In this document: positions 1 through 64,000 of the stretch, in pieces
Numbering within the stretch: position 1 is the first letter of the stretch
How the letters are laid out: every line of letters begins with the position of its first letter
Source of the DNA: an uncultured Clostridia bacterium
GTDB taxonomy: Bacteria; Bacillota; Clostridia; Oscillospirales; Acutalibacteraceae
Direction of reading: 5' to 3'
Assembly (NCBI GenBank): GCA_944376655.1
Contig: CALWDJ010000004.1
Location: forward strand, 22,367 to 86,366
Length of the DNA stretch: 64,000 bases
Position numbers and translations under genes: made by a program
Notes under the pieces: model-generated
What the model was told of the DNA's origin: nothing
Databases searched by the model: none
What the model saw: the letters and a program-made list of their open reading frames with translations, nothing else

Positions 1-540
1 TATAATGTTTTAAAGGTTATAGCCGATTATAAAAATCTGGCGGCTGATACCGCTGAGGCGATGAAGGCCTCTTCCGAAAAGGATATCGCAAGGCGTGCGG
101 CACAGCTTATGAGCGAGCTTAAGGATACGCAGAAGCAGCTTGAAAAAGCCGAGGCGCAGATTGCGGCCGGAAAGATAGGCGGTCTGCTTGAAAAAGCCGC
201 CGCGGTAAACGGACTCCGTGTTGTCTCTGCGGTGCTTGAGAATACGCCGGCGGAAGAATTAAGGAAAACCGCCGAAACCCTGAAAGCCGACAATGCCGAT
301 GTTATAGCGCTGCTCGCGGCAGTAAACGACGGTAAGCTGACCTTCTGCGCCGCCTGCGGAAAAGACGCAGTCGGCAAGGGCGCGCACGCTGGAAACCTTG
401 TAAAGGAAGCAGCGAAAATTGCCGGAGGAAACGGCGGCGGCAAGCCCGATATCGCCATGGCCGGCGGCAAGGATATAAGCAAAATAAAAGAGGCTCTCGC
501 GGCGGTGGAGGATATCGCGCGAAGCCAGACAGGAGAGTGA
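1..540 (+). CDS. alaS: Alanine--tRNA ligase, C-terminal part (5' end outside window)
   Basis: The reading frame is open from base 1 and ends with TGA at 538-540, so only the last 179 codons are present. The visible part is the C-terminal coiled-coil and DHHA1-type domain. A heptad-like stretch (about codons 20-60) is followed by the region with FCAACGKDA, KGAHAGNLVKEAAKIAGGNGGGKPDIAMAGGKD-type sequence (given here only in part), where the Gly-rich GGGKPD...AGGKD signature is characteristic of AlaRS tails. The enzyme charges tRNA-Ala in the cytoplasm, and this domain helps bind tRNA. The HIT-family gene starts 4 bases downstream, so the two are probably co-transcribed. The editing and catalytic domains cannot be assessed. 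Confidence 0.93.
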   Translation, partial: YNVLKVIADYKNLAADTAEAMKASSEKDIARRAAQLMSELKDTQKQLEKAEAQIAAGKIGGLLEKAAAVNGLRVVSAVLENTPAEELRKTAETLKADNADVIALLAAVNDGKLTFCAACGKDAVGKGAHAGNLVKEAAKIAGGNGGGKPDIAMAGGKDISKIKEALAAVEDIARSQTGE

Positions 541-544
541 AAAA

Positions 545-886
545 ATGTCTGATTGTCTTTTCTGCAAAATAGCAGCGGGGGAGGTTCCCAGTACAAAGGT
601 CTATGAGGACGAGTATGTTTACGCGTTTAACGACATAGATCCAAAAGCCCCGTTCCACGTTATTGTTATACCAAAAAAGCATATCGGCTCGGCGGACGAG
701 ATTGATTCGTCCAACAGCGCGGAAATAGCTCACGTTTTTGAAGCGATAGCGAAAATCGCGAAGCAGGAAAAGCTTGAAAACGGCTACCGTGTTGTAAACA
801 ACTGCGGCGAGGACGGCGGACAGACCGTCCATCATATCCATTTTCATCTGCTCGCGCGCCGCAATCTCGCGTGGCCTCCCGGCTGA
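545..886 (+). CDS. HIT family (histidine triad) nucleotide-binding protein, HinT-like
   Basis: This 113-residue protein has the usual length for a single-domain HinT hydrolase. Near the N-terminus it has the conserved CLFCKIAAGE segment with a Cys pair, and near the C-terminus the histidine triad VHHIHFHLL (H-x-H-x-H-x-x), which binds the nucleotide alpha-phosphate and supplies the nucleophilic His. Family members hydrolyse adenosine phosphoramidates and aminoacyl-adenylates in the cytoplasm. The adjacency to alaS (4-base gap) fits with clean-up of aminoacyl-AMP, but that is inference. The start is the ATG at 545, with GGAGAG just upstream inside the end of alaS. Confidence 0.93.
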   Translation: MSDCLFCKIAAGEVPSTKVYEDEYVYAFNDIDPKAPFHVIVIPKKHIGSADEIDSSNSAEIAHVFEAIAKIAKQEKLENGYRVVNNCGEDGGQTVHHIHFHLLARRNLAWPPG

Positions 887-942
887 TTTTTCAAACGCCG
901 TAAAAGCGGCAAAAATATGCCGTATAAAAAAGGGGTATCATT

Positions 943-1485
943 ATGTCAGAATATTATACAATGAAAATAGCCGGACTTGAGAGACATCTTGAAAAGTTTC
1001 CGGTAAGCGACAAGCTCGATATAGCCGCCTTTATAATTTTCGGCGATGTGGAGCTTACCATAGCCGGCTGTGAGGCGCTGAGAAAAAAGCTGCCGGAGTT
1101 TGACGTTATAATCACTCCTGAAGCCAAAAGCATACCGATAGCGTACGAAATGGCGCGTCAGACCGGAAAGCCTTACATAATCGCGCGCAAGGGTATGAAG
1201 GTTTATATGCGTAATCCTCTTGAGGTTGACGTTACTTCCATCACCACCAAGAATGAGCAGCACCTGTTTTTAGGCGAATCGGAGACAGCGCTGTTAAAGG
1301 ACAAGCGTGTGCTTATAATCGACGACGTAATAAGCACGGGCGAATCGCTTGCCGCTGTCCGCAAGCTCGTTGAGGAGGCGGGTGGAAAGGAGGCTGCCGC
1401 CTGCGCTTTCCTCGCAGAGGGCGACGCCGCCGACCGTAAAGACATTATTTTTCTTGAGAAGCTGCCGCTTTTCTTTAAAGACTGA
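943..1485 (+). CDS. Phosphoribosyltransferase, adenine phosphoribosyltransferase-like
   Basis: This 180-residue type I PRTase has the PRPP-binding motif VLIIDDVISTGES (about residues 122-134), with two acidic residues and a Gly-Thr/Ser loop, and an upstream substrate segment with the pattern ITPEAKSIPIAYEMA. Its length and layout match the adenine phosphoribosyltransferase family, which makes AMP from adenine and PRPP. The hood region differs from classic E. coli Apt, so another purine substrate is possible. An AAGGGG-type ribosome binding site precedes the ATG. The gene is followed directly by a strong hairpin terminator and ends the alaS-HIT-PRTase run. Confidence 0.8.
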   Translation: MSEYYTMKIAGLERHLEKFPVSDKLDIAAFIIFGDVELTIAGCEALRKKLPEFDVIITPEAKSIPIAYEMARQTGKPYIIARKGMKVYMRNPLEVDVTSITTKNEQHLFLGESETALLKDKRVLIIDDVISTGESLAAVRKLVEEAGGKEAAACAFLAEGDAADRKDIIFLEKLPLFFKD

Positions 1486-1530
1486 AAAAAAGCCGTTCCC
1501 CGATCAGAAAATCGGGGAACGGCTTTTTTT
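1486..1530. terminator. Bidirectional intrinsic terminator
   Basis: An inverted repeat with arms AAAGCCGTTCCCCGAT and ATCGGGGAACGGCTTT around a 6-base loop is flanked by an A-run on one side and seven T on the other. It lies between the convergent PRTase gene and the zinc-ribbon gene and can stop transcription from both. Confidence 0.93.
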
Positions 1531-2335
1531 ACTGTGAATATTGAGTGTTGTCGGTAATGATCTCAAAATCACGAATACTGTAATTATACAGGAAATCGTT
1601 TTTATCGGTATATATAAAGCTGCTGTCAAGCCCTTCGATTTCGCGAACAGCCTGCATCATAAGAATTTCTTTCAGACCGGTCTCGGCTGACTTTTCAAGC
1701 TCGTCAATAAATACCGAAACGGTATAATCGCCGCCGTCTATTATTTTTCCCCATAAATCCGGATTGGAATTTATTACCTCCTCGGCGGTTTCTGTTCCGG
1801 TGTGTCCTGCGGCAATCGTATTTATGTATTTCACCACCGGAGGACGGGAAACAGCAAATATTCCTACGGCAAGAACCGCAATACCGGCTGCGCACAGAAT
1901 AACTTCTGTCAGCTTCCGCATTATACGGTAAAAGTCACTCGGTTCTGCGTCATCGGGGTTTGAGATGCGGAAACTCAGCCGGAATTTTTCTATCGCCCAG
2001 TTGAATTTAGGAAAAAAAGCCTCGACGGCTGAAAGAATAAGGCAGAGAAAGCCGTAAACCGAGAATATAACGCTTTGCTGTCTGAATAAAGCTGCCGCGC
2101 AGATTATAAAAAGGAGCAGCAGGCATACCAGTGATACCGTTCCCACGGCTTTGTCAAAAACCGAGACATACAGCGGGTCGGTCTTATTGTACATTTTTTC
2201 AGATACCTCGTTTATCTTACGGTCAAGCTCTTTTTCCGCTTTTTCGGATATTTTATCCCCGAGCTTTTCTCCGCAGTCTACGCAGAATCCTCTGTCGTCG
2301 GAGTTATAGGCGCCGCAGCTGTCACATATTTTCAT
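1529..2335 (-). CDS. Zinc-ribbon membrane protein of unknown function
   Basis: The ATG at 2335 is preferred over one 33 bases upstream, because AAGGGGG lies at proper spacing and the upstream start would overlap the preceding gene. The 268-residue product opens with a short zinc ribbon, CDSCGAYNSDDRGFCVDCG (two CxxC knuckles, residues 4-22), followed by a charged helical linker. Then come two hydrophobic segments close together (about residues 62-105), a third near 155-175, and an acidic tail outside the membrane. This is a common architecture for small Firmicutes membrane proteins that carry a zinc_ribbon_2-type N-terminus. No enzyme motif is visible and no function is assigned. It lies 16 bases after the binding lipoprotein gene and is probably in the same transcript. 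Confidence 0.8.
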   Translation of the reverse strand: MKICDSCGAYNSDDRGFCVDCGEKLGDKISEKAEKELDRKINEVSEKMYNKTDPLYVSVFDKAVGTVSLVCLLLLFIICAAALFRQQSVIFSVYGFLCLILSAVEAFFPKFNWAIEKFRLSFRISNPDDAEPSDFYRIMRKLTEVILCAAGIAVLAVGIFAVSRPPVVKYINTIAAGHTGTETAEEVINSNPDLWGKIIDGGDYTVSVFIDELEKSAETGLKEILMMQAVREIEGLDSSFIYTDKNDFLYNYSIRDFEIITDNTQYSQ

Positions 2336-2351
2336 ATATGCGAATCCCCCT

Positions 2352-3842
2352 TTATTCTGTTTTGACAATAAATGAAAAATCTATATAACCGTTGCCTGGA
2401 TTGGTGAAAACATCATTAAGCGCTTTTGAATACGCGATTGTAGTATTCTGAAATGCTATCGGGTAAATATTGTTTGATTTGAGAATCTGAGACTGTATTT
2501 CTGACAATGAGCCGCCTTTGTAAACAATTCCAAAATTGGCGAGGTATTCAGCCATATTGCTGCTTCCCGCTCTGAGCGGGAAAATTGCCATTGTAAGCGT
2601 TTGCTCCTTAAGCTCCGCAATCATTGTCTCGTAATTGGTTGTCGCCTCTATATTTACAAACGCTCCGAGATTGTTCTGCCAGTGACCTACAATATCGGTG
2701 ACGACTGACTTTATTCCGCTGCTGTCATAATAGTACAGCTTTACGCCGGAGGGGAATTTTTTGTCCTCGAGCTTATCGGTTTCAGAAGAGAACAGCTTTT
2801 TTCCGTTCTGAAGGTCATAAGGCGTCATACCTGACGAGTCTGCGTTATCACAGATTTCAGACGGAAAAACAGATGTGGCTACGGTATAGCCGCAGGGAAG
2901 ATTAGCGCCGTAAACCTCGCCGCCCGTGAGCATTCCGAACGCCTTGCGCATATTCTGCGAGAATTCCGGGCTGATTGTGAGGAACCAGCAGATGTTCTGA
3001 TAATTTACGGTTTTAAGTCCGGACTGTTCCGCCGTGTCGGAAAGTGAAGAGTCTATGAAGGCGATATCAACATTATTGTCGGAAAGGCGCTGCATCGCGG
3101 TTTCTTCTTCGTCCTTGGTGATGTAAACGGCAGAATTTTTTGCCGTAAAAGTACCGGTGTATAAATCGTTGGCGTAAAGGCGTATACCGAAGGTCTTGCT
3201 TTCGCGGTTCCATTTGGTAAGCTCGTAGCTGCCGCAGGAAAGAGTGTGCTCCGCTGTCAGGCCGTATTTTCCGGCCGATTCCGTAAAGAATTTCTCGTTG
3301 CAGGGCATGGCTACCGAGGTGGTAAGGGTTTCCTCAAAATCCTCGTCTGCGTAGGCGAGCTTTATAATAAGGGTGGTGTCATCGGGGGCGGAGACGCCGA
3401 GCGTGTCGGCAGAAGCCTTGCCGTTATAGATGTCCTGCGCGTTCTGAATGCTGAAAAGACGTGATACGAACGGAGCTTTTGTCTGCGGGGAAACAGCGCG
3501 CCTAAAGGCGAAAAGAAAATCCGCCGAGGTAACAGGCTCCTTGTTGCTCCATACAGCGTCGTCACGCAGCTTGAATGTGTATGTTAAGCCTTCAGCCGAA
3601 AAACTCTCGCATATCCCGCATACAATGGCGCCCGATGCGTTTTTACGCAGCAGTCCCTCGTAGATATTCGCTACGACCGAAAGCTCAGAATCCGTCGATG
3701 CGGTCTGAGGGTCAAGCGTAGACGGTCTTTCGGGTATTTCAAAATATATTATCGCGTCCTGATACGTGTCGTTGCAGCCGGCGGACAACAGTGTGATCAA
3801 AGCGGCAATAATTACTGCCGCCGCTTTTTTAAAGCGGGTCAT
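2352..3842 (-). CDS. Peptide-type ABC transporter substrate-binding lipoprotein (SBP family 5)
   Basis: This 496-residue protein has a lysine-containing signal peptide and a lipobox ending LLSAGC (Cys at residue 23), so it should be a lipid-anchored extracellular protein. The mature part has features of family 5 (OppA/DppA) binding proteins: the segment PSTLDPQTASTDSELSVV, then NIYEGLLR, and a YTFKLRDDAVWS-like block. Family members capture oligopeptides, or nickel and sugars, for an ABC importer. No permease or ATPase gene lies nearby; the only co-directional neighbour is the zinc-ribbon membrane gene. It may therefore serve a transporter encoded elsewhere or have a sensing role. The start ATG has GAGGTG upstream. 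Confidence 0.88.
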   Translation of the reverse strand: MTRFKKAAAVIIAALITLLSAGCNDTYQDAIIYFEIPERPSTLDPQTASTDSELSVVANIYEGLLRKNASGAIVCGICESFSAEGLTYTFKLRDDAVWSNKEPVTSADFLFAFRRAVSPQTKAPFVSRLFSIQNAQDIYNGKASADTLGVSAPDDTTLIIKLAYADEDFEETLTTSVAMPCNEKFFTESAGKYGLTAEHTLSCGSYELTKWNRESKTFGIRLYANDLYTGTFTAKNSAVYITKDEEETAMQRLSDNNVDIAFIDSSLSDTAEQSGLKTVNYQNICWFLTISPEFSQNMRKAFGMLTGGEVYGANLPCGYTVATSVFPSEICDNADSSGMTPYDLQNGKKLFSSETDKLEDKKFPSGVKLYYYDSSGIKSVVTDIVGHWQNNLGAFVNIEATTNYETMIAELKEQTLTMAIFPLRAGSSNMAEYLANFGIVYKGGSLSEIQSQILKSNNIYPIAFQNTTIAYSKALNDVFTNPGNGYIDFSFIVKTE

Positions 3843-3872
3843 AAGCGCACCTCACGGATAAAATTCCTCTAC

Positions 3873-3901
3873 ATTATACTATATTGCTCATATTTTTGCA
3901 A
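3873..3901 (-). promoter_or_regulatory. Promoter of the binding-protein gene
   Basis: On the minus strand, TTGCAA (3896-3901) and TATAAT (3873-3878) are separated by 17 bases, about 30 bases upstream of the ATG at 3842. This is a good vegetative sigma factor match. Confidence 0.7.
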
Positions 3902-3969
3902 TAATTTCCCTTGCCTTCAATATGTGCAAAAATAAATATAAACATTCGACAAAAAAAGACTACAAAAAT

Positions 3970-3987
3970 TTGTTAAAAAATTATCTT
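3970..3987 (+). promoter_or_regulatory. Possible degenerate Rex-type operator upstream of hndA
   Basis: TTGTTAA-AAAA-TTATCTT resembles the Rex consensus TTGTTAA-N4-TTAACAA. The left half is perfect and the right half matches at 4 of 7 positions. It ends 8 bases before the -35 hexamer of the hydrogenase promoter. Rex senses NADH/NAD+ and is a known regulator of fermentative hydrogenases, but AT-rich sequence can produce such matches by chance. Confidence 0.25.
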
Positions 3988-3994
3988 AAAGGTC

Positions 3995-4023
3995 TTTTCA
4001 AAGCAAAAAATATGTGGTATACT
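3995..4023 (+). promoter_or_regulatory. Promoter of the hydrogenase operon
   Basis: TTTTCA (3995-4000) and TATACT (4018-4023) are spaced 17 bases apart. The transcript would carry an 80-base leader that contains a small hairpin (arms CTCCG/CGGAG, 4052-4067) and a perfect 14-base palindrome TACAAAATTTTGTA at 4084-4097 that abuts the AGGAGG ribosome binding site of hndA. Confidence 0.65.
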
Positions 4024-4111
4024 ACATAAGTATATGTAGATTTGGATATAACTCCGCCTATACGGAGGACAGGCAAACCGCTATACAAAATTTTGTAGGA
4101 GGATTCGGTTC

Positions 4112-4606
4112 ATGCAAAAGAAAATCAGTAAGCTGCCTTTCAGGGGAACCGCTGAACAGGAGAAAAAGCTGAGGGAAGTAATCGACGCCAATAAGCATGA
4201 CAAAAGCCTTTTGATGGCAGTTATGCAGCAAGCTCAGGATATTTACGGTTATCTTCCCATGGAAGTACAGACCATAATAGCCGAGGGAATGAATGTACCG
4301 CTTGAAAAGGTTTACGGCGTAGCTACTTTTTACGCTCAGTTCTCGCTTTCGCCGAAAGGTGAATACAATATTTCTGTATGTCTCGGCACAGCATGTTACG
4401 TAAAAGGCTCGGGTGATATTTTCAACCGCCTGAGCGAGAAATTAGGTATCGGCGCGGACGAATGCACGCCGGACGGAAGGTTTTCTCTTACTGCCTGCCG
4501 CTGCATCGGCGCCTGCGGTCTTGCCCCTGTTCTTACGGTCAACGACGAGGTTTACGGAAGACTTACCGTCGACGATGTGGACGATATACTCGCAAAGTAC
4601 CAATAA
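4112..4606 (+). CDS. hndA: NAD-linked [FeFe] hydrogenase subunit, NuoE-like [2Fe-2S] protein (HndA/HydC)
   Basis: This 164-residue protein has the NuoE/HndA thioredoxin-like fold. An N-terminal helical part includes GYLPMEVQTIIAE and VYGVATFYAQF, followed by the [2Fe-2S] ligand set Cys90 and Cys95 (CLGTAC) and Cys131 and Cys135 (CIGAC). It relays electrons between the flavin subunit and the other clusters of the soluble hydrogenase complex. AGGAGG lies 8 bases before the ATG. It is the first gene of the operon, but its partner subunits come only after six regulatory-type genes, starting at 8342. That order is unusual compared with the compact hndABCD arrangement known from Desulfovibrio fructosovorans. 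Confidence 0.92.
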   Translation: MQKKISKLPFRGTAEQEKKLREVIDANKHDKSLLMAVMQQAQDIYGYLPMEVQTIIAEGMNVPLEKVYGVATFYAQFSLSPKGEYNISVCLGTACYVKGSGDIFNRLSEKLGIGADECTPDGRFSLTACRCIGACGLAPVLTVNDEVYGRLTVDDVDDILAKYQ

Positions 4607-4658
4607 TATTTACATAATCCGGAAATCCGAACAAATCTGTCCGAAAGGATAAATCTGT

Positions 4659-5015
4659 ATGAAAATCAGTACTATAAAGGAATTGCTTGGCGCGAAGGTC
4701 ATATGCTGTGCTGACGAACTCGACAAACACGTTTACTCCGCGTGCGGCAGCGATATGATGAGCGATGTTCTGGCGTATGTCAAGGATCAGGCGGTGCTGC
4801 TTACGGGGCTTGTGAACTCACAGGTCATTCGCACTGCGGAAATGATGGATATGAACTGTATCGTATTTGTCCGCTCGAAAATGCCTACTGCCGAAATGAT
4901 CGAGCTTGCCGAGGAATGCGGTATAGTGATTTTAGCCACCGATAAAAGAATGTATGAGGCGTGCGGTCTGCTTTACAGCAACGGACTTCACGGCAACAGG
5001 GTCAAAAATGTCTGA
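4659..5015 (+). CDS. DRTGG-domain protein (first copy)
   Basis: This 118-residue single-domain protein starts MKISTIKELLGAKVICC and has the pattern of the DRTGG fold (also found in phosphotransacetylase N-termini and some CBS proteins): a beta-alpha repeat including VLLTGLVNSQVIRTAEMMD and IVILATDKRMYEACG. DRTGG domains are presumed ligand-binding regulatory modules, but the ligand is unknown. The stop codon overlaps the next ORF by 8 bases, indicating translational coupling. With the second DRTGG gene at 6725 it brackets the sensory hydrogenase-like gene. The role in hydrogenase regulation is inferred from position only. Confidence 0.82.
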   Translation: MKISTIKELLGAKVICCADELDKHVYSACGSDMMSDVLAYVKDQAVLLTGLVNSQVIRTAEMMDMNCIVFVRSKMPTAEMIELAEECGIVILATDKRMYEACGLLYSNGLHGNRVKNV

Positions 5016-5430
5016 GGAACTGAAGTTTCATTTTGTGGTTGACGGCGACGATTTTACTTCGGCAGGAAAAGCGTCGGTACAGGTCAAAAAGAACCTGCGT
5101 CAGCTGGGACTGTCACCTGAGACCATACGCAGGGTATCGATCGCCATGTATGAGGGCGAGATAAATATGGTTATCCACGCGGGCGGCGGCGTTGCCGACG
5201 TTACGGTCACCGAGGAATATATCGAGATACTTTTAAGCGATAAGGGTCCGGGAATAAAGGATATCGAGCAGGCAATGCAGGAGGGCTTTTCCACAGCGTC
5301 GGACAATATAAGGTCGCTTGGCTTCGGCGCGGGAATGGGACTTCCGAATATGAAACGGTATACAGATTATATGGATATAAAATCCACGGTAGGTGTCGGG
5401 ACAGACATCACCATGAGGGTAAATATTTAA
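5008..5430 (+). CDS. GHKL ATP-binding protein, anti-sigma factor kinase-like (RsbW/SpoIIAB-like)
   Basis: The ATG at 5008 overlaps the stop of the upstream gene by 8 bases and gives a 140-residue protein, the size of RsbW/SpoIIAB-type serine kinases. GHKL ATPase boxes are visible: the N-box-like AMYEGEINMVIHA (Glu and Asn near residues 44-48), the G1 box DKGPGI, and the G2-like GFGAGMGLPNMKRYTD. There is no transmembrane or receiver part. The family usually phosphorylates an antagonist protein or sequesters a sigma factor. Neither partner is recognisable next door, so the target is unknown. It is followed by the HydS-like gene. Confidence 0.83.
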   Translation: MSEELKFHFVVDGDDFTSAGKASVQVKKNLRQLGLSPETIRRVSIAMYEGEINMVIHAGGGVADVTVTEEYIEILLSDKGPGIKDIEQAMQEGFSTASDNIRSLGFGAGMGLPNMKRYTDYMDIKSTVGVGTDITMRVNI

Positions 5431-5451
5431 AAATTCCGGCAGGTTTTCACT

Positions 5452-6735
5452 ATGAATACATACGAGCATTCGGTTTATCTTGATGTTGAAAAATGCTGCG
5501 GCTGCACCACTTGCCTTAAGCACTGCCCGACCGAAGCGATCAGAATACGCGACGGTCACGCCGTCATAAATCAGGACAGGTGCATCGACTGCGGCGAATG
5601 TATAAGAGTGTGCCCGCATAACGCCAAAAAGGCGGTTTGCGGAAAGCTCTCTGCAATGGATAAGTTCAAATGGAAAATTGCGCTTCCGGCGCCCACACTT
5701 TACGGTCAGTTTGAAAATCTGGACGATGTTGACTATGTGCTGGACGGACTTTTGAAAATCGGTTTTGACGATGTGTTTGAGGTGGCTGCCGCCGCAGAGC
5801 TTGTAAGCGCCTACACCCGTCTGTATCTAAAAACCGAGGGGGTTAAAAAGCCGGCGATAAGCTCTGCCTGTCCGGTTGTTATCAGACTTATAGGGCTGCG
5901 TTTTCCGTCGCTTACAGACAATATAATACATATGCTGCCTCCGATGGAGGTTGCGGCGGCTCTTGCGAGGGAAAAGGCGGAAAAGGAGCATCCCGAGCTT
6001 AAGCCGGAGGAGATAGGCGTATGCTTTATTTCTCCGTGTCCTGCTAAAGTGAGCTATGTTAAAAACGGCTTCGCCGGTTATAAAAGCAAGGTTGATACGG
6101 TCGTTTCCATAAACGATATTTATCTTCAGCTTATAGCCAAAATGAAGCCGGATAACGATGTAAAGCCGCTCTCAAATTCCGGTGTTATAGGAATAGGCTG
6201 GGCAACCAGCGGCGGCGAGGCGACTGCCATATTTAATGAAAATTATCTTGCGGCGGACGGTATAGATAACGTGATACGCGTTCTCGATCAGGTTGAGAAC
6301 GGAAATATCCCGCCGCTTGAGTTTATCGAGCTCAACGCCTGCACGGGCGGCTGTGTGGGCGGGGTTATGACCATGCAGAACCCGTTTATTGCGAAGGCGA
6401 GACTTCAGTCTCTGCGGCGTTATCTTCCGGTATCGCAGAATTCCCCCTCAAAGGAGGAGAGCGGATATATTCCGGACGGGTATATTTTCAACGAAATACC
6501 CACCTATAAGCCGATTTCAAGACTGTCTGACAGTATGGCGGAATCTATGCGTATGATGGCTGATATACAGCGCTTGCGCGATACTCTTCCGGGGATAGAC
6601 TGCGGCTCCTGCGGCGCTCCGAACTGCCGGGCGCTTGCCGAGGATATCGTAAAGAAGCACGCCTGTCTTGAGGATTGCCTTATAAGGCTGAAAAAAGACA
6701 GCGGAAAGGACGGCGAAGAGGAAAATGACGGTTGA
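5452..6735 (+). CDS. HydS-like putative sensory [FeFe] hydrogenase with ferredoxin and Fes domains
   Basis: This 427-residue protein has three parts. Residues 13-56 carry two [4Fe-4S] ferredoxin motifs (C15-C18-C21-C25 and C44-C47-C50-C54). Residues about 75-310 are an H-cluster domain with reduced motifs: L1 SSACP (Cys140), L2 SPCPAK (Cys196), L3 NACTGGC (Cys297, Cys301). Residues 380-409 hold a Fes-type cluster motif (C384-C387-C392, then Cys405/Cys409). The position before the L1 Cys, a Cys used for proton transfer in catalytic hydrogenases, is Ala139, as reported for sensory hydrogenases. No PAS domain is present. Sensing H2 or redox state and passing it to the flanking GHKL and DRTGG proteins is inference. 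The next gene overlaps by 11 bases. Confidence 0.85.
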   Translation: MNTYEHSVYLDVEKCCGCTTCLKHCPTEAIRIRDGHAVINQDRCIDCGECIRVCPHNAKKAVCGKLSAMDKFKWKIALPAPTLYGQFENLDDVDYVLDGLLKIGFDDVFEVAAAAELVSAYTRLYLKTEGVKKPAISSACPVVIRLIGLRFPSLTDNIIHMLPPMEVAAALAREKAEKEHPELKPEEIGVCFISPCPAKVSYVKNGFAGYKSKVDTVVSINDIYLQLIAKMKPDNDVKPLSNSGVIGIGWATSGGEATAIFNENYLAADGIDNVIRVLDQVENGNIPPLEFIELNACTGGCVGGVMTMQNPFIAKARLQSLRRYLPVSQNSPSKEESGYIPDGYIFNEIPTYKPISRLSDSMAESMRMMADIQRLRDTLPGIDCGSCGAPNCRALAEDIVKKHACLEDCLIRLKKDSGKDGEEENDG

Positions 6736-7048
6736 AGCGCTTACAGAGTACGGCTTTGAGCCTCTTTGCGTGCCTGACCCAGACCGGGAAATTACGGGCG
6801 TATATATAGGCGATCTTTTAAGCTGGGTAATGGGAAGAGCTAAAAGCGGAGACGCGTGGCTTACCATTATGTCAAATATAAATATTGTGGCGGTAGCTTC
6901 GCTGGCGGACACCTCGTGCATAATTCTTGCCGAGGGAGTAACCATTGAAAGTGATGTTATAAAAACTGCCGATGCAAAGGATATAAATATATTTTCCTTT
7001 TCGGGCAGCTGCTATGACGCGGCGGTGCTTTTAAGCGGACTGTTATGA
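6725..7048 (+). CDS. DRTGG-domain-like protein (second copy)
   Basis: This 107-residue protein (ATG inside the end of the HydS-like gene, 11-base overlap) resembles the DRTGG protein encoded at 4659-5015 in length and layout: GVYIGDLLSWVMG, then DAWLTIMSNINIVAVASLADTS and the alternating VIKTADAKDINIFSFSGSCY pattern. It lacks metal-binding or catalytic motifs, so it is most likely a ligand-binding regulatory partner. It overlaps the following PHP gene by 4 bases, which makes the whole cassette a tightly coupled translational unit. Assignment to the fold is by pattern and needs a profile search. Confidence 0.72.
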   Translation: MTVEALTEYGFEPLCVPDPDREITGVYIGDLLSWVMGRAKSGDAWLTIMSNINIVAVASLADTSCIILAEGVTIESDVIKTADAKDINIFSFSGSCYDAAVLLSGLL

Positions 7049-7767
7049 GGTATTATTACGACCTTCATATTCATTCCTGTCTTTCTCCCTGCGGCGGGGA
7101 TGATTCCACGCCGGACAGTATAGCGGGAATGGGAGAGCTCAACGGTCTTGATATAATGGCGCTTACCGACCATAACACGGCGAAGAACTGTCCCGCTTTT
7201 TTTAAGGCGGCTGAACGTCACGGTATCATACCGGTCGCCGGTATGGAGCTTACCACGGCGGAGGACATACACGCGGTATGCCTTTTCGGCAGCCTTGAGG
7301 GCGCTATGGAGTTTGACCGGCTGATAGAAAGCAGAAGGGTGCTTGTTGAAAACCGTCCCGATATTTTCGGTGTGCAGATTATGTGCGACGATGCCGATAA
7401 TCCTATCGAAACGGAAAAATTTCTCCTGACCAACGCCACCACCGTTTCGCTTGACGAGGCGCCGGCGATGGCGGAACGCTTCGGCGGGGTTTGCTTTCCG
7501 GCGCATATCGACCGGCAGGCTAACGGGATTATCGCGGTGCTCGGCGTTTTTCCGGAAAGTCCCGCGTTTACCTGCGCGGAGCTTCACGACCGTGAAAAGG
7601 CTGCGAAATACGCTCCATTATGCGGAAAGGCGGGAAAAAGGCTTATAATAAGCTCGGATGCGCATTATATCTGGGACATAAAGGAAAAAACAGACTTTAT
7701 AGAGCTTGAATGTGAAAGGCGCGATGCCGCCGTTCAGCTTATCAGGTATCTCAGAGGTGAGTTATGA
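7045..7767 (+). CDS. PHP-domain metal-dependent phosphoesterase
   Basis: This 240-residue protein has the PHP (polymerase and histidinol phosphatase) signatures: motif I DLHIHSCLSPC (residues 6-16), motif II ALTDHNT (about 39-45), a Glu in GMELTT, CFPAHIDR, and the C-terminal SSDAHYIWDI. These His and Asp residues bind a di- or trinuclear metal centre that hydrolyses phosphoesters. The substrate cannot be told from sequence. It sits between a DRTGG gene and a GHKL gene with 4-base overlaps on both sides, so a regulatory phosphatase or nucleotide-hydrolysing role in the hydrogenase cassette is plausible but unproven. Confidence 0.87.
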   Translation: MRYYYDLHIHSCLSPCGGDDSTPDSIAGMGELNGLDIMALTDHNTAKNCPAFFKAAERHGIIPVAGMELTTAEDIHAVCLFGSLEGAMEFDRLIESRRVLVENRPDIFGVQIMCDDADNPIETEKFLLTNATTVSLDEAPAMAERFGGVCFPAHIDRQANGIIAVLGVFPESPAFTCAELHDREKAAKYAPLCGKAGKRLIISSDAHYIWDIKEKTDFIELECERRDAAVQLIRYLRGEL

Positions 7768-8306
7768 AGGAATTATCGCTAAATATTCTTGATATCGCGG
7801 AAAATTCCGTTAAAGCCGGAGCCGCGCTTACAAGGATAACGGTTAACGAAACCGAGGAAACACTCACGCTGACTATTGAGGACGACGGCTGCGGAATGAC
7901 CGATGAAATACTCAAATCAGTTACAGACCCGTTTTATACCACAAGGACGACCAGAAAGGTCGGCATGGGTATACCGCTGCTTAAGATGGCGGCGGAAATG
8001 ACCGGCGGGGGAGTTGAGATAACCTCACGGCATAAGGACGAATTTCCCGATTCCCACGGTACAACGGTTACGGCGCGTTTCAATAAGAAGCATATTGATT
8101 TCACGCCGCTGGGCGATGTTACCGAGAGTATAGCCACGCTTATACAGGGTCATCCGGATACGGATTTTCTTTTCACTCACCGCACAGGCGGAAAAACGGT
8201 GACGCTTGATACAAGAGAAATGAGGGCTGTTCTCGGAGATGTGCCTCTTAACAGCTATGAGGTCATCTGCTGGATTAAGGAGTATCTTAAAGAACAGTAT
8301 TCTTAA
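7764..8306 (+). CDS. GHKL ATP-binding protein, histidine kinase-like catalytic domain without sensor
   Basis: This 180-residue protein consists almost only of an HATPase_c domain: N box LNILDIAENSVKAGA (residues 5-19), G1 box DDGCGM, F-like PFYTTR, G2 GMGIPLLKMAAE and a final GTTV. A C-terminal part (about 110-180) is not recognised. No phosphorylatable His dimerisation domain or sensor is present, so it may act on a partner such as the neighbouring GHKL or HydS-like protein. It starts within the stop of the PHP gene (4-base overlap) and ends 35 bases before hndB. Confidence 0.82.
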   Translation: MKELSLNILDIAENSVKAGAALTRITVNETEETLTLTIEDDGCGMTDEILKSVTDPFYTTRTTRKVGMGIPLLKMAAEMTGGGVEITSRHKDEFPDSHGTTVTARFNKKHIDFTPLGDVTESIATLIQGHPDTDFLFTHRTGGKTVTLDTREMRAVLGDVPLNSYEVICWIKEYLKEQYS

Positions 8307-8341
8307 ATATAACTTTTATAACTTTGAAAGGAAGAAACAAT

Positions 8342-8713
8342 ATGAAGTCATTGGCTGAATTACAGGCAATAAAGGACAGAATGAAGGACAAGGTAATACT
8401 CCGTGAGGGAGTAAATGATATCCGTGTCGTAGTAGGTATGGCGACCTGCGGTATAGCGGCTGGAGCAAGACCTGTTCTTGCCACGCTGGTTGAGGAAGTA
8501 AACGCTGCCGGACTTTCGGACAAGGTTACCGTTTCCCAGACAGGCTGTATCGGAATCTGCCAGTATGAGCCTATCGTTGAGGTTTTCGAGGCCGGCAAGG
8601 ATAAGGTTACATATGTAAAGATGACGCCGGAAAAGGCAAAGCGTGTTGTTGAAGAGCATCTTAAGGGCGGCAATGTTGTAAACGAATACACAATCGCCGG
8701 TCATAAAGAATAA
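8342..8713 (+). CDS. hndB: NAD(P)-linked hydrogenase accessory [2Fe-2S] subunit, HndB-like
   Basis: The ATG at 8342 follows GAAAGGAAG at good spacing. A TTG six codons earlier is less likely because it lies upstream of this ribosome binding site. The 123-residue product has the HndB pattern: VVVGMATCGIAAGARPVL (Cys36), then TVSQTGCIGICQYEPIVEVF (Cys69, Cys73). This is the thioredoxin-like ferredoxin fold found in HndB of Desulfovibrio fructosovorans and in N-terminal parts of NuoF-like subunits. It should carry or exchange electrons within the soluble hydrogenase complex. It lies 14 bases before hndC. Confidence 0.88.
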   Translation: MKSLAELQAIKDRMKDKVILREGVNDIRVVVGMATCGIAAGARPVLATLVEEVNAAGLSDKVTVSQTGCIGICQYEPIVEVFEAGKDKVTYVKMTPEKAKRVVEEHLKGGNVVNEYTIAGHKE

Positions 8714-8727
8714 TTGGAGGTAAAAAA

Positions 8728-10527
8728 ATGGTTCGTGCACATGTGTTGATTTGCGGCGGTACGGGTTGTACCTCTTCGGGAAGTCAGGATATTCAGAAAG
8801 CGTTCCGGGAGAATATCGAAAGCTACGGACTTGCCGACGAGGTAAAGCTGGTACAGACCGGATGCTTCGGTCTTTGCGCGCTGGGACCTGTTGTAATTGT
8901 CTATCCCGACGGTACTTTTTACAGCAGGGTAACACCTGAAGATGTAAAGGAAATAGTTGAGGAGCATCTGCTCAAGGGCAGAATAGTAGAGCGTCTTGTA
9001 TATAACGATACAGGAAACGATAAGGAAGAGGTTACCGGCAATGTGGCTCTCGGCGATACCGCATTTTATAAGTCACAGAACCGTGTGGTGCTCCGCAACT
9101 GCGGTGTTATAAATCCTGAGAATATCGATGAATATATTGCTATGGACGGTTATGCCGCGCTCGGTAAGGTGCTTACCGAAATGACGCCGGAGGACGTTAT
9201 TAAGTGCGTTACCGATTCAGGTCTGCGCGGGAGAGGCGGCGGCGGATTCCCGACCGGACGCAAATGGGCGCTCTGCGCGCCTAATAAGGCTCCGCAGAAA
9301 TATGTGGTCTGCAATGCCGACGAGGGCGACCCGGGCGCGTTTATGGACCGTTCCGTACTCGAGGGCGACCCCCACTCTGTAATCGAGGCTATGGCTATTG
9401 CCGGTTACGCTATCGGTGCCACACAAGGTTATGTCTATGTACGCGCCGAATATCCGATTGCGGTTAAGCGTCTCCAGATAGCTATTGACCAGGCTCGTGA
9501 ATACGGACTGCTTGGCAAGAATATATTTGATTCCGGATTTGATTTTGACCTTCATATCCGTCTTGGCGCAGGCGCATTTGTGTGCGGCGAGGAAACCGCT
9601 CTTATGACTTCTATCGAGGGCAACCGCGGCGAGCCGCGTCCGCGTCCGCCGTACCCGGCTGTTAAGGGACTTTACAATTCTCCGACAGTGGAAAATAATG
9701 TCGAGACCTTCGCTAACATTCCGCAGATTATTCTCCGCGGTGCTGAATGGTTCGCTTCAATGGGTACCGAGAAGTCAAAGGGTACAAAGGTGTTCGCGCT
9801 CGGCGGAAAGATAAAGCATACCGGACTTGTCGAGATTCCCATGGGAACGACTCTCCGCCATATAATTGAGGATATAGGCGGCGGAATACCGGGCGGTAAG
9901 AAGTTCAAGGCGGCGCAGACCGGCGGACCTTCGGGCGGCTGTATACCCGCAAGCCTTATCGATACCGAGGTTGATTACGATAACCTTACCGCTATCGGCT
10001 GTATGATGGGTTCGGGCGGTCTTATCGTAATGGACGAGGACACCTGTATGGTGGATATGGCTAAATTCTTCCTTGAGTTTACGGTTGACGAGTCCTGCGG
10101 CAAGTGTACACCCTGCCGTGTAGGCACAAAGCGTTTGCTTGAGCTGCTCGATAAGATAACAAAGGGCAACGGCACGCTTGAGGACCTTGACAGAATGGAA
10201 GAGCTCTGCCTTTACATAAAGCAGAACTCGCTCTGCGGTCTCGGTCAGACTGCTCCTAACCCGGTACTGGCAACGCTTAAATTCTTCCGTGACGAGTATG
10301 TGGCTCACGTCAAGGATAAGGTATGTCCCGCCGGAGTATGTAAGGATCTTGTTTCTTACTCGATTATCGCCGACAAGTGCAAGGGTTGCACAAAGTGCGC
10401 CCGTAACTGTCCGGTCGGCGCTATCACCGGTACTATCAAGAATCCGCATGAGATCAATCAGGCAGCCTGCATTAAGTGCGGCGCATGTATAGATAACTGC
10501 CCGTTCGGCGCCATTGTCAGAAAGTAA
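8728..10527 (+). CDS. hndC: NADH-binding flavin subunit of [FeFe] hydrogenase, NuoF-like (HndC/HydB)
   Basis: This 599-residue protein has an N-terminal thioredoxin-like [2Fe-2S] domain (Cys9, Cys14, Cys46, Cys50). It is followed by the NuoF core with the FMN/NADH-binding glycine-rich GLRGRGGGGFPTGRKW and CNADEGDPGAF, an SLBB-like part, a [4Fe-4S] motif ESCGKCTPCRVG with its distal Cys, and a C-terminal 2[4Fe-4S] ferredoxin (CKGCTKCARNCPVG and CIKCGACIDNCPFG). This subunit exchanges electrons with NAD(H) and, in bifurcating complexes, with ferredoxin. GGAGG lies 7 bases before the ATG. It is in frame for tight co-expression with hndD, which starts 18 bases downstream. Confidence 0.95.
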   Translation: MVRAHVLICGGTGCTSSGSQDIQKAFRENIESYGLADEVKLVQTGCFGLCALGPVVIVYPDGTFYSRVTPEDVKEIVEEHLLKGRIVERLVYNDTGNDKEEVTGNVALGDTAFYKSQNRVVLRNCGVINPENIDEYIAMDGYAALGKVLTEMTPEDVIKCVTDSGLRGRGGGGFPTGRKWALCAPNKAPQKYVVCNADEGDPGAFMDRSVLEGDPHSVIEAMAIAGYAIGATQGYVYVRAEYPIAVKRLQIAIDQAREYGLLGKNIFDSGFDFDLHIRLGAGAFVCGEETALMTSIEGNRGEPRPRPPYPAVKGLYNSPTVENNVETFANIPQIILRGAEWFASMGTEKSKGTKVFALGGKIKHTGLVEIPMGTTLRHIIEDIGGGIPGGKKFKAAQTGGPSGGCIPASLIDTEVDYDNLTAIGCMMGSGGLIVMDEDTCMVDMAKFFLEFTVDESCGKCTPCRVGTKRLLELLDKITKGNGTLEDLDRMEELCLYIKQNSLCGLGQTAPNPVLATLKFFRDEYVAHVKDKVCPAGVCKDLVSYSIIADKCKGCTKCARNCPVGAITGTIKNPHEINQAACIKCGACIDNCPFGAIVRK

Positions 10528-10545
10528 GAAAGGAGCCTTATACAG

Positions 10546-12297
10546 ATGGATATGTTAAATGTTAAAATAAACGGTATTTCGGTCAGCGTGCCGAAAGGCT
10601 CTACCATACTTGACGCTGCGCGTATGGCGGGAGTTGAAATACCGACACTCTGCTTTATGAAGGAGAAAAACGAGATCGGCGCCTGCCGTATCTGCGTTGT
10701 TGAAGCCAACGAGGGCAGAGGCTTCAGAATAGTTACCGCCTGCGTATACCCTGTAACAGAGGGTATGGAGGTACTCACTAACACTGAAAAGATACAGAAG
10801 GCAAGAAGAACAACGCTTGAGCTTATACTTTCGGTTCATAATAAGAACTGTCTTTCCTGCGTTCGTTCCACAAACTGCGAGCTTCAGAAGCTCTGCCGCG
10901 ATTACGGTGTTGACTCTACCGCGTTCGAGGGCTTTAAGCCGGTGTATGAAATAGACGATTCAACTCCGCACCTTGTAAGGGACAATAATAAGTGCGTCCT
11001 CTGCCGCCGCTGTGTTGCCGCGTGCAATGAGCAGTATGTCGGAGTTATAGGCGCGAACAACCGCGGTATAGACACCGCTATCGGTACTCCGTTTGAGGTG
11101 GGTCTTGCCAATGTTCCGTGTATTTCCTGCGGCCAGTGTACAGTTGTATGTCCGACCGGCGCCCTTGTGGAAAAGGACGATACCGATAAGGTTTGGGAGG
11201 CTCTCGCTGACCCGAATAAGCACGTCGTGGTTCAGACCGCTCCTTCTATAAGAGCTACTCTCGGCGAGTGCTTCGGTATGCCGATAGGCACAAATGTCGA
11301 GGGCAAAATGGTCGCCGCCTTAAGAAGACTCGGATTTGACAAGGTGTTCGATACCGACTTTGCCGCGGACCTTACGATAGTGGAAGAGGCAAACGAGCTT
11401 GTTGAGCGTATCAAAAACGGCGGAACGCTCCCGATGATAACCTCCTGCTCACCCGGCTGGGTAAAATTCTGCGAGTACTATTATCCGGATATGCTTGATC
11501 ATCTTTCAACCTGCAAATCACCGCAGCAGATGGCGGGCGCGGTTATAAAGACATATTATGCCGATAAAATGGGTATCGACCCGAAGGATATAGTTTCGGT
11601 ATCGGTTATGCCCTGTACCGCGAAGAAATTTGAAATCGGACGTGACGATCAGAGCGCCGCGGGAGTTCCCGATGTGGATATTGCTATTACCACACGTGAG
11701 CTTTCACGTATGATAATGCGCGCCGGAATACATTTTGACTGGCTGCCTGACGAGGAGTTTGACAGTCCTCTCGGAGAGGATACCGGTGCGGCGGTAATAT
11801 TCGGAGCTACCGGCGGCGTTATGGAGGCGGCGCTCAGAACCGCTAACGACTGGCTTACCGGAAAAGACAATACCGAGATTGACTTTAACGCCGTAAGAGG
11901 CACTCAGGGTCTTAAAGAAGCTGCCGTAAATATCAACGGCAGCGATATCAAGGTTGCCGTTGCGTCCGGCGCTGCCGCAGCAAAATGCGTTATGGATATG
12001 ATGAAAAACGGAAATCCGCACGGCTGGACATTTGTCGAGATAATGGGCTGCCCCGGCGGCTGCGTAAACGGCGGCGGACAGCCGATACAGCCGCAGTATG
12101 TAAGGGACACGGTTGACATTAAGGCGAAGCGCGCAAAGGCGCTCTACGATCAGGACGCGTCAATGCCGCTGAGAAAATCGCATGAGTCTCCGGTTATAAA
12201 AGCGCTTTACAGCGAGTGGTATGACGGCTTCGGCGGTCACAAGGCGCATCATGATTTGCATACCTCTTATGTTCCTCGCAAAAAATACACAAAATAA
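10546..12297 (+). CDS. hndD: [FeFe] hydrogenase catalytic subunit, group A, HndD/HydA type
   Basis: This 583-residue protein has in order: a [2Fe-2S] NuoG-like domain (C36, C47, C50, C66), a His-ligated cluster (H98, C102, C105, C111), two [4Fe-4S] clusters (C150-C160 and C192-C202), the H-cluster domain with L1 TSCSPGW (301-302), L2 MPCTAKK (Cys357), L3 IMGCPGGCVNGGGQ (Cys502, Cys506), and a C-terminal small-subunit-like tail. It reduces protons or oxidises H2 in the cytoplasm. L1 has Ser302 where many hydrogenases have a second Cys. I recall this variant from other Hnd-type enzymes, so inactivity is not implied. A terminator hairpin follows directly. Confidence 0.95.
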   Translation: MDMLNVKINGISVSVPKGSTILDAARMAGVEIPTLCFMKEKNEIGACRICVVEANEGRGFRIVTACVYPVTEGMEVLTNTEKIQKARRTTLELILSVHNKNCLSCVRSTNCELQKLCRDYGVDSTAFEGFKPVYEIDDSTPHLVRDNNKCVLCRRCVAACNEQYVGVIGANNRGIDTAIGTPFEVGLANVPCISCGQCTVVCPTGALVEKDDTDKVWEALADPNKHVVVQTAPSIRATLGECFGMPIGTNVEGKMVAALRRLGFDKVFDTDFAADLTIVEEANELVERIKNGGTLPMITSCSPGWVKFCEYYYPDMLDHLSTCKSPQQMAGAVIKTYYADKMGIDPKDIVSVSVMPCTAKKFEIGRDDQSAAGVPDVDIAITTRELSRMIMRAGIHFDWLPDEEFDSPLGEDTGAAVIFGATGGVMEAALRTANDWLTGKDNTEIDFNAVRGTQGLKEAAVNINGSDIKVAVASGAAAAKCVMDMMKNGNPHGWTFVEIMGCPGGCVNGGGQPIQPQYVRDTVDIKAKRAKALYDQDASMPLRKSHESPVIKALYSEWYDGFGGHKAHHDLHTSYVPRKKYTK

Positions 12298-12310
12298 TTT
12301 TTGCATTTTT

Positions 12311-12352
12311 TCAAATAAAAGCAGCCGCCTTAAGCAGCTGCTTTTTATTTGA
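12311..12352. terminator. Bidirectional terminator after the hydrogenase operon
   Basis: TCAAATAAAAGCAGC and GCTGCTTTTTATTTGA form a long stem with an A-rich 5' side and a T-rich 3' side between the convergent hndD and DUF6512-like genes. Confidence 0.88.
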
Positions 12353-12365
12353 AAATATCTTAAGA

Positions 12366-12869
12366 TTATGCAGGGGAAATAAACATGGCGATATCAGGCG
12401 GGTAAAAGCTCCATATGCCGAACAATACTGCGGTGACAGCTGAAAGGATTATTGAAATAATCTTTGCCGTTGGCGATAAAAGACAACCGTTTTGTATAAT
12501 CAGATGCTTTACAAGCAGCATAATAAAGATACCGAGGAAAAAGCTGAAAATATCAAGCACGGTATAATTTTTACCTATTATGCCGGTATAGGTATAGAAA
12601 AACACGGTTATTGCCGCCATACCCGCGAAAATACCCGTAAGTGAAGCGGCAATATAATTTTCCGGCTTTTCCCGCACTGTAAAGTATTCGGCCGCGCTGT
12701 AAATAAGGGACGGAAAGAAAAGCAGCTTAAGATGCTCCCACGTGCTTTCGTTTACCGGCGCGATAACGCCTGTTACGGGTGATTTTCCGCTCCATTCGTA
12801 TAAAAAATGCCAGAGAGTACCGCATATTCCGATAATTATAAATTCTGTTATATAATATTTTGTTCTCAT
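12366..12869 (-). CDS. Multi-pass membrane protein, DUF6512-like
   Basis: The ATG at 12869 is preferred because AAGGAAG precedes it by 6 bases; the ATG 24 bases upstream has no ribosome binding site. The 167-residue protein has about five hydrophobic segments. An early conserved-looking stretch GTLWHFLYEWSG then PVNESTWEHLKLLFFPSL fits the small Firmicutes membrane family I associate with DUF6512. No catalytic motif is visible and the function is unknown. It is convergent to the hydrogenase operon and divergent from the glycerophosphodiesterase gene. Confidence 0.75.
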   Translation of the reverse strand: MRTKYYITEFIIIGICGTLWHFLYEWSGKSPVTGVIAPVNESTWEHLKLLFFPSLIYSAAEYFTVREKPENYIAASLTGIFAGMAAITVFFYTYTGIIGKNYTVLDIFSFFLGIFIMLLVKHLIIQNGCLLSPTAKIISIILSAVTAVLFGIWSFYPPDIAMFISPA

Positions 12870-12958
12870 ATTTTTCTTCCTTTTTTGTGGCATATATATT
12901 ATTATATTATGCTTTTTTGTAACGATAATAACTTATTTTATTGAAACGGGGCTCTTAT

Positions 12959-13678
12959 ATGGATACTGTGAAAATTATAAAAGGAAAAACAAAGCTGATT
13001 GCGCACAGGGGACTCAGCGGCATAGAAACCGAAAATACGGCTGCGGCATTTGTGGCGGCGGGGAACCGCGATTACTACGGAATAGAGACAGATGTCCATA
13101 AGACCGCGGACGGGAAATATATAATCATTCACGATGATAATACGGGAAGGGTTGCCAATGAGAACCTATCGGTTGAGAAAAGCGATTTTTCCGTCCTGCG
13201 TTCTCTTCGCCTTGCCGACAAGAGCGGAAAAGCAAGACAGGATCTTTGTCTTCCGACACTTGAGGAATATCTGAGAATCTGCCGCACTTACGGTAAAGAA
13301 TGTGTGCTTGAGCTTAAAAATCCTTTTGAAAAGGACGATATAAAGGCAATACTTAAAACCGTGAAAAACGAATACGCGGCCGAGCATACAATATTTATTT
13401 CCTTTGATTACGGCAATCTTGTCACGCTGCGCGGACTTGATAAAAAAGCCGTGATACAGTATCTGTATTCGGATTCTGTCGATGATAAGCTGATAGAAAA
13501 GCTGAAAAAGTATAATTTCGGACTGGATATCCATTACGGAAGGCTTACGGAAAAAAATATAGCGTTGCTTCATGAAAGCGGAACGGCGGTTAACTGCTGG
13601 ACGGTTGATGACAAAAAAACCGCGGAAAAGCTCGCGGGCTGGGGCGTCGATTATATTACCACCAATATTCTTGAGTAA
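12959..13678 (+). CDS. Glycerophosphodiester phosphodiesterase
   Basis: The ATG at 12959 follows ACGGGG by about 7 bases and gives 239 residues, typical for cytosolic GDPD enzymes without signal peptide. Motifs of the family are present: LIAHRGLSGIETENTAAAF (HRG and the metal-binding Glu of ETENT), GIETDVHKTADGKYIIIHDD (Glu, Asp and the catalytic HDD), and a C-terminal NCWTVDD. It cleaves glycerophosphodiesters to sn-glycerol 3-phosphate and an alcohol, in phospholipid turnover. It is monocistronic, with a separate promoter for the next gene. Confidence 0.92.
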   Translation: MDTVKIIKGKTKLIAHRGLSGIETENTAAAFVAAGNRDYYGIETDVHKTADGKYIIIHDDNTGRVANENLSVEKSDFSVLRSLRLADKSGKARQDLCLPTLEEYLRICRTYGKECVLELKNPFEKDDIKAILKTVKNEYAAEHTIFISFDYGNLVTLRGLDKKAVIQYLYSDSVDDKLIEKLKKYNFGLDIHYGRLTEKNIALLHESGTAVNCWTVDDKKTAEKLAGWGVDYITTNILE

Positions 13679-13685
13679 AAAAGAA

Positions 13686-13714
13686 TTGCATAAAATGTAT
13701 TTTTATGTTAAAAT
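13686..13714 (+). promoter_or_regulatory. Promoter of the sodium:proline symporter gene
   Basis: TTGCAT (13686-13691) and TAAAAT (13709-13714) are spaced 17 bases apart, 33 bases upstream of the ATG at 13748. Confidence 0.6.
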
Positions 13715-13747
13715 AATTTGTATTTTTGTTCATCGGGAGGGGTTTTG

Positions 13748-15280
13748 ATGAGCAGAACGGATATTTATATTCTTATATCCATTTTTGTTTATCTTATCGC
13801 AATGGTTATCATCGGAGCCGTTTGTTCAAAAAGGAACAAAAATTCCGACGATTTTTATCTCGGCGGACGTAAATTAGGTCCGCTTGTAACCGCGATGAGC
13901 GCGGAGGCTTCGGATATGAGCTCGTGGCTCCTTATGGGACTTCCGGGCGTCGCGATAATCGGCGGTTTCGCCGAAGCGTCATGGACGGCCATAGGCCTCG
14001 CTGTAGGTACATATGTAAACTGGCTTATAGTAGCGAAGCGTATACGGCATTATTCAAGCCATATCGACGCGTCAACTATTCCGGAGTTTTTCTCAAAAAG
14101 ATATAAGGACGATAAAAATATTTTAAGTCTTATAGCGGCTCTTATAATAATAATATTCTTTGTACCTTATACCGCGTCTGGCTTTTCGGCGTGCGGCAAG
14201 CTGTTCAATACGATTTTCGGCATAGACTATGTTACGGCGATGATTTTAAGCGCCGTTGTAATCGTGGCATACACCACGCTCGGAGGCTTTCTGGCGGCTT
14301 CAACAACCGACCTCATACAGAGTATCGTTATGACAGTCGCGCTTGTTGTCGTGCTTTTCTTCGGAATAAGCAGCGCGGGCGGCTGGGATCAGGTTGTGGA
14401 TAATGTGAAGTCTCTGCCGGGATTTATCAGCTTTAATTCCGTGCATGACCTTGAAACGGGAAAGGAAATTTCCTATAACGCGCTTACTATCGCGTCCAAT
14501 TTTGCGTGGGGCCTCGGTTATTTCGGTATGCCGCATATTCTTCTCAGATTTATGGCTATTAAGGACGCCCGCAAGCTCAAGGTTTCGCGCAGAATCGCGA
14601 GCGTCTGGGTTGTAATTTCAATGGCGGTAGCTATTATTATCGGTATAGTGGGATTCGGTATGCTGCAGAACGGAAGCATCGCCGAGCTGTCTGACGGCGA
14701 GCGTATTATTATAGAGATCGCGAGACTGCTCAGCACTAACGGTGTTTTGCCGGCACTGCTAGCCGGAATAATACTTGCCGGTATTCTCGCCGCTACAATG
14801 TCAACGGCGGACTCGCAGCTTCTGGCGGCGTCTTCAAGCGCTTCGCAGAACATTCTCTGTGAGTTTTTCGGAGTGAAGCTGTCAGAGAAAAAGACAATGA
14901 TTATAGCGCGCTTGTCTGTTATAGTAATATCGGTTATCGCGGTATTTATGTCGCTTGATGAAAACAGCTCTGTTTTCCGCATAGTTTCTTTCGCGTGGGC
15001 AGGCTTTGGTGCTTCTTTCGGACCGGTGGTTCTCTTCGCGCTTTTCTGGAAACGCTCAAATAAGTGGGGAGCTCTTGCCGGAATAATCACCGGCGGCGCA
15101 ATGGTATTTGTCTGGAAATTTGTGATCCATGAGCTTTTTGCCGGAACGATACTTGATATATATGAGCTTTTGCCGGCATTTGTTTTCGCGTCTCTGGCGA
15201 TAGTGATAGTAAGTCTTCTCACAAAAGCGCCTGACAGTGAGGTTACCGAAACCTTCGACGAAGTAAAGGCAATGAAATAA
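13748..15280 (+). CDS. putP: Sodium:proline symporter, PutP family (SSS)
   Basis: The ATG at 13748 has GGGAGGGG upstream and gives 510 residues with about 13 membrane helices, the size of PutP. Family marks near the start are SDDFYLGGRKLGPLVTAMSAEASDMSSWLLMGLPG, quoted only in part, which holds the Na+-binding Ala/Ser/Met region of TM2; later come the AATMSTADSQLLAASS segment (TM8, Na+ site) and FGPVVLFALFWKRSNKWGALAG. It imports proline with sodium across the cytoplasmic membrane. Close homologues carry pantothenate or other solutes, but the TM2 motif favours proline. A hairpin terminator follows. Confidence 0.9.
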   Translation: MSRTDIYILISIFVYLIAMVIIGAVCSKRNKNSDDFYLGGRKLGPLVTAMSAEASDMSSWLLMGLPGVAIIGGFAEASWTAIGLAVGTYVNWLIVAKRIRHYSSHIDASTIPEFFSKRYKDDKNILSLIAALIIIIFFVPYTASGFSACGKLFNTIFGIDYVTAMILSAVVIVAYTTLGGFLAASTTDLIQSIVMTVALVVVLFFGISSAGGWDQVVDNVKSLPGFISFNSVHDLETGKEISYNALTIASNFAWGLGYFGMPHILLRFMAIKDARKLKVSRRIASVWVVISMAVAIIIGIVGFGMLQNGSIAELSDGERIIIEIARLLSTNGVLPALLAGIILAGILAATMSTADSQLLAASSSASQNILCEFFGVKLSEKKTMIIARLSVIVISVIAVFMSLDENSSVFRIVSFAWAGFGASFGPVVLFALFWKRSNKWGALAGIITGGAMVFVWKFVIHELFAGTILDIYELLPAFVFASLAIVIVSLLTKAPDSEVTETFDEVKAMK

Positions 15281-15284
15281 AATT

Positions 15285-15315
15285 GAGGATATCCGTTTCG
15301 GATATCCTCTTTTTA
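15285..15315 (+). terminator. Terminator after putP
   Basis: GAGGATATCCG and CGGATATCCTC pair around TTT and are followed by TTTTT. It lies just 13 bases before the phosphatase start codon, so the phosphatase either relies on read-through or has a promoter inside putP. Confidence 0.88.
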
Positions 15316-15327
15316 CAGGGAGAGTCT

Positions 15328-15801
15328 ATGGAAAAAATATCTGTTCTTTTTGTCTGCCTCGGTAATATATGCCGCTCGCCTATGGCGGAATTTGTTATGA
15401 AAAAAATAGTGTCTGACAGGAATATGAGCGAACGTTTTTTTATTGCTTCTGCTGCCACGAGCAGGGAGGAAGAGGGAAATCAAATGCATTACGGTACACG
15501 CAGAAAACTGTCCGAGAAAGGAGTGCCGTTTGAACAGCACTTCGCCACGGTAATAAAACGCTCTGATTACGAAAAATACGATTACATAATCGGAATGGAC
15601 AGCAGTAATATCAGAAATATGCTTTCTTTCTTCGGAGGCGACCGTGAAGGTAAGATAAAGCTGCTTTTGAGCTTTACCGATGATGAACGCAGTGTCGCCG
15701 ATCCGTGGTACACCGGAGATTTCGAAAAAACCTACGATGATATTATTCTCGGTTGCACGGCGCTTGCCGACCGGTTTGAGAAGAAACACGGAATAAAATA
15801 A
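15328..15801 (+). CDS. Low-molecular-weight protein tyrosine phosphatase
   Basis: The ATG at 15328 with AGGGAGA upstream gives 157 residues, the standard LMW-PTP length. The P-loop CLGNICRSPMAE (residues 10-21: CX5RS with nucleophile Cys) is at the N-terminus and the general-acid loop DPWYTGDF near residue 129 supplies the catalytic Asp. The enzyme dephosphorylates tyrosine residues, or in some Firmicutes arginine residues as in YwlE; Thr versus Ile after the Asn distinguishes the groups, and here Ile follows, which favours tyrosine. It ends at a shared terminator with the aspartokinase operon. Confidence 0.92.
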   Translation: MEKISVLFVCLGNICRSPMAEFVMKKIVSDRNMSERFFIASAATSREEEGNQMHYGTRRKLSEKGVPFEQHFATVIKRSDYEKYDYIIGMDSSNIRNMLSFFGGDREGKIKLLLSFTDDERSVADPWYTGDFEKTYDDIILGCTALADRFEKKHGIK

Positions 15802-15808
15802 AACTATA

Positions 15809-15868
15809 AAAAAGCATACCGGAAGATGTCTGGCTTATCAGCCTTCACTCTTCCGGTATGCTTTTTAT
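15809..15868. terminator. Bidirectional terminator between phosphatase and aspartokinase genes
   Basis: AAAAAGCATACCGGAAGA pairs with TCTTCCGGTATGCTTTTT around a loop of roughly 20 bases, with an A-run and a T-run at the ends. It serves the convergent gene pair. Confidence 0.9.
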
Positions 15869-15879
15869 TTGCAGATTTA

Positions 15880-17088
15880 TTATGATATAAAAGCGTCGTG
15901 TACGGCTCTTACTGCCTTATCGGCGTATTCAGCGTCGATAAGTACGGAAATTTTAATTTCGCTTGTGGAAATCATACGGATATTTATTCCTGCGTCGTAA
16001 AGCGCCTCAAACATCTTTGACGCAACACCCGGATGGCTTTCCATACCGGCTCCCACAACGGAAACCTTCGCTACCGACTCATCAAGTGTAACTTCTTTAT
16101 AATTGAGACTGTCCTTAAGTGAGTTTATAGACTGTACTGCAGTTTTGCTATCACTTTTCGGAACGGTAAAGGTTATGTCCTTTGTGCCGTCGCGGCCGAC
16201 TGACTGAAGTATAATGTCAACATTTATTTTGTGCTGCGCGAGCTTGTTGAAGATTTTGAATGCTACACCGGGAGTGTCCTGAAGTCCTACTACCGATATA
16301 GTCGCAACATTGCTGTCCTTGGCTACGCCTCTTATTAAAGTTTTTTCCATTTTTACCGTCTCCTTTACGATTGTTCCGGGTTTGTTTTCGAGACTTGAAA
16401 GCACTTCAAGCTCCACATTGTATTTTTTAGCCATTTCCACCGAACGGTTGTTGAGCACCTGCGCGCCGAGGGTGGCGAGCTCAAGCATTTCGTCGTATGT
16501 TATTGAGTCGAGCTTTTTCGCGGTCGGCACCTTTCTCGGATCGGCGGTGTAAACACCGTCAACGTCCGTGTATATCTGGCAGACATCGGCTTTCATCGAA
16601 GCTGCAATAGCTACCGCGCTTGTATCCGAACCGCCTCTTCCGAGAGTGGTTATGTCATCGTACTTGTTAAGACCCTGGAACCCGGCGACTATAACTATAT
16701 TGCGCTTTGCGATCTCATTGCGGATACGCTCCGAATTAACATTTTTAATGCGGGCGATTCCGTGGTTGGAATCGGTTGAAAAGCCCGCCTGCCAGCCGAG
16801 CAGGGAAATTACCGGAAAACCGAGCTTTTCAATAGCCATGGCAAGCAGAGCTATTGAAATCTGTTCGCCTGCGGAGAGCAGCATATCAAGCTCACGCTTT
16901 GAGCCGCCGTCCGGATTTATTTCGTTTGCCTTGTCGATAAGGTCGTCTGTCGTGTCGCCCTGAGCAGAAACAACAACAACGACATCGTTTCCTTTTTTGT
17001 AGTCTTCTATAATTATATTGGCAACATTGAAGACTCTTTCGGCGTTGGCGACCGATGAACCGCCGAATTTTTTTACTATGAGTGACAT
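15880..17088 (-). CDS. lysC: Aspartate kinase with C-terminal ACT domains
   Basis: This 402-residue protein starts with the aspartokinase signature VKKFGGSSVANAERV and has the amino-acid kinase core with TTLGRGGSDTSAVAIA and YTDVDGVYTADPR. Two ACT domains follow (about 265-335 and 340-402) with SVVGLQDTPGVAFKIF and SVVGAGMESHPGVASKMF. It phosphorylates aspartate in the first step to Lys, Met and Thr, and the ACT domains are the usual site of Lys/Thr feedback control. It is the last gene of the ACT protein-hom-lysC operon, 21 bases after hom. Confidence 0.95.
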   Translation of the reverse strand: MSLIVKKFGGSSVANAERVFNVANIIIEDYKKGNDVVVVVSAQGDTTDDLIDKANEINPDGGSKRELDMLLSAGEQISIALLAMAIEKLGFPVISLLGWQAGFSTDSNHGIARIKNVNSERIRNEIAKRNIVIVAGFQGLNKYDDITTLGRGGSDTSAVAIAASMKADVCQIYTDVDGVYTADPRKVPTAKKLDSITYDEMLELATLGAQVLNNRSVEMAKKYNVELEVLSSLENKPGTIVKETVKMEKTLIRGVAKDSNVATISVVGLQDTPGVAFKIFNKLAQHKINVDIILQSVGRDGTKDITFTVPKSDSKTAVQSINSLKDSLNYKEVTLDESVAKVSVVGAGMESHPGVASKMFEALYDAGINIRMISTSEIKISVLIDAEYADKAVRAVHDAFIS

Positions 17089-17109
17089 TGTTAAAAACCC
17101 CCTGATTTA

Positions 17110-18339
17110 TCAGAACAAGGTGTGGAGCACCTTAACAGAATCTGCGTTTTGTATTTTTGATATTTTTGAGCGCAGCACGCTTTCGGGCTCTTCGTCCGTA
17201 ATAAAAGCGATTTCACCGCGGAATTTGTTTTTTACACATGAAATTCCGGGGAAGATGCTCTTAATCTGCTTTACAAGACCCTCAAAGTCTGATGAAACTG
17301 CGCGGACGTAAAGCTTTGTTGCAAGGTCGGCGGTGTTGTCTACAAAGTCTGCCGAGCCGTCCTCCCATGAAAGGTATTTCCGCGCGCCTATGTGTTTGAC
17401 GCAGTCGATTACATCGGCGACAACAGCGCTTGCGGTAGCCTCTTTTCCGGCGCCTTTGCCGTAAAACATTACGTCGCCCGTTTGGTCGCCGTGAACCATA
17501 ATTGCGTTGAAAACACCGTTGACACCGGAAAGAATACAGTCGCGGCTTACAAGCGTGGGACGCACGGAAGCGGTGATTCTGCCGTTGCTGAGCTTGCGTG
17601 CGCTGCCTATCAGCTTTATTACACAGCCGAAATTATCGGCCGACTCAACATCGTCAAGCGTAATGTCGGTTATTCCCTCGGTGGAGACCTGTTCGGGATA
17701 AACGTGCTTGCCGAAGCTCAGAGCCGCCAGTATGCAGACCTTGCGGCAGGCGTCGTGACCCTCAATGTCGGCCGCAGGATTGCGTTCGGCAAAGCCTTTT
17801 TCCTGCGCGAGGGCAAGCGCCGAGGAAAAGTCCATATTATCTACTATCATTTTATTTAAAATGTAGTTTGTTGTGCCGTTTAAAATTCCCGTGACTGCGG
17901 TAATTTCATTCGCGGCAAGACACTGCGCTATCGGGCGGAGCACAGGTATTCCGCCGCCGACCGAGGCTTCAAAAAGAAAATTCACATTATGCTCCTCGGC
18001 GAGCTTGATAAGCTCTGCGCCCTTTGCGGCGACAAGCTCCTTGTTTGATGTAACAACGCTTTTGTCAGCACAGATACATTTTTTCGCAAAGTCATATGCC
18101 GGATTTATTCCGCCCATAACCTCAACGACAACCTTCACATCGCCGTCATTAAGGATAGTGTTGAAATCCTTTATAAATTTATCGCTGTACGAAAGACCGG
18201 GGAAATCACGTAAATCAAGAATATATTTGACGTTTACCGGCGTTTTGGTTTTTGAGGCGATGCGGTCGGCGTGACCGATAAGTATCTCGGCGACTCCCGA
18301 TCCGACAACTCCGTGACCCATTATAGCAACATTTATCAT
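17110..18339 (-). CDS. hom: Homoserine dehydrogenase
   Basis: This 409-residue protein has an N-terminal NAD(P)-binding Rossmann motif (VAIMGHGVVGSGVAEIL), EVMGGINPAYDF, the substrate-binding SNKELVAAKGAEL segment and the family stretch GILNGTTNYILNKM, followed by GFAERNPAADIEGHDACRK, the homoserine DH signature. A short ACT-like tail occupies roughly the last 80 residues. It reduces aspartate semialdehyde to homoserine. Its ATG overlaps the stop of the upstream ACT-domain gene by 4 bases (ATGA), so translation is coupled. It acts next to lysC in the Thr/Met branch. Confidence 0.95.
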   Translation of the reverse strand: MINVAIMGHGVVGSGVAEILIGHADRIASKTKTPVNVKYILDLRDFPGLSYSDKFIKDFNTILNDGDVKVVVEVMGGINPAYDFAKKCICADKSVVTSNKELVAAKGAELIKLAEEHNVNFLFEASVGGGIPVLRPIAQCLAANEITAVTGILNGTTNYILNKMIVDNMDFSSALALAQEKGFAERNPAADIEGHDACRKVCILAALSFGKHVYPEQVSTEGITDITLDDVESADNFGCVIKLIGSARKLSNGRITASVRPTLVSRDCILSGVNGVFNAIMVHGDQTGDVMFYGKGAGKEATASAVVADVIDCVKHIGARKYLSWEDGSADFVDNTADLATKLYVRAVSSDFEGLVKQIKSIFPGISCVKNKFRGEIAFITDEEPESVLRSKISKIQNADSVKVLHTLF

Positions 18340-18779
18340 TTTTTACCTCCGTCAATAATTTTTACGGATATGACGCCGTCTGTTTTCATCAGCCTGTCAA
18401 GCAGGTCTGAACGGGATATTCCGGCCGATGAGGTGTCAACCGTGAGAGATACATTGGCTATTCCGTTTTCGGGCAGTCCCTGCGATACGGTAACGATATT
18501 TACGCCGCAGCTGTAAAGACCCGCTGTAAGCGCTGAAAAAACGCCCGCGCGGTCAGAAAGAAGAGCGTTGATATTGAGAGTATCCGCGCTTCCGGCTGAA
18601 TATTTAAAAACAAAATCCTTATACTTATAAAAGGCGCTGCGTGAAATGCCTGCGGCCTTTGCCGCTGCCGCGGCGCTGGTGACCTGACCTGACGCCAAAA
18701 GCTCCTTGGCGCGTATGACGCCCTCAAATACCGGCGGCAACACTTTAGGGTCGACAAGCAGATATCTGTTTTCTTCCAT
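18336..18779 (-). CDS. ACT domain protein, PheB/UPF0735 type
   Basis: This 147-residue protein has an N-terminal helix-turn-helix-like region (YLLVDPKVLPPVFEGVIRAKELL, then AAAAKAAGISRSAFYKYKDFVF) and a C-terminal ACT domain (LNINALLSDRAGVFSALTAGL). This is the architecture of the PheB/UPF0735 family, often placed in front of homoserine dehydrogenase in Clostridia. Its likely role is amino-acid-responsive regulation of the aspartate pathway, but whether it binds DNA is not established. It is the first gene of the operon, with its own promoter immediately upstream. Confidence 0.87.
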   Translation of the reverse strand: MEENRYLLVDPKVLPPVFEGVIRAKELLASGQVTSAAAAAKAAGISRSAFYKYKDFVFKYSAGSADTLNINALLSDRAGVFSALTAGLYSCGVNIVTVSQGLPENGIANVSLTVDTSSAGISRSDLLDRLMKTDGVISVKIIDGGKK

Positions 18780-18811
18780 AACTGTCCTCCGTACGCGAAC
18801 TGTTGTACTCT

Positions 18812-18840
18812 ATTATAGTACACTTTAAGGCTCTTTGCAA
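18812..18840 (-). promoter_or_regulatory. Promoter of the ACT-hom-lysC operon
   Basis: On the minus strand, TTGCAA (18835-18840) and TATAAT (18812-18817) are 17 bases apart. The leader is only about 25 bases, leaving no room for a riboswitch or T-box. Confidence 0.75.
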
Positions 18841-18907
18841 CCGATTTTTGCCTGTCTTTTACATAACTGTCATAGTATATAATTTTTATGCAACTGAGGG
18901 GATATGT

Positions 18908-19972
18908 TTGAAACAGGAAGCACGAAAGGATTTTCTCATAAGCACGTTATATTTTTTTACGGTTTCAGCTATTGTGTTTATTGTATGCAGGTTCCTTTTA
19001 AAATATCTTACCCCTTTTGTCATAGGCGGCGCCATAGCGTGGCTTGTGCAAAAACCGGCAAAATTTATATCCGGTAAAACAAGGATAAAGCGAAAGCTCG
19101 CCGCGGCGGGACTTGCTCTGGCGGTTTTTCTGCTCGCTGCCGGTTTATGTGTTTTTTTGGTTTTAAGAATATCTTCCGGAATAAGCAATTTTGCCGGAGA
19201 AATCAGCGGATACGCCGAAGAAATATCCGCGTTTTTCGAGAAAATCAAAAAAAGCACTGAATTGTTTTTCAGCGATATGCCCGAGGAGCTTTCTGTGCTT
19301 GCCGACAGCTTTTTCAAAAAGGCTTCCGACACGATGATAAGCGCCGTAACGGGATTTGTTTCTGATTCGGCGGCGTATATTGCAGGACGAATGCCCGGAA
19401 TACTTTTGAGCTGTATTGTCTCTGCCGTGGCAGCATGTTATATTGCGGCTGATTTTCCTTCGCTTATACGGTTCGCCAGGGGAGTTATCGGACCGCGCGT
19501 TTACGGCAATATTCGAAAAGTAAAGGAAATATTTGTTACGAGTGTTTTTAAACTCGGAAAGGGCTACGCGATACTTATGCTGATGACTTTTGCCGAATTG
19601 CTTGCCGGTTTTTATCTGCTCGGTATAAAGCACGCCTTGCTGCTTGCGGCGCTTACGGCGATGATAGATATTCTTCCGGTGCTCGGTACGGGAACGGTGC
19701 TGGTGCCGTGGGCGGCGGTGCTTTTTATTTTAGGTGATATAGGAACGGCGGGCGGGATTATCGTGCTGTACGCGGTTATTACGGTTATAAGGAATTTTGC
19801 GGAGCCGAGGATAATCGGCGGACAGATGGGCATAAACCCGCTTTTTACCCTCCTTGCAATGTTTATAGGAATAAAGCTGTTCGGAGTAGCCGGCATATTT
19901 CTTCTGCCGGTGGCGCTTATAGTAACGGTAAAATACTATAAAGACGAAATGGAAAGCGAGACGGAAAAATAA
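18908..19972 (+). CDS. ytvI: AI-2E family / sporulation membrane protein YtvI-like
   Basis: The best start is TTG at 18908, with GAGGGG 6 bases upstream; no ATG in frame has a ribosome binding site. The 354-residue product has about eight membrane segments in the UPF0118/AI-2E transporter layout, including LLKYLTPFVIGGAIAWLVQKPAKF near the N-terminus and the conserved C-terminal GGQMGINPLFTLLAMFIGIKLFG. The length and pattern fit YtvI, a sporulation-linked member in Firmicutes. Transport activity is unproven. A possible -10 (TATAAT at 18878) lacks a convincing -35. Confidence 0.82.
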   Translation: MKQEARKDFLISTLYFFTVSAIVFIVCRFLLKYLTPFVIGGAIAWLVQKPAKFISGKTRIKRKLAAAGLALAVFLLAAGLCVFLVLRISSGISNFAGEISGYAEEISAFFEKIKKSTELFFSDMPEELSVLADSFFKKASDTMISAVTGFVSDSAAYIAGRMPGILLSCIVSAVAACYIAADFPSLIRFARGVIGPRVYGNIRKVKEIFVTSVFKLGKGYAILMLMTFAELLAGFYLLGIKHALLLAALTAMIDILPVLGTGTVLVPWAAVLFILGDIGTAGGIIVLYAVITVIRNFAEPRIIGGQMGINPLFTLLAMFIGIKLFGVAGIFLLPVALIVTVKYYKDEMESETEK

Positions 19973-20020
19973 ATGTTTGTCACAGCCGTAAAAAAAGCAT
20001 ATGATGTAATATAAATATGT

Positions 20021-20047
20021 CCGCCGTAAAAAAACTATTTGCGGCGG
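20021..20047 (+). other. Hairpin upstream of the DUF3343 gene
   Basis: CCGCCG (20021-20026) pairs with CGGCGG (20042-20047) over a 15-base AT-rich loop and is followed by CTGTTTT. It could be a weak terminator for ytvI or a leader structure of the next gene. Confidence 0.4.
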
Positions 20048-20068
20048 CTGTTTTACGGAGTGAAAACG

Positions 20069-20287
20069 ATGAAGAGGTATATTATATCAACAGGTACGGT
20101 GACCTACGCTATAAAGGGGCGCGACCTGTTAAGGCAAAAAGGATATAACGTGAAAATTGAGAGAATAACCTCCGGCAAGGGGAGCGCCGGATGCGGATAC
20201 AGCATAATCCTTACGGGTGATATCGCTCCGGCGGAGAAGCTTCTGAGAGACGCGGGCGTAAAAATTCTCGAAATAAACGAAAAATAA
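20069..20287 (+). CDS. DUF3343 protein, putative Se/S carrier-like
   Basis: The ATG at 20069 has ACGGAG upstream and gives 72 residues. It has the DUF3343 layout, beginning MKRYIISTGTVTYAIKGRDLLRQ, followed by a Gly-rich GSAGCGYSIILTGD with a single conserved Cys (residue 35) and a final VKILEI strand. The fold resembles SirA/TusA-type sulfur carriers. In Clostridia this family commonly sits beside a class V aminotransferase/cysteine desulfurase, as here, and is suggested to carry persulfide or selenide. That function is inference from context. Confidence 0.83.
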   Translation: MKRYIISTGTVTYAIKGRDLLRQKGYNVKIERITSGKGSAGCGYSIILTGDIAPAEKLLRDAGVKILEINEK

Positions 20288-20295
20288 CGAAACAG

Positions 20296-20326
20296 ACGGG
20301 GTTGTTGTATAATACAATAGCCCCGT
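20296..20326 (+). terminator. Hairpin between DUF3343 and desulfurase genes
   Basis: ACGGGG and CCCCGT flank a perfect inner palindrome TTGTATAATACAA; the stem is followed by TATCTTT. It looks like a weak terminator or intercistronic stabiliser. The inner TATAAT is part of the palindrome and may double as a -10 element. Confidence 0.5.
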
Positions 20327-20358
20327 TATCTTTGAACCGGTTTACGGAGGTGTTTTTT

Positions 20359-21486
20359 ATGATTTATCTTGATAACGCGGCGACAACCGGCAGAAAGCCT
20401 TACAGCGTGATAAACGCGGTCGCTGCGGCTCTAAGGGAACATTCCGCCAACCCGGGCAGAAGCGGTCACAGCGATTCGCTTCGCGCGGCGTCGGCGGTTT
20501 ATGCCGTGAGGGAAAAAACGGCGGCGTTTTTCGGGGCGTCAGGTCCCGAAAACGTAATATTCACTCTTAACTGTACCCAAAGTCTGAACACTGTTATCAA
20601 AGGCGTATTGCATAAGGGCGACCGTGCGGTCACATCATCGCTCGAACATAATTCGGTTATACGTCCGCTTGTTAAAACAGGGGTTCAGTATGAGACAGCG
20701 AGGGTTTCGCTTTACGATGACAGGGAAACTCTCGCCGAATTTGAAAGGAAAATAAAGTACGGCACCAAGCTCGTAATATGCTCAGGCGCCTCAAACGTGC
20801 TCGGCAAGACGCTGCCGATTGCCGATATAGGCGCGCTATGCAGGGAGAGGGGAGCGCTTTTTGCAGTCGATGCGGCGCAGACAGCCGGTGTGATACCGAT
20901 AAATATGAAGGAAATGAATATAGATTTTCTCTGTGCGGCACCTCATAAGGGACTTTACGCGCCCATGGGCCTCGGCGTGCTTATATGTGAAAAAATGCCG
21001 GAAGACACTCTTGTCGAAGGCGGCACGGGCACAAATTCGCTTGAGCCGGTACAGCCCGATTCCATGCCTGAAAGATTTGAGAGCGGTACGGTGGCACTGC
21101 CGGCGATAATGGGAATGTCCGCCGGAATTGATTATGTGAACAGAATCGGAATGAACAAGCTGTATGAGCATGAGATGAGTCTATGCAGATATCTTTACAG
21201 AGAGCTTGCGAAAATTGACCGCATAGAGCTTTATACGCCTGAACCCTCATACGGTAAATATGTTCCGGTACTGTCTTTTAATGTATTCGGCAGGGATTCC
21301 TCGGAAATAGCTCAGCTTCTCAGCGATAAAGGCATAGCGGTAAGAGGAGGACTTCACTGCGCGCCTTCCGCTCACAGGCAGGCCGGCACGCTTGAAAAGG
21401 GTATGGTTAGGGTCTCAGTCGCGTCTTTCAACACGCAGGCGGATATTAAAAGCCTTGTCGCTGCGGTAAAGAGCATTTTGAGATAA
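20359..21486 (+). CDS. Class V aminotransferase, cysteine desulfurase-like
   Basis: The ATG at 20359, behind ACGGAGGTG, gives 375 residues. It begins IYLDNAATTGRKP, the hallmark of NifS/SufS-like enzymes, and has the PLP-binding region CAAPHKGLYAP (Lys in the HKG motif) and the C-terminal nucleophile loop RGGLHCAPSAH with Cys at about residue 334. It probably removes sulfur (or selenium) from cysteine (or selenocysteine). No iscU/sufU scaffold gene is nearby, and its partner appears to be the DUF3343 protein encoded just before. It belongs to the GTP-like desulfurase family often called cysteine desulfurase family protein. Confidence 0.88.
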   Translation: MIYLDNAATTGRKPYSVINAVAAALREHSANPGRSGHSDSLRAASAVYAVREKTAAFFGASGPENVIFTLNCTQSLNTVIKGVLHKGDRAVTSSLEHNSVIRPLVKTGVQYETARVSLYDDRETLAEFERKIKYGTKLVICSGASNVLGKTLPIADIGALCRERGALFAVDAAQTAGVIPINMKEMNIDFLCAAPHKGLYAPMGLGVLICEKMPEDTLVEGGTGTNSLEPVQPDSMPERFESGTVALPAIMGMSAGIDYVNRIGMNKLYEHEMSLCRYLYRELAKIDRIELYTPEPSYGKYVPVLSFNVFGRDSSEIAQLLSDKGIAVRGGLHCAPSAHRQAGTLEKGMVRVSVASFNTQADIKSLVAAVKSILR

Positions 21487-21513
21487 AAAAATTCCGAAAA
21501 TGTGAATTTACTA

Positions 21514-21542
21514 TTGAACGGAAAAAACATTTATGCTAAAAT
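21514..21542 (+). promoter_or_regulatory. Promoter of cdaA-cdaR
   Basis: TTGAAC (21514-21519) and TAAAAT (21537-21542) are 17 bases apart, about 38 bases before the GTG start. Confidence 0.6.
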
Positions 21543-21579
21543 ATACGATGAATCAAAGTATGTTGAAAAGGAATGTTAA

Positions 21580-22512
21580 GTGGTGGGCAGCGTATTAACC
21601 GCGATTTACGCATTTTTCAATCAGATAATATATGCTGTTGCGAGTATGAGGATACCGTTTGATATAATCGATATCCTTCTGGTGGCGTATATCATATATA
21701 AGGCGATAGGATTTATGAGAGAGACCAGGGCAGGTCAGCTTGCCAAGGGTCTTATAATACTGTTCGCGATTTACTTTATCGCTAACTGGTGGAACCTTAC
21801 CACTATGAAGTGGGTGCTCTCAAGATTTGTGGATTATATTATTATAGCTGTCGCTATAATTTTTCAGCCCGAGCTTCGCCGTATACTTGAGAGGGTCGGT
21901 CATACCAAGCTCGTGGGCACACAGGGTGCTAACAATGAAGACGATCCGATGATTGAGTGTATCGATCAGGTGAGCCGTGCCGCCGGAATAATGCAGGAAA
22001 ATAAGGTCGGCGCGCTTATAGTATTTGAGAGAACCACACAGCTGGGTGAGATTATCGATACCGGTACGGTTATAAACGCCACTCCGTCTGTTTCAATGGT
22101 CAATAATATTTTCTTTCCGAAGTCTCCGTTGCATGACGGAGCCATGATAATAAGAGACGGCCGCCTTTACGCCGCCGGCTGCATACTTCCGCTAACCCAG
22201 CGCGAGGATATTTCCTCACAGCTCGGAACACGTCACAGAGCCGCTATCGGTATGAGCGAAAATTCAGACGCGGTTGTGCTGGTCGTATCAGAGGAAACAG
22301 GCAACATTTCAATAGTTACCAACGGTCAGATTAAAAGAAACTATAACGGTATTTCGGCCTGCGCGGAGCTTCGCCGTCTGCTTATTGACAGCAATAAAAC
22401 CGATTCCGGAAATAGTTTTATTGACGCGATAAAGAATATGAATCCATTTAAAAAAGCAAACGGAAAGGACGCTGCTGAAAACGATGAAGTGGAAAATAAA
22501 AATTCCAAATAG
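21580..22512 (+). CDS. cdaA: Diadenylate cyclase CdaA
   Basis: The GTG at 21580 (or the adjacent GTG at 21583) follows AAAAGGAA. The 310-residue protein has three N-terminal membrane helices (DIIDILLVAYIIYKAI, LIILFAIYFIANWW and VDYIIIAVAIIFQPELRR) and a DAC domain with the catalytic DGA motif (SPLHDGAMII) and the RHR motif (LGTRHRAAIG). It makes cyclic di-AMP from two ATP at the membrane. A Lys/Asn/Glu-rich tail of about 40 residues follows. It overlaps cdaR by 29 bases; the third usual gene of this operon, glmM, is absent here. Confidence 0.95.
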   Translation: MVGSVLTAIYAFFNQIIYAVASMRIPFDIIDILLVAYIIYKAIGFMRETRAGQLAKGLIILFAIYFIANWWNLTTMKWVLSRFVDYIIIAVAIIFQPELRRILERVGHTKLVGTQGANNEDDPMIECIDQVSRAAGIMQENKVGALIVFERTTQLGEIIDTGTVINATPSVSMVNNIFFPKSPLHDGAMIIRDGRLYAAGCILPLTQREDISSQLGTRHRAAIGMSENSDAVVLVVSEETGNISIVTNGQIKRNYNGISACAELRRLLIDSNKTDSGNSFIDAIKNMNPFKKANGKDAAENDEVENKNSK

Positions 22513-23761
22513 TCTTTCGCTCAGAAAGCTGCTTTACAATAAGCGTTTTACCATTCCGTTTTCGCTTGTGGCCGCGTTTATATTCTGGCTGATTATTATG
22601 ATAAACCAGAATCCCGATGCGGACAGGACTTTTACCGATGTCCCTGTGACAATCAATCTTGAAAACACTTTCGCAGCAGAAAACGGTATGGAAATTATAG
22701 GCGATATTTCTTCCCAGAAATTTACCGTAACAATCAAAGGCCCGCGTTATGTTGTATCGGCTCTTCAGTCGGACGATATTTACGTTTACGCCTCAGCCGC
22801 CGCAATAAACGCCCCCGGTGAATATCAGCTTGAGGTTTCAGGCGGCAGGAACACGGTAGTGTCTGATTATGAGTTTATCAGCATTTCGCCGTCAACCGTA
22901 AACGTCACCCTCGATTATGTTGATACAAAGGAATTCACTATTAAGGCGAGAGCCGAGGGTGCCAGCGCTGCGGAAGGTTTGATTGCCGAAACGGCTGTTG
23001 TGAGCGGTACAGAGAGCGATACTATTACAATTAAGGGCCCAAGAACCGTAATAAACACAATAGATTCCGTTGTCGCTTATGCTCAAGTAAATGAAACCTT
23101 GAGCGAAAGCACCACTTTTGATGCGGAAATTCAGCTTTTTGATGAAAACGGCGAGCAAATTGATGCCTCTGTCCTTACTTTGAGCGAGTCCGCCGTTAAG
23201 GTTACAGTGCCGATATCAAAGAGTAAATCGGTGCCGGTTGTGGCGGATTTCTCGAATCTTCCGAGCGGATTTTCAAAGAGCAGTATTTCATATAAGGTAA
23301 ATCACGGAACCGTTACGGTAATAGGTACGCCGGACGCTATTGACAAGATAACTCAGGTGACACTGTCGGCGATAGATATAACAACGGTTTCAAAGTCGTC
23401 TTACAGCTTTGATGTTTCGCCGAGGCTGCCTGAGGGAGTAAGGCTCCTCGATTCGATTGAGGATTTCACGGTTACGGTGGATGTTTCGGATTATTCGGAG
23501 CGTTCGTTTACGGTTTCCGAAATCAGATATAAGGGACTTTCTTCGGGACTTTCAGCAAGCTCAGGCACTGTTATCAGAAATGTTAAGATATGCGGACCGC
23601 GTTCGGTTATAAATAAGCTGACAGCCGATATGCTTTACGCAGAGACCGACCTTACCGATATGGCGGCCGGAGAGCATACGGTGTTTGTGACAGTAAGGTG
23701 CGACGAGTACAATAATATATGGCAGGTCGGTTCTTACAGTACTACTGTTAAAATTCAATAA
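22484..23761 (+). CDS. cdaR: YbbR-repeat protein, CdaA regulator CdaR
   Basis: This 425-residue protein has one N-terminal membrane helix (FSLVAAFIFWLIIMI, about 27-41) and then four extracellular YbbR-like beta repeats of about 80-90 residues. Recurrent features are VTINLENT, VTIKGPRYVV, KGPRTVINT, RVKICGPRSVINKL-type strands. CdaR is known to bind and tune CdaA. The overlap of 29 bases with cdaA and the shared membrane location support the pair. Its stop codon is followed at once by a long palindrome. Confidence 0.92.
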   Translation: MKWKIKIPNSLSLRKLLYNKRFTIPFSLVAAFIFWLIIMINQNPDADRTFTDVPVTINLENTFAAENGMEIIGDISSQKFTVTIKGPRYVVSALQSDDIYVYASAAAINAPGEYQLEVSGGRNTVVSDYEFISISPSTVNVTLDYVDTKEFTIKARAEGASAAEGLIAETAVVSGTESDTITIKGPRTVINTIDSVVAYAQVNETLSESTTFDAEIQLFDENGEQIDASVLTLSESAVKVTVPISKSKSVPVVADFSNLPSGFSKSSISYKVNHGTVTVIGTPDAIDKITQVTLSAIDITTVSKSSYSFDVSPRLPEGVRLLDSIEDFTVTVDVSDYSERSFTVSEIRYKGLSSGLSASSGTVIRNVKICGPRSVINKLTADMLYAETDLTDMAAGEHTVFVTVRCDEYNNIWQVGSYSTTVKIQ

Positions 23762-23802
23762 ATTCAAAATAAAGGGCTTATTAAGCCCTTTATTTTGAAT
23801 TT
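23760..23802. terminator. Near-perfect 43-base palindrome acting as terminator
   Basis: Twenty-one-base arms, containing AATAAAGGGCTTA and TAAGCCCTTTATT, are separated by one base immediately after the cdaR stop. The centre GGGCTTATTAAGCCC is GC-richer and followed by TTTATTTT, so it can terminate in both directions. Confidence 0.8.
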
Positions 23803-23812
23803 CAGGGATATT

Positions 23813-23842
23813 TTGGCACATCTTAACCTTCCGGCATATAAT
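23813..23842 (+). promoter_or_regulatory. Promoter of the small membrane protein gene
   Basis: TTGGCA (23813-23818) and TATAAT (23837-23842) are 18 bases apart, just ahead of the ribosome binding site TACGGAGGTG. Confidence 0.7.
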
Positions 23843-23862
23843 ATGGTACGGAGGTGTTCAGA

Positions 23863-24213
23863 ATGATTGCTGAATATATTATTATAGCGCTCGGAATGTG
23901 TTTTGCGCTGTTCGGACTGGCGGAGCTTATGCATGGTATACGGCTCAAGCTGATGCTGACCGGAAAAAAGCCGTTTACATACACAGTAATTTATCTGTCC
24001 GGCAGCGACCCTGCCGGACAGATAAGATTTGCGTATGAACAGAGAAGGTGGCACGGCAGCGCTTATTCGGACAGGATTATAGCTGTGAATAACGGAATTT
24101 CACCTGCGCAGGAAAATGAATGCAGGTTTGCAGCAACGCAGTGCGGAGTGTTATATTTGTCAGCCGAGAAGCTGCCGGAGGCTCTTGTCTTTTCGGCAAA
24201 TATCGAAAAATAA
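23863..24213 (+). CDS. Small membrane-anchored protein of unknown function
   Basis: The ATG at 23863 follows GGAGGTG and gives 116 residues. One hydrophobic segment at the N-terminus (EYIIIALGMCFALFGLAELMHG) is followed by a cytoplasmic or external part with a beta-alpha pattern including FTYTVIYLSGSDPAGQIRFAYEQ and RIIAVNNGISPAQEN. I do not recognise a family. It lies 23 bases before recD2 and has its own promoter, so it is probably co-transcribed with recD2 and comF. Confidence 0.65.
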   Translation: MIAEYIIIALGMCFALFGLAELMHGIRLKLMLTGKKPFTYTVIYLSGSDPAGQIRFAYEQRRWHGSAYSDRIIAVNNGISPAQENECRFAATQCGVLYLSAEKLPEALVFSANIEK

Positions 24214-24236
24214 TAAGGACTGGACGGATTTTTCAG

Positions 24237-26477
24237 ATGCAGGACTCCATATCGGGTACAACCGCCGAAATAAGCGGAACCGTTGAAAAAATAACATACA
24301 GAAACGACTCTAACGGTTATACTGTGGCTGAAATAAAAGCGGAAGATGAGCCGGTAACGGTCGTGGGAATCATGCCTTTTCTTTCCGAGGGCGATTCTGC
24401 GGTTTTTTACGGGGAATACACCTTCCACGCTTCATACGGAAGACAGTTCAGGGCGGAGGGATTTGAGAGGAAAACCCCGCAGAACGCCGCGGCTATTCTC
24501 AAATATCTTTCGTCGGGCGCGATAAAGGGGATAGGTCCGGCGACAGCCCAGCGCATAGTCGAAAAGTTCGGTGCGGAATCGCTCGATGTTATACAGAACG
24601 AGCCCGAGCGCCTTTCGGCTCTTAAGGGTATTTCGCTTTCAAAGGCAAAGGCAATATCCGAGGAATACGCGAAGCAGTACGGCGTAAGGGATATAATGCT
24701 CATGCTTTCAAAATACGGGGTCTCGCCCGATAAATGCCTTTTGATTTTCAGGCATTTCGGGACAAGGGCAAAGGAAATTATAAAAAGCAATCCTTACGCT
24801 CTTTGCGAGGAGGGCATCGATTTAAGGTTCGAAGTAGCGGAAGATATAGCGCGGGATATGTCCTTTGACATGGAAAGCGATATGAGAATATCCGCCGGAG
24901 TGGAATATGTGCTGCGCAAAAATCTGGCGAACGGTCATACCTGCCTTCCGGAAAACAAACTCGCGGAGGTTTCGGCGAAGCTGCTTGGGTGTGACGCTCA
25001 GTCCGCCAAGTCTTGCTGCGGACGTCTTGCGGACTGCTTCAGATTATGCCGAAAAACAATAGACGGAACGGTTTTTTATTCAATACCTGCCTATTATTCG
25101 GCGGAAGAGCATATAGCGGCGAGACTTATTTCGGTAAAGCAGTACATAAGCAATGCGGTGACGGTTGACGCTCTTGAGATAGACCATGTTGAGCATAAGC
25201 TCGGAATTAAATTCGAGGAGCTTCAGCGCAAGGCTATTTTTGAGGCGTTTGAGGGCGGCGTGCTTGTGCTGACCGGAGGGCCGGGAACCGGCAAGACCAC
25301 CACATTAAACGCGATAATCAAGCTGTTCGAGAACCGTGACCTTGAAATCGAGCTTGCGGCGCCGACCGGCAGGGCGGCGAAGCGTATGACCGAGCTTACC
25401 GGCAGAGAAGCCAAAACAATACACAGGCTTCTTGAGGTCGAGTGGGGAGAGGGCGAGGAGCAGCACTTTGCAAGAAACGAAAAGAATCCTTTGAACTGTG
25501 ATGTTATTATTGTCGATGAGTCGTCAATGATTGACGTTCTGCTTTTTGACAGTCTGCTTAAGGCTTTAAGGCTTTCCTGCCGTATAATACTTGTGGGCGA
25601 TTCCGACCAGCTTCCGTCTATCGGAGCCGGCAATCTGCTCAACGATATACTGACATCGGGAATTTTCCCGTCTATTCGTCTCAAAAAGGTTTTCAGACAG
25701 GCGGGCAGGAGCCGTATTATCACAAACGCTCACGCCATAATCAACGGTATGAAGCCCGATTTTTCCGCAAAGGACTCTGACTGCTTCTTTATGCACAGAG
25801 CAGACAGGTATTCAGTAAGCCGCACGGTGCTTGAGCTTGTCTGCGAGCGGCTTCCCGCGGCTTACGGCTTTGACCCGGTAAAAGATATTCAGGTGCTCTG
25901 CCCGTCAAGACTGCTTGAAACCGGCACGGTGAATCTCAACAATATGCTCCAGAGCGCGCTTAACCCCCATACCTCAGATAAGCCGCAGCTTCCGTTCAAG
26001 GGGATTTTTTTCCGTGAAGGCGATAAGGTTATGCAGGTCAAAAACAATTACGATTTGCAGTACAGAAAGGATAACGGCGAATACGGCACGGGAGTGTTCA
26101 ACGGCGATGTGGGCTACATAACGGATATAGACCGTCGCGGCGGCATACTGAAGGTAAGGTTTGACGACCGCGTTGTGACCTACTTCTCGGAAGATTTGTC
26201 GCAGCTCGAGCAGGCGTATGCGGTTACGGTGCATAAAAGTCAGGGCAGCGAATACGACTGCGTTGTGCTGCCGCTTTTCGACGTACCCTCAAAGCTGAAA
26301 TACAGAAACCTGCTTTATACCGCGGTGACAAGGGCAAAAAAGCTGCTTGTCGCGGTAGGAAGCGAGGCTGTCTGGAACGAGATGGCGGCAAACGACCGGA
26401 AAACTCTCAGATATACTCTGCTCGGACAGTTTTTAAAGGAGGGCGGCTCTGTTGTCAACGGCTTTATCCCTTATTAG
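24237..26477 (+). CDS. recD2: ATP-dependent DNA helicase RecD2
   Basis: The ATG at 24237 gives 746 residues, normal for RecD2 proteins of bacteria that lack RecBC. There is an N-terminal OB-like part, tandem helix-hairpin-helix segments (IKGIGPATAQRIVEKFG near residue 97), then a superfamily 1B helicase with Walker A GGPGTGKTTT (about residue 347), Walker B-like DVIIVDESSMID, GDSDQLPSIGAGN and the final VTVHKSQGSEYDCVVLP and YTAVTRAKK motifs. It unwinds DNA 5' to 3' in repair. The ribosome binding site is weak. Its end overlaps comF by 26 bases. Confidence 0.95.
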   Translation: MQDSISGTTAEISGTVEKITYRNDSNGYTVAEIKAEDEPVTVVGIMPFLSEGDSAVFYGEYTFHASYGRQFRAEGFERKTPQNAAAILKYLSSGAIKGIGPATAQRIVEKFGAESLDVIQNEPERLSALKGISLSKAKAISEEYAKQYGVRDIMLMLSKYGVSPDKCLLIFRHFGTRAKEIIKSNPYALCEEGIDLRFEVAEDIARDMSFDMESDMRISAGVEYVLRKNLANGHTCLPENKLAEVSAKLLGCDAQSAKSCCGRLADCFRLCRKTIDGTVFYSIPAYYSAEEHIAARLISVKQYISNAVTVDALEIDHVEHKLGIKFEELQRKAIFEAFEGGVLVLTGGPGTGKTTTLNAIIKLFENRDLEIELAAPTGRAAKRMTELTGREAKTIHRLLEVEWGEGEEQHFARNEKNPLNCDVIIVDESSMIDVLLFDSLLKALRLSCRIILVGDSDQLPSIGAGNLLNDILTSGIFPSIRLKKVFRQAGRSRIITNAHAIINGMKPDFSAKDSDCFFMHRADRYSVSRTVLELVCERLPAAYGFDPVKDIQVLCPSRLLETGTVNLNNMLQSALNPHTSDKPQLPFKGIFFREGDKVMQVKNNYDLQYRKDNGEYGTGVFNGDVGYITDIDRRGGILKVRFDDRVVTYFSEDLSQLEQAYAVTVHKSQGSEYDCVVLPLFDVPSKLKYRNLLYTAVTRAKKLLVAVGSEAVWNEMAANDRKTLRYTLLGQFLKEGGSVVNGFIPY

Positions 26478-27153
26478 TTCGGTATTGCATCCGTACACCT
26501 GTCCCTGCTGCGGAACGATTACCGGCGCCGAGGACGAGCTGTGCGATTACTGCCACGAGATGATTGAACGGTGCGACCCGGCGGTGAGGTGTATGCGCTG
26601 CGGTCTTGATAAAAAGCTGTGCCAGTGCAAAAGGCATGTCTTTCATTTTGACGGCTGTGTAGCTCCTTTCAAAAACAGCGGCATTGTCAGAAAGGCGATG
26701 CACCGCTTCAAATTCCGCAGGAAGCTGTCGTCAGCCGGATTTTTCGCAAAGAATATGGCTTTCTGCGTAAAGAACGAATACCGGGATATAAAATTTGACG
26801 GAGTATGCTTTGTGCCCATGCACCTAAAGAACCGTCTTATGCGCGGTTATAATCAGAGCCGGATTCTTGCGGAGGGCGTGGCTAAACTGTTAAGACTGCC
26901 GGTGTATGATTTGCTTTGCTGCAAAAGGTCAGGTGTTTCCCAGCATAACCTGAACGAAAAGCAGCGTTTCAAAAACGTTAAGGGACTTTACAGCGCAAAG
27001 TGTGATCTTTCCGGTAAGGTGCTTCTGCTTGTCGATGATATAAAAACTACCGGCGCTACGCTTGACGCCTGCGCGAAACAGCTTCTCGCCGCGGGCGCCG
27101 ACGGTGTTTACTGCGTTACAGCCCTCATGTCGGGAAAAGAGAAACGGAAATAA
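26452..27153 (+). CDS. comF: ComF family phosphoribosyltransferase-like protein
   Basis: The TTG start at 26452 has GGAGGGCGG upstream, inside the end of recD2. The 233-residue protein has an N-terminal zinc-finger region with CxxC pairs (CPCCG, CDYCH, CMRCG, CQCK) and a C-terminal PRTase domain with LLLVDDIKTTGATLDACA (PRPP motif) and RGYNQSRILAEGVA. This is the ComFC/GntX layout. The family is needed for DNA uptake steps in competent bacteria; here linkage to recD2 is suggestive. No other competence genes are in the window. Confidence 0.93.
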   Translation: MSTALSLISSVLHPYTCPCCGTITGAEDELCDYCHEMIERCDPAVRCMRCGLDKKLCQCKRHVFHFDGCVAPFKNSGIVRKAMHRFKFRRKLSSAGFFAKNMAFCVKNEYRDIKFDGVCFVPMHLKNRLMRGYNQSRILAEGVAKLLRLPVYDLLCCKRSGVSQHNLNEKQRFKNVKGLYSAKCDLSGKVLLLVDDIKTTGATLDACAKQLLAAGADGVYCVTALMSGKEKRK

Positions 27154-27218
27154 TACTGGTAAAACGCGCGATGATATGATAGAATATTATAAAATATGAT
27201 TTTTTCGGAAGGAACGTT

Positions 27219-28241
27219 ATGGCGACAGATATAGGAATAGATTTAGGTTCATCAAAAACGGTTATATTCTCAAGCTCAAAGGTTGTTCTCGAACTGCCTA
27301 ATGTCGTCACGGTTGACAGTGAGACATGGGAGCCGGTGTATTTCGGCGAAAAGGCGAAGCAGACCATAGGCAGAACGCCGGACAGTCTTGTATGTGTTTT
27401 TCCGATTGAGCGCGGGATTATATCTGATTACGACATAGCCGAAATAATGCTTAAAAACTATATGCAGCAGGCATTCGGCAGCAGGATTATGCGTCCGCGC
27501 ATAATGGCAACGCTTCCGGCGGGACTTACCGAGCTTCAGCATCACTCGCTTTCAAACGTTGTAGAGTCGGCAGGAGGAAGGAACATATCGGTAATAGAGG
27601 GGCCGCTCGCGGTCGCATTCGGACTCGGACTTGATTTCTCAAAGCCGAGAGGCTCGCTTATTGTTGATATCGGAGCGGGTACGACCGATATCGCCGTTAT
27701 ATCCCTCGGCGGAATAGCGGTCTGCGAGTCGTTTAAAACCGCTTCTTCCGACCTTGATACACAGATAATAAGATATGTCCGTAAGGAGTATAACATAGAA
27801 ATAGGACCTCTTACCGCTGAAATGATAAAAATAAAGGTTGGCTCCGCGGTAAAAAGAGATATTGAAATCGCTATTGTCGCAAAGGGAAGAAATGTGTTTT
27901 CCGGACTGCCGGAGAGCTTTGAAATATCCTCGGGCGAGGTTTTTGATGCTATTAACGAAACGGTGGAAACCATCTGCAACGCGGTAAGGCAGGTGCTGAA
28001 CCGCACCGACCCCGACCTTGTTGCCGACATAACCGAGGACGGTATGTATCTTACTGGCGGCGGCTCGCAGTTAAGCGGAATGGAAGCGAGACTTCAGAAA
28101 TACCTCGGGATAGAGGTTCATGCGCTTGACGACCCGTCGCACAGCGTTGTAAAGGGCGCGGCGGTGGCGCTGAAAAATCCGCAGCTGCTTAAGAACGTCG
28201 ATTATCAGCTCCGCTCAATCAAGGAGCTTGCCGTTGAATAA
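27219..28241 (+). CDS. mreB: Rod shape-determining protein, MreB/Mbl family
   Basis: This 340-residue actin-like ATPase has phosphate 1 DIGIDLGSSKTVIF, phosphate 2 GSLIVDIGAGTTDIAVISLGG, the adenosine motif LTGGGSQLSG and an MATLPAGLTE connect region. It forms membrane-bound filaments that guide cell-wall synthesis. No mreC/mreD follows, so it is a stand-alone Mbl/MreBH-type paralogue rather than the mreBCD copy. CGGAAGGAACG precedes the ATG. The aromatic operon promoter follows 26 bases after the stop. Confidence 0.93.
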   Translation: MATDIGIDLGSSKTVIFSSSKVVLELPNVVTVDSETWEPVYFGEKAKQTIGRTPDSLVCVFPIERGIISDYDIAEIMLKNYMQQAFGSRIMRPRIMATLPAGLTELQHHSLSNVVESAGGRNISVIEGPLAVAFGLGLDFSKPRGSLIVDIGAGTTDIAVISLGGIAVCESFKTASSDLDTQIIRYVRKEYNIEIGPLTAEMIKIKVGSAVKRDIEIAIVAKGRNVFSGLPESFEISSGEVFDAINETVETICNAVRQVLNRTDPDLVADITEDGMYLTGGGSQLSGMEARLQKYLGIEVHALDDPSHSVVKGAAVALKNPQLLKNVDYQLRSIKELAVE

Positions 28242-28266
28242 GCTGGCGGATAAGCAAAGATTTTTG

Positions 28267-28295
28267 TTGACAAAATAAAGATAATGTTATAAAAT
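28267..28295 (+). promoter_or_regulatory. Strong promoter of the aromatic amino acid operon
   Basis: A perfect -35 TTGACA (28267-28272) and -10 TAAAAT (28290-28295) are spaced 17 bases apart. The predicted start near 28302 gives a leader of about 190 bases before the first structural gene, containing the short leader ORF and the attenuator. Confidence 0.8.
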
Positions 28296-28326
28296 GATAA
28301 GAGACTTTAAGGAAAGGGTGGGCAAT

Positions 28327-28392
28327 ATGTCCGTATACGCTATGTATCGATTTTATTACTTTAATACGGACTGCCTGTATACCAGAGCTTAA
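28327..28392 (+). CDS. Leader peptide rich in Tyr and Phe codons (putative attenuator ORF)
   Basis: A 21-codon ORF begins with ATG at 28327 and ends with TAA at 28390-28392. It is preceded by a GGAAAGGGTGGG ribosome binding region. Seven of 21 codons are aromatic: Tyr at codons 4, 7, 10, 11 and 18, Phe at 9 and 12, including the run RFYYF. It lies between a strong promoter and a terminator, upstream of genes for Phe and Tyr synthesis. By analogy with the pheA and trp leaders of enterobacteria, a ribosome stalling at these codons would report on charged tRNA-Tyr/Phe. Translation itself is unproven. Confidence 0.75.
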   Translation: MSVYAMYRFYYFNTDCLYTRA

Positions 28393-28428
28393 GGTTTTCT
28401 TTCAGCTTTAAGATGTACGGACAGCCCG
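28329..28428 (+). promoter_or_regulatory. Attenuator alternative RNA structures (1:2 and 2:3)
   Basis: Segment 1 GTCCGTAT (28329-28336) pairs perfectly with segment 2 ATACGGAC (28364-28371) and encloses the Tyr/Phe run. Alternatively 28367-28381 pairs with 28414-28428 (13 of 15 columns paired, two of them G-U), enclosing a small hairpin 28388-28394/28406-28412. That second fold uses part of the 5' arm of the terminator at 28423-28432 and so excludes it. This matches antitermination logic: a stall near codon 7 would mask segment 1 and free segment 2. A third fold, 28318-28323 plus 28328-28335 with 28416-28429, would hide the leader ribosome site. Confidence 0.6.
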
Positions 28429-28474
28429 CAATCGCTCATGCAATTAAGCAGGAACGTATTGCGGGCTTATTTTA
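28423..28474 (+). terminator. Attenuator terminator ahead of the aromatic operon
   Basis: AGCCCGCAAT (28423-28432) and ATTGCGGGCT (28458-28467) form a perfect 10-base stem with a 25-base loop, followed by TATTTTA. It sits 19 bases before the first structural gene and downstream of the operon promoter, so it can only act conditionally. Confidence 0.8.
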
Positions 28475-28492
28475 TGGAAATGGGTGATTTGA

Positions 28493-29677
28493 ATGATCAA
28501 CGGAAGAATGACCGAACTCGGAAAAAAGCGCTCGGTCATAAGGGAAATTTTCGAGTATGCCAAGACAAGAAAGGCAGAAATAGGCGACAGCAAAGTATTT
28601 GATTTCAGCATAGGAAACCCGAGCGTTCCGGCTCCCGCCGCCGTTACCGAGGCAATGAAAAGGCTTATAAACGAGACTGACCCGGTGCAGCTTCACGGGT
28701 ACACCTCCGCTCAGGGCGACGCCGGAGTAAGAAAGGCGATTGCCGATAACGTAAAGTCGCGCTTTGATTTTGACGCCGACCCGAATCTTATTTATATGAC
28801 CTGCGGCGCCGCGGCCTCGCTTACGGTAACGCTTAACGCAATCGTAAACAGCGGAGATGAAATAGTGGTGCTGGCGCCTTATTTCCCGGAATACCGTGTT
28901 TTCGCCGAAAAAGCGGGCGCGGCGGTTGTCGAGTCTCCATGCAGAGAGGGCGATTTTCAGATTGACTTTGAGGCGCTTAAAAAGGCGGTTACCTCAAAAA
29001 CAAAGGCGGTTATAGTAAACTCACCGAACAATCCCACCGGCGCTGTTTTTTCGGAGGATACAATCAGAGAGCTTGCGCTGCTGCTTGAAAACCGTCAGCG
29101 TGAGTACGGAACCGATATATACATAATAGCGGACGAGCCGTACAGGGAGCTTGTTTACGGTGCCGATGTTCCTTATATTCCAAAGTTTTATAAAAACACC
29201 GTTGTCTGCTATTCGTACAGCAAGTCGTTCTCACTGCCCGGCGAGCGTATAGGCTATATACTTGTTTCGCCTGAATGTAAGGACTGCGGCGAGCTTTACG
29301 CCGCGGTCTGCGGAGCGGGCAGGGCTCTCGGCTTTGTCTGCGCGCCGAGCCTTCTTCAGTATACTGTAAGAGACTGTGTAGATGTAAAGCCCGACCTTGA
29401 AACCTATAAGACGAACCGTGATATATTTTACGGCGCGCTTACTTCATACGGATATACCGTAGTACCGCCGGACGGCGCGTTTTACCTTTTTGTAAAATCA
29501 CCCGAGCCGGACGCCTACGCTTTCTGCGAGCGCGCAAAGAAATATGAGCTTCTGCTCGTTCCGGGCGATGATTTCGGATGTAAGGGCTATGTGCGCATAT
29601 GCTACTGCGTATCGCGCGAGCAGATAGAAAACTCTCTTCCGGCGTTCAAGGCGCTTATCGAAGAATATAATAAATAA
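28493..29677 (+). CDS. PLP-dependent class I/II aminotransferase, probably aromatic
   Basis: This 394-residue fold-type I aminotransferase has the PLP-anchoring Lys in YSYSKSFSLPGERIGY (about residue 240), SPNNPTGAVFS, and DEPYRELVYGADVPY. It resembles aspartate/aromatic aminotransferases of Clostridia. Being first in an operon that makes prephenate, phenylpyruvate and hydroxyphenylpyruvate, it most likely does the last transamination to Phe and Tyr. Sequence alone cannot exclude aspartate as the main substrate. The ATG at 28493 follows GGGTGATT at short spacing. Confidence 0.87.
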   Translation: MINGRMTELGKKRSVIREIFEYAKTRKAEIGDSKVFDFSIGNPSVPAPAAVTEAMKRLINETDPVQLHGYTSAQGDAGVRKAIADNVKSRFDFDADPNLIYMTCGAAASLTVTLNAIVNSGDEIVVLAPYFPEYRVFAEKAGAAVVESPCREGDFQIDFEALKKAVTSKTKAVIVNSPNNPTGAVFSEDTIRELALLLENRQREYGTDIYIIADEPYRELVYGADVPYIPKFYKNTVVCYSYSKSFSLPGERIGYILVSPECKDCGELYAAVCGAGRALGFVCAPSLLQYTVRDCVDVKPDLETYKTNRDIFYGALTSYGYTVVPPDGAFYLFVKSPEPDAYAFCERAKKYELLLVPGDDFGCKGYVRICYCVSREQIENSLPAFKALIEEYNK

Positions 29678-29689
29678 CCGGTGGTAAAT

Positions 29690-30793
29690 ATGACTGAACT
29701 GGAAAAGGCAAGAAATGAGATAAACAGGATCGACAGCCGCATGGCGGAGCTTTTTGAAGAGCGTATGGCGGCTGTAAAGACCGTCGCGGAGTACAAAAGG
29801 AAAAACGGAATAAGGGTCACCGACCAGGCGCGTGAGGCTGAGGTCATAGCGCGCAATTCGGCACTTGTGAAAAGCGAGACCGTAAGGCCTTATTATGTCA
29901 GCTTTCTTCAGAATAATATGGAGCTGTCGAAGGCGTATCAGCACCGTCTGCTTGAGGGTATGCGGGTAGCTTACAGCGGCGTGGAGGGCGCGTTTGCCAA
30001 TATCGCCGCCAGCCGTATTTTTCCTGACGCTAAAGCGGTCTCCCATTCCGATTTCAAAACAGCGTACGATTCGGTCGTCAACGGCGAATGTGACTGCGCC
30101 GTTCTTCCGATTGAAAACAGCCATAACGGCGACGTGGCTCAGGTAATGGATCTTACCTTTTTCGGAACGCTCTATATAAACGGAATTTACGATATTGAGG
30201 TAGTTCAGAACCTTCTCGCCGTAAAAGGTACGACTATGGACGAGGTAAAGCGTGTAATAAGTCACCCGCAGGCGCTCGGCCAGTGCGCGAAATATATAAG
30301 AGAGCACGGCTTTGAGCCGGTCGAGGCGGTCAATACCGCCGTTGCGGCAAAGCAGGTAGCGGAGTTCGGCAGACACGATACCGCGGCGATAGGAAGCGAC
30401 GAGGCGGCGGCAAAGTTCGGCCTTAAAAAGCTCGAGGCACATATAAACGAAAGCGGAAACAATACGACGCGCTTCGCCGTTTTCTCGAAAACGCCGAAGA
30501 CCTCCGCCGAAAAGGACAATCAGTTTATAATGCTCTTTACCGTATCAAATGAGGCGGGCGCGCTCGGCAAGGCGATAAACACGATAGGAAAGCACGGCTT
30601 TAACCTGCGCGCGCTTAAATCCCGCCCCACAAAGGAGCTTATCTGGAGCTATTATTTCTACGCTGAGGGCGAGGGCAATATAAACAGCGAAAAAGGCAGA
30701 GAAATGATAGAGGAGCTCAAGGAAAACTGCAGCACCCTGCGGATTGCCGGCAGCTTTGAAAAGGAAATTATACTTAGGGGGAGCGAAAAGTGA
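29690..30793 (+). CDS. pheA: Bifunctional chorismate mutase / prephenate dehydratase
   Basis: The ATG at 29690 is preferred over the GTG nine bases upstream, though its ribosome binding site is weak. The 367-residue protein has an AroQ chorismate mutase domain (1-90, ELEKARNEINRIDSRMAELF), a prephenate dehydratase domain (about 91-272) starting VAYSGVEGAFANIAASRIF and ending near NNTTRFAVF with the catalytic Thr-Arg-Phe, and a C-terminal ACT domain with GALGKAINTIGKHG and LKSRPTKE (Phe-binding ESRP-like motif). It turns chorismate into phenylpyruvate and is probably feedback-inhibited by Phe. It overlaps aroB by 4 bases. Confidence 0.95.
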   Translation: MTELEKARNEINRIDSRMAELFEERMAAVKTVAEYKRKNGIRVTDQAREAEVIARNSALVKSETVRPYYVSFLQNNMELSKAYQHRLLEGMRVAYSGVEGAFANIAASRIFPDAKAVSHSDFKTAYDSVVNGECDCAVLPIENSHNGDVAQVMDLTFFGTLYINGIYDIEVVQNLLAVKGTTMDEVKRVISHPQALGQCAKYIREHGFEPVEAVNTAVAAKQVAEFGRHDTAAIGSDEAAAKFGLKKLEAHINESGNNTTRFAVFSKTPKTSAEKDNQFIMLFTVSNEAGALGKAINTIGKHGFNLRALKSRPTKELIWSYYFYAEGEGNINSEKGREMIEELKENCSTLRIAGSFEKEIILRGSEK

Positions 30794-31800
30794 TTTTACC
30801 CGTAAAAACCTCGTCGGGCGGATATAATATTTATCTTGAACGGGGCGCTCTTTTAAAAGCAGGGGAATATTTCAACCTTGACCGCAGAGTGCTTGTCGTG
30901 ACCGACAGCGGAGTGCCCAGCCAATATTCAGAAACAGTCGCAAAGCAGTGCAAAACCCCTTTTATCGTGACCGTGCCTGAGGGAGAGACCTCGAAATGCT
31001 TTGATGAGTATAAAACACTTTTGTCCGCGCTTGTGGATAACGGCTTTACCCGCAGCGACTGCGTTGTGGCGGTAGGCGGCGGCGTTGTCGGCGATATGGC
31101 GGGCTTCGCCGCGGCAAGCTATATGCGCGGAATTTGCTTTTACAATATCCCAACGACTGTGCTTTCGCAGGTCGATTCATCGGTCGGGGGCAAGGTGGCG
31201 ATTGATTTTGGCGGGTACAAGAATATTGTTGGCGCGTTTTATCCGCCGTCCGGCGTAATTATTGACCCCGATACGCTTAAAACGCTTCCCGCGAGACAGA
31301 TTTCAAACGGGCTTGCTGAGGCGCTTAAAATGGCGCTGACCTCTGACCCGGAGCTTTTTGAGATATTTGAAAAAGGAAATGCGGTAAAGGAAATAGATAC
31401 CGTAATAGAGCGTTCGCTTAAAATAAAGCGCTCTGTTGTTGAGCAGGACGAAAAAGAGGGCGGTCTCCGCAAAATACTTAATTTCGGTCATACTCTGGCT
31501 CACGCGATTGAGAGCCAGAACGGTATGCAGAACCTTTACCACGGCGAGTGCGTGGCGCTCGGTATGCTGCCGATGTGTTCGGAAAAAGTGCGGAAAAGAC
31601 TGGCGCCTGTTCTTGAAAGCCTTAACCTTCCTGTCAGCACCGATATTGACGCGAAGGCGGTTATCGACGCGGTGCGGCATGACAAGAAAATGTCCGGCGA
31701 TAAGATAACCGTTATTTATGTTCCGGAAATAGGCAGCTATGAAATGAAAAAAATGCCGTTCGGCGAATTTGCGGACGGAATCAAGGAGACATTCGCATGA
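30790..31800 (+). CDS. aroB: 3-dehydroquinate synthase
   Basis: This 336-residue protein has the NAD-binding GGGVVGDMAGFAAASYMRG and the substrate and metal region IPTTVLSQVDSSVGGKVAIDF, with later His residues (NFGHTLAHAIE and YHGECVALGML) that bind zinc. It converts DAHP to 3-dehydroquinate, step two of the shikimate pathway. It is slightly shorter than the 360-residue E. coli enzyme, mainly at the N-terminus. The ATG-like GTG at 30790 overlaps pheA by 4 bases, and the stop overlaps aroC by 4 bases. Confidence 0.95.
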   Translation: MILPVKTSSGGYNIYLERGALLKAGEYFNLDRRVLVVTDSGVPSQYSETVAKQCKTPFIVTVPEGETSKCFDEYKTLLSALVDNGFTRSDCVVAVGGGVVGDMAGFAAASYMRGICFYNIPTTVLSQVDSSVGGKVAIDFGGYKNIVGAFYPPSGVIIDPDTLKTLPARQISNGLAEALKMALTSDPELFEIFEKGNAVKEIDTVIERSLKIKRSVVEQDEKEGGLRKILNFGHTLAHAIESQNGMQNLYHGECVALGMLPMCSEKVRKRLAPVLESLNLPVSTDIDAKAVIDAVRHDKKMSGDKITVIYVPEIGSYEMKKMPFGEFADGIKETFA

Positions 31801-32888
31801 AAAATACGTTCGGCAGCTCAGTGTCGTTAACTCTGTTCGGGGAAAGTCACGGCGCCGCGATAGGAGCGGTTATCGACGGAATCGCTCCCGGAATAAAAAT
31901 AGATGAGGATTTTATCCGCAGTCAGCTTTCCTTGCGCCGCCCGGTAGGGTTGATTTCCACTCCGAGGGTCGAGCCTGACGAGTTTGTTATCGAAAGCGGA
32001 GTTTTTGAGGGGAAAACCACCGGAACGCCGATATGTATTTTGATTCCGAACGTCAATACAAAATCAGAGGATTACAGCGAGATAAGAAGCAAGGCGCGCC
32101 CGGGACACGCCGATTATACGGCGTATGAAAAGTACCACGGGTTTGAGGATTACCGCGGAGGCGGTCATTTCAGCGGCAGGTTAACAGCCGCTGTCGTGGC
32201 GGCGGGCGCGGTAGCGCTTTCGGCGCTTAAAGGAAAAGGCATAAATATAGGCACTCATATCGCAAGGCTCGCCGGAATTGCCGACAGAGGCTTTAAAGAT
32301 TACGAAAGTGATATTAAAAAACTTTCGGAAATGCAGTTTGCTGTATTTGATACGGCGGCGGCCGAAAAAATGAAAGAGGAAATTATTGCCGCTAAAAATG
32401 TCGGGGACAGTGTGGGCGGAGTGCTTGAGACCGCTGTTACGGGACTTCCCGCCGGAGTGGGCGAGCCGTGGTTTGACAGTGTGGAAAGCCTTTTGTCGCA
32501 CGCGCTCTTTTCTGTTCCCGCCGTAAAAGGCGTGGAATTCGGCGGCGGCTTTTCGCTCTGCAATATGCGCGGAAGTCAGGCAAACGACCCGTTAAGAACC
32601 GAAAACGGTAAAATATTTACCCTTACAAACAACAACGGCGGTATAAACGGCGGCATCACCAACGGTATGCCGGTTGTTTTCCGCTGCGCGGTAAAGCCTA
32701 CTTCCACAATACACATCAGTCAGCAGACGGTTGATTTTATAAATATGGAAAATGTCGATTTTCTCGCCGGCGGACGGCACGACCCCTGTATTGTTCACCG
32801 TGCGAGGATAGTGGTTGACAGTATTACGGCGCTTACCTTATGCGATATTTTAAGCGCGAGATTCGGAACGGATTGGTTGGCGGAATAA
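31797..32888 (+). CDS. aroC: Chorismate synthase
   Basis: This 363-residue protein begins with the family signature FGESHGAAIGAVIDGIAPG and has the other conserved blocks RRPVGLISTPRVEPDE, RPGHADYTAYEKY and HFSGRLTAA, and near the C-terminus GRHDPCIVHRARIVVDS. It uses reduced FMN to convert EPSP to chorismate, the last shikimate step. ATGA overlap with aroB couples translation. Its stop TAA shares one base with the start of the aroE-aroK fusion (TAATG). Confidence 0.95.
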   Translation: MKNTFGSSVSLTLFGESHGAAIGAVIDGIAPGIKIDEDFIRSQLSLRRPVGLISTPRVEPDEFVIESGVFEGKTTGTPICILIPNVNTKSEDYSEIRSKARPGHADYTAYEKYHGFEDYRGGGHFSGRLTAAVVAAGAVALSALKGKGINIGTHIARLAGIADRGFKDYESDIKKLSEMQFAVFDTAAAEKMKEEIIAAKNVGDSVGGVLETAVTGLPAGVGEPWFDSVESLLSHALFSVPAVKGVEFGGGFSLCNMRGSQANDPLRTENGKIFTLTNNNGGINGGITNGMPVVFRCAVKPTSTIHISQQTVDFINMENVDFLAGGRHDPCIVHRARIVVDSITALTLCDILSARFGTDWLAE

Positions 32889-34141
32889 TGGAATACGGTT
32901 GCATTGGGGAAAAGCTGTCGCACAGCTTTTCAAAAATAATTCATTCGCAGCTTGCCGATTATGATTATGAGCTTTGTGAAATACCGAAAGACGGGCTTGA
33001 TTCATTTATGCGAAAAGCCGATTTTAAGGCGATAAATGTGACAATACCTTATAAGCAGGCGGTAATACCGTATCTTCACGTTATAAGCGATACGGCGCAT
33101 AAAATAGGCGCGGTAAACACGATTGTCAATAACGGCGGTAAGCTGTACGGCTATAACACCGATTTTTCGGGTATGCGCTCCCTTATAAAAAAGCAGGGGG
33201 CGGAGCTTGAAGGCAAAAAGGTGCTGGTTTTAGGCAGCGGAGGCACCTCAAAAACGGCGGCTGCGGTTGCTGAAAGTCTCGGTGCGGCAGAGGTTTACAG
33301 GGTATCGAGAAGCGGACGGGACGGCGCGGTTACTTACGGAATCGCTCTTTCCGAGCATATTGACGCACAGGCAATAATAAATACCACGCCCTGCGGAATG
33401 TATCCGAATATAGGAGCTTCGGCGGTTGATATATCCCTTTTCAAAAATCTTTACTCCGTGACCGACGCGGTTTATAACCCGCTTTGCTCGGAGCTTGTCA
33501 TATCAGCAAGGCAAAAGGGGATAAATGCACGGGGCGGACTTTATATGCTGGTGGCGCAGGCGGCTTTTGCGGTCGAGAAGTTCACCGGCGAGACAGTTTC
33601 GGAGGATAAAATTCAGTCGGTCTATGAGAAAATACTCCGTGATAAAAAGAATATCGTACTGATAGGCATGCCGGGCTGCGGGAAAACAACAATAGGTAAA
33701 AAGGCGGCTGAAAGACTCGGTAAGAAATTCGTTGATACTGACGATGTGATAGTCAAGACTGCCGGAATGTCAATTCCCGATATTTTTTCAAGGTACGGCG
33801 AGGAAAAATTCAGGGATATTGAATCCGAAGTTATCAAAAAGGTTTCCGGAATGCAGTCCGCAGTGATAGCCACAGGCGGCGGAGCGATTTTGAGAGAAAA
33901 TAATGTTTCGCTTTTGAAGGAAAACGGATTCGTGGTCTTTATCGACCGACCGGTTGAAAAGCTGGTTACAACAGATGACCGTCCGCTTTCGTCGAACCGT
34001 GAGCTGCTTTTAAAGCGGTACACTGAAAGATACGGAATATACTGCGGCGCGGCTCAGGCAAAAATTGAAGCGGCTGATGACCTTCTGAAGAATATAAACA
34101 CGGTAACAGAGGTTTTTCTTAATGAAAATTTTAGTGATTAA
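32888..34141 (+). CDS. aroEK: Shikimate dehydrogenase-shikimate kinase fusion
   Basis: The ATG at 32888 overlaps the aroC stop by one base. The 417-residue protein fuses two pathway enzymes. Residues 1-about 250 are AroE: GEKLSHSFSK, NVTIPYKQAV (Lys56 catalytic), NTIVN, VLGSGGTSKTAA (NADP loop) and NTTPCGMYP. Residues 254-417 are AroK: Walker A GMPGCGKTT (260-268), DTDDVI, GGGAIL and LTSDDRP-like DDRPL. It would reduce dehydroshikimate and phosphorylate shikimate in one polypeptide. I see no stop or frameshift at the junction. It overlaps aroQ by 20 bases. Confidence 0.92.
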   Translation: MEYGCIGEKLSHSFSKIIHSQLADYDYELCEIPKDGLDSFMRKADFKAINVTIPYKQAVIPYLHVISDTAHKIGAVNTIVNNGGKLYGYNTDFSGMRSLIKKQGAELEGKKVLVLGSGGTSKTAAAVAESLGAAEVYRVSRSGRDGAVTYGIALSEHIDAQAIINTTPCGMYPNIGASAVDISLFKNLYSVTDAVYNPLCSELVISARQKGINARGGLYMLVAQAAFAVEKFTGETVSEDKIQSVYEKILRDKKNIVLIGMPGCGKTTIGKKAAERLGKKFVDTDDVIVKTAGMSIPDIFSRYGEEKFRDIESEVIKKVSGMQSAVIATGGGAILRENNVSLLKENGFVVFIDRPVEKLVTTDDRPLSSNRELLLKRYTERYGIYCGAAQAKIEAADDLLKNINTVTEVFLNENFSD

Positions 34142-34577
34142 CGGACCGAATATAAATATGCTCGGTATAAGAGAGCCGGGAATTTACGGAAAAGACAGCT
34201 ACGAGACGCTTTGCGCCAATATAAGACAATACGCGGACAAAAACGGTGCCGTTGTAAAGCTGTACCAGTCGAACCACGAGGGCTGTCTTGTTGATGAAAT
34301 ACAGGCGGCATACGGGGTGTTTGACGGAATAGTCATAAATCCCGGCGCCTATACTCATACGAGCGTCGCCCTGCTTGACGCTGTAAAGGCTGTTTCGATT
34401 CCAACGGTCGAGGTGCATATATCCGATATTTCCTCGCGCGAGGAATTCAGGCAGATAAGCTATATCCGCGCCGCCTGCGTCAAAACAATAAGCGGACACG
34501 GCATAGACGGCTATACCGAGGCGATACAATTCCTTATAGATAATTACGGTAAAAAAAATGATAGTCACGGTCGGTAA
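34122..34577 (+). CDS. aroQ: 3-dehydroquinate dehydratase, type II
   Basis: This 151-residue protein has the type II dehydroquinase signature ILVINGPNINMLGIREPGIYG at the N-terminus (catalytic Tyr in the GIYG part), QSNHEGCLVDEIQ, INPGAYTHTSVAL and VEVHISDIS. Type II enzymes form dodecamers and make 3-dehydroshikimate. The gene begins 20 bases before the aroE-aroK stop and its own end overlaps aroA by 20 bases. Confidence 0.95.
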   Translation: MKILVINGPNINMLGIREPGIYGKDSYETLCANIRQYADKNGAVVKLYQSNHEGCLVDEIQAAYGVFDGIVINPGAYTHTSVALLDAVKAVSIPTVEVHISDISSREEFRQISYIRAACVKTISGHGIDGYTEAIQFLIDNYGKKNDSHGR

Positions 34578-35769
34578 GAGCGCGGCGGCGGGCTCTGTAA
34601 AGGCGCCGCCCTCAAAAAGTATGGCGCACAGGTATCTTATCTGCGGCGCCCTGTCGTCGGGCAGTGAAATCAAAGGTGTTGATTTTTCCGAGGATATTAA
34701 GGCTACCCTCGGCTGCCTTGAATCGCTCGGAGCCCGTGTGAAAATTGAAGACAATTCTGTTTTTATCGGCGGCGTCGCGACAGCAGGGAAAACGGTTAAA
34801 GAAAATCTATTCTGCGGAGAAAGCGGCAGCACACTGCGCTTTATGATTCCGCTTTGCCTGCTTGAGGATAAAAAATTCACCCTTTCGGGCACGGAGAGGC
34901 TCTTCAGCCGCTCTCTTTCGGTGTATGACGATATCTGCCGCTCGCAGGGTATAGAGTTCAAGCAGGATAAAAAAAGCGTCACGCTCAAAGGAAGGCTTGC
35001 CTGCGGCGGTTACGCTGTGCGGGGAGATATATCGAGCCAGTTCATAAGCGGACTGATGTTTGCTCTGCCGCTGCTTGCCGGCGACAGTACTGTTGATATT
35101 ACCGGCGCGCTTGAGAGCGCCTCTTATCTAGGTATGACGGTAAAGGCGCTTGCTGATTTCGGTGTGCGTGTAAAAAGGGCGGACGAGCATACCTTTTACA
35201 TAAAAGGCTCACAAAGCTATAAGCCGAGAGAGCTTGCGGTTGAGGGTGATTATTCAAACGCCGCGTTTTTCTCCGCGCTTAATTTGACCGGCGGCAACGT
35301 TTCGGTAAGGGGACTCAGCAAAAAAACTTCGCAGGGAGATGCGGTTTATCCGGAGCTTTTTGAAAAAATTGCAAAAGGTACGCCGGATATTGATATATCT
35401 GACTGTCCGGATTTAGGTCCGGTGCTTATGGCGGCTGCCGCTGTTAAAAACGGTGCGCACTTTACCGGAACGCACCGCCTTAAAATTAAGGAAAGCGACC
35501 GCGGTGCGGCAATGGCTGAGGAGCTTTTAAAGTTCGGCTGCCATACAGATGTCGGTGAGAACGAGATAACAGTTCATAAATGCGATTTGAAAACTCCGGA
35601 ACTTCCGCTCTACGGTCATAATGACCACAGAATTGTAATGTCGCTCGCCGTGCTCTGTACTCTTACGGGCGGCACCATATACGGCGCTGAAGCGGTTGCA
35701 AAAAGCCTGCCGGACTTTTTTGACCGTCTCAGCTTACTCGGCGTTGATATTAAGGTGGAAAATAAATGA
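34558..35769 (+). CDS. aroA: 3-phosphoshikimate 1-carboxyvinyltransferase (EPSP synthase)
   Basis: This 403-residue protein has the EPSP synthase features PPSKSMAHRYLICGAL (Lys and Arg contact shikimate 3-phosphate), CGESGSTLRFMIPL (signature 1), the SSQFISGLMFALPLL block, and the C-terminal KESDRGAAMAEELLKFG and YGHNDHRIVMSLAVL. It joins PEP to shikimate 3-phosphate. The first active-site loop has CGESGSTLRF rather than LGNAGTAMRP, so the enzyme is of the form often classed as class II. It overlaps tyrA by 4 bases. Confidence 0.95.
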   Translation: MIVTVGKSAAAGSVKAPPSKSMAHRYLICGALSSGSEIKGVDFSEDIKATLGCLESLGARVKIEDNSVFIGGVATAGKTVKENLFCGESGSTLRFMIPLCLLEDKKFTLSGTERLFSRSLSVYDDICRSQGIEFKQDKKSVTLKGRLACGGYAVRGDISSQFISGLMFALPLLAGDSTVDITGALESASYLGMTVKALADFGVRVKRADEHTFYIKGSQSYKPRELAVEGDYSNAAFFSALNLTGGNVSVRGLSKKTSQGDAVYPELFEKIAKGTPDIDISDCPDLGPVLMAAAAVKNGAHFTGTHRLKIKESDRGAAMAEELLKFGCHTDVGENEITVHKCDLKTPELPLYGHNDHRIVMSLAVLCTLTGGTIYGAEAVAKSLPDFFDRLSLLGVDIKVENK

Positions 35770-36626
35770 AATTAAGTAAGGATATGAATATTCTGATTGT
35801 CGGTCTGGGGCTTCTCGGCGGCAGCTATGCGGAAGGATTAAAAAAGCAGGGATTTAAAGTAAGTGCGATTACAAAGGAAGAGTCGTCTGTTGATTTTGCT
35901 CTGGAAAAAGGAATTATTGATTACGGCACTGTAAAAATTGAGCCTGAACTGATAGCAAACGCCGACCTTACGGTGTTCGCGCTTTATCCGCATATTTTTA
36001 TAGAATGGATAAAGGAAAATCAGCAGTATTTTAAAAGCGGGGCGGTAATAACCGATGTAACGGGAGTAAAAGGCTGTATCGTAGGAAAAATACAGAGCAT
36101 TTTAAGGGAAGACGTGGAATTTATCGCCGCTCACCCTATGGCGGGACGTGAAGTCTGCGGCGTTGAAAACAGTACCTCTGAAATATTTAAGGGCGCTAAC
36201 TATATAGTCGTTCCTACCGAGAAGAACACACCTGATGCAATCGAGCTTTGCAGGGATTTGGGTGAGAAGCTCGGTTTTTATCAGGTGGCAGAGCTTTCGG
36301 TTGAAATGCACGACCGTATGATAGGCTTTTTATCACAGCTGACTCATTGTATTGCCGTATCGCTTATGTGCTGCAACAGTACGCCTGATCTTGAAAAGTA
36401 TACCGGCGACTCATTCAGGGATTTAACAAGGATTGCACGCATAAACGATGAAATGTGGAGCGAGCTTTTTCTTGACAATAAAAATGTTTTGCTTGCCGAG
36501 ATGGAGCGCTTCAGAAGCTCTTTTGACGAGCTGTACGAAAAGATAAATACAGGTGACCGTGAAGGAATGCGGGAAATGATGCGGCTTTCCACAAGTCGCC
36601 GCAAGCTTTTTGATAAAATATTGTAA
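35766..36626 (+). CDS. tyrA: Prephenate dehydrogenase
   Basis: This 286-residue protein has an N-terminal NAD-binding loop (NILIVGLGLLGGSYAEGLKK; the GLGLLGG pattern), the catalytic-region ITDVTGVKG with IAAHPMAGREVCGVENS (conserved His), and a helical C-terminal dimer domain. It converts prephenate to 4-hydroxyphenylpyruvate for tyrosine. There is no ACT tail, so end-product control is not visible in this protein; the attenuator may supply it. A separate small gap of 12 bases leads to the DAHP synthase gene. Confidence 0.93.
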   Translation: MKLSKDMNILIVGLGLLGGSYAEGLKKQGFKVSAITKEESSVDFALEKGIIDYGTVKIEPELIANADLTVFALYPHIFIEWIKENQQYFKSGAVITDVTGVKGCIVGKIQSILREDVEFIAAHPMAGREVCGVENSTSEIFKGANYIVVPTEKNTPDAIELCRDLGEKLGFYQVAELSVEMHDRMIGFLSQLTHCIAVSLMCCNSTPDLEKYTGDSFRDLTRIARINDEMWSELFLDNKNVLLAEMERFRSSFDELYEKINTGDREGMREMMRLSTSRRKLFDKIL

Positions 36627-36638
36627 GGTGAAACAGTT

Positions 36639-37670
36639 ATGAATCTTAAATTTTCAAGAAAGCTGCCGATACCGCAGCAGATAAAAACCCGCTATCCTGT
36701 GACTGAGGAGCTGGCACGTGTTAAGGCGGAGAGAGACGAGGAGCTTAAAAAAATATTTTCAGGTGAATCGGAGAAATTCATTCTGATAATAGGTCCATGC
36801 TCAGCGGACAGCCGGGAACCGGTGCTTGACTATATTTCACGTCTGCGTAAAGTGCAGGATGAAGTAAAAGATAAAATAATTATAGTTCCTCGTATTTACA
36901 CAAACAAACCACGCACCACCGGTGACGGTTACAAAGGAATGCTTCATCAGCCGGATCCTGATGAGAAGCCTGATATGCTGCAAGGTATAGTGGCAATAAG
37001 AGACCTCCATATGGCGGCGCTCAGAGACTATGGCTTTACCTGCGCCGATGAGATGCTATATCCTGACAATCACCGATATCTTTCGGATTTGCTCGCTTAT
37101 GTCGCTGTCGGCGCTAGATCTGTTGAGAATCAGCAGCACAGGCTTACCGCAAGCGGTCTTGATATTCCGGTCGGAATGAAAAATCCCACAAGCGGCGACC
37201 TTTCGATAATGATGAATTCAATAACCGCGGCACAGCACCCGCATACATTTATATACCGCGGCTGGGAGGTTACAAGCGAGGGAAATCCGTATGCTCACGC
37301 GATACTTAGGGGATATATTGATTTTGCCGGAAAAAGCGTATCAAACTATCATTATGAAGACCTTTTGAAGCTGTATAATCTTTATGCCGAAAGCGGCCTT
37401 AAAAATCCGGCGGCGATAGTTGATACTAATCATGCCAATTCCGGAAAACAGTATCTTGAACAGATACGGATAGCTAAAGACGTTGTTTACAGCCGCAATC
37501 ATAATAACGATATCCGCTCGCTTGTCAAAGGACTGATGATTGAAAGCTATATCGAGGACGGAGCGCAGAAAATCGGTGAGCATATATACGGAAAGTCAAT
37601 AACAGACCCGTGTCTCGGCTGGGAAAAATCCAAAAAACTGATTTGTAAGATTGCGGATACACTTAAATAA
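36639..37670 (+). CDS. aroF: 3-deoxy-D-arabino-heptulosonate 7-phosphate (DAHP) synthase, type I-alpha
   Basis: This 343-residue protein has the type I DAHP synthase core: FILIIGPCSADSREPVLDYI, IIIVPRIYTNKPRTTGDGYKGMLHQPD, VGARSVENQQHR, PVGMKNPTSGDLSIMMNSI and VDTNHANSGKQ. The early KTRYPVTEELARVKAERDEELKKI helix resembles the AroFGH N-terminus that in E. coli carries feedback sites. It condenses PEP and erythrose 4-phosphate, the first pathway step, although the gene is near the end of the operon. Which amino acid inhibits it cannot be told here. Confidence 0.93.
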   Translation: MNLKFSRKLPIPQQIKTRYPVTEELARVKAERDEELKKIFSGESEKFILIIGPCSADSREPVLDYISRLRKVQDEVKDKIIIVPRIYTNKPRTTGDGYKGMLHQPDPDEKPDMLQGIVAIRDLHMAALRDYGFTCADEMLYPDNHRYLSDLLAYVAVGARSVENQQHRLTASGLDIPVGMKNPTSGDLSIMMNSITAAQHPHTFIYRGWEVTSEGNPYAHAILRGYIDFAGKSVSNYHYEDLLKLYNLYAESGLKNPAAIVDTNHANSGKQYLEQIRIAKDVVYSRNHNNDIRSLVKGLMIESYIEDGAQKIGEHIYGKSITDPCLGWEKSKKLICKIADTLK

Positions 37671-37714
37671 TAAAACACATAATTGAACCGGATTAACCGG
37701 CGGAGGAAAAAGAT

Positions 37715-38125
37715 ATGGAAGTATACAGGCATAAGGTGCATTATTACGAAACAGACAAAATGGGATTTGTTCACCATTCAAACTATATCAGATGGTTTGA
37801 GGAGGCGAGAACCGATTTTTTCGATAAAGTTGGCGCACCATACACTCTTACAGAATCGCTTGGTCTTATAAGTCCGGTACTTACCGTACAGTGCGAATAT
37901 AAAAAATCCTGCTATTTCGGTGAAATAGTGCTTATATATGTAACGCTTGAAAAGGTTGAAAATGTACGTTTTTATGTAAGCTACCGCGTTACTTCGGTGG
38001 ACGGTGAATTAAGAGCAACGGGTACCTCATCACACTGTTTTTTGAATGAAGAGGGTAAGGTTACATCGCTGAAAAAAGTGCAGCCGGAGCTTTATAAAAA
38101 GCTCGAGGACGCGCTGGGAAAATAA
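37715..38125 (+). CDS. Acyl-CoA thioesterase, 4HBT/YbgC-like
   Basis: The ATG at 37715 follows GGAGGAAAAAG and gives 136 residues. It has the hot-dog fold pattern YYETDKMGFVHHSNYIRWFEEARTDFF, with the catalytic Asp in YETDKMG and His in VHHSNY, typical of the YbgC/FcbC 4-hydroxybenzoyl-CoA thioesterase family. Substrate is unknown; it is last in the aromatic operon, so a link to that pathway is possible but not shown. It is followed by a shared terminator. Confidence 0.9.
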   Translation: MEVYRHKVHYYETDKMGFVHHSNYIRWFEEARTDFFDKVGAPYTLTESLGLISPVLTVQCEYKKSCYFGEIVLIYVTLEKVENVRFYVSYRVTSVDGELRATGTSSHCFLNEEGKVTSLKKVQPELYKKLEDALGK

Positions 38126-38137
38126 AGTATAAATATT

Positions 38138-38195
38138 AAAAAAGCATATCCGTTTCGGTCGGGCAAAATTCGCCGGACTGTCGGATATGCTTTTT
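38138..38195. terminator. Bidirectional terminator between aromatic operon and gpmI
   Basis: AAAAAAGCATATCCG and CGGATATGCTTTTT close a long arm around an inner hairpin; T-runs on both strands. It ends the aromatic operon and gpmI on the opposite strand. Confidence 0.9.
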
Positions 38196-38213
38196 ATTTT
38201 TTTAGAATTAAAA

Positions 38214-39746
38214 TCAGAGTATAATTGACTCTCCGGTCATTTCCTCAGGCTGTTTCAGACCTAAAAGTTTTATGATAGTGGGGGAGATGTCACAGAGTCT
38301 TCCGCCATTACGCAGCTTGCAATCCTTTCCTATAACGGCGAAAGGAACCGGATTAGTGGTATGAGCGGTGAAGGGGGAACCGTCGGTATCAATCATACGG
38401 TCGGCATTGCCGTGGTCGGCTGTAAGAAGCATTACTCCGCCCATCTTAACAGTGCTGTCAGCCACTCTGCCTACGCAGTTGTCAACAGTCTCGACTGCTT
38501 TGACGGCTGCCTCAAATACGCCGGTGTGTCCCACCATATCGCAGTTTGCGAAATTGAGTATAACAACATCGTATTTCCCGCTTTCGATAGCCTCACATAC
38601 CTTGTCACATACTTCATTGGCGCTCATTTCAGGCTTCAGGTCATAGGTGGCGACTTTAGGTGAATTAACGAGTATCCTGTCCTCTCCCTCGAAAGAAACC
38701 TCTCTGCCGCCGTTAAAGAAGAAGGTGACGTGGGCGTATTTTTCGGTTTCAGCGATACGAAGCTGAGTAAGACCGTTTTTAGCAATATATTCACCGAGCG
38801 TGTTTTCAAGCGACTCTGGCTTGAAAGCAACCTCAACATTAGGCATTGAGGCGTCATACTGGGTCATACATACGTAAAATACTTTCTGTCTTCCGCCTTT
38901 GCGCTCAAAGCCTGCGAAATCATCATCGGCAAAGGTGCGTGTTATCTCTCTCGCGCGGTCGGGACGGAAATTGAAGAATATTACACTGTCTCCGGTTTTG
39001 ATTCGCTCTGTCCCTGAAACGACTGTCGGAAGTACAAACTCATCGGTTATATGCTTGCCGTCGGCGTCGATTTCGGTGTAGGATTTTCTTACTGCGGCGG
39101 CGGCGTCATCGGTTTGTATACCCTCACCGTAAACAAGCGCGGCGTAGGCTTTTTCAACACGCTCCCAGCGGTTGTCTCTGTCCATACCGTAAAATCTGCC
39201 CATTACCGTGGCGAGCTTTCCGCAGCCGATTTCCGCAAGCCTCGTGTTAAGCTGGTCAATATAGTCGGCAGCGCTTGCAGGCGGAACGTCCCTTCCGTCA
39301 AGAAGAGCGTGAATATATACTTTGGTAAGACCGTTCTTCTTTGCCATTTCAACAAGTCCGTAAAGGTGCTCGATATGGCTGTGTACGCCGCCGTCGGAAA
39401 GAAGTCCCATAAGATGAAGCGCGCTGCCGTTCTTCCTGCAGTTGTCCATTGCGTCAAGCAATGCTTTATTCGCAAAGAAATCGCCGTCTTTTATGGATTT
39501 TGTTATTCTGGTAAGCTCCTGATAAACAACTCTGCCGGCGCCGATGTTTGTGTGACCGACTTCGCTGTTGCCCATCTGTCCGTCGGGAAGACCGACGTCC
39601 ATACCCGACGCGCCTATCTGAGTGTGGGGACATTCGGCAAATATTTTGTCAAGTCTCGGGGTATTTGCGGAATATATAGCGTTTCCGACAGTGTCCGGAT
39701 TTATTCCGAAACCGTCCATTATCGTTAAAACAATAGGTTTTTTCAT
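38214..39746 (-). CDS. gpmI: 2,3-bisphosphoglycerate-independent phosphoglycerate mutase
   Basis: This 510-residue alkaline-phosphatase-like enzyme has the start IVLTIMDGFGINPDTVGNAI, the serine nucleophile in GQMGNSEVGHTNIG, the HALLDGRDVPPASA block and the C-terminal ADHGNADRM and FTAHTTNPVPF metal-binding parts. It interconverts 3- and 2-phosphoglycerate with manganese. It is the last gene of the pgk-tpiA-gpmI operon; the 51-base gap from tpiA contains a palindromic hairpin. Confidence 0.96.
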   Translation of the reverse strand: MKKPIVLTIMDGFGINPDTVGNAIYSANTPRLDKIFAECPHTQIGASGMDVGLPDGQMGNSEVGHTNIGAGRVVYQELTRITKSIKDGDFFANKALLDAMDNCRKNGSALHLMGLLSDGGVHSHIEHLYGLVEMAKKNGLTKVYIHALLDGRDVPPASAADYIDQLNTRLAEIGCGKLATVMGRFYGMDRDNRWERVEKAYAALVYGEGIQTDDAAAAVRKSYTEIDADGKHITDEFVLPTVVSGTERIKTGDSVIFFNFRPDRAREITRTFADDDFAGFERKGGRQKVFYVCMTQYDASMPNVEVAFKPESLENTLGEYIAKNGLTQLRIAETEKYAHVTFFFNGGREVSFEGEDRILVNSPKVATYDLKPEMSANEVCDKVCEAIESGKYDVVILNFANCDMVGHTGVFEAAVKAVETVDNCVGRVADSTVKMGGVMLLTADHGNADRMIDTDGSPFTAHTTNPVPFAVIGKDCKLRNGGRLCDISPTIIKLLGLKQPEEMTGESIIL

Positions 39747-39770
39747 AAGTTCGCTCCTGTTATAAAGTCA

Positions 39771-39789
39771 GGGCGGGCATTGCCCGCCC
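39771..39789 (-). other. Perfect intercistronic hairpin between tpiA and gpmI
   Basis: A 9-base GC-rich arm GGGCGGGCA pairs with TGCCCGCCC around one base. No T-run follows in the direction of transcription, so it is more likely an mRNA-stability or partial attenuation element than a full terminator. Confidence 0.6.
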
Positions 39790-39797
39790 GATGGTTT

Positions 39798-40565
39798 TTA
39801 TTTGCTTGCGGCTTTAACGATTACCGAAAAGTCCTCAGCCTTGAGTGAAGCGCCGCCGATAAGTCCGCCGTCAACATTTGTTTTGGCGACAAGCTCATCG
39901 CAGTTTTTGGCGTTCATGGAACCGCCGTACTGTATTGTCATCGCCTCGGCTGTATCTGTATCATAAATATCCGCTACAACGTTTCTGATTATAGCGCAAA
40001 CCTCTTCTGCCTGTTCGGCAGTAGCGGTTTTGCCGGTTCCGATAGCCCATACCGGCTCGTAAGCGATTATGACGTTAGCAGCGTCTTCCTTTGAAATGCC
40101 GCCTAAGGCGATTTTTGTCTGCATGGCGACAAGCTCAGCGGTGATGTTCTGCTCACGCTGCTCAAGAGTTTCGCCTACGCAGAGAATTACCTTGAGACCT
40201 TCGGCAAGAGCCGCCTTTGTGCGCAAATTAACCGTAACATCGGTTTCGCCGAAATACTGTCTTCTTTCAGAGTGACCGATTATAACGTATTTTACGCCCA
40301 TTTCCTTAAGCATCGGAGCGGACACCTCTCCGGTGTAAGCGCCGGATTTCTCAAAGTGGCAGTTCTCGGCGCCGATTTCGATATTCGAGCCCTCGCTTGC
40401 CTTTAAAGCGGCGTCAAGGTCAACAAAGGGAACGCAGAGGACAACCTTGCAGTCTGCTCCGGCAACAAGCGGCTTCATTTCATTTATAAGCGCGGTTGTT
40501 TCAGACGGGGTTTTATTCATTTTCCAGTTGCCGGCAATTATCGCGTCTCTTTTAGCTTTGTTCAT
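39798..40565 (-). CDS. tpiA: Triosephosphate isomerase
   Basis: This 255-residue TIM-barrel protein has [14 protein letters not shown] (Asn and Lys of the active site), the catalytic His in [15 protein letters not shown] and the catalytic Glu in [14 protein letters not shown], with the final [11 protein letters not shown] and GGLIGGASL phosphate loops. It interconverts DHAP and glyceraldehyde 3-phosphate in glycolysis. It lies between pgk and gpmI on the minus strand. Confidence 0.97.
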
Positions 40566-40599
40566 TTTTAAAACTCCTTATATTATATTACACAATCAA

Positions 40600-40619
40600 G
40601 GGCTGCCGAAAGGCAACCC
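40600..40619 (-). other. Intercistronic hairpin between pgk and tpiA
   Basis: On the transcript, GGGTTGCC and GGCAGCCC pair (8 bases, one G-U) over a TTTC loop. As in the next gap, no T-run follows. Confidence 0.5.
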
Positions 40620-40629
40620 CTGAAGAAAA

Positions 40630-41841
40630 TTATTTATCGTTGAGTGCCGCGATGCCGGGAAGCTCCTTACCCTCAAGGAACTCAAGCGAAGCGCCGCCGC
40701 CTGTGGAAATATGGGTCATCTTGTCTCCGAAGCCGAGAGTGTTTACGGCAGCCGCCGAATCACCTCCGCCTATAATTGTAACGGCGTCAGTCTCAGCGAG
40801 GCTCTTCGCGACAGCTATTGTGCCTTTAGCGAGAGTCGGGTTCTCGAATACGCCCATAGGTCCGTTCCATACAACGGTCTTGGCTGATTTAACAGCGTCG
40901 GCAAAAAGCTCCGCGGTCTTCGGACCGATATCGAGACCCTGATAATCGTCGGGAATCTTGTCAGCGTCAACAACAGTTACATCGATAGGTCCGTCGATCG
41001 GATCGGGGAATTCCTTGGCTATTGTGCAGTCAACAGGGAGAAGAATTTTAACGCCTTTTTCCTCTGCCTTTTTAAGCATATCGCCGCAGTAGCCGATTTT
41101 CTCGCTGTCAAGCAGCGATTTACCTACGCTGTAACCTTTAGCGGCAAGGAAGGTGTAAGCCATACCGCCGCCGATAATAAGCGTATCAGCCTTGTTAAGC
41201 AGGTTTTCTATAACAGAGAGCTTATCCGCAACCTTAGCGCCGCCCAGAATGGTGACAAACGGACGAACCGGATTGTCAACAGCGTTTCCGAGATATTTGA
41301 GCTCCTTGCCGATAAGGTATCCGGCAACAGCTTCCTTAACATAGGATACAACGCCTACGGTTGAGCAGTGAGCTCTGTGGGCAGTACCGAACGCATCGTT
41401 TACAAAAATATCGGCAAGTGAGCCGAGCTCTGCGGAGAAAGCCTCGCCGTTCTTGGTCTCTTCGGCGCGGTAACGGGTGTTTTCAAGAAGAACAACATCT
41501 CCGTCCTTCATCGCTGCAACAGCGGCTTTGGCGTTTTCGCCTACAACGTTATCGTCAGCCGCGAAAACCACTTCTTTGCCGAGAAGCTCGGAAAGACGCT
41601 TTGCAACCGGAGCCAGAGAAAGCTCGGGCTTGGGTTCGCCCTTCGGCTTGCCGAGATGTGAGCAGAGGATTACCTTGCCGCCGTCGGCTATGAGCTTCTT
41701 GATTGTGGGCAGAGCGGCGATTATGCGGTTTTCGTCAGTGATTACACCGTTTTTGAGCGGCACGTTGAAATCACAGCGCACAAGAACCTTCTGACCCTTT
41801 ACGTTGATGTCGTCAACGGTCTTTTTGTTAAGAGCGTTCAT
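40630..41841 (-). CDS. pgk: Phosphoglycerate kinase
   Basis: The ATG at 41841 has GAAAGGATG upstream; an in-frame start 18 bases earlier is less likely. The 403-residue protein has [14 protein letters not shown] (PGK signature), [29 protein letters not shown], the [11 protein letters not shown] block, [11 protein letters not shown] and the nucleotide-binding [13 protein letters not shown]. It makes ATP from 1,3-bisphosphoglycerate. It is first in the pgk-tpiA-gpmI operon; gapdh is not in the window. Confidence 0.96.
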
Positions 41842-41897
41842 CAGTATACATCCTTTCAATTATGGCTTTTGACCATTGTTAAAAATTTTACAATTCT

Positions 41898-41925
41898 ATT
41901 TTACCACATATTCTGTATTTTTCAA
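41898..41925 (-). promoter_or_regulatory. Promoter of pgk-tpiA-gpmI
   Basis: On the minus strand, TTGAAA (41920-41925) and TAAAAT (41898-41903) are 16 bases apart, about 57 bases before the pgk start. Confidence 0.6.
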
Positions 41926-41952
41926 TATTTATTTTGCCTTTATATGTAAAAT

Positions 41953-42462
41953 TTAAACGATATCCTCCCATTTATAATTGTGCAGCTGACCGAAATTCTC
42001 AAGCTCCGGATAATTCCATTGTCTTAGCGCCTCATAAACTGCTATCGCTACGGAGTTTGAGAGGTTCAGACTGCGTATTCCGCCCTGCATAGGTATCCTG
42101 ACACAGCGTTCGGGATTTTTTATAAGCAGCTCCTCGGGAAGACCCTTTGTTTCCTTGCCGAAAAGGAGATAGCAGTTATCGGGATATGAGACATCTGAAT
42201 GAGTTTGACGTCCTTTGGTTGTAAAATAAAAAAAGGTGCCGTCATTTTTAGCAAAAAAATCCTCAAGGCTGTCGTAATAGGTTATATCAAGGAAATGCCA
42301 GTAGTCAAGACCGGCTCTTTTGAGCTTTTTGTCGTCGGGGGAAAAACCCATAGGACCTACGAGGTGCAGTCTTGCACCTGTGGCGGCACAGGTACGGGCG
42401 ACATTGCCGGTATTCTGGGGAATTTCCGGCTCAACCATAACTATGTTTATTTTTGGCATCAT
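41953..42462 (-). CDS. trmL: tRNA (cytidine(34)-2'-O)-methyltransferase TrmL-like
   Basis: Of three adjacent starts (42468, 42462, 42459), the ATG at 42462 is the simplest. The product is about 169 residues, the size of the single-domain SPOUT methyltransferase TrmL/YibK. It has NIVMVEPEIPQNTGNVARTCAATG, the knotted-region LLFGKETKGLPEELL and the final IPMQGGIRSLNLSNSVAIAVYEAL. It 2'-O-methylates the wobble nucleotide of certain tRNA-Leu species. The knot motifs are clear; substrate specificity is by family. Confidence 0.92.
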   Translation of the reverse strand: MMPKINIVMVEPEIPQNTGNVARTCAATGARLHLVGPMGFSPDDKKLKRAGLDYWHFLDITYYDSLEDFFAKNDGTFFYFTTKGRQTHSDVSYPDNCYLLFGKETKGLPEELLIKNPERCVRIPMQGGIRSLNLSNSVAIAVYEALRQWNYPELENFGQLHNYKWEDIV

Positions 42463-42510
42463 TATCACCGTTATTTTAAATTTTTAAAGCTATTTTCAGA
42501 TTTAAGTTAA

Positions 42511-43386
42511 TTACTTATAATTGATAAAACCGAAATCGGACATTTTCAATCCGAACTTCGGATAGAGAATATCGCTTTCTATATGCAGCATTAAGTTATC
42601 TATACATTTTGAGCATTCTTCCGCAATCACATTTTCATTTTTGTTTTCGGTTTCGGGAGTAAAAAAATCGTCGAATTTGACTTCCATACCTTTATACAGA
42701 GTTGATTTTCCTATATCAAATTTTCCGTAAGTTTTACCGTTGGAGTAATGAACCGAGCAAGTATTATCTTCAGAAATATAAAACCAACATTCAATATCAT
42801 TTTTTTGGTCGTAATAATCAATATAAAAATATTTATCATAGGTGTTCTTAAGTACCGAAACGGAATATTCAGCAAATTCATAAGGGAAAATGGAAAAATG
42901 TCCGTTACCGCTGAGCTGACCGTTATTGTCAATCCAAGCGATCAACGCCCAGTATTTATCCGCCTGCGGATCAAGTTTTCCGCAGTTAAGACAAAAATAT
43001 TTACCGTAATCGTGCGCCGCCGGCTTTCTGTCACCTACATATGAATATCCGCATTTTGTGCAGGTGTATTCGGTGAATCCATCGGTGGTACAGGTGGCGG
43101 CAGTGACTTTTTTAGAAAATATATGATTGCAGACAGAGCTTGTCTGCGACTGAGGTTCTGATGACTCTGCGGATGACGATGAATCGGTTTCGGTTTGTGT
43201 TTCTTCAGAGCTTGAGGGGTTCTCAATGCTTTCATTAAGAACACTTTCTTTTGAATCTGTCGAAGAAACATATATGCTCGTATCCGGCGGAGAGGAAACG
43301 ATTGATGGTGTATCATTTACGGAGCCGCATCCGGCGGCGGAAAAAATAAGAAATGAAATTAAAAGCGCAGAAATAATTTTCTTCAT
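42511..43386 (-). CDS. Putative lipoprotein with zinc-ribbon-like Cys motifs
   Basis: The ATG at 43386 gives a 291-residue protein with a signal peptide and lipobox (IFSAAGC, Cys at about residue 19). Residues 25-85 are a low-complexity Ser/Thr/Glu linker, as in cell-surface lipoproteins. Then comes CNHIFSKKVTAATCTTDGFTEYTCTKCG (quoted as an approximate motif) and YFCLNCGK, a Cys-rich repeat common in surface proteins of Clostridia. The C-terminal 150 residues are unrecognised. GGAG lies about 13 bases before the ATG, a long spacing. Function unknown. Confidence 0.65.
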   Translation of the reverse strand: MKKIISALLISFLIFSAAGCGSVNDTPSIVSSPPDTSIYVSSTDSKESVLNESIENPSSSEETQTETDSSSSAESSEPQSQTSSVCNHIFSKKVTAATCTTDGFTEYTCTKCGYSYVGDRKPAAHDYGKYFCLNCGKLDPQADKYWALIAWIDNNGQLSGNGHFSIFPYEFAEYSVSVLKNTYDKYFYIDYYDQKNDIECWFYISEDNTCSVHYSNGKTYGKFDIGKSTLYKGMEVKFDDFFTPETENKNENVIAEECSKCIDNLMLHIESDILYPKFGLKMSDFGFINYK

Positions 43387-43453
43387 TTTTGTTATTATTC
43401 TCCTTTCCGTCAATCAATAAATTTTCATATCGCAACAGAGTCTGTTTTGGATA

Positions 43454-43482
43454 ATTATACTTTTTAAAAAATAGCTTGTCAA
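43454..43482 (-). promoter_or_regulatory. Promoter of the lipoprotein gene
   Basis: On the minus strand a perfect TTGACA (43477-43482) and a perfect TATAAT (43454-43459) are 17 bases apart. Its -35 hexamer overlaps that of the divergent promoter at 43476-43481. Confidence 0.82.
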
Positions 43483-43504
43483 GCGCTTAAACAGGAGTTA
43501 TAAT
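43476..43504 (+). promoter_or_regulatory. Promoter of the four-helix membrane protein gene
   Basis: TTGTCA (43476-43481) and TATAAT (43499-43504) are 17 bases apart and precede AAGGAG and the ATG at 43534. The -35 is shared, base for base, with the divergent promoter. Confidence 0.8.
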
Positions 43505-43533
43505 ACAAGTATGTTTTTTTAAGGAGCAATAAT

Positions 43534-44151
43534 ATGAAAATGCAGGAAAGCGTACTCGCGCGCGTAAGAATGGTCGAGGAGAAAAACGGTATAAAATACG
43601 CCAAGCCGGGCGGCAGGCTCCACAAGGTTATGCGGGTGCTGTATACTCTTCTTTTCGCTTACACTATGGGGATCAACCTGATTTTTATCGCCGGAATGTT
43701 TATGCGGTATTACGGAACGGATAATTTCAAGAATTTTACGGATACCCTCATAACAGTGTGTGTCTGCACCGGGCTGATAATCGCGGGTTATGTGCTCAGC
43801 TTTTTCAGATTTAAGCTGATTGCCGGAATAATAAGCATTGTGCCTGAAATTTTCCTTATAGTCACATTCGGGGCGGTAATGAAGGACACGCTCGGGTTTA
43901 TGGGCTTCATACCTTCGTTTTTCTGGCGCCATTTTATTCCGCTTGCGCTTATGATAATCACAATGTCGGTAGCGGTATTTATCGCGGTAAGGGCGCGGAT
44001 CAAAACCGAGAGACAGTATAAAAAGGTTATGGATAATCTTTACAGGATATACAACGAAAACGGCGGCGATATTACCGACGATCAGTGGGATAATTTTCTA
44101 AAAGAATATGATCCCTCTGATTACACAAAGCTGTTCAAGGCCAACGAATAA
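43534..44151 (+). CDS. Four-helix membrane protein of unknown function
   Basis: This 205-residue protein has a charged N-terminus (ESVLARVRMVEEKNGIKYAKPG) and four hydrophobic segments, about residues 34-56, 70-90, 92-112 and 128-150 (TLLFAYTMGINLIFIAG, VCVCTGLIIAGYVLSFF and others). An acidic cytoplasmic tail ends in the DDQWDNFLKEYDPSDYTKL region. I do not recognise a family. AAGGAG lies 7 bases before the ATG. The SGNH hydrolase gene starts 12 bases after its stop, so the two are co-transcribed. Confidence 0.75.
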   Translation: MKMQESVLARVRMVEEKNGIKYAKPGGRLHKVMRVLYTLLFAYTMGINLIFIAGMFMRYYGTDNFKNFTDTLITVCVCTGLIIAGYVLSFFRFKLIAGIISIVPEIFLIVTFGAVMKDTLGFMGFIPSFFWRHFIPLALMIITMSVAVFIAVRARIKTERQYKKVMDNLYRIYNENGGDITDDQWDNFLKEYDPSDYTKLFKANE

Positions 44152-44163
44152 GAGAGGCTGTTT

Positions 44164-44859
44164 ATGCAAAATTCAACGCTTGAAAAATTTATCAAAAGAA
44201 TTTCGCAGCCGCTTTACGATAACGGCGCGGTAAATATAGTATGTCTCGGAGACAGTGTAACGCAGGGCTGTTTCGGACCGGGCGAAATAAAGCCTGAACA
44301 GGGGTATGTGTCAAAATTCGCCGGTATGCTGCATTTTCTGTTTCCCAATCAGGTTTTTAACGTGATAAATTCCGGAATAGGCGGAACAACCGCGGCATTT
44401 GCCACAGGGCGGTTTGAGCGTGACGTACTGAAATTTAATCCAGACCTTGTACTTGTGATGTTCGGAGTAAACGATTTTTCAGACCCTGAGTTATACAAAA
44501 ACTCTCTGAGAAAAATTTTCAAGGAACTGTCCGATAGGGAAATACCCTGCGTTTACATTACCGAGCATATGATGAATACATATGTAAAACCCGATACCGA
44601 GGAGTCGCTGAAGGATTACGCGGCGCAGACTTCCGGGGTACAGAACAACGGAACAATGGACGCAATTTTTGAGGACGGAAAGAAAATAGCCGCCGGATTT
44701 TCGGTTCCGGTCTGCGATATGTATTCAAAGTGGAAGTCACTTAACGCCTGCGGCGTAGATACAATAGCGCTTCTTGCCAACGGTATAAATCACCCGCTTC
44801 CGGAAATGCACACGGCGCTGGCTTATGAAATAATTTCAACGAATTTTTATAAAATGTAG
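44164..44859 (+). CDS. SGNH/GDSL family hydrolase
   Basis: This 231-residue protein has the SGNH blocks: GDSVTQG (block I, nucleophile Ser), NSGIGGTT (block II Gly), GVNDFSD (block III Asn, with GVND) and the final GINHPLPE (block V with the catalytic His, Asp expected three residues before but here Asn). No signal peptide is evident, so it is likely cytoplasmic. Such enzymes are esterases or acetyl-hydrolases of sugars and lipids. The missing Asp in block V (NGINHP) is common in the family. The original terminator after this gene is now split by the insertion sequence. Confidence 0.85.
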   Translation: MQNSTLEKFIKRISQPLYDNGAVNIVCLGDSVTQGCFGPGEIKPEQGYVSKFAGMLHFLFPNQVFNVINSGIGGTTAAFATGRFERDVLKFNPDLVLVMFGVNDFSDPELYKNSLRKIFKELSDREIPCVYITEHMMNTYVKPDTEESLKDYAAQTSGVQNNGTMDAIFEDGKKIAAGFSVPVCDMYSKWKSLNACGVDTIALLANGINHPLPEMHTALAYEIISTNFYKM

Positions 44860-44870
44860 GAAAAAAAGCT

Positions 44871-44880
44871 GACCGAGGTC
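44871..44880 (+). repeat. Left target-site duplication of the insertion sequence
   Basis: GACCGAGGTC is repeated exactly at 46561-46570 outside the other end of the element. Rejoining the flanks at one copy restores a hairpin with a T-run. Confidence 0.9.
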
Positions 44881-44929
44881 CAATGTCATTAAGTTAAGAT
44901 ATTGCGAATAGGGAGAAACAAAGAAATAG

Positions 44930-44971
44930 AACACACTTAGGACTGAGAAACAGTTTTAAGTGTGTTTTTAT
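44930..44971 (+). terminator. Inner hairpin near the left end of the insertion sequence
   Basis: AACACACTTA pairs with TAAGTGTGTT and is followed by TTTTA. It would stop transcription entering from the SGNH-hydrolase side. Confidence 0.7.
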
Positions 44972-45038
44972 GTAAAAAAGGCATAAGGAAAAAGCCGATT
45001 AAAAAAATCAGCAAAAAGTACTGTACAAAATAGAAAAC

Positions 45039-46370
45039 TTATGCTACTCTGTAAAGGAAGCTAACCGCATATTTTGTGGTTAAATTTCGAGGTCTGCTTC
45101 TGCCAGGTCGAACGGGTGAAACATTCTTTCGGATAAGAGCTTCTAAATTAGGTGGAGATATATTTCCAAGAAATAGTTGTCTGCAAAGATGTACCGCAAC
45201 TGTAAAATTGGCTTTGTATACATATTTAGTATTAAGCTTTTGAACAATTACGTGCGAGGTAATGAGTTCGGTGAAGTTGTACATAATGAGATTTGCATAG
45301 ATTTCTTGGCAAATAAACTCCACCTTTTTTGAATGAAAATGTAATAAACCTATGGTGTATTTAAGTTCTCTGAAAGAAGTTTCAATACTCCAACGCATAG
45401 CATAAAGCTTTTTGAGTTCTGTGGCAGGAAAATGTATTGAATCCAAATTGGTAACAACTGTTTCGTAAGTAGTGTCGGTAATTTTAAAACGAACAATACG
45501 AAAAGGAAGCTTGTAAAACACAGTCGGCGCAAATTTACGGTTGGTTTTCGGCAAAAAATCAAATGTTACGGCAGAAGGAATAAAACGAAATTCATTTGAG
45601 TTTTCACATAACTCCTTGATTTCGTTAGTTTGTTTTGTAGTTAAAGATAAATTAATAAAGGTATCAAATTCGGGGAAATCAGGCAAATTTAATCCCGAAG
45701 CAATACCACCCACGCTATGAATATCTTTAATTCTAATAAGAAATTTCCAACCTTTTTCCTGTATATGAGCCATTAGATTGTAGTTTTCGTAGCCCCTATC
45801 AGCAATTACAATAGCATTTTGTGTATTAGAACGGTCAACCATAGAACAAAGAGATCTTCTTTCATTCATTTCCCTGTCACCGCCTAAAGCAACATCTTGG
45901 TATGTATGCTGAAGAAGGTCATACATAGCATCCAAATGAAATACATTGTACGGGGACTGACCGTTTGTGCCATCGTAATGAGATTCAATATGAGCGGGAT
46001 TATGAGGTATTTTAAAGTCAGAACCGTCTGCTGCAAATAAACGAAAACCTTTGTAAAGCTTAGCAGAATCGGTTTTCTTTACAAATAAATCAAAAAGTGT
46101 AGGAAAAGCAAAAGAATTAATTTTATTTCTTTGCTGTACAAAGGCGGACGATGAAGCGATTTCCAGAGAACAATTAAAATATTTTAGTAATTCCGTTGTC
46201 AAAGTACCGCCTTGCATAGAAAGTAAAATCGAAATAACTTTTTTAAGAGGAAGTTTTCTGTCTCTTGAAAAATCCTTTTCGGGATTAGACGAAAACATCC
46301 AAGAAACATCGCAAAGTTGCGAAATAGAATCATCAAGTTTTCTCTTAATTGTGCGAATCTTATTTTTCAT
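45039..46370 (-). CDS. IS4 family transposase
   Basis: This 443-residue protein has a DDE core: LFAADGSDFKIP (first Asp), IVIADRGYENYNL (second Asp) and the YREK-type MRWSIETSFRELKY (Glu). Its length is normal for the family. It is AT-richer and uses codons different from the host genes around it. The ATG at 46370 is preceded by AAGGAG. The reading frame is uninterrupted, so the element may still be active. It acts on the 19-base ends described for the element. Confidence 0.95.
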   Translation of the reverse strand: MKNKIRTIKRKLDDSISQLCDVSWMFSSNPEKDFSRDRKLPLKKVISILLSMQGGTLTTELLKYFNCSLEIASSSAFVQQRNKINSFAFPTLFDLFVKKTDSAKLYKGFRLFAADGSDFKIPHNPAHIESHYDGTNGQSPYNVFHLDAMYDLLQHTYQDVALGGDREMNERRSLCSMVDRSNTQNAIVIADRGYENYNLMAHIQEKGWKFLIRIKDIHSVGGIASGLNLPDFPEFDTFINLSLTTKQTNEIKELCENSNEFRFIPSAVTFDFLPKTNRKFAPTVFYKLPFRIVRFKITDTTYETVVTNLDSIHFPATELKKLYAMRWSIETSFRELKYTIGLLHFHSKKVEFICQEIYANLIMYNFTELITSHVIVQKLNTKYVYKANFTVAVHLCRQLFLGNISPPNLEALIRKNVSPVRPGRSRPRNLTTKYAVSFLYRVA

Positions 46371-46504
46371 AAATGTGTCTCCTTGTAAGTAGATTTGAGA
46401 TACTTCTATTTACAAGGGATTTTTATCGTGGGAAGCCGATAAAAATCCGCACATTTCGTTCCATTTGTCAAGTGTTTTTTGAAAAAACTTTAAAAATTAT
46501 TACA

Positions 46505-46541
46505 AAAAAATCGAACCTCACATTTTGTGAGGTTCGATTTT
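46505..46541. terminator. Inner hairpin near the right end of the insertion sequence
   Basis: AAAATCGAACCTCACA and TGTGAGGTTCGATTTT form a perfect stem between an A-run and a T-run, adjacent to the right inverted repeat. It lies upstream of the transposase and can block read-through from outside. Confidence 0.85.
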
Positions 46542-46560
46542 TCTTAACTTAATGACATTG

Positions 46561-46570
46561 GACCGAGGTC
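46561..46570 (+). repeat. Right target-site duplication of the insertion sequence
   Basis: It is the second copy of GACCGAGGTC, followed by AGCTTTTTT, the remaining half of the host terminator. Confidence 0.9.
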
Positions 46571-46577
46571 AGCTTTT

Positions 46578-48974
46578 TTATTTTTCGGTATTATAGAACC
46601 TTTCGGCGAATCTTACAGTTTCCATAGCGTCTTTCGCGTAAAAGTCTGCGCCTATCATATCGGCGTATTCCTTTGTAAGCACCGCTCCGCCGACGACCAC
46701 TGTCACAGGTGCATCTTCTTTTCTCAAAAGAGAAATGGTTTCCTCCATTGCGGGTACGGTAGTTGTCATAAGTGCGCTTAAGCCCACAAGCCGGCAGTTC
46801 TCTGCTCTGACCGTTGCCGCTACTGTCTCGGGGTCAACGTCACGTCCTAAATCTATGATATTGAATCCGTAACTTTCAAGCATTACCTTTACAATATTTT
46901 TTCCGATATCGTGAATATCGCCCTTTACGGTGGCGAGAATGACCTTTCTGCCGCTTTCGGCGGATTTTGCGGGTATTGCGGATTTTATGGCTCCGAAAGC
47001 CGCGCTCGCCGCTTCTGCGCTCATTAAAAGCTGCGGCAGAAACGCTTTTTTGTTTTCAAAATCCTTTCCTATCTCGTCAAGTGCCGGAATAATATATCCG
47101 TTGATAATATCAAGCGGCTTCTCGGTGTCAAGAAGCGATTTCGCAGCAGAAACCGCCGCGTCCTTTATTCCTTTGATTACAGCCGTTTTAAGGTCTGAAG
47201 AATTTGTAATAGCAGCAGACATATCAGGCGCCGCTATACCCTCGGCATATGCTATATAAGCGGCACAGGCGGTATCTCTTCCGGACAGCGCCATATAGGC
47301 GTAATACATATTCATCATTTCGGCGGAAAACGGGTTCATTATTGCGCAGTCAAGTCCGGCGTTAAGCGCCGCGGAAAAAAACGCCGAATTTATTATTTCA
47401 CGTTTAGGCAGACCGAAGGAAATATTCGATACGCCGAGACTGACCTTTATGCCTTTTTCTTTCAGAAGCTGTATTGTACGCAGTGTCACCCTTGCGCTTT
47501 CGGGATTTGAGGAAACCGTGAGCGCCAGAGGGTCAACAACAATATCGCTTGCGGAAATTCCGTAGTTTTCAGCTGTCTTAATTATTTTTTCAGCGATGGC
47601 GAGCCTTTCCTCAGCAGTATCCGGTATGCCGCCCTTATCGAGAGTGAGCGCTATTACCGTTCCGCCGTATTTTGCGACGAGCGGAAAAACCGCCGCCATG
47701 CTTTCCTCGTTGCCGTTTACGGAGTTGACGAGCGCCTTACCGTTATAGATTCTGAGCGCGGCCTCAAGCACGGCGGGATCTGATGTATCGATCTGGAGAG
47801 GAAGGTCGCAGAGCGCCTGAAGCTCCTTTATAACCGACAGCATCATCTGCTTTTCGTCAATTTCCGGAAGTCCCACATTGACGTCGAGAATATGAACGCC
47901 CTTGTCAGCCTGATTAAGTCCTTCGCTTAAAATATAATTTATATCGCCGCCGCGCAGCGCTTCCTTAAACTTACTTTTGCCGGTCGGATTGATTCGTTCG
48001 CCTATAAGCAGGGGAGAAGCGCCTATTTCGACAGCGTGGGTATACGAGGAAACAAGCGTCCGGCTTTTGACAGCCGGAAGTGTGTAGGGCAGTCCGGAGG
48101 TTTTTTCCACCGTTTTTCTTATGTATTCCGGTGTTGTGCCGCAGCAGCCGCCTAAAACAGACGCCCCGCAAAGCGCTATTTCCCTCATATATCCGGAAAA
48201 GCTCTCCGCGTCAATATTATAAACCGTTTCGCCGTTTATACATTCGGGAAGTCCGGCGTTTGGGTTGACGATTACCGGAACGCTGGCGTACCGCAGCAGC
48301 TGCTTTACGGCGGGAAGCATTTTGTCGGGACCTAAGGAGCAGTTTATTCCGAGCGCGTCTGCACCGAGTCCCTCAAGCATCACTACCATTGCGGCGGGGT
48401 CGGCTCCGGTCATTGTGTGACAGCCTTCGTCGTATACATTCGTGACAAATACGGGAAGCGAGCAGTTTTCCTTTGCTGCCAGTACCGCCGCCTTTGTTTC
48501 GTAGGAATCGTTCATCGTTTCAATCAGAATAAGGTCGGCGCCGTATTCTGCGGCGGCTCTGACATTGTCCGCGAAAAGGCTTACCGCGTCCTCAAAGGCA
48601 AGGTCACCGAGCGGCTCAAGCAGCTTTCCGGTAGGCCCCATATCAAAAGCGACGAAAACCTCTTCCTTATCCGCGGCAGCGGCTTTCGCGCAGGCGATGC
48701 CGGCGGCAATCAGTTCTTTGTAATTGCTGAATTTAAGCCGGTTAATTCCGAAGGTGTTAGTCGTAACGATATTGCTGCCGGCTTCGATATATGCTCTGTG
48801 TATAGCCGTAATGTCATCGGGTCTTGAAATATTCCAGCTCTCCGGAGCTTCTCCGGCTTTAAGTCCCTTTTCCTGTAAAAGCGTGCCCATGCCGCCGTCA
48901 AAATACAGCCGCTTTTTTTTCATAAGCCCGGTAATCTGTACCGGACCGGTTTTTTTATTTTCTTTATTTGTCAT
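46578..48974 (-). CDS. metH: Cobalamin-dependent methionine synthase without activation domain
   Basis: This 798-residue protein has a homocysteine-binding barrel (LYFDGGMGTLLQEKG; zinc ligands Cys in GINCSLG and GGCCGTTPEY), a pterin-binding barrel (SPLLIGERINPTGKSKFKEAL, then VHILDVNVGLPEID), and a B12 module with cap helices and VKGDIHDIGKNIV (lower-axial His in DxHxxG). The C-terminal SAM-binding activation domain of full MetH is absent. That domain is encoded separately at 57288-57881, beside metF. It methylates homocysteine with methyl-THF. AAAGGA lies 8 bases before the ATG. It is convergent to the SGNH gene. Confidence 0.93.
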   Translation of the reverse strand: MTNKENKKTGPVQITGLMKKKRLYFDGGMGTLLQEKGLKAGEAPESWNISRPDDITAIHRAYIEAGSNIVTTNTFGINRLKFSNYKELIAAGIACAKAAAADKEEVFVAFDMGPTGKLLEPLGDLAFEDAVSLFADNVRAAAEYGADLILIETMNDSYETKAAVLAAKENCSLPVFVTNVYDEGCHTMTGADPAAMVVMLEGLGADALGINCSLGPDKMLPAVKQLLRYASVPVIVNPNAGLPECINGETVYNIDAESFSGYMREIALCGASVLGGCCGTTPEYIRKTVEKTSGLPYTLPAVKSRTLVSSYTHAVEIGASPLLIGERINPTGKSKFKEALRGGDINYILSEGLNQADKGVHILDVNVGLPEIDEKQMMLSVIKELQALCDLPLQIDTSDPAVLEAALRIYNGKALVNSVNGNEESMAAVFPLVAKYGGTVIALTLDKGGIPDTAEERLAIAEKIIKTAENYGISASDIVVDPLALTVSSNPESARVTLRTIQLLKEKGIKVSLGVSNISFGLPKREIINSAFFSAALNAGLDCAIMNPFSAEMMNMYYAYMALSGRDTACAAYIAYAEGIAAPDMSAAITNSSDLKTAVIKGIKDAAVSAAKSLLDTEKPLDIINGYIIPALDEIGKDFENKKAFLPQLLMSAEAASAAFGAIKSAIPAKSAESGRKVILATVKGDIHDIGKNIVKVMLESYGFNIIDLGRDVDPETVAATVRAENCRLVGLSALMTTTVPAMEETISLLRKEDAPVTVVVGGAVLTKEYADMIGADFYAKDAMETVRFAERFYNTEK

Positions 48975-49023
48975 ATGAAAAATCCTTTGCAGTTATTCGG
49001 CTTGTGCCGTAAAATCAAAAAAT

Positions 49024-49052
49024 ATAATAACATATCAGCCGCCCGAAAGCAA
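49024..49052 (-). promoter_or_regulatory. Promoter of metH
   Basis: On the minus strand, TTGCTT (49047-49052) and TATTAT (49024-49029) are 17 bases apart. The leader is only about 43 bases and contains a CGGC-ACAA-GCCG hairpin; it is too short for a SAM riboswitch. Confidence 0.5.
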
Positions 49053-49066
49053 GAAACAGGGCTTAA

Positions 49067-49882
49067 TTATCTTTCTGACTGATGTGTCTGTGCCGGAGAT
49101 ACCCCGTGTTTTTTTATATATGCTCGGTAAAAAGACGAGTAATCAGAAAAACCGCATTCGGAAAAAACCTTTGTAGGCGACTGTCCTGACTGTATCATAT
49201 TTTTTGCGGTTACAAGGCGTTTTGCCGTTATGTAGTTCCAGACAGTTGAGCCGGTAGCCGCTTTAAAGCTCCTGCAAAGCTGCGGCTTGCTTATGAAAAA
49301 CTCGCGGCATATATCGTCAAGGGTTATCTGTTTGAAAAGATTGCGGTTAATGTAGCTGACGATTTTATATTCTTCGGATTCGCTTATCGATTCATCGCGT
49401 TTTTCCCTGAAGGCCGCCGATATTTCGTTCAGCAGAGGCATAAGATTGGAAATAAGCTGAAGCCTGCGGTTCTCAGATGGCGCAAACATATTTTTGAAAT
49501 AAAATTCATAGCTGCTGCTTTTGAAATCGGTAGACCTGTAAAGATTAAATTGTCCGTTGGTACGCTCTGTATAAGCTGATACGAGAAATCTTGATTCGTC
49601 GATACTGTCAAATATGTCAATAGGAAAATTTATGACAAATCTTGTGTAGGGATAGGATCCGTTTAAGTCGATATAATGAGATTCCGCAGGTCTCATAATC
49701 AGTATATCTCCCTTTTCAAGCGTGTACTGCGTACCTTCGATTTTGTATGTTCCTTTTCCTTCCAAAAAACCGTAAAGTTCGCAGCGCTCATGCGTGTGTG
49801 TTTTGAAGTTCGAGGGTTCAGGGTTTATATCTCTTGCGTAATGTGAACTGATTTGATCATCATAATAATTAAAAAAACTTTT
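49067..49882 (-). CDS. AraC family transcriptional regulator
   Basis: The TTG at 49882 has AAAAAGGTG 6 bases upstream; an ATG 30 bases earlier has no ribosome site. The 271-residue product has an N-terminal cupin-like sensing domain (HTHERCELYGFLEGKGTYKI) and a C-terminal double HTH (LDDICREFFISKPQLCRSFKAATG and SECGFSDYSSFYRAYIKKHG). It is divergent from uxaC across a 121-base gap that has two inverted repeats, so it probably controls the hexuronate cluster. Its ligand is unknown. Confidence 0.92.
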   Translation of the reverse strand, partial: KSFFNYYDDQISSHYARDINPEPSNFKTHTHERCELYGFLEGKGTYKIEGTQYTLEKGDILIMRPAESHYIDLNGSYPYTRFVINFPIDIFDSIDESRFLVSAYTERTNGQFNLYRSTDFKSSSYEFYFKNMFAPSENRRLQLISNLMPLLNEISAAFREKRDESISESEEYKIVSYINRNLFKQITLDDICREFFISKPQLCRSFKAATGSTVWNYITAKRLVTAKNMIQSGQSPTKVFSECGFSDYSSFYRAYIKKHGVSPAQTHQSER

Positions 49883-49939
49883 CAAAATTATCACCTTTTT
49901 TAATAATAACATATTGTGATAATATATGCAATGTAAAAT

Positions 49940-49963
49940 GTTAAGATTAACAATTTAATTGTT
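49940..49963 (+). promoter_or_regulatory. Inverted repeats upstream of uxaC, candidate operator
   Basis: GTTAA-GA-TTAAC (49940-49951) overlaps a perfect 15-base palindrome AACAATT-T-AATTGTT (49949-49963). Both lie between the divergent AraC regulator and uxaC and overlap the likely -35/-10 area (TTAAGA at 49941, TATATT at 49964, 17 bases apart). Binding by the AraC protein or another repressor is inference. Confidence 0.45.
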
Positions 49964-50003
49964 TATATTATAGGTATAAAATATTAAAAAAGGAGGCTCG
50001 TAA

Positions 50004-51362
50004 ATGAAAGACAAATATATGCTTAAAACTGCCGAGGCAGTTAAAATTTATGAAACCGTCAAGGATTTGCCGATAATTGATTATCACTGTCACCTATCGC
50101 CTAAAGAAATATATGAAGATAAGCCGTTTGAGAATATCGCCGAAATGTGGCTCGCCGGCGACCATTATAAATGGAGACTTATGAGAACGGCGGGTATTGA
50201 CGAGTATTATATAACAGGGGGCGCTTCGTGGCGGGAGAAATTTTTGTCATACGCGAAGGCGCTTGAGTACGCGGCGGGGAATCCGCTTTACCACTGGTCA
50301 CATATGGAGCTTTCGCAGTTTTTCGGTATAGACGATACCTTGACTGCGGAAAACGCCAATAAGATTTATGACCGCGCGAACGAGTACATAAAAAAGAATA
50401 ATCTTTCGCCGCGCATGCTTATAAAGCAGTCGGGCGTCGAGGCGCTTTGCACTACTGATGATATTACCGATTCGCTTGAGTTCCATCGGAAGCTGAGCGC
50501 AGAGGATTACGAAGTTAAAGTCCTGCCGTCCTTCAGAACCGATAATCTGCTTCTGATTTTAAGGCAGGGGTACGCGGAATACATCGCAAAGCTCTCAGAG
50601 GTTTCAGGAACGGAAATATCCGACCTCGCTTCTCTTAAAGCGGCTGTGGAAAAAAGGCTTGAATTTTTTGTCAGCAACGGCTGTAAATTCACCGATGTAG
50701 GCATACCCTTCTTCCCGGCAGGCGCTGCCGGAGAAGCGGACGCCGACAGGACCTTTAAAGCGGCATTAAAGGGCAAAGAAATATCCGGAGCGGATTATTC
50801 GGCGTTTATAGGAAATATGTATCTTTTCTTAGCCGGTCTTTATAAGCGCCGCGGACTTGTAATGCAGCTGCATCTTGCGGTTTACCGCAATGCGAACAGT
50901 ACTCTTTTTGAGTCTCTCGGAGCGGACTGCGGAGTGGACTGTGTAGGAGACCCGATAAGCGGAACTGCGCTTATAAAAATGCTTGACGCGATAAATAAAA
51001 AAAGCGGTATGCCCGACACCGTAATATACACGCTTAATCCGTCCTGTGCGGAGCAGATAGCATCTGTGGCCGGCGCGTTTCCGAATGTACGCTGCGGCGC
51101 CGCGTGGTGGTTCTGCGATCATAAGCGTGGGATAAGACAGGAAATGGAAATAATCGCCGAGAACGCTTCACTCGGTGCGTTTCTCGGAATGCTTACCGAT
51201 TCGCGCAGCTTCCTTTCCTACGCGCGTCACGACTATTTCAGAAGAATACTGTCCGATATGCTGGGCGACTGGGTGACCGCTGGAGAGTATGACAGGGAAG
51301 CGGCATATAAGCTCGCGGAAAAAATAGCGTATAAAAATATAAAGGAACTGGCAGGTGTTTAA
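50004..51362 (+). CDS. uxaC: Uronate isomerase (glucuronate/galacturonate)
   Basis: This 452-residue protein has the UxaC pattern: LPIIDYHCHLSPKEIYEDKPFENI with the HCHL metal motif, EMWLAGDHYKWRLMR, the LLRQGYAEYIAKLSE region, MQLHLAVYRNANSTLFESLG, and a C-terminal LGMLTDSRSFLSYARHDYFRRIL. It converts D-glucuronate to fructuronate or D-galacturonate to tagaturonate. AGGAGG lies 10 bases before the ATG. It is first in an operon that runs through to 57232. Confidence 0.95.
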   Translation: MKDKYMLKTAEAVKIYETVKDLPIIDYHCHLSPKEIYEDKPFENIAEMWLAGDHYKWRLMRTAGIDEYYITGGASWREKFLSYAKALEYAAGNPLYHWSHMELSQFFGIDDTLTAENANKIYDRANEYIKKNNLSPRMLIKQSGVEALCTTDDITDSLEFHRKLSAEDYEVKVLPSFRTDNLLLILRQGYAEYIAKLSEVSGTEISDLASLKAAVEKRLEFFVSNGCKFTDVGIPFFPAGAAGEADADRTFKAALKGKEISGADYSAFIGNMYLFLAGLYKRRGLVMQLHLAVYRNANSTLFESLGADCGVDCVGDPISGTALIKMLDAINKKSGMPDTVIYTLNPSCAEQIASVAGAFPNVRCGAAWWFCDHKRGIRQEMEIIAENASLGAFLGMLTDSRSFLSYARHDYFRRILSDMLGDWVTAGEYDREAAYKLAEKIAYKNIKELAGV

Positions 51363-51363
51363 A

Positions 51364-52407
51364 ATGAAAATGACCTTCAGGTGGTACGGGGACAGCGACC
51401 CGGTCACCCTTGAAAAGATAAGCCAGATACCCGGAATGAGCGGTATTGTATCGGCTGTTTACGATGTAAAGCCGGGCGGGGTATGGAGCGAGGAAAGTAT
51501 TTCCAAAATAAAAACCTCCGCCGCGGAGCACGGTCTTGAATTTGAGGTGGTTGAGAGCGTTCCGGTGCCGGAGGATATTAAGCTCGGCAGCAGCAGCGCC
51601 GCAGGACTTATCGATAATTACTGCGAGAATGTAAGGCGGCTCGGCAAAGCCGGCGTAAAATGCATATGCTACAATTTTATGCCGGTATTTGACTGGCTTA
51701 GAAGCGAGCTTGAGCATAAACAGCCGGACGGTGCGAACGCTCTCGCGTATGACGAGAAAACAGTACTTGAAATGAATCCTCTTAAAGGAGATCTTTCGTT
51801 GCCGGGCTGGGACGCGAGCTATACCAAAGCGGAAATGCAGGGGCTTTTGAAGGCATATGAGGAAATCGGTGAAGAAAAGCTCTGGAAAAATCTTGAGACC
51901 TTTCTTAAAGCGGTGATACCGGTAGCGGAGGAGAGCGGCGTCAAAATGGCAATACATCCTGACGATCCGCCGTGGGGAATGTTCGGACTGCCGAGAATCA
52001 TCACATGCCGCGACAATATTAAGCGTATGTTCGATATGGTGCCGTCGGTAAACAACGGACTGACCCTCTGTACCGGCTCGCTCGGCGCGGACCCTGAAAA
52101 TGACCTTGTTTTGATGGCGTCGGAATTTTGCGACAGGATACATTTTGTGCATTTAAGAAACATAAAGCGCACAGGTTACAGAAAATTCGAGGAGGTAGGT
52201 CATCCGACCGACTGCGGCTCGATAGATATGTACGGAATAGTAAAGGCGCTTGTGGACGGCGGATTTGACGGATATGTACGTCCCGACCACGGCAGAATGA
52301 TTTGGGGAGAAAAGGGCAGATACGGATACGGACTGTATGACAGGGCGCTTGGTGCGGCTTATATTACGGGACTGTTTGAAGCGATAGAAAAGGAGAAAAA
52401 GATATGA
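51364..52407 (+). CDS. uxuA: Mannonate dehydratase
   Basis: The ATG at 51364 comes one base after the uxaC stop and gives 347 residues. It has FRWYGDSDPVTLEKISQIPG, VKCICYNFMPVFDW and VRPDHGRMIWGE, typical of UxuA. It dehydrates D-mannonate to 2-keto-3-deoxygluconate with divalent metal. Together with uxaC and the next SDR gene it makes the glucuronate branch of the Ashwell pathway; kdgK and kdgA are not in the window. It overlaps the SDR gene by 4 bases. Confidence 0.95.
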   Translation: MKMTFRWYGDSDPVTLEKISQIPGMSGIVSAVYDVKPGGVWSEESISKIKTSAAEHGLEFEVVESVPVPEDIKLGSSSAAGLIDNYCENVRRLGKAGVKCICYNFMPVFDWLRSELEHKQPDGANALAYDEKTVLEMNPLKGDLSLPGWDASYTKAEMQGLLKAYEEIGEEKLWKNLETFLKAVIPVAEESGVKMAIHPDDPPWGMFGLPRIITCRDNIKRMFDMVPSVNNGLTLCTGSLGADPENDLVLMASEFCDRIHFVHLRNIKRTGYRKFEEVGHPTDCGSIDMYGIVKALVDGGFDGYVRPDHGRMIWGEKGRYGYGLYDRALGAAYITGLFEAIEKEKKI

Positions 52408-53228
52408 GCAAGGTTGTAGTTGTTACGGGAGCGGGCGGTGTGCTCTGCTCCGGCTTTTCGGAATTTCTGGCGGCTAAGGGAAATAAGGTCGCGCTGCTTG
52501 ACCTTAATGAAGCGGCAGCGAAGTCTGTTGCCGATAAAATAACGGCGTCCGGCGGAACCGCCGCGGCGTATAAATGCAATGTGCTTGACAGGGATAATAT
52601 CGAGCAGGTGCATAAAGAAATACTTGATACATTCGGAAAATGCGATATACTTATAAACGGCGCAGGCGGAAACAATCCGAAATGCACTACGGCGCACGAG
52701 GAATACGAGAGCGGAGATGAGGACGCGAAAGATTTTCTCACGTTTTTCAACATTGACCAGAGCGGCTTTGATTTTGTTTTTGACCTTAATATAAAAGGCG
52801 TACTGCTACCGAGTCAGGTTTTTATGGAGGATATGTTAGGAAGGCAAGGCTGCTGTGTGCTTAACATTTCATCGATGAACGCATACCGCCCGCTCACAAA
52901 AATACCGGCGTACTCGGCGGCGAAAGCCGCGGTCAGCAACTTTACGCAGTGGCTTGCGGTACATTTTGCCAAAGCCGGAATAAGGATAAACGCCATAGCT
53001 CCGGGATTTTTTGTAACAAATCAGAACAGGGCGCTTCTTTTCAATGAGGACGGCACGCCGACCGCGAGGACCGATAAAATACTCAAAGCCACCCCCATGG
53101 GCAGGTTCGGTGAGGCAAGTGAGCTGCTCGGAGCGGTTGAATGGCTGCTTGACAGTGAAAAGGCAGGCTTTGTCACCGGAGTGACAATACCGATTGACGG
53201 CGGATTTTCCGCTTATTCGGGGGTGTAA
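52404..53228 (+). CDS. uxuB: SDR-type mannonate (fructuronate) oxidoreductase
   Basis: This 274-residue classical short-chain dehydrogenase has the NAD motif VVTGAGGVLCSGFSEFL (a TGxxxGxG variant), NGAGGNNP, the catalytic YSAAKAAVSNFTQWLAVHFA (Tyr and Lys) and APGFFVTNQNRALLFNEDGT. SDR-type mannonate oxidoreductases are known in Bacillus (UxuB/YjmF) as analogues of the E. coli long-chain enzyme, and the position between uxuA and the isomerases supports this. The exact substrate remains inferred. Confidence 0.85.
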   Translation: MSKVVVVTGAGGVLCSGFSEFLAAKGNKVALLDLNEAAAKSVADKITASGGTAAAYKCNVLDRDNIEQVHKEILDTFGKCDILINGAGGNNPKCTTAHEEYESGDEDAKDFLTFFNIDQSGFDFVFDLNIKGVLLPSQVFMEDMLGRQGCCVLNISSMNAYRPLTKIPAYSAAKAAVSNFTQWLAVHFAKAGIRINAIAPGFFVTNQNRALLFNEDGTPTARTDKILKATPMGRFGEASELLGAVEWLLDSEKAGFVTGVTIPIDGGFSAYSGV

Positions 53229-53230
53229 AA

Positions 53231-54067
53231 ATGAAAATATACGCGTTTGCAGACGAGGCAAGCCCGCTTATAGACGGGCAGATAATAGCGTTAAAGGAAA
53301 ACGGTCTTGACGGTCTTGAAATACGAAATGTTGACAATGTCAATGTGTCGGATATTTCCGACGCCAAGGCAAAAGAAGTGCGGAAAAAGCTCGACAACGC
53401 AGGTCTTTCGGTGTGGTCGGTGGGGTCTCCGATAGGAAAAATAGACATAGTCAAAGACAATTTTGATTTACATACCGAAAAATTCCGCCGCACACTTGAA
53501 ATTGCCGAAATACTCGGAGCAAAAAACATCAGGCTTTTTTCATTTTATATTCCTAAAGATAGTGACCCGTCAGAATACAGAAACGAGGTAATCGACCGTC
53601 TCGGCAAATTTCTCGGGATAGCTTCAGAAACCGGAATAGAGCTTTGCCATGAAAACGAGAAAGGCATTTACGGGGACAATGCGGAGCGCTGTCTTGAAAT
53701 TTATAAGGCACTGCCGGAAATGAAAGCAATTTTTGACCCGGCGAACTTTGTTCAGTGCGGCGTCGATACTTTGTCGGCTTGGGAAACGTTGAAATCATAT
53801 GTAAAATATCTCCACATAAAGGACGCTCTGCCTGACGGCAATGTTGTTCCCGCCGGCAAGGGGTCAGGCAATCTTGCCTATATTCTTTCGGATTACAGGA
53901 AAATGAACGGCACGGCGCTGACGCTTGAGCCGCATCTTAAGGTTTTTGCGGGTCTTTCCGCACTTGAGACCGAAGGCGAAAAAAGCTCTGTCGGCGAGAT
54001 ATACAGCTATAAAACAAACGAAGAGGCTTTCAGGGCTGCGGCTGACGCGTTAAAAGCCCTGATTTAA
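53231..54067 (+). CDS. TIM-barrel sugar phosphate isomerase/epimerase-like protein (first)
   Basis: This 278-residue protein belongs to the xylose-isomerase-like TIM barrel/AP endonuclease 2 family. It has MKIYAFADEASPL, GLDGLEIRNVDN, the barrel strands LCHENEKGIYGD (metal-binding His-Glu), MKAIFDPANFVQCG and YLHIKDALPDG (metal-binding Asp/His), and LTLEPHL (metal Glu). Such proteins epimerise or isomerise free sugars or sugar acids. The substrate cannot be predicted, but placement between the uronate genes and the Gfo/Idh pair suggests a related sugar acid. Confidence 0.82.
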   Translation: MKIYAFADEASPLIDGQIIALKENGLDGLEIRNVDNVNVSDISDAKAKEVRKKLDNAGLSVWSVGSPIGKIDIVKDNFDLHTEKFRRTLEIAEILGAKNIRLFSFYIPKDSDPSEYRNEVIDRLGKFLGIASETGIELCHENEKGIYGDNAERCLEIYKALPEMKAIFDPANFVQCGVDTLSAWETLKSYVKYLHIKDALPDGNVVPAGKGSGNLAYILSDYRKMNGTALTLEPHLKVFAGLSALETEGEKSSVGEIYSYKTNEEAFRAAADALKALI

Positions 54068-54081
54068 AAGGAGGAATTTAT

Positions 54082-54834
54082 ATGAAAACAGGCGCTCAGT
54101 TTTACACTGTACGTGATTTCTGCAAGGACCTTGACGGGTTTGCGGAAACGCTCAAAAAAGTTGCGGATATCGGTTATAAGACGGTGCAGATATCAGGCAC
54201 CTGCGCATATGAACCGGAGTGGCTGAAGGCTCAGCTTGACAGCAACGGGCTTGAATGTGTTATAACCCATACCGCCGCCGACAAACTAATTTCCGACCCT
54301 GTGAAAACCGCAAAGGAGCACGATGTTTTCGGCTGCAAATATGTCGGACTCGGCTGGTTCGGCTTTGATGAGGAAAAAGATAATCAGCATTTTGATGATT
54401 TTCTGCGAATATATAAGCCGGTAGCAAAGACGCTTGCGGAGAACGGGAAGTATTTTATGTACCACAATCATGACGGTGAGTTCAGAAAATATAACGGAAA
54501 GCTGATTTTAGAGGCGCTTGCCGAAAATATGCCGGCTGATATAATGGGCTTTACGCTTGATACCTTCTGGGTTCAGGCAGGCGGCGGTGATCCGGCGCAG
54601 TGGCTTGAAAGGCTTTCGGGCAGGATACCGTGCATACATCTTAAGGATTACGCATACGGCAGAAAGATGGCTGTAATAGGCGAGGGAAATATAAACTTTG
54701 ACCGTGTGTTTGAAAAAGCAGAGGCAGGCGGAACTGAATATATGCTCGTTGAGCAGGACGACTGCAACGGCGAAAATCCTTTTGACTGTCTTAAACGCAG
54801 CTATGAATATCTTAAATCCCGCGGATTTGAATAA
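54082..54834 (+). CDS. TIM-barrel sugar phosphate isomerase/epimerase-like protein (second)
   Basis: This 250-residue protein is a second member of the same fold family, less than 15 bases after the first. It begins MKTGAQFYTVRDFCKDLDGFAETLKKVADIGYKTVQISG and has FMYHNHDGEFRKYNG (metal His), LDTFWVQAGGGDPAQW (metal Asp), CIHLKDYAYGRK and YMLVEQDDC (metal Glu). AGGAGG precedes its ATG. It is not a close copy of its neighbour, so the two probably do different steps. Confidence 0.83.
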   Translation: MKTGAQFYTVRDFCKDLDGFAETLKKVADIGYKTVQISGTCAYEPEWLKAQLDSNGLECVITHTAADKLISDPVKTAKEHDVFGCKYVGLGWFGFDEEKDNQHFDDFLRIYKPVAKTLAENGKYFMYHNHDGEFRKYNGKLILEALAENMPADIMGFTLDTFWVQAGGGDPAQWLERLSGRIPCIHLKDYAYGRKMAVIGEGNINFDRVFEKAEAGGTEYMLVEQDDCNGENPFDCLKRSYEYLKSRGFE

Positions 54835-54854
54835 TTTTAAGGAGTTGTTTTATT

Positions 54855-56030
54855 ATGAGCAGAAAAGTAAAGCTCGGCATAATAGGAATAGGTAATATGG
54901 GCTCCGGCCATGCCGGAAATGTCGTATCCGGAAAATGTCCCGATTTTGAGCTTGTGGCTGTTGCCGATATAAACAAAGACCGTATCGAGTGGGCAAAAGA
55001 AAATATTTCCCGGGAAATAAAATATTTTTACAATGCCGAGGAAATGCTTGACAGCGGTCTTATCGAGGCCTGCATGGTTTGCGTTCCGCATTATGACCAT
55101 CCTAAATATGCCATTGAGTGTATGAAGCGCGGTATCCACGTTATGGTTGAAAAGCCGGCCGGCGTATATACAAAGCAGGTAAGGGAGATGAACGAGGAAG
55201 CGAAAAAGCATCCCGATGTTGTTTTCGGAATGATGTTCAATCAGCGTACCAATCATATTTACCGCAAAATGCGCGAGCTTGTACGCTCGGGAGTTTACGG
55301 CAATATCAGGAGGACAAACTGGCTTATCACCACATGGTACAGACCGCAGGCCTATTATGACTCCGGTGACTGGCGCGCGACATGGTCAGGCGAGGGCGGC
55401 GGAGTGCTTCTTAATCAGTGCCCCCATCAGCTTGATTTGTGGCAGTGGATATGCGGTATGCCCAAAAAGGTCCGTTCATATCTTCATTACGGTCAGTGGC
55501 ACGATATTGAGGTCGAGGACGATGTTACGACTTATGTTGAATACGAAAACGGCGCGACCGGCGTATTTGTCACTTCAACCGGAGACGCGCACGGAACAAA
55601 CCGCTTTGAAATACAGCTTGACCGCGCTAAAATAGTTGCGGAGGATGATAAACTGTCCGTACTCGAATATGAGATGACTGAGCAGGAATTCTCAAAAACA
55701 AATAAAATTCCTTTCGGAAATGTTCCGGCGAAGAATGTCGAAATAGTAACCGACGGCAAAAACGAACAGCATATCGGCGTTGTCAACTCGTGGGGAAAAG
55801 CGATACTTAACGGCGAGCCGCTCATTGCCGACGGAAGCGAGGGTATAAACGGGCTGACACTTTCCAACGCCATGCATCTTTCTTCGTGGCTCAATAAGGA
55901 AATAGATATTCCGTTTGATGAGGAATTGTATTATAACGAGCTTATGAAGCGCGTCACTACTTCAAGGCGCAAAGCAACAGGAAAGACGGTATTTGCCGAT
56001 ACAAGCAATACATATTCCGGAAACAAATAA
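54855..56030 (+). CDS. Gfo/Idh/MocA family NAD-dependent oxidoreductase (first)
   Basis: This 391-residue protein has a Rossmann N-terminus GIIGIGNMGSGHAGNVVSG, AVADINKDRIEWAKENI, the catalytic-region EKPAGVYTKQ and the substrate-domain FGMMFNQRTNHIYRKM, plus a typical GVLLNQCPHQLDLWQWICGMP segment. Members oxidise or epimerise sugars such as inositol, gluconate or aminosugars with NAD(P). It is very similar in length and motifs to the following gene. It starts 20 bases after the isomerase. Confidence 0.87.
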   Translation: MSRKVKLGIIGIGNMGSGHAGNVVSGKCPDFELVAVADINKDRIEWAKENISREIKYFYNAEEMLDSGLIEACMVCVPHYDHPKYAIECMKRGIHVMVEKPAGVYTKQVREMNEEAKKHPDVVFGMMFNQRTNHIYRKMRELVRSGVYGNIRRTNWLITTWYRPQAYYDSGDWRATWSGEGGGVLLNQCPHQLDLWQWICGMPKKVRSYLHYGQWHDIEVEDDVTTYVEYENGATGVFVTSTGDAHGTNRFEIQLDRAKIVAEDDKLSVLEYEMTEQEFSKTNKIPFGNVPAKNVEIVTDGKNEQHIGVVNSWGKAILNGEPLIADGSEGINGLTLSNAMHLSSWLNKEIDIPFDEELYYNELMKRVTTSRRKATGKTVFADTSNTYSGNK

Positions 56031-56056
56031 ATTAAATCCGTACCGGGGGCGGAAAA

Positions 56057-57232
56057 ATGGACAGTATTAGAACGGGCATAATCGGTATAGGCAATATGGG
56101 CTCGGCTCATCTGCACTGTATAGCGTCGGGTAAGGTAAAAGGAATGTCTGCCGCGGCGGTTTGTGATATTGATGAGCAAAAACTCGGCTCTGTAAGAGGG
56201 GAATTCAGCAATATAGCGCTTTATAACGACTGGCGCAGTATGCTTAAAGATGATAATGTAGACGCAGTAATTATCGCCGTTCCTCATCCGCATCATGCCG
56301 AAATAGCTGCCAAGGCTTTAAAATCCGGAAAGCACGTGCTTGTGGAAAAACCTGTCGATATAACCGTTTCCGCCGCTGAAAGCCTTAACAGTACGGCGCT
56401 TTCAAGCGGCAAGGTATTCGGAATAATGTTCAATCAGCGGACAAACGGTCTTTACAGACGCGCAAGGGAAATCGTTAAAAACGGTGAGCTCGGCGATATA
56501 AAACGTTCCGTCTGGATTGTAACCAACTGGTACAGAACACAGAGCTATTACGATTCCGGTGCGTGGCGCGCCACATGGCGCGGAGAGGGAGGCGGAGTGC
56601 TGCTTAATCAGGCGCCGCACAATCTTGATTTATGGCAGTGGATATGCGGTATGCCTTCGGCGGTTACCGCCTTCTGCAACACCGCCAAATACCACAATAT
56701 CGAGGTGGAGGACGAGGCGTCGATTTATACGGAATATCCTAACGGCGCAACCGGAGTATTTATAACCTCGACCGGTGATTCCCCGGGTACGAACCGTCTT
56801 GAAATAAGCGGAACACTTGGAAAAATAGTGCTTGAGGACGGTGTTCTCAAGCACTGGAGGCTGAAAGAAAACGAACGCGATGTGTGCGCGTCTTCAAAGG
56901 AAGGGTTCTGCTCAATACCGTTTGAGTATGAAGAGTATAAGACCGACGAGGAAACGGCGCACAGGGGAATACTTCAGAACTTTACCGACGCTGTACTTCA
57001 CGGGGCTGAGCTTATCGCTCCGGGATACGACGGGATAAAGGAGCTGACAATATCAAACGCCGCCTATCTTTCCGAATGGAAAGGGAACACACGTGTTTCG
57101 CTGCCGTTCGATTCCGCGGAATTTGATAAATTGCTTAATGAAAAAATAATGTCATCTTCATATGTTCCGGATACAAAGACAAGCTTGCCCGAAAACAGCG
57201 ATTATCTTAAGCGCTGGCAGGTGAGATGGTAA
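56057..57232 (+). CDS. Gfo/Idh/MocA family NAD-dependent oxidoreductase (second, tandem paralogue)
   Basis: This protein is again exactly 391 residues, with IIGIGNMGSAHLHCIASG, EKPVDITVSAAESL, FGIMFNQRTNGLYRRA and GVLLNQAPHNLDLWQWICGMP. The matching blocks and equal length point to an old tandem duplication. Differences in the substrate domain (SVWIVTNWYRTQSYYDSG against NWLITTWYRPQAYYDSG) suggest related but distinct substrates. It ends the cluster at a strong terminator. Confidence 0.87.
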   Translation: MDSIRTGIIGIGNMGSAHLHCIASGKVKGMSAAAVCDIDEQKLGSVRGEFSNIALYNDWRSMLKDDNVDAVIIAVPHPHHAEIAAKALKSGKHVLVEKPVDITVSAAESLNSTALSSGKVFGIMFNQRTNGLYRRAREIVKNGELGDIKRSVWIVTNWYRTQSYYDSGAWRATWRGEGGGVLLNQAPHNLDLWQWICGMPSAVTAFCNTAKYHNIEVEDEASIYTEYPNGATGVFITSTGDSPGTNRLEISGTLGKIVLEDGVLKHWRLKENERDVCASSKEGFCSIPFEYEEYKTDEETAHRGILQNFTDAVLHGAELIAPGYDGIKELTISNAAYLSEWKGNTRVSLPFDSAEFDKLLNEKIMSSSYVPDTKTSLPENSDYLKRWQVRW

Positions 57233-57233
57233 A

Positions 57234-57275
57234 AAAAGCAGCCGCAAGTGAGTAAACTCACAAGCGGCTGCTTTT
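57234..57275. terminator. Bidirectional terminator after the hexuronate cluster
   Basis: GCAGCCGC-AA-GTGAGT and ACTCAC-AA-GCGGCTGC form a composite stem with A-rich and T-rich flanks. It separates the cluster from the convergent metH-activation gene. Confidence 0.9.
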
Positions 57276-57287
57276 TGTATAAGAATA

Positions 57288-57881
57288 TCAGTCCGGTATG
57301 CCCATAACAGCCGTTACGGATTTTACCGGAGTCATAAGCAGCGAGGAATTTAGCGTTATTCCGAGCGTTTCGGGGGCATTAAGCATTTCGAGCACGTCAG
57401 GCTGAACCGAAAGCGGCAAATCACCGTAGCCGGGGCTGAACCTTAACGGCTTTTTTCCGGTGCCGCGAAGCTCGTTATCCGCGTATTCACAAAGCGATTC
57501 CGCCGCGGCGGAGGCGAGCGCGTCGGTTATAAAGCACTGCGCTTTTGAAATGACCGAAAGGCGTGAAATCAGCCTGTCAACGCCTATTCCCGTGGTTACG
57601 CCGAGTATATATGCCGACGAACAGCCGAAAAGCGCTTCTGCAAGGTCGCGGCTTTCAATTTTTCCGAAGCCTATATCGCAGATTTTCCCGTCTTTCAAGG
57701 CTACTGGCACCTTTACATAAGCGTAGCGGCACATAAGAGCCTGCCGCAGTTTTTCTTCACACCCGGCAATATTCTCGTCCGTATATTCCGGCGGGATTTT
57801 AAGCCTTAACGCCGCTTCAAGGCGGTCTATAACTATTTTGTCCGAAGGGACGTTTACGGTAATTACGTTTTTGCTTTTCAT
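57288..57881 (-). CDS. Stand-alone methionine synthase activation domain (MetH C-terminal)
   Basis: This 197-residue protein matches only the SAM-binding activation domain of cobalamin methionine synthase. It has a late RFSPGYGDLPLSVQ (the RxxxGYGD motif that contacts SAM) and LNSSLLMTPVKSVTAVMG. It would reactivate oxidised Co(II) cobalamin by reductive methylation with SAM. The MetH core encoded at 46578-48974 lacks exactly this domain, so the two form a split enzyme. It overlaps metF by 4 bases. Confidence 0.9.
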   Translation of the reverse strand: MKSKNVITVNVPSDKIVIDRLEAALRLKIPPEYTDENIAGCEEKLRQALMCRYAYVKVPVALKDGKICDIGFGKIESRDLAEALFGCSSAYILGVTTGIGVDRLISRLSVISKAQCFITDALASAAAESLCEYADNELRGTGKKPLRFSPGYGDLPLSVQPDVLEMLNAPETLGITLNSSLLMTPVKSVTAVMGIPD

Positions 57882-58738
57882 TTAAGAATTTCCGATATAT
57901 TGTTTTTTATAGCCTCTGCAACGTCCGGCTTGTTCATTGAGTATACGTGAACCGCGTTGATTCCGTTCGCGAAGAGATCTATTATCTGTTCCGTGGCGTA
58001 CGCTATGCCGGCCTGCTTCATCACTTCCGGCTTTTCGCCGTATCTGTCCACAATGCGGAGAAAACGCTGGGGGAGCGCGGATTTTGAGATTGAGCAGATC
58101 CGCTTTATCTGCGCCGCGTTTGTCACCGGCATTATTCCGGCGATAACCGGAATGTCAACGCCTTTGCGAAGAAGGCGGTACATAAAGTTGTACAGAATAT
58201 TATTGTCAAAAAACATCTGGGTGGTAAGAAAGCTGCAGCCGCTTTCCGCCTTGATTTTAAGGCTTTCTATATCGCTGTCTGAGTTGGGGGAGTCAGGGTG
58301 AGTTTCGGGATAACAGGCTCCGCCGATACAAAAACCGCCGTATTCCGCAATTTCCTTAGTAAGGTCGCTGGCATAACGGTAGTCGCTTGTCAGTTTCTCC
58401 GCGTCCTGCGGAATATCTCCTCTTAAAGCAAGTATATTTTCAATTCCTTTTTTCTTAAGGTTGTCGAGCTGATGTCTTACATTTTCTCTCGTCGACGAAA
58501 TACAGGTGAGGTGAGCAAGAGGGGTAACGCCTCGCTCAAGAATATGAGCGGCAATATCCGCGGTGAATTTTGACGTACTTCCGCCCGCACCGTAGGTTAC
58601 GCTCATATAGCTCGGCTTAAGGTCGGCAATTTTAAGCGCCGCCGCCTCGACAGTTTCAAAATTGTCGCTTGTTTTAGGCGGAAAAACCTCAAATGAGAGA
58701 CTCGGCTTTTTTCCGCTGATTATTTCAGTTATTTTCAT
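57878..58738 (-). CDS. metF: 5,10-methylenetetrahydrofolate reductase
   Basis: The ATG at 58738 has GGAGGAAAACACAA upstream and gives 286 residues. It has LSFEVFPPKTSDNFETVE (FAD/substrate start), YMSVTYGAGGS, ILALRGDIPQD, KAESGCSFLTTQMFFD and VIAGIMPVTN. It reduces methylene-THF to methyl-THF, the methyl donor of MetH. It starts inside the upstream TrpR-like gene (14-base overlap), indicating translational coupling. Confidence 0.95.
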   Translation of the reverse strand: MKITEIISGKKPSLSFEVFPPKTSDNFETVEAAALKIADLKPSYMSVTYGAGGSTSKFTADIAAHILERGVTPLAHLTCISSTRENVRHQLDNLKKKGIENILALRGDIPQDAEKLTSDYRYASDLTKEIAEYGGFCIGGACYPETHPDSPNSDSDIESLKIKAESGCSFLTTQMFFDNNILYNFMYRLLRKGVDIPVIAGIMPVTNAAQIKRICSISKSALPQRFLRIVDRYGEKPEVMKQAGIAYATEQIIDLFANGINAVHVYSMNKPDVAEAIKNNISEILK

Positions 58739-59030
58739 TTGTGTTTTCCTCCGGAATTTTAAGAAACCTTGAATAGCCGTTCCCGTAGCGAACGCACCGC
58801 GAAACACGGCTTAAGGTGGCTGATGAAATATCTGTTTCCTCTATTACCTGATTGTACGTTTTTCCGGCAATAAGCAGCTTTGCCGCATGTATTCTCTGCG
58901 CCATTTGCCGGATTTCCGTGTTGGTGCATAAATCACGGAAAAGCGCATTGATGTCCTCGGAGCTTTCAAGCGAGGCAATAAGCGAAAACATTTCATCAAT
59001 CATTTTATCGTCTGTTTTTTTAAGCGGCAT
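58725..59030 (-). CDS. YerC/YecD family TrpR-like DNA-binding protein
   Basis: This 101-residue protein has the TrpR-like helical fold with EIRQMAQRIHAAKLLIAGKTYNQVIEETDISSATLSRVSRCVRYGNGY, of which TYNQVIEETDISSATLSRV is the predicted HTH. It belongs to the YerC/YecD branch, whose ligand is not well known. It is translated together with metF and could respond to an amino acid of this operon. The next upstream gene, the ABC ATPase, ends 9 bases before. Confidence 0.88.
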   Translation of the reverse strand: MPLKKTDDKMIDEMFSLIASLESSEDINALFRDLCTNTEIRQMAQRIHAAKLLIAGKTYNQVIEETDISSATLSRVSRCVRYGNGYSRFLKIPEENTNENN

Positions 59031-59038
59031 ATAATCAC

Positions 59039-59797
59039 CTAAAATTTTTCAAAAGAGGTGCTGAGAAATGCGCGTGTTATATCGGATTTCGGGTTATCAA
59101 ACACTTCCTCCGGCGTGCCCTGCTCCTCTATAACGCCGTTAGCCATAAAGATAACCTTGTCCGAAACGATTTTCGCAAACTCCATTTCGTGGGTTACCAC
59201 TATCATTGTGCGGTCGCTGCTTTTAAGCCCCTTTATTACCTTGAGCACCTCGCCGGTAAGCGCCGGGTCAAGCGCCGAGGTAGGCTCGTCAAAGCAGAGA
59301 ATATCCGGATTGAGAGCAAGCGCGCGCGCTATCGCGACACGCTGCTGCTGACCGCCCGAAAGCTCGCACGGATAACTGTCCAGCTTATCCGAAAGCCCCA
59401 CGCGGTCTATAAGCGCTTTGGCGTTCGCTTCAATTTCTTCCGGTGTGCCGCGTTTTAGCAGGGTAGGGGCAAGCATAACGTTTTTAAGCACGCTGTACTG
59501 CGGGAAAAGATTGAAGGACTGAAATACAAGACCGAAATGCAGACGGTTGCTGCGAATCTCGCTGTCGGTCATTTTTTTGGTGCTGTCGCCGTCAAAAATA
59601 ACAGAGCCGTTTACCGAAATTGTGCCTTTTTCCGCAAACTCAAGAAAGTTGAGACAGCGCAGCAGGGTGGTTTTACCGCTGCCCGATGAGCCGATTATGG
59701 AAAGCACTTCGCCCTTTTCAAGCGTAAAGGAGATACCCTTTAAAACCTCGGTTTTACCGAAGTTTTTTCTTATATTGCTGATTTCAAGTACTGACAA
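59039..59797 (-). CDS. Polar amino acid ABC transporter, ATP-binding protein
   Basis: This 252-residue ATPase has Walker [15 protein letters not shown]-loop [13 protein letters not shown], signature [15 protein letters not shown] and Walker [14 protein letters not shown], with switch His in VVTHEMEF. This is the GlnQ/ArtP type of amino acid importer. It works with the permease and lipoprotein encoded just upstream. The substrate cannot be deduced, but the same transcript seems to run into metF and the MetH activation gene. Confidence 0.93.
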
Positions 59798-59809
59798 AAC
59801 GGTTACCTC

Positions 59810-60466
59810 CTACGATTTGAAATAGCTGAGCTTTTTCTCGGCAAGCCCGAAAAGTATTGTAAGCAGCCCGTTGAAAGCAAGATAAAATACAGCCGTAAAG
59901 AAAAGCGGCCAGATAAGACCAGCGCCTTTTATAAAGGACTGGCCTGCCCATATTATCTCATATACCGCGATAACTCTTGAAAGGGAAGTATCCTTGACAA
60001 GGGTTATTATCTCGTTGCTCATAGGCGGAATTATGCGCTTTATGACCTGAAGCAGTATTATTTTAAAGAAAATCTGGCTTTTGGTCATTCCGAGCACCTG
60101 TCCCGCTTCAACCTGACCTTTAGAAATGCTTTCTATTCCGCCGCGGTATATTTCGGAAAAGTAACAGGCGTAGTTTATGATAAACGCCACGAGTACAGCC
60201 GCAAGACGGCCGTTGGAATAACTCCAAATATTGTTTCCGGTAATAAGTCCCGGGCCGTAGTATATGGCTATCAGCTGGAGCATAAGGGGAGTGCCGCGTA
60301 TTATCCATACAATCGTTTTTACAAGTCCTTTAAGCGGAAGAAACCTGCTCATAGAGCCGAACGCGATAATAAGACCTAACGGCAGGGCTCCGAGCAGGGT
60401 AAAAGCGAAAATCTGAAGCGTGACCAGAAAACCGTCTGACAGCGCTTTTAAAACTTCTGCAAACAT
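59810..60466 (-). CDS. Polar amino acid ABC transporter, permease
   Basis: This 218-residue protein has about five membrane helices and the HisMQ/GlnP-type loop near the C-terminal half (AGQVLGMTKSQIFFKIILLQVIKRIIPPMSNEIITLVKDTSL, with the EAxxLG-like motif QVEAGQVLG). A single permease gene implies a homodimer. It ends 12 bases before the ATPase gene. A 28-base hairpin lies in the gap to the binding protein gene. Confidence 0.92.
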   Translation of the reverse strand: MFAEVLKALSDGFLVTLQIFAFTLLGALPLGLIIAFGSMSRFLPLKGLVKTIVWIIRGTPLMLQLIAIYYGPGLITGNNIWSYSNGRLAAVLVAFIINYACYFSEIYRGGIESISKGQVEAGQVLGMTKSQIFFKIILLQVIKRIIPPMSNEIITLVKDTSLSRVIAVYEIIWAGQSFIKGAGLIWPLFFTAVFYLAFNGLLTILFGLAEKKLSYFKS

Positions 60467-60496
60467 AATTATAATCCTTTTATGTAAATATTCAAA

Positions 60497-60524
60497 TCAG
60501 GCAGAGAGCGCGCCCTCTGCCTGA
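60497..60524 (-). other. Intercistronic hairpin after the binding-protein gene
   Basis: TCAGGCAGAG and CTCTGCCTGA form a perfect 10-base stem. No T-run follows, so it may protect the upstream mRNA and give higher levels of the binding protein than of the membrane parts, a usual pattern for ABC importers. Confidence 0.6.
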
Positions 60525-60542
60525 CAGCTGCTTTTTATTTTT

Positions 60543-61355
60543 TTATTCCTGCGGAATTATAGATTCCTGAACACCGTAGGTTTTTGCGATTTCTTCCATT
60601 TTGCCGCTGGCATAGGTTTCCTTGAAGAATTCGTTGAGTTTTTCGGTGAGATCCGAACCTTTTCTGAAGCCTACGCCGTAGTCTTCCTCTTCGGCAACTC
60701 CGACTGTATAGGTAAGATCTTCATAGCTTGTGCCTTCGCCTATCATAGCTCCTGCCATAATAAGGTCGATTACCGCGGCGTCAGATGTGCCGGAGGCAAC
60801 CTCAAGCAGAGCGTCCGCCTGACTTCCGACCGCTGTTACGTTGTAGTTTAAGGCCTGAAGCGCCTTTTCACCGGCGGAGCCGGCTTCGGCGGCAAAGTTG
60901 AGGTCCTTTACGCTCTCAACGGTTCCGTATTTTTCCGCGTCGTCTTTCGGAACAACCACGACCTGAGTGTTCTTGCAGTAAGCGTTTGAAACCGACATAC
61001 CGTTCTTGACCTCATCGTTTATGGTCATACCGTTCCATACGCAGTCAAGACTCTTTGAGTCAAGCTCCATTATTTTGTTGTCCCAGTCGATAACGACAAA
61101 TTCCGCTTCAACACCGAGACTCTCGGCAAACGCCTTTGCCATATCAGCGTCAAAGCCTATCCATTCGCCGCTTCCCTTGGTCTCTTCGTAATCCATGGGC
61201 TTGAAATCCGTTATACCGACAATAAGAGTGCCTTTTTCCTTAACGTATTCGCTGTCAGACTGTGAGGAGGAACCGCTTCCGGTATCCTTTGTTCCGCAGC
61301 CCGCGAACGCAAAGAGCATTGCCATGCACATAAGAACTGCAATGAGTTTTTTCAT
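60543..61355 (-). CDS. Polar amino acid ABC transporter, substrate-binding lipoprotein
   Basis: This 270-residue protein has a signal peptide with lipobox LFAFAGC (Cys20), a Ser/Asp-rich linker and a family 3 binding fold: GTLIVGITDFKPMDY, GEWIGFDADMAKAFAESLGV and VWNGMTINDEVKNGMSVSNAY. It captures a polar amino acid and hands it to the permease. Family members bind Gln, Arg, His or cystine; the ligand is not resolvable by eye. It is the first gene of the operon, with a strong promoter. Confidence 0.93.
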   Translation of the reverse strand: MKKLIAVLMCMAMLFAFAGCGTKDTGSGSSSQSDSEYVKEKGTLIVGITDFKPMDYEETKGSGEWIGFDADMAKAFAESLGVEAEFVVIDWDNKIMELDSKSLDCVWNGMTINDEVKNGMSVSNAYCKNTQVVVVPKDDAEKYGTVESVKDLNFAAEAGSAGEKALQALNYNVTAVGSQADALLEVASGTSDAAVIDLIMAGAMIGEGTSYEDLTYTVGVAEEEDYGVGFRKGSDLTEKLNEFFKETYASGKMEEIAKTYGVQESIIPQE

Positions 61356-61387
61356 AAAAATTTACCCCTTTTTTATGTAATGGGTAT

Positions 61388-61416
61388 ATTATACTTTATT
61401 TCGATAAAGTTGTAAA
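61388..61416 (-). promoter_or_regulatory. Promoter of the ABC-transporter operon with embedded palindrome
   Basis: On the minus strand, TTTACA (61411-61416) and TATAAT (61388-61393) are 17 bases apart. The spacer is almost entirely an inverted repeat, ACTTTAT-TTCG-ATAAAGT (61393-61410), well placed to be a repressor operator. Confidence 0.75.
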
Positions 61417-61457
61417 GTGTTTTTTAAAAAAACAATTAAAAAAATCGGGTACTGATT

Positions 61458-61850
61458 TTAAGGTGAACAGCGTTTGCACGGGGTATATCCGGCGGCTACC
61501 GCTTCATCGCGGCTCTCGAATGTCACTTTGTTCCCGTCCTTCATATTTTCAGCGGAGCTGCAGTCAGGTTTATGAAAAATATGTGAGGAGCTGTTGCCTA
61601 TAAATGATGCAGAGTTTTCGTTAGACGCCGGTGGAGCGGAAGGAACAACATCTTCGACCGAAATTATGTCCGGTATGCCAGACTGCACATAATCCTCATC
61701 ACGGTAGCCGTTGACGGTATCGTCTGACGGCATATTTACGGTTATTTTCACATGCGAGTCCGTTTCGGTATTTGTGCCGGAATTATTACCCGACGCCTGA
61801 CAGCCGGAAAGCATCGCAAGGCAGCAAAATATAATCAACAGTCTTTTCAT
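61458..61850 (-). CDS. Small lipoprotein with Ada-type metal-binding C-terminus
   Basis: This 130-residue protein has a signal peptide and lipobox AMLSGC (Cys17), a low-complexity linker, and the C-terminal block SFIGNSSSHIFHKPDCSSAE followed by GYTPCKRCSP. The spacing of Cys and His (HxxxC...CxxC) matches the Ada-like zinc-binding motif seen at the ends of some secreted nucleases. No nuclease domain is present. Function unknown. Confidence 0.78.
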   Translation of the reverse strand: MKRLLIIFCCLAMLSGCQASGNNSGTNTETDSHVKITVNMPSDDTVNGYRDEDYVQSGIPDIISVEDVVPSAPPASNENSASFIGNSSSHIFHKPDCSSAENMKDGNKVTFESRDEAVAAGYTPCKRCSP

Positions 61851-61909
61851 ATATCATCTTTCCGTTCTTTTTTTTAAATTATACATTTATTGACTCTTAA
61901 AATCAATAC

Positions 61910-61938
61910 TTGAAGATAAAAGGGTTTTGTAATAAAAT
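61910..61938 (+). promoter_or_regulatory. Promoter of uvrC
   Basis: TTGAAG (61910-61915) and TAAAAT (61933-61938) are 17 bases apart, 18 bases before the ATG at 61956, with GAGAGAGGTG between. Confidence 0.5.
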
Positions 61939-61955
61939 GTGAGAGAGGTGTTTAT

Positions 61956-63785
61956 ATGAATATGTATGCCGACCCGAAAAAGCTCACAGAGCTTAAAGCG
62001 AAGGCTAACCGCCTGCCGCTTACGCCGGGCGTTTATATAATGAAAGACAGGAAAGAGAAAATAATCTATATCGGTAAGGCGAAGGCGCTCAAAAACCGTG
62101 TTACCCAGTATTTCGGCAGCGGGAACCAGCATACCGAAAAGGTAAAGCGTATGGTTTCAAACGTAGATAATTTTGATTATATTCTCTGCGACAGCGAATT
62201 TGAGGCGCTTATACTTGAAAATTCACTGATTAAACAGAATCAGCCGAAATACAATATACTCCTGAAAGACGATAAGGGATATACTTATATAAAAATAACC
62301 GATGAAAAGTGGAAAAAGCTGACCATCTCAAAATTCACCGATAAAAAAGGGGAGTATATCGGTCCGTACAGCTCGGCTTATGTCGTAAAGGAGACGGTGG
62401 ACGAGGCGCGCAAAATTTTCAGACTGCCCGACTGTAACCGCAGCTTTGATACTCCGTCGAAGCCCTGCCTTAATTATCATATCGGCATATGCGACGCGCC
62501 CTGCCGCGGAAAAATTACATTGGCGGAATATCTCGAATCGCTTGACGCCGCCGTTGATTTTATTAAACACGGCGAAGCTGACGGGGATACGGTTGAAAAA
62601 CTAAACGAAAAAATGCTCGAAGCCGCGGAGAAGCTCGAATTTGAAAAAGCGGCGAAGCTAAGGGACCGTATAAACGCGATAAATAAAATACATGAGAAGC
62701 AAAAGGTAGTAAGGGCTTCTTATAAGAGCGAGGACGTAATAGCCTCTGCGCTTATCGGTGAAAAGGCCGGAGTTGAGGTCATCAGCTTCAGAAATTACAG
62801 GCTTTCGGACAAGCAGTTCTTTTATATTGACGGCGTTTCAGACCGTGAAAGTCTATATTCAGAGTTTTTACAGCAATATTATCTTGAAAAAAATGATATA
62901 CCGCAGCGTATACTTATCGATACCGAGCCGGATTATGAGGCGGCGGAGCGGTGGCTTTCGGAAAAATCGGGGCATAAGGTGACGTTTTTAAACCCGAAGC
63001 TCGGGGAACAGAAATCACTGCTTGATATGTGTCTTGCGAACGCGGCGGAAAACCTTTCGGAAAAAACCGACAGAACCGGCAGGGAAATGTCGGTTCTTGA
63101 CGAGCTTTCAAGACTGCTCGGGCTGCCGTCCGCGCCGAGGTATATCGAGGCGTACGATATTTCAAATACGGCAGGCAGCGAAAATGTCGCCGGAATGGTG
63201 GTATATAAGGACGGCAGACCTTTTAAAGCCGCGTACAGGCGCTTTAAAATCAAATCTTTTTCGGGACAGGACGATTTCCGTTCCATGGCGGAGGTGCTTG
63301 ACCGCCGCTTTGAAGAATACGAAAAAGGGGAGGACGAATATTTTTCCGTTCTTCCCGACCTTATTCTGCTCGATGGCGGAGAAGGGCAGATGTCGGCGGT
63401 AGAGCCTGTGCTTGAGCGTCACGGTATCGATGTGCCGCTTTTCGGTATGGTAAAGGACTCAAAGCACAGGACACGCGCGATAGCCGCCAAAGGCGGAGAC
63501 ATAGCCATAAAATCAAACCGCGCGGCTTTTACCTTTGTTACCGGAATACAGGACGAGGTTCACAGATTCGCGATAGGCTACCACAAAACCCGGCGCACAA
63601 AGGCAATGCTTAATACGGAGCTTACCGGCATACCGGGGATAGGAAAGAACAGGGCGGCGGCGCTTTTCAGGCATTTTAAAACCATAAAGGCGATCAAAAA
63701 CGCCACCGCCGAGGAGCTTGCGGCGGCGCCTGGAATGAACAGCAGTTCCGCTTTGAATGTTTATAACTATTTTCATAATGAGTAA
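61956..63785 (+). CDS. uvrC: Excinuclease ABC subunit C
   Basis: This 609-residue protein has the GIY-YIG nuclease domain (LPLTPGVYIMKDRKEKIIYIGKAKALKNRV), a Cys-containing segment (PDCNRSFDTPSKPCLNYHIGICDAPC), a UVR domain (about 200-235, KLEFEKAAKLRDRINAI), the UvrC RNase H-like part with EAYDISNTAGSENVAGMVVYKDG and LILLDGGEGQM, and C-terminal helix-hairpin-helix (LTGIPGIGKNRAAALFRHF and AAAPGMNSSSALNVYNYF). It makes both incisions in nucleotide excision repair. Confidence 0.96.
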   Translation: MNMYADPKKLTELKAKANRLPLTPGVYIMKDRKEKIIYIGKAKALKNRVTQYFGSGNQHTEKVKRMVSNVDNFDYILCDSEFEALILENSLIKQNQPKYNILLKDDKGYTYIKITDEKWKKLTISKFTDKKGEYIGPYSSAYVVKETVDEARKIFRLPDCNRSFDTPSKPCLNYHIGICDAPCRGKITLAEYLESLDAAVDFIKHGEADGDTVEKLNEKMLEAAEKLEFEKAAKLRDRINAINKIHEKQKVVRASYKSEDVIASALIGEKAGVEVISFRNYRLSDKQFFYIDGVSDRESLYSEFLQQYYLEKNDIPQRILIDTEPDYEAAERWLSEKSGHKVTFLNPKLGEQKSLLDMCLANAAENLSEKTDRTGREMSVLDELSRLLGLPSAPRYIEAYDISNTAGSENVAGMVVYKDGRPFKAAYRRFKIKSFSGQDDFRSMAEVLDRRFEEYEKGEDEYFSVLPDLILLDGGEGQMSAVEPVLERHGIDVPLFGMVKDSKHRTRAIAAKGGDIAIKSNRAAFTFVTGIQDEVHRFAIGYHKTRRTKAMLNTELTGIPGIGKNRAAALFRHFKTIKAIKNATAEELAAAPGMNSSSALNVYNYFHNE

Positions 63786-63819
63786 AAGCTCGAAATTTGA
63801 ATAATTTGTTAATTTTTCG

Positions 63820-63848
63820 TTGACAAATATAAGCTGCCGTGCTATGAT
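63820..63848 (+). promoter_or_regulatory. Promoter of the last gene
   Basis: A perfect -35 TTGACA (63820-63825) and -10 TATGAT (63843-63848) are 17 bases apart. The expected start near 63855 is immediately followed by a terminator-like hairpin. Confidence 0.75.
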
Positions 63849-63863
63849 TTTTTTGTGATTTTT

Positions 63864-63900
63864 GCCGTGAAAGCAGTATGCGGTCACGGCTTTTGATTTT
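63864..63900 (+). terminator. Terminator-like hairpin in the leader of the last gene
   Basis: GCCGTGA (63864-63870) pairs with TCACGGC (63884-63890) around a 13-base loop and is followed by TTTTGATTTT. It lies between a promoter and an AGGAGG ribosome site, so it may be an attenuator; alternatively it is the uvrC terminator sited past the next promoter. Confidence 0.65.
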
Positions 63901-63913
63901 CAGGAGGTAGGAT

Positions 63914-64000
63914 ATGAAGAAAAAAGGGGTAATAAGCAAAATTGTTTTTGCCTGTATTGTCATAGCGTTTATAATTCTGTGCCTTATACAGTCTCCTATC
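63914..64000 (+). CDS. Start of a membrane or exported protein (cut by window end)
   Basis: The ATG at 63914 follows CAGGAGG by 6 bases. Only 29 codons are visible: a basic start (MKKKGVISK) and a hydrophobic stretch (IVFACIVIAFIILCLI), a membrane anchor or signal peptide. No further identification is possible. Confidence 0.75.
   Translation, partial: MKKKGVISKIVFACIVIAFIILCLIQSPI

Follow-up and report, generated by a model that had tools for sequence, protein, structure and literature searches.

How does an uncultured member of the Clostridia control a long run of genes for phenylalanine and tyrosine synthesis, and does the short open reading frame (ORF) in front of that run take part? The genes lie in a stretch of 64,000 nucleotides, here called the window, downstream of an mreB-like gene that ends at 28241. 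We favor, with a probability of about 0.92, the reading that the leader between them would act as a ribosome-mediated (leader-peptide) transcription attenuator sensing charged Phe- and Tyr-tRNA. Comparison with related genomes lends support to the ORF with its aromatic codons, the exclusive stems, the terminator and the target genes. The elements of an attenuator, that is an aromatic-rich ORF, a terminator before the first gene, an antiterminator that excludes it and a stem 1:2, were all found in the leader, where they are arranged as follows.

28267 to 28295, forward strand: predicted sigma-70-type promoter-like site, with a -35 TTGACA at 28267-28272, a 17-nt spacer and a -10 TAAAAT at 28290-28295, read directly (11 of 12 consensus matches)
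28310 to 28322, forward strand: putative ribosome-binding region of the leader ORF (AGGAAAGGGTGGG), which is the outer part of arm 1 and pairs with the segment 2 region
28327 to 28392, forward strand: leader ORF MSVYAMYRFYYFNTDCLYTRA, 21 codons, seven of them Phe/Tyr, from ATG at 28327 to a TAA ending at 28392; similar ORFs occur in relatives, with aromatic codons kept under substitution
28329 to 28336, forward strand: arm 1 of stem 1:2 (candidate anti-antiterminator), GTCCGTAT, from sequence and shuffles
28348 to 28362, forward strand: putative control codons CGA TTT TAT TAC TTT (R F Y Y F), situated in the 1:2 loop
28364 to 28371, forward strand: arm 2 of stem 1:2, ATACGGAC, from sequence and shuffles
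28367 to 28381, forward strand: predicted antiterminator 5' arm (segment 2), within the ORF, from covariation in 36 leaders and duplex tests
28414 to 28428, forward strand: predicted antiterminator 3' arm (segment 3), overlapping the terminator 5' arm, from covariation and duplex tests
28423 to 28467, forward strand: predicted intrinsic terminator hairpin, AGCCCGCAAT (28423-28432) with ATTGCGGGCT (28458-28467), -24.1 kcal/mol, with covariation
28468 to 28475, forward strand: U-rich tract 3' of the terminator stem (TATTTTAT)

The 21-codon ORF with its seven Tyr/Phe codons, as originally predicted, is read directly in the sequence, and both predicted segment pairings are present. Segment 1 is fully complementary to arm 2, and segments 2 and 3 face each other over 14 positions around a 1x1 mismatch, one of the 14 being a non-pairing A-C in the window copy. 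The intrinsic terminator stands too, as a stable hairpin with a U-rich tract; its stem is followed by TATTTTATG, and the hairpin ends 25 nt 5' of the first gene. It was absent from the list returned by a terminator scan with a loop limit of 8 nt. Folding of the region 28302-28480 yields -54.2 kcal/mol (z = -3.65), a value as low as that being reached by 0 of 200 shuffles. As for the promoter, which had been called strong, a promoter-like site is there, but such sites were not above chance in a scan of the window (4 found versus 3.2 expected). The promoter and terminator scans did not rise above shuffles and were left out of the evidence.

The leader is followed by ten ORFs.

28493 to 29677, forward strand: aminotransferase (NCBIfam PRK06836), the first gene of the operon
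29681 to 30793, forward strand: PheA-like chorismate mutase / prephenate dehydratase
30790 to 31800, forward strand: AroB, 3-dehydroquinate synthase
31797 to 32888, forward strand: AroC, chorismate synthase
32885 to 34141, forward strand: AroE-AroK fusion, shikimate dehydrogenase and shikimate kinase in one ORF
34122 to 34577, forward strand: AroQ, type II dehydroquinate dehydratase
34558 to 35769, forward strand: AroA-like, EPSP synthase, slightly below the NCBIfam cut-off
35766 to 36626, forward strand: TyrA-like, prephenate dehydrogenase, below the NCBIfam cut-offs
36639 to 37670, forward strand: AroF/G/H-type DAHP synthase
37715 to 38125, forward strand: YbgC/FadM-type thioesterase, the final ORF of the run and perhaps a member of the operon

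Ten genes for Phe/Tyr synthesis had been predicted here; the run (28493-38125) is indeed an aromatic operon, but one of nine aromatic ORFs plus a thioesterase. These nine cover the pathway that begins with DAHP synthase and ends in Phe and Tyr. In the genome of the window (2.0 Mb, 95.9% complete), searches for the anthranilate synthase N-terminal domain (PF04715) and the chorismate-binding domain (PF00425) returned no match; the same searches were positive in 14 of 14 control genomes. The organism is therefore probably a Trp auxotroph, and an absence of Trp synthesis would fit a leader that has Phe/Tyr codons and zero Trp codons.

To what extent is the leader shared by related gut bacteria? 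We sought orthologues of the first gene in 150 genomes of the family and inspected the 350 nt upstream of the best 25 loci, six of which, including the window's own, carry a similar leader. A wider search, of named genomes, contributed at least 80 loci, which together with the window copy and one same-genus copy made up a set of 82. Among the matches listed, 47 of these 82 loci have, within 400 nt upstream, both a terminator-like hairpin and a short ORF that contains an aromatic core, and the other 35 have no leader before the aminotransferase; one of the 35 (L034) has only 1 nt of upstream sequence and is uninformative. Some members of the series L031-L110 share their contig with other loci of the analysis (for example, L097 with L007), so the sets are not independent. 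On a tree of 80 of the 82 aminotransferases, the distribution of the leader requires 7 changes, compared with 25.7 when labels are shuffled, which indicates that the leader is inherited in clades and occasionally lost or gained. In four loci of a single clade (L040, L042, L043 and L045) the aminotransferase lies, by reading, directly 3' of an mreB-like frame with no leader, and this lineage seems to have lost it.

We then ran genome-wide a covariance model (R1) trained solely on aminotransferase-linked leaders. Matches came from 31 of 398 genomes in the family sample, 29 of 345 in that of the order, 5 of 341 in that of the class and 2 of 299 in that of the phylum, with one match in each matching genome; the four samples overlap, and the rates may be too low because weak matches are lost by the filters applied to sets of more than 40 genomes. 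The two matches of the phylum sample are the genome of the window and a member of its order. All 58 R1 loci that we inspected precede an aromatic gene (aminotransferase in 33, DAHP synthase in 14 and pheA in 11); a further match, G388, lies outside these 58. The matches fall into coded families f1, f15, f16, f17, f19 and f20 of the order and f34 and f40 of the class. Conservation in relatives was the support that the original prediction had called for, and the ORF, the stems and the Phe/Tyr genes do recur across eight coded families, but in a minority of genomes. Judging from these alignments and searches, the leader family is patchy but real.

The two folds were evaluated in an alignment (A3) of 36 of the 47 leaders, from which divergent or differently built ones had been left out beforehand (L062, L063, L067, L069, L072, L074, L083, L089, L091, L095 and L104). 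Conservation in A3 is concentrated in the stem arms and the aromatic codons. The antiterminator is paired in 82.3% of cells, against 25-40% for slid pairings, with a covariation score of 0.338 against 0.06-0.16 and changes on both sides in 10 of its 14 pairs. The corresponding values for the terminator are 88.3% against 37-49%, 0.353 against 0.08-0.17, and 8 of 10 pairs. For both stems, 0 of 500 column shuffles attained the observed paired cells, double-change cells or covariation score; 29 of the 500 had at least as many antiterminator pairs changed on both sides, and 263 had at least as many terminator pair types. Since antiterminator and terminator both need columns 110-115, they are mutually exclusive. 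The predicted pair of exclusive folds is thus borne out, with covarying pairs in both stems. The double changes of the antiterminator sit mostly in its outer half (32 of 36 cells, columns 101-107), and pair 35-112, which lies in the portion common to the terminator, is broken in 15 of 36 leaders, the window copy among them.

Duplex energies were also compared with those of shuffled sequences. Cognate 2:3 duplexes have a mean of -24.9 kcal/mol versus -14.2 for dinucleotide shuffles, are in the best 5% in 40 of 47 leaders, and overlap the terminator hairpin by 5 nt or more in all 47. The seven outside the best 5% are L032, L033, L063, L072, L089, L091 and L095, two of which (at 0.06 and 0.07) belong to the same clade as the window copy. 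When the segments 2 of other leaders were placed on a given segment 3, the mean was -18.1 kcal/mol, a weak control because close relatives share sequence; in L032, L033, L054 and L080 about half of the foreign segments 2 pair as well as the leader's own. The conclusion on 2:3 pairing rests on the shuffles rather than on this control. A test set of 25 leaders linked to DAHP synthase or pheA, and thus free of the training leaders, which are all aminotransferase-linked, gave -26.3 versus -13.3 kcal/mol for 2:3, and the antiterminator beat 95% of shuffles in 24 of the 25. For stem 1:2, 37 of the 47 leaders reach the best 5% when ranked against shuffles. One sub-lineage (L062, L072, L074 and L095) combines the same RFYY core with a tail resembling ...DRR(N/D)... 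and with terminators of another build (for example, GCCGAGGTCC); within it, L072 and L095 miss the best 5% for 2:3 and L062 is just at it.

The 85 distinct leader ORFs contain 588 Phe and Tyr codons out of 1,813 and a single Trp codon; the ORFs were partly picked for aromatic content, which favors this count and the following test of substitutions. In 20 independent ORF pairs, 20 of 30 single-base changes at aromatic codons stay Phe/Tyr, whereas 2/9 are expected to (P-value = 2 x 10-7, or 5 x 10-6 at a transition bias of 3). Conservation of the aromatic codons, which had been proposed as a check on the attenuator, is hence found. This narrower test was run after a test of the whole ORF in the 20 pairs had given no synonymous excess (24 of 137 in frame versus 25 of 146 and 31 of 144 out of frame). 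Outside the aromatic codons, the comparison suggests no amino-acid constraint on the peptide. That the aromatic codons are kept and the rest is unconstrained fits a starvation sensor, for which the codons matter and not the peptide, and argues against an arrest peptide.

In an arrest peptide, the nascent R-F-Y-Y... would bind a Phe/Tyr-like small molecule in the ribosome and stall it without starvation. An RFYY(F/Y)-like core does recur across many genera and Arg directly precedes the aromatic core in 46 of the 85 distinct ORFs. We nevertheless consider it very unlikely: Phe and Tyr interchange within the core, the remaining peptide appears free of constraint, and the length and C-terminus of the peptide vary. 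A product-induced stall 5' of segment 2 would, moreover, switch the operon on in times of plenty, which is the wrong sign. Even less likely is a riboswitch or a protein-bound RNA switch, in which a ligand or an RNA-binding protein would set the stems and the ORF would be incidental. The conserved alternative stems would suit it, and ORF-free RNA control of aromatic genes, by T-box and TRAP, is widespread in Firmicutes. Against it, the conservation in A3 centers on the arms together with the aromatic codons, those codons are kept, and an ORF is present in 58 of 58 loci found by the model, a count favored by the inclusion of the core sequence in R1.

The leader also has no T-box and belongs to no other Rfam family. 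Searches with Rfam 15 gave 0 matches in the window at the gathering score, five matches under permissive settings, all far below gathering scores, and no match at the leader in 12 relatives. A T-box (RF00230) or other known RNA at the operon was rejected on these grounds, T-boxes being found elsewhere in the genome, and the suggested look for an existing RNA family entry yielded no Rfam match. In 33 of the 35 leaderless loci, Rfam searches of up to 3 kb on each side found no T-box. We give hardly any credence to the last alternative, that the hairpin simply marks where transcription of the mreB-like gene finishes, the leader ORF being a chance product of A+T-rich DNA. The mreB-like gene does end just upstream, and T-rich DNA easily yields Phe/Tyr codons; yet the conservation and covariation over genera contradict this reading, as do the copies of this leader that precede DAHP synthase or pheA in other genomes and the selection for F/Y codons.

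If the leader is indeed a ribosome-mediated attenuator, where would the ribosome stand? Counted from the first base of the core, medians in 39 of 47 leaders place the start at -21, the stop at +48, the antiterminator 5' arm at +19 to +48 and its 3' arm at +56 to +83, so that the antiterminator begins a median of 19 nt after that base; the 1:2 loop measures 27 nt. For the 1:2 shuffles and the geometry, segment 1 was defined as pre-core and segment 2 as starting 12 nt past the core start. Because these definitions alone could not show an unpaired core, we refolded the leaders without restriction. The core was then paired at a mean of 0.33 (below 0.5 in 41 of 47 leaders) and the Shine-Dalgarno/start region at a mean of 0.70, and in all 47 the core was spanned by 8 or more expected pairs. 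In this folding model, a ribosome on the core would sit in the 1:2 loop, and stem 1:2 would hide the leader's own start site.

We infer the start site, the translation, the stalling and the direction of the response as follows. RNA polymerase would start near 28300, and a ribosome would load onto the leader ORF. With Phe- or Tyr-tRNA scarce, it would stall on the aromatic core (28348-28362), occupy the 1:2 loop and prevent the stem from closing; segment 2 (28367-28381), freed just ahead of the ribosome, would pair with 28414-28428 and take the terminator 5' arm, and the operon would be read. A ribosome that passes the core would cover segment 2, the terminator would form and transcription would stop. 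In the absence of any ribosome, stem 1:2 would form and hide both segment 2 and the ribosome-binding site of the leader, and transcription would stop as well.

We folded the leader with assumed ribosome footprints. In a short transcript, in which the terminator 3' arm is not yet made, the probability of the antiterminator is 0.20 without a ribosome and 0.73 with the P site on CGA, rising to 0.88 when a second ribosome is on the start codon. It is 0.00 both with the P site at the first Tyr, two codons past CGA, and with the ribosome at the stop codon. Once the hairpin is complete, the terminator prevails at equilibrium (0.92-0.99) in all six ribosome states tried, and equilibrium folding was accordingly rejected as proof of switching. 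As the complete terminator wins even with a stalled ribosome, the switch must act kinetically, during transcription, which is how attenuators are held to act.

The codon that precedes the core deserves separate attention. CGA-TTT heads 46 of 46 distinct RF[YF] cores (28348-28353 in the window), while the subsequent Tyr codons vary between TAT and TAC; the related leaders behind these counts are not independent. By comparison, among Arg codons CGA accounts for 43 of 758 (5.7%) in the aminotransferases encoded at 45 leader loci, for 5 of the 63 remaining ones in the leaders, and for 6 of 223 in 12 window genes. The maximum number of aromatic codons in six is 5.62 in the 37 leaders without CGA-TTT versus 4.38 in the 48 with it, a contrast that is partly built in because the extra aromatic codon often replaces Arg. 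CGA is decoded through inosine-A wobble. Our guess is that a slow CGA in the P site might be a sensitiser, tying the reading of the first Phe codon particularly closely to the supply of charged Phe-tRNA. A broader proposal, which we put forward tentatively and doubt somewhat more than we believe, is that these leaders may form a distinct 'loop-sensor' attenuator: their own ribosome-binding site would be arm 1, one early round of translation would decide, the rare CGA would set the sensitivity, and the whole would serve as a Phe/Tyr regulon device for operons headed by aminotransferase, pheA or DAHP synthase within one class. Such a geometry raises the question of how RNA folding would be steered by a ribosome that occupies the loop and not an arm. 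A further question is whether these Firmicutes couple translation to transcription tightly enough to permit attenuation. The invariant CGA codon and the loop geometry thus give testable questions.

T-boxes sense tRNA charging and control the same kinds of genes. Compared with T-box leaders (RF00230), the window leader would share the signal and the kinds of genes but be read by a ribosome on an ORF. The genome of the window has ten matches to RF00230, seven of them above the cut-off, including one before a pheS-like gene. On contig C2, two divergent T-boxes, L112:1501-1727 (reverse strand) and L112:2428-2648 (forward strand), are 0.7 kb apart; the first precedes the pheS-like gene, which was named from its sequence, and has an apparent UUC specifier, as read off the alignment. 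At another locus (L116), a T-box precedes an apparent ABC-type substrate-binding protein gene. With the pheS-linked T-box and the window leader, the genome would sense Phe-tRNA both ways: Phe/Tyr attenuation, in eight coded families of one class, would coexist with a T-box before a pheS-like gene in one genome.

An aromatic attenuator read by ribosomes had been called unusual in Clostridia, a statement that has to be softened given the precedents for leader peptides in the accessible parts of published accounts, with His in Eubacteriales (PMC9413887) and a Phe uORF in Acholeplasma (PMC8632094). Leader-peptide attenuation is best known from Proteobacteria, with T-boxes often used instead in Firmicutes, as PMC2965389 also states; His leader peptides are reported in bacilli, including the Bacillus cereus group (PMC2965389). 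His leader-peptide attenuators are predicted in Eubacteriales, including C. difficile, and in Erysipelotrichales (PMC9413887). As far as these partial texts go (PMC9413887, PMC2965389), the His attenuators are likewise predicted leader-peptide attenuation in Firmicutes, Clostridia included, but differ in amino acid, genes and lineages, and are set apart by their descriptions and not by sequence. Another likeness is uORFC-13-1, a motif of 24 copies located upstream of aroF in Acholeplasma, the one genus named, and in environmental DNA of no assigned source. It has at least one Phe codon and a terminator, and its authors propose starvation attenuation (PMC8632094). It resembles the window leader in the Phe-codon uORF, the terminator and the downstream aroF; the accessible part of the account mentions no Tyr run, and the comparison with the DAHP-synthase-linked leaders is by description only (PMC8632094). 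The Leu/phe leader of Lactococcus lactis (RF01743) is by name a Phe-related Firmicute leader and is in Rfam, but the accessible part of its source lists it for Lactococcus lactis only (PMC2864571), and the window has no match to RF01743. No aromatic leader of this group is named in the accessible part of PMC11109978. Among the matches listed by searches of the open literature, no Phe/Tyr leader for the group was found.

The original prediction had, finally, likened the locus to enterobacterial pheA/trp leaders. In the E. coli pheL/trpL mechanism, the successive stems are 1:2, the antiterminator 2:3 and the terminator 3:4. The attenuator elements of that likeness stand: as in pheL/pheA and trpL/trpE, an ORF with runs of control codons and stems 1:2, 2:3 and 3:4 lie before a biosynthetic operon. 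The arrangement, however, does not. The enterobacterial type was rejected, the control codons being outside arm 1 and segment 2 not beyond the stop. Arm 1 of pheL and trpL contains the control codons, with pairing probabilities of 0.87 and 0.94, respectively, and segment 2 lies past the stop codon, whereas the window-type core is mostly unpaired in the loop and segment 2 begins inside the ORF. The Shine-Dalgarno/start region is also more paired in the window type than in pheL (0.13) or trpL (0.52), and the window-type leader, unlike either, carries both Phe and Tyr codons. On the sequence evidence, the leader matches no Rfam 15 family and most likely belongs to a known mechanism class, ribosome-mediated attenuation, in a geometry other than the enterobacterial one.
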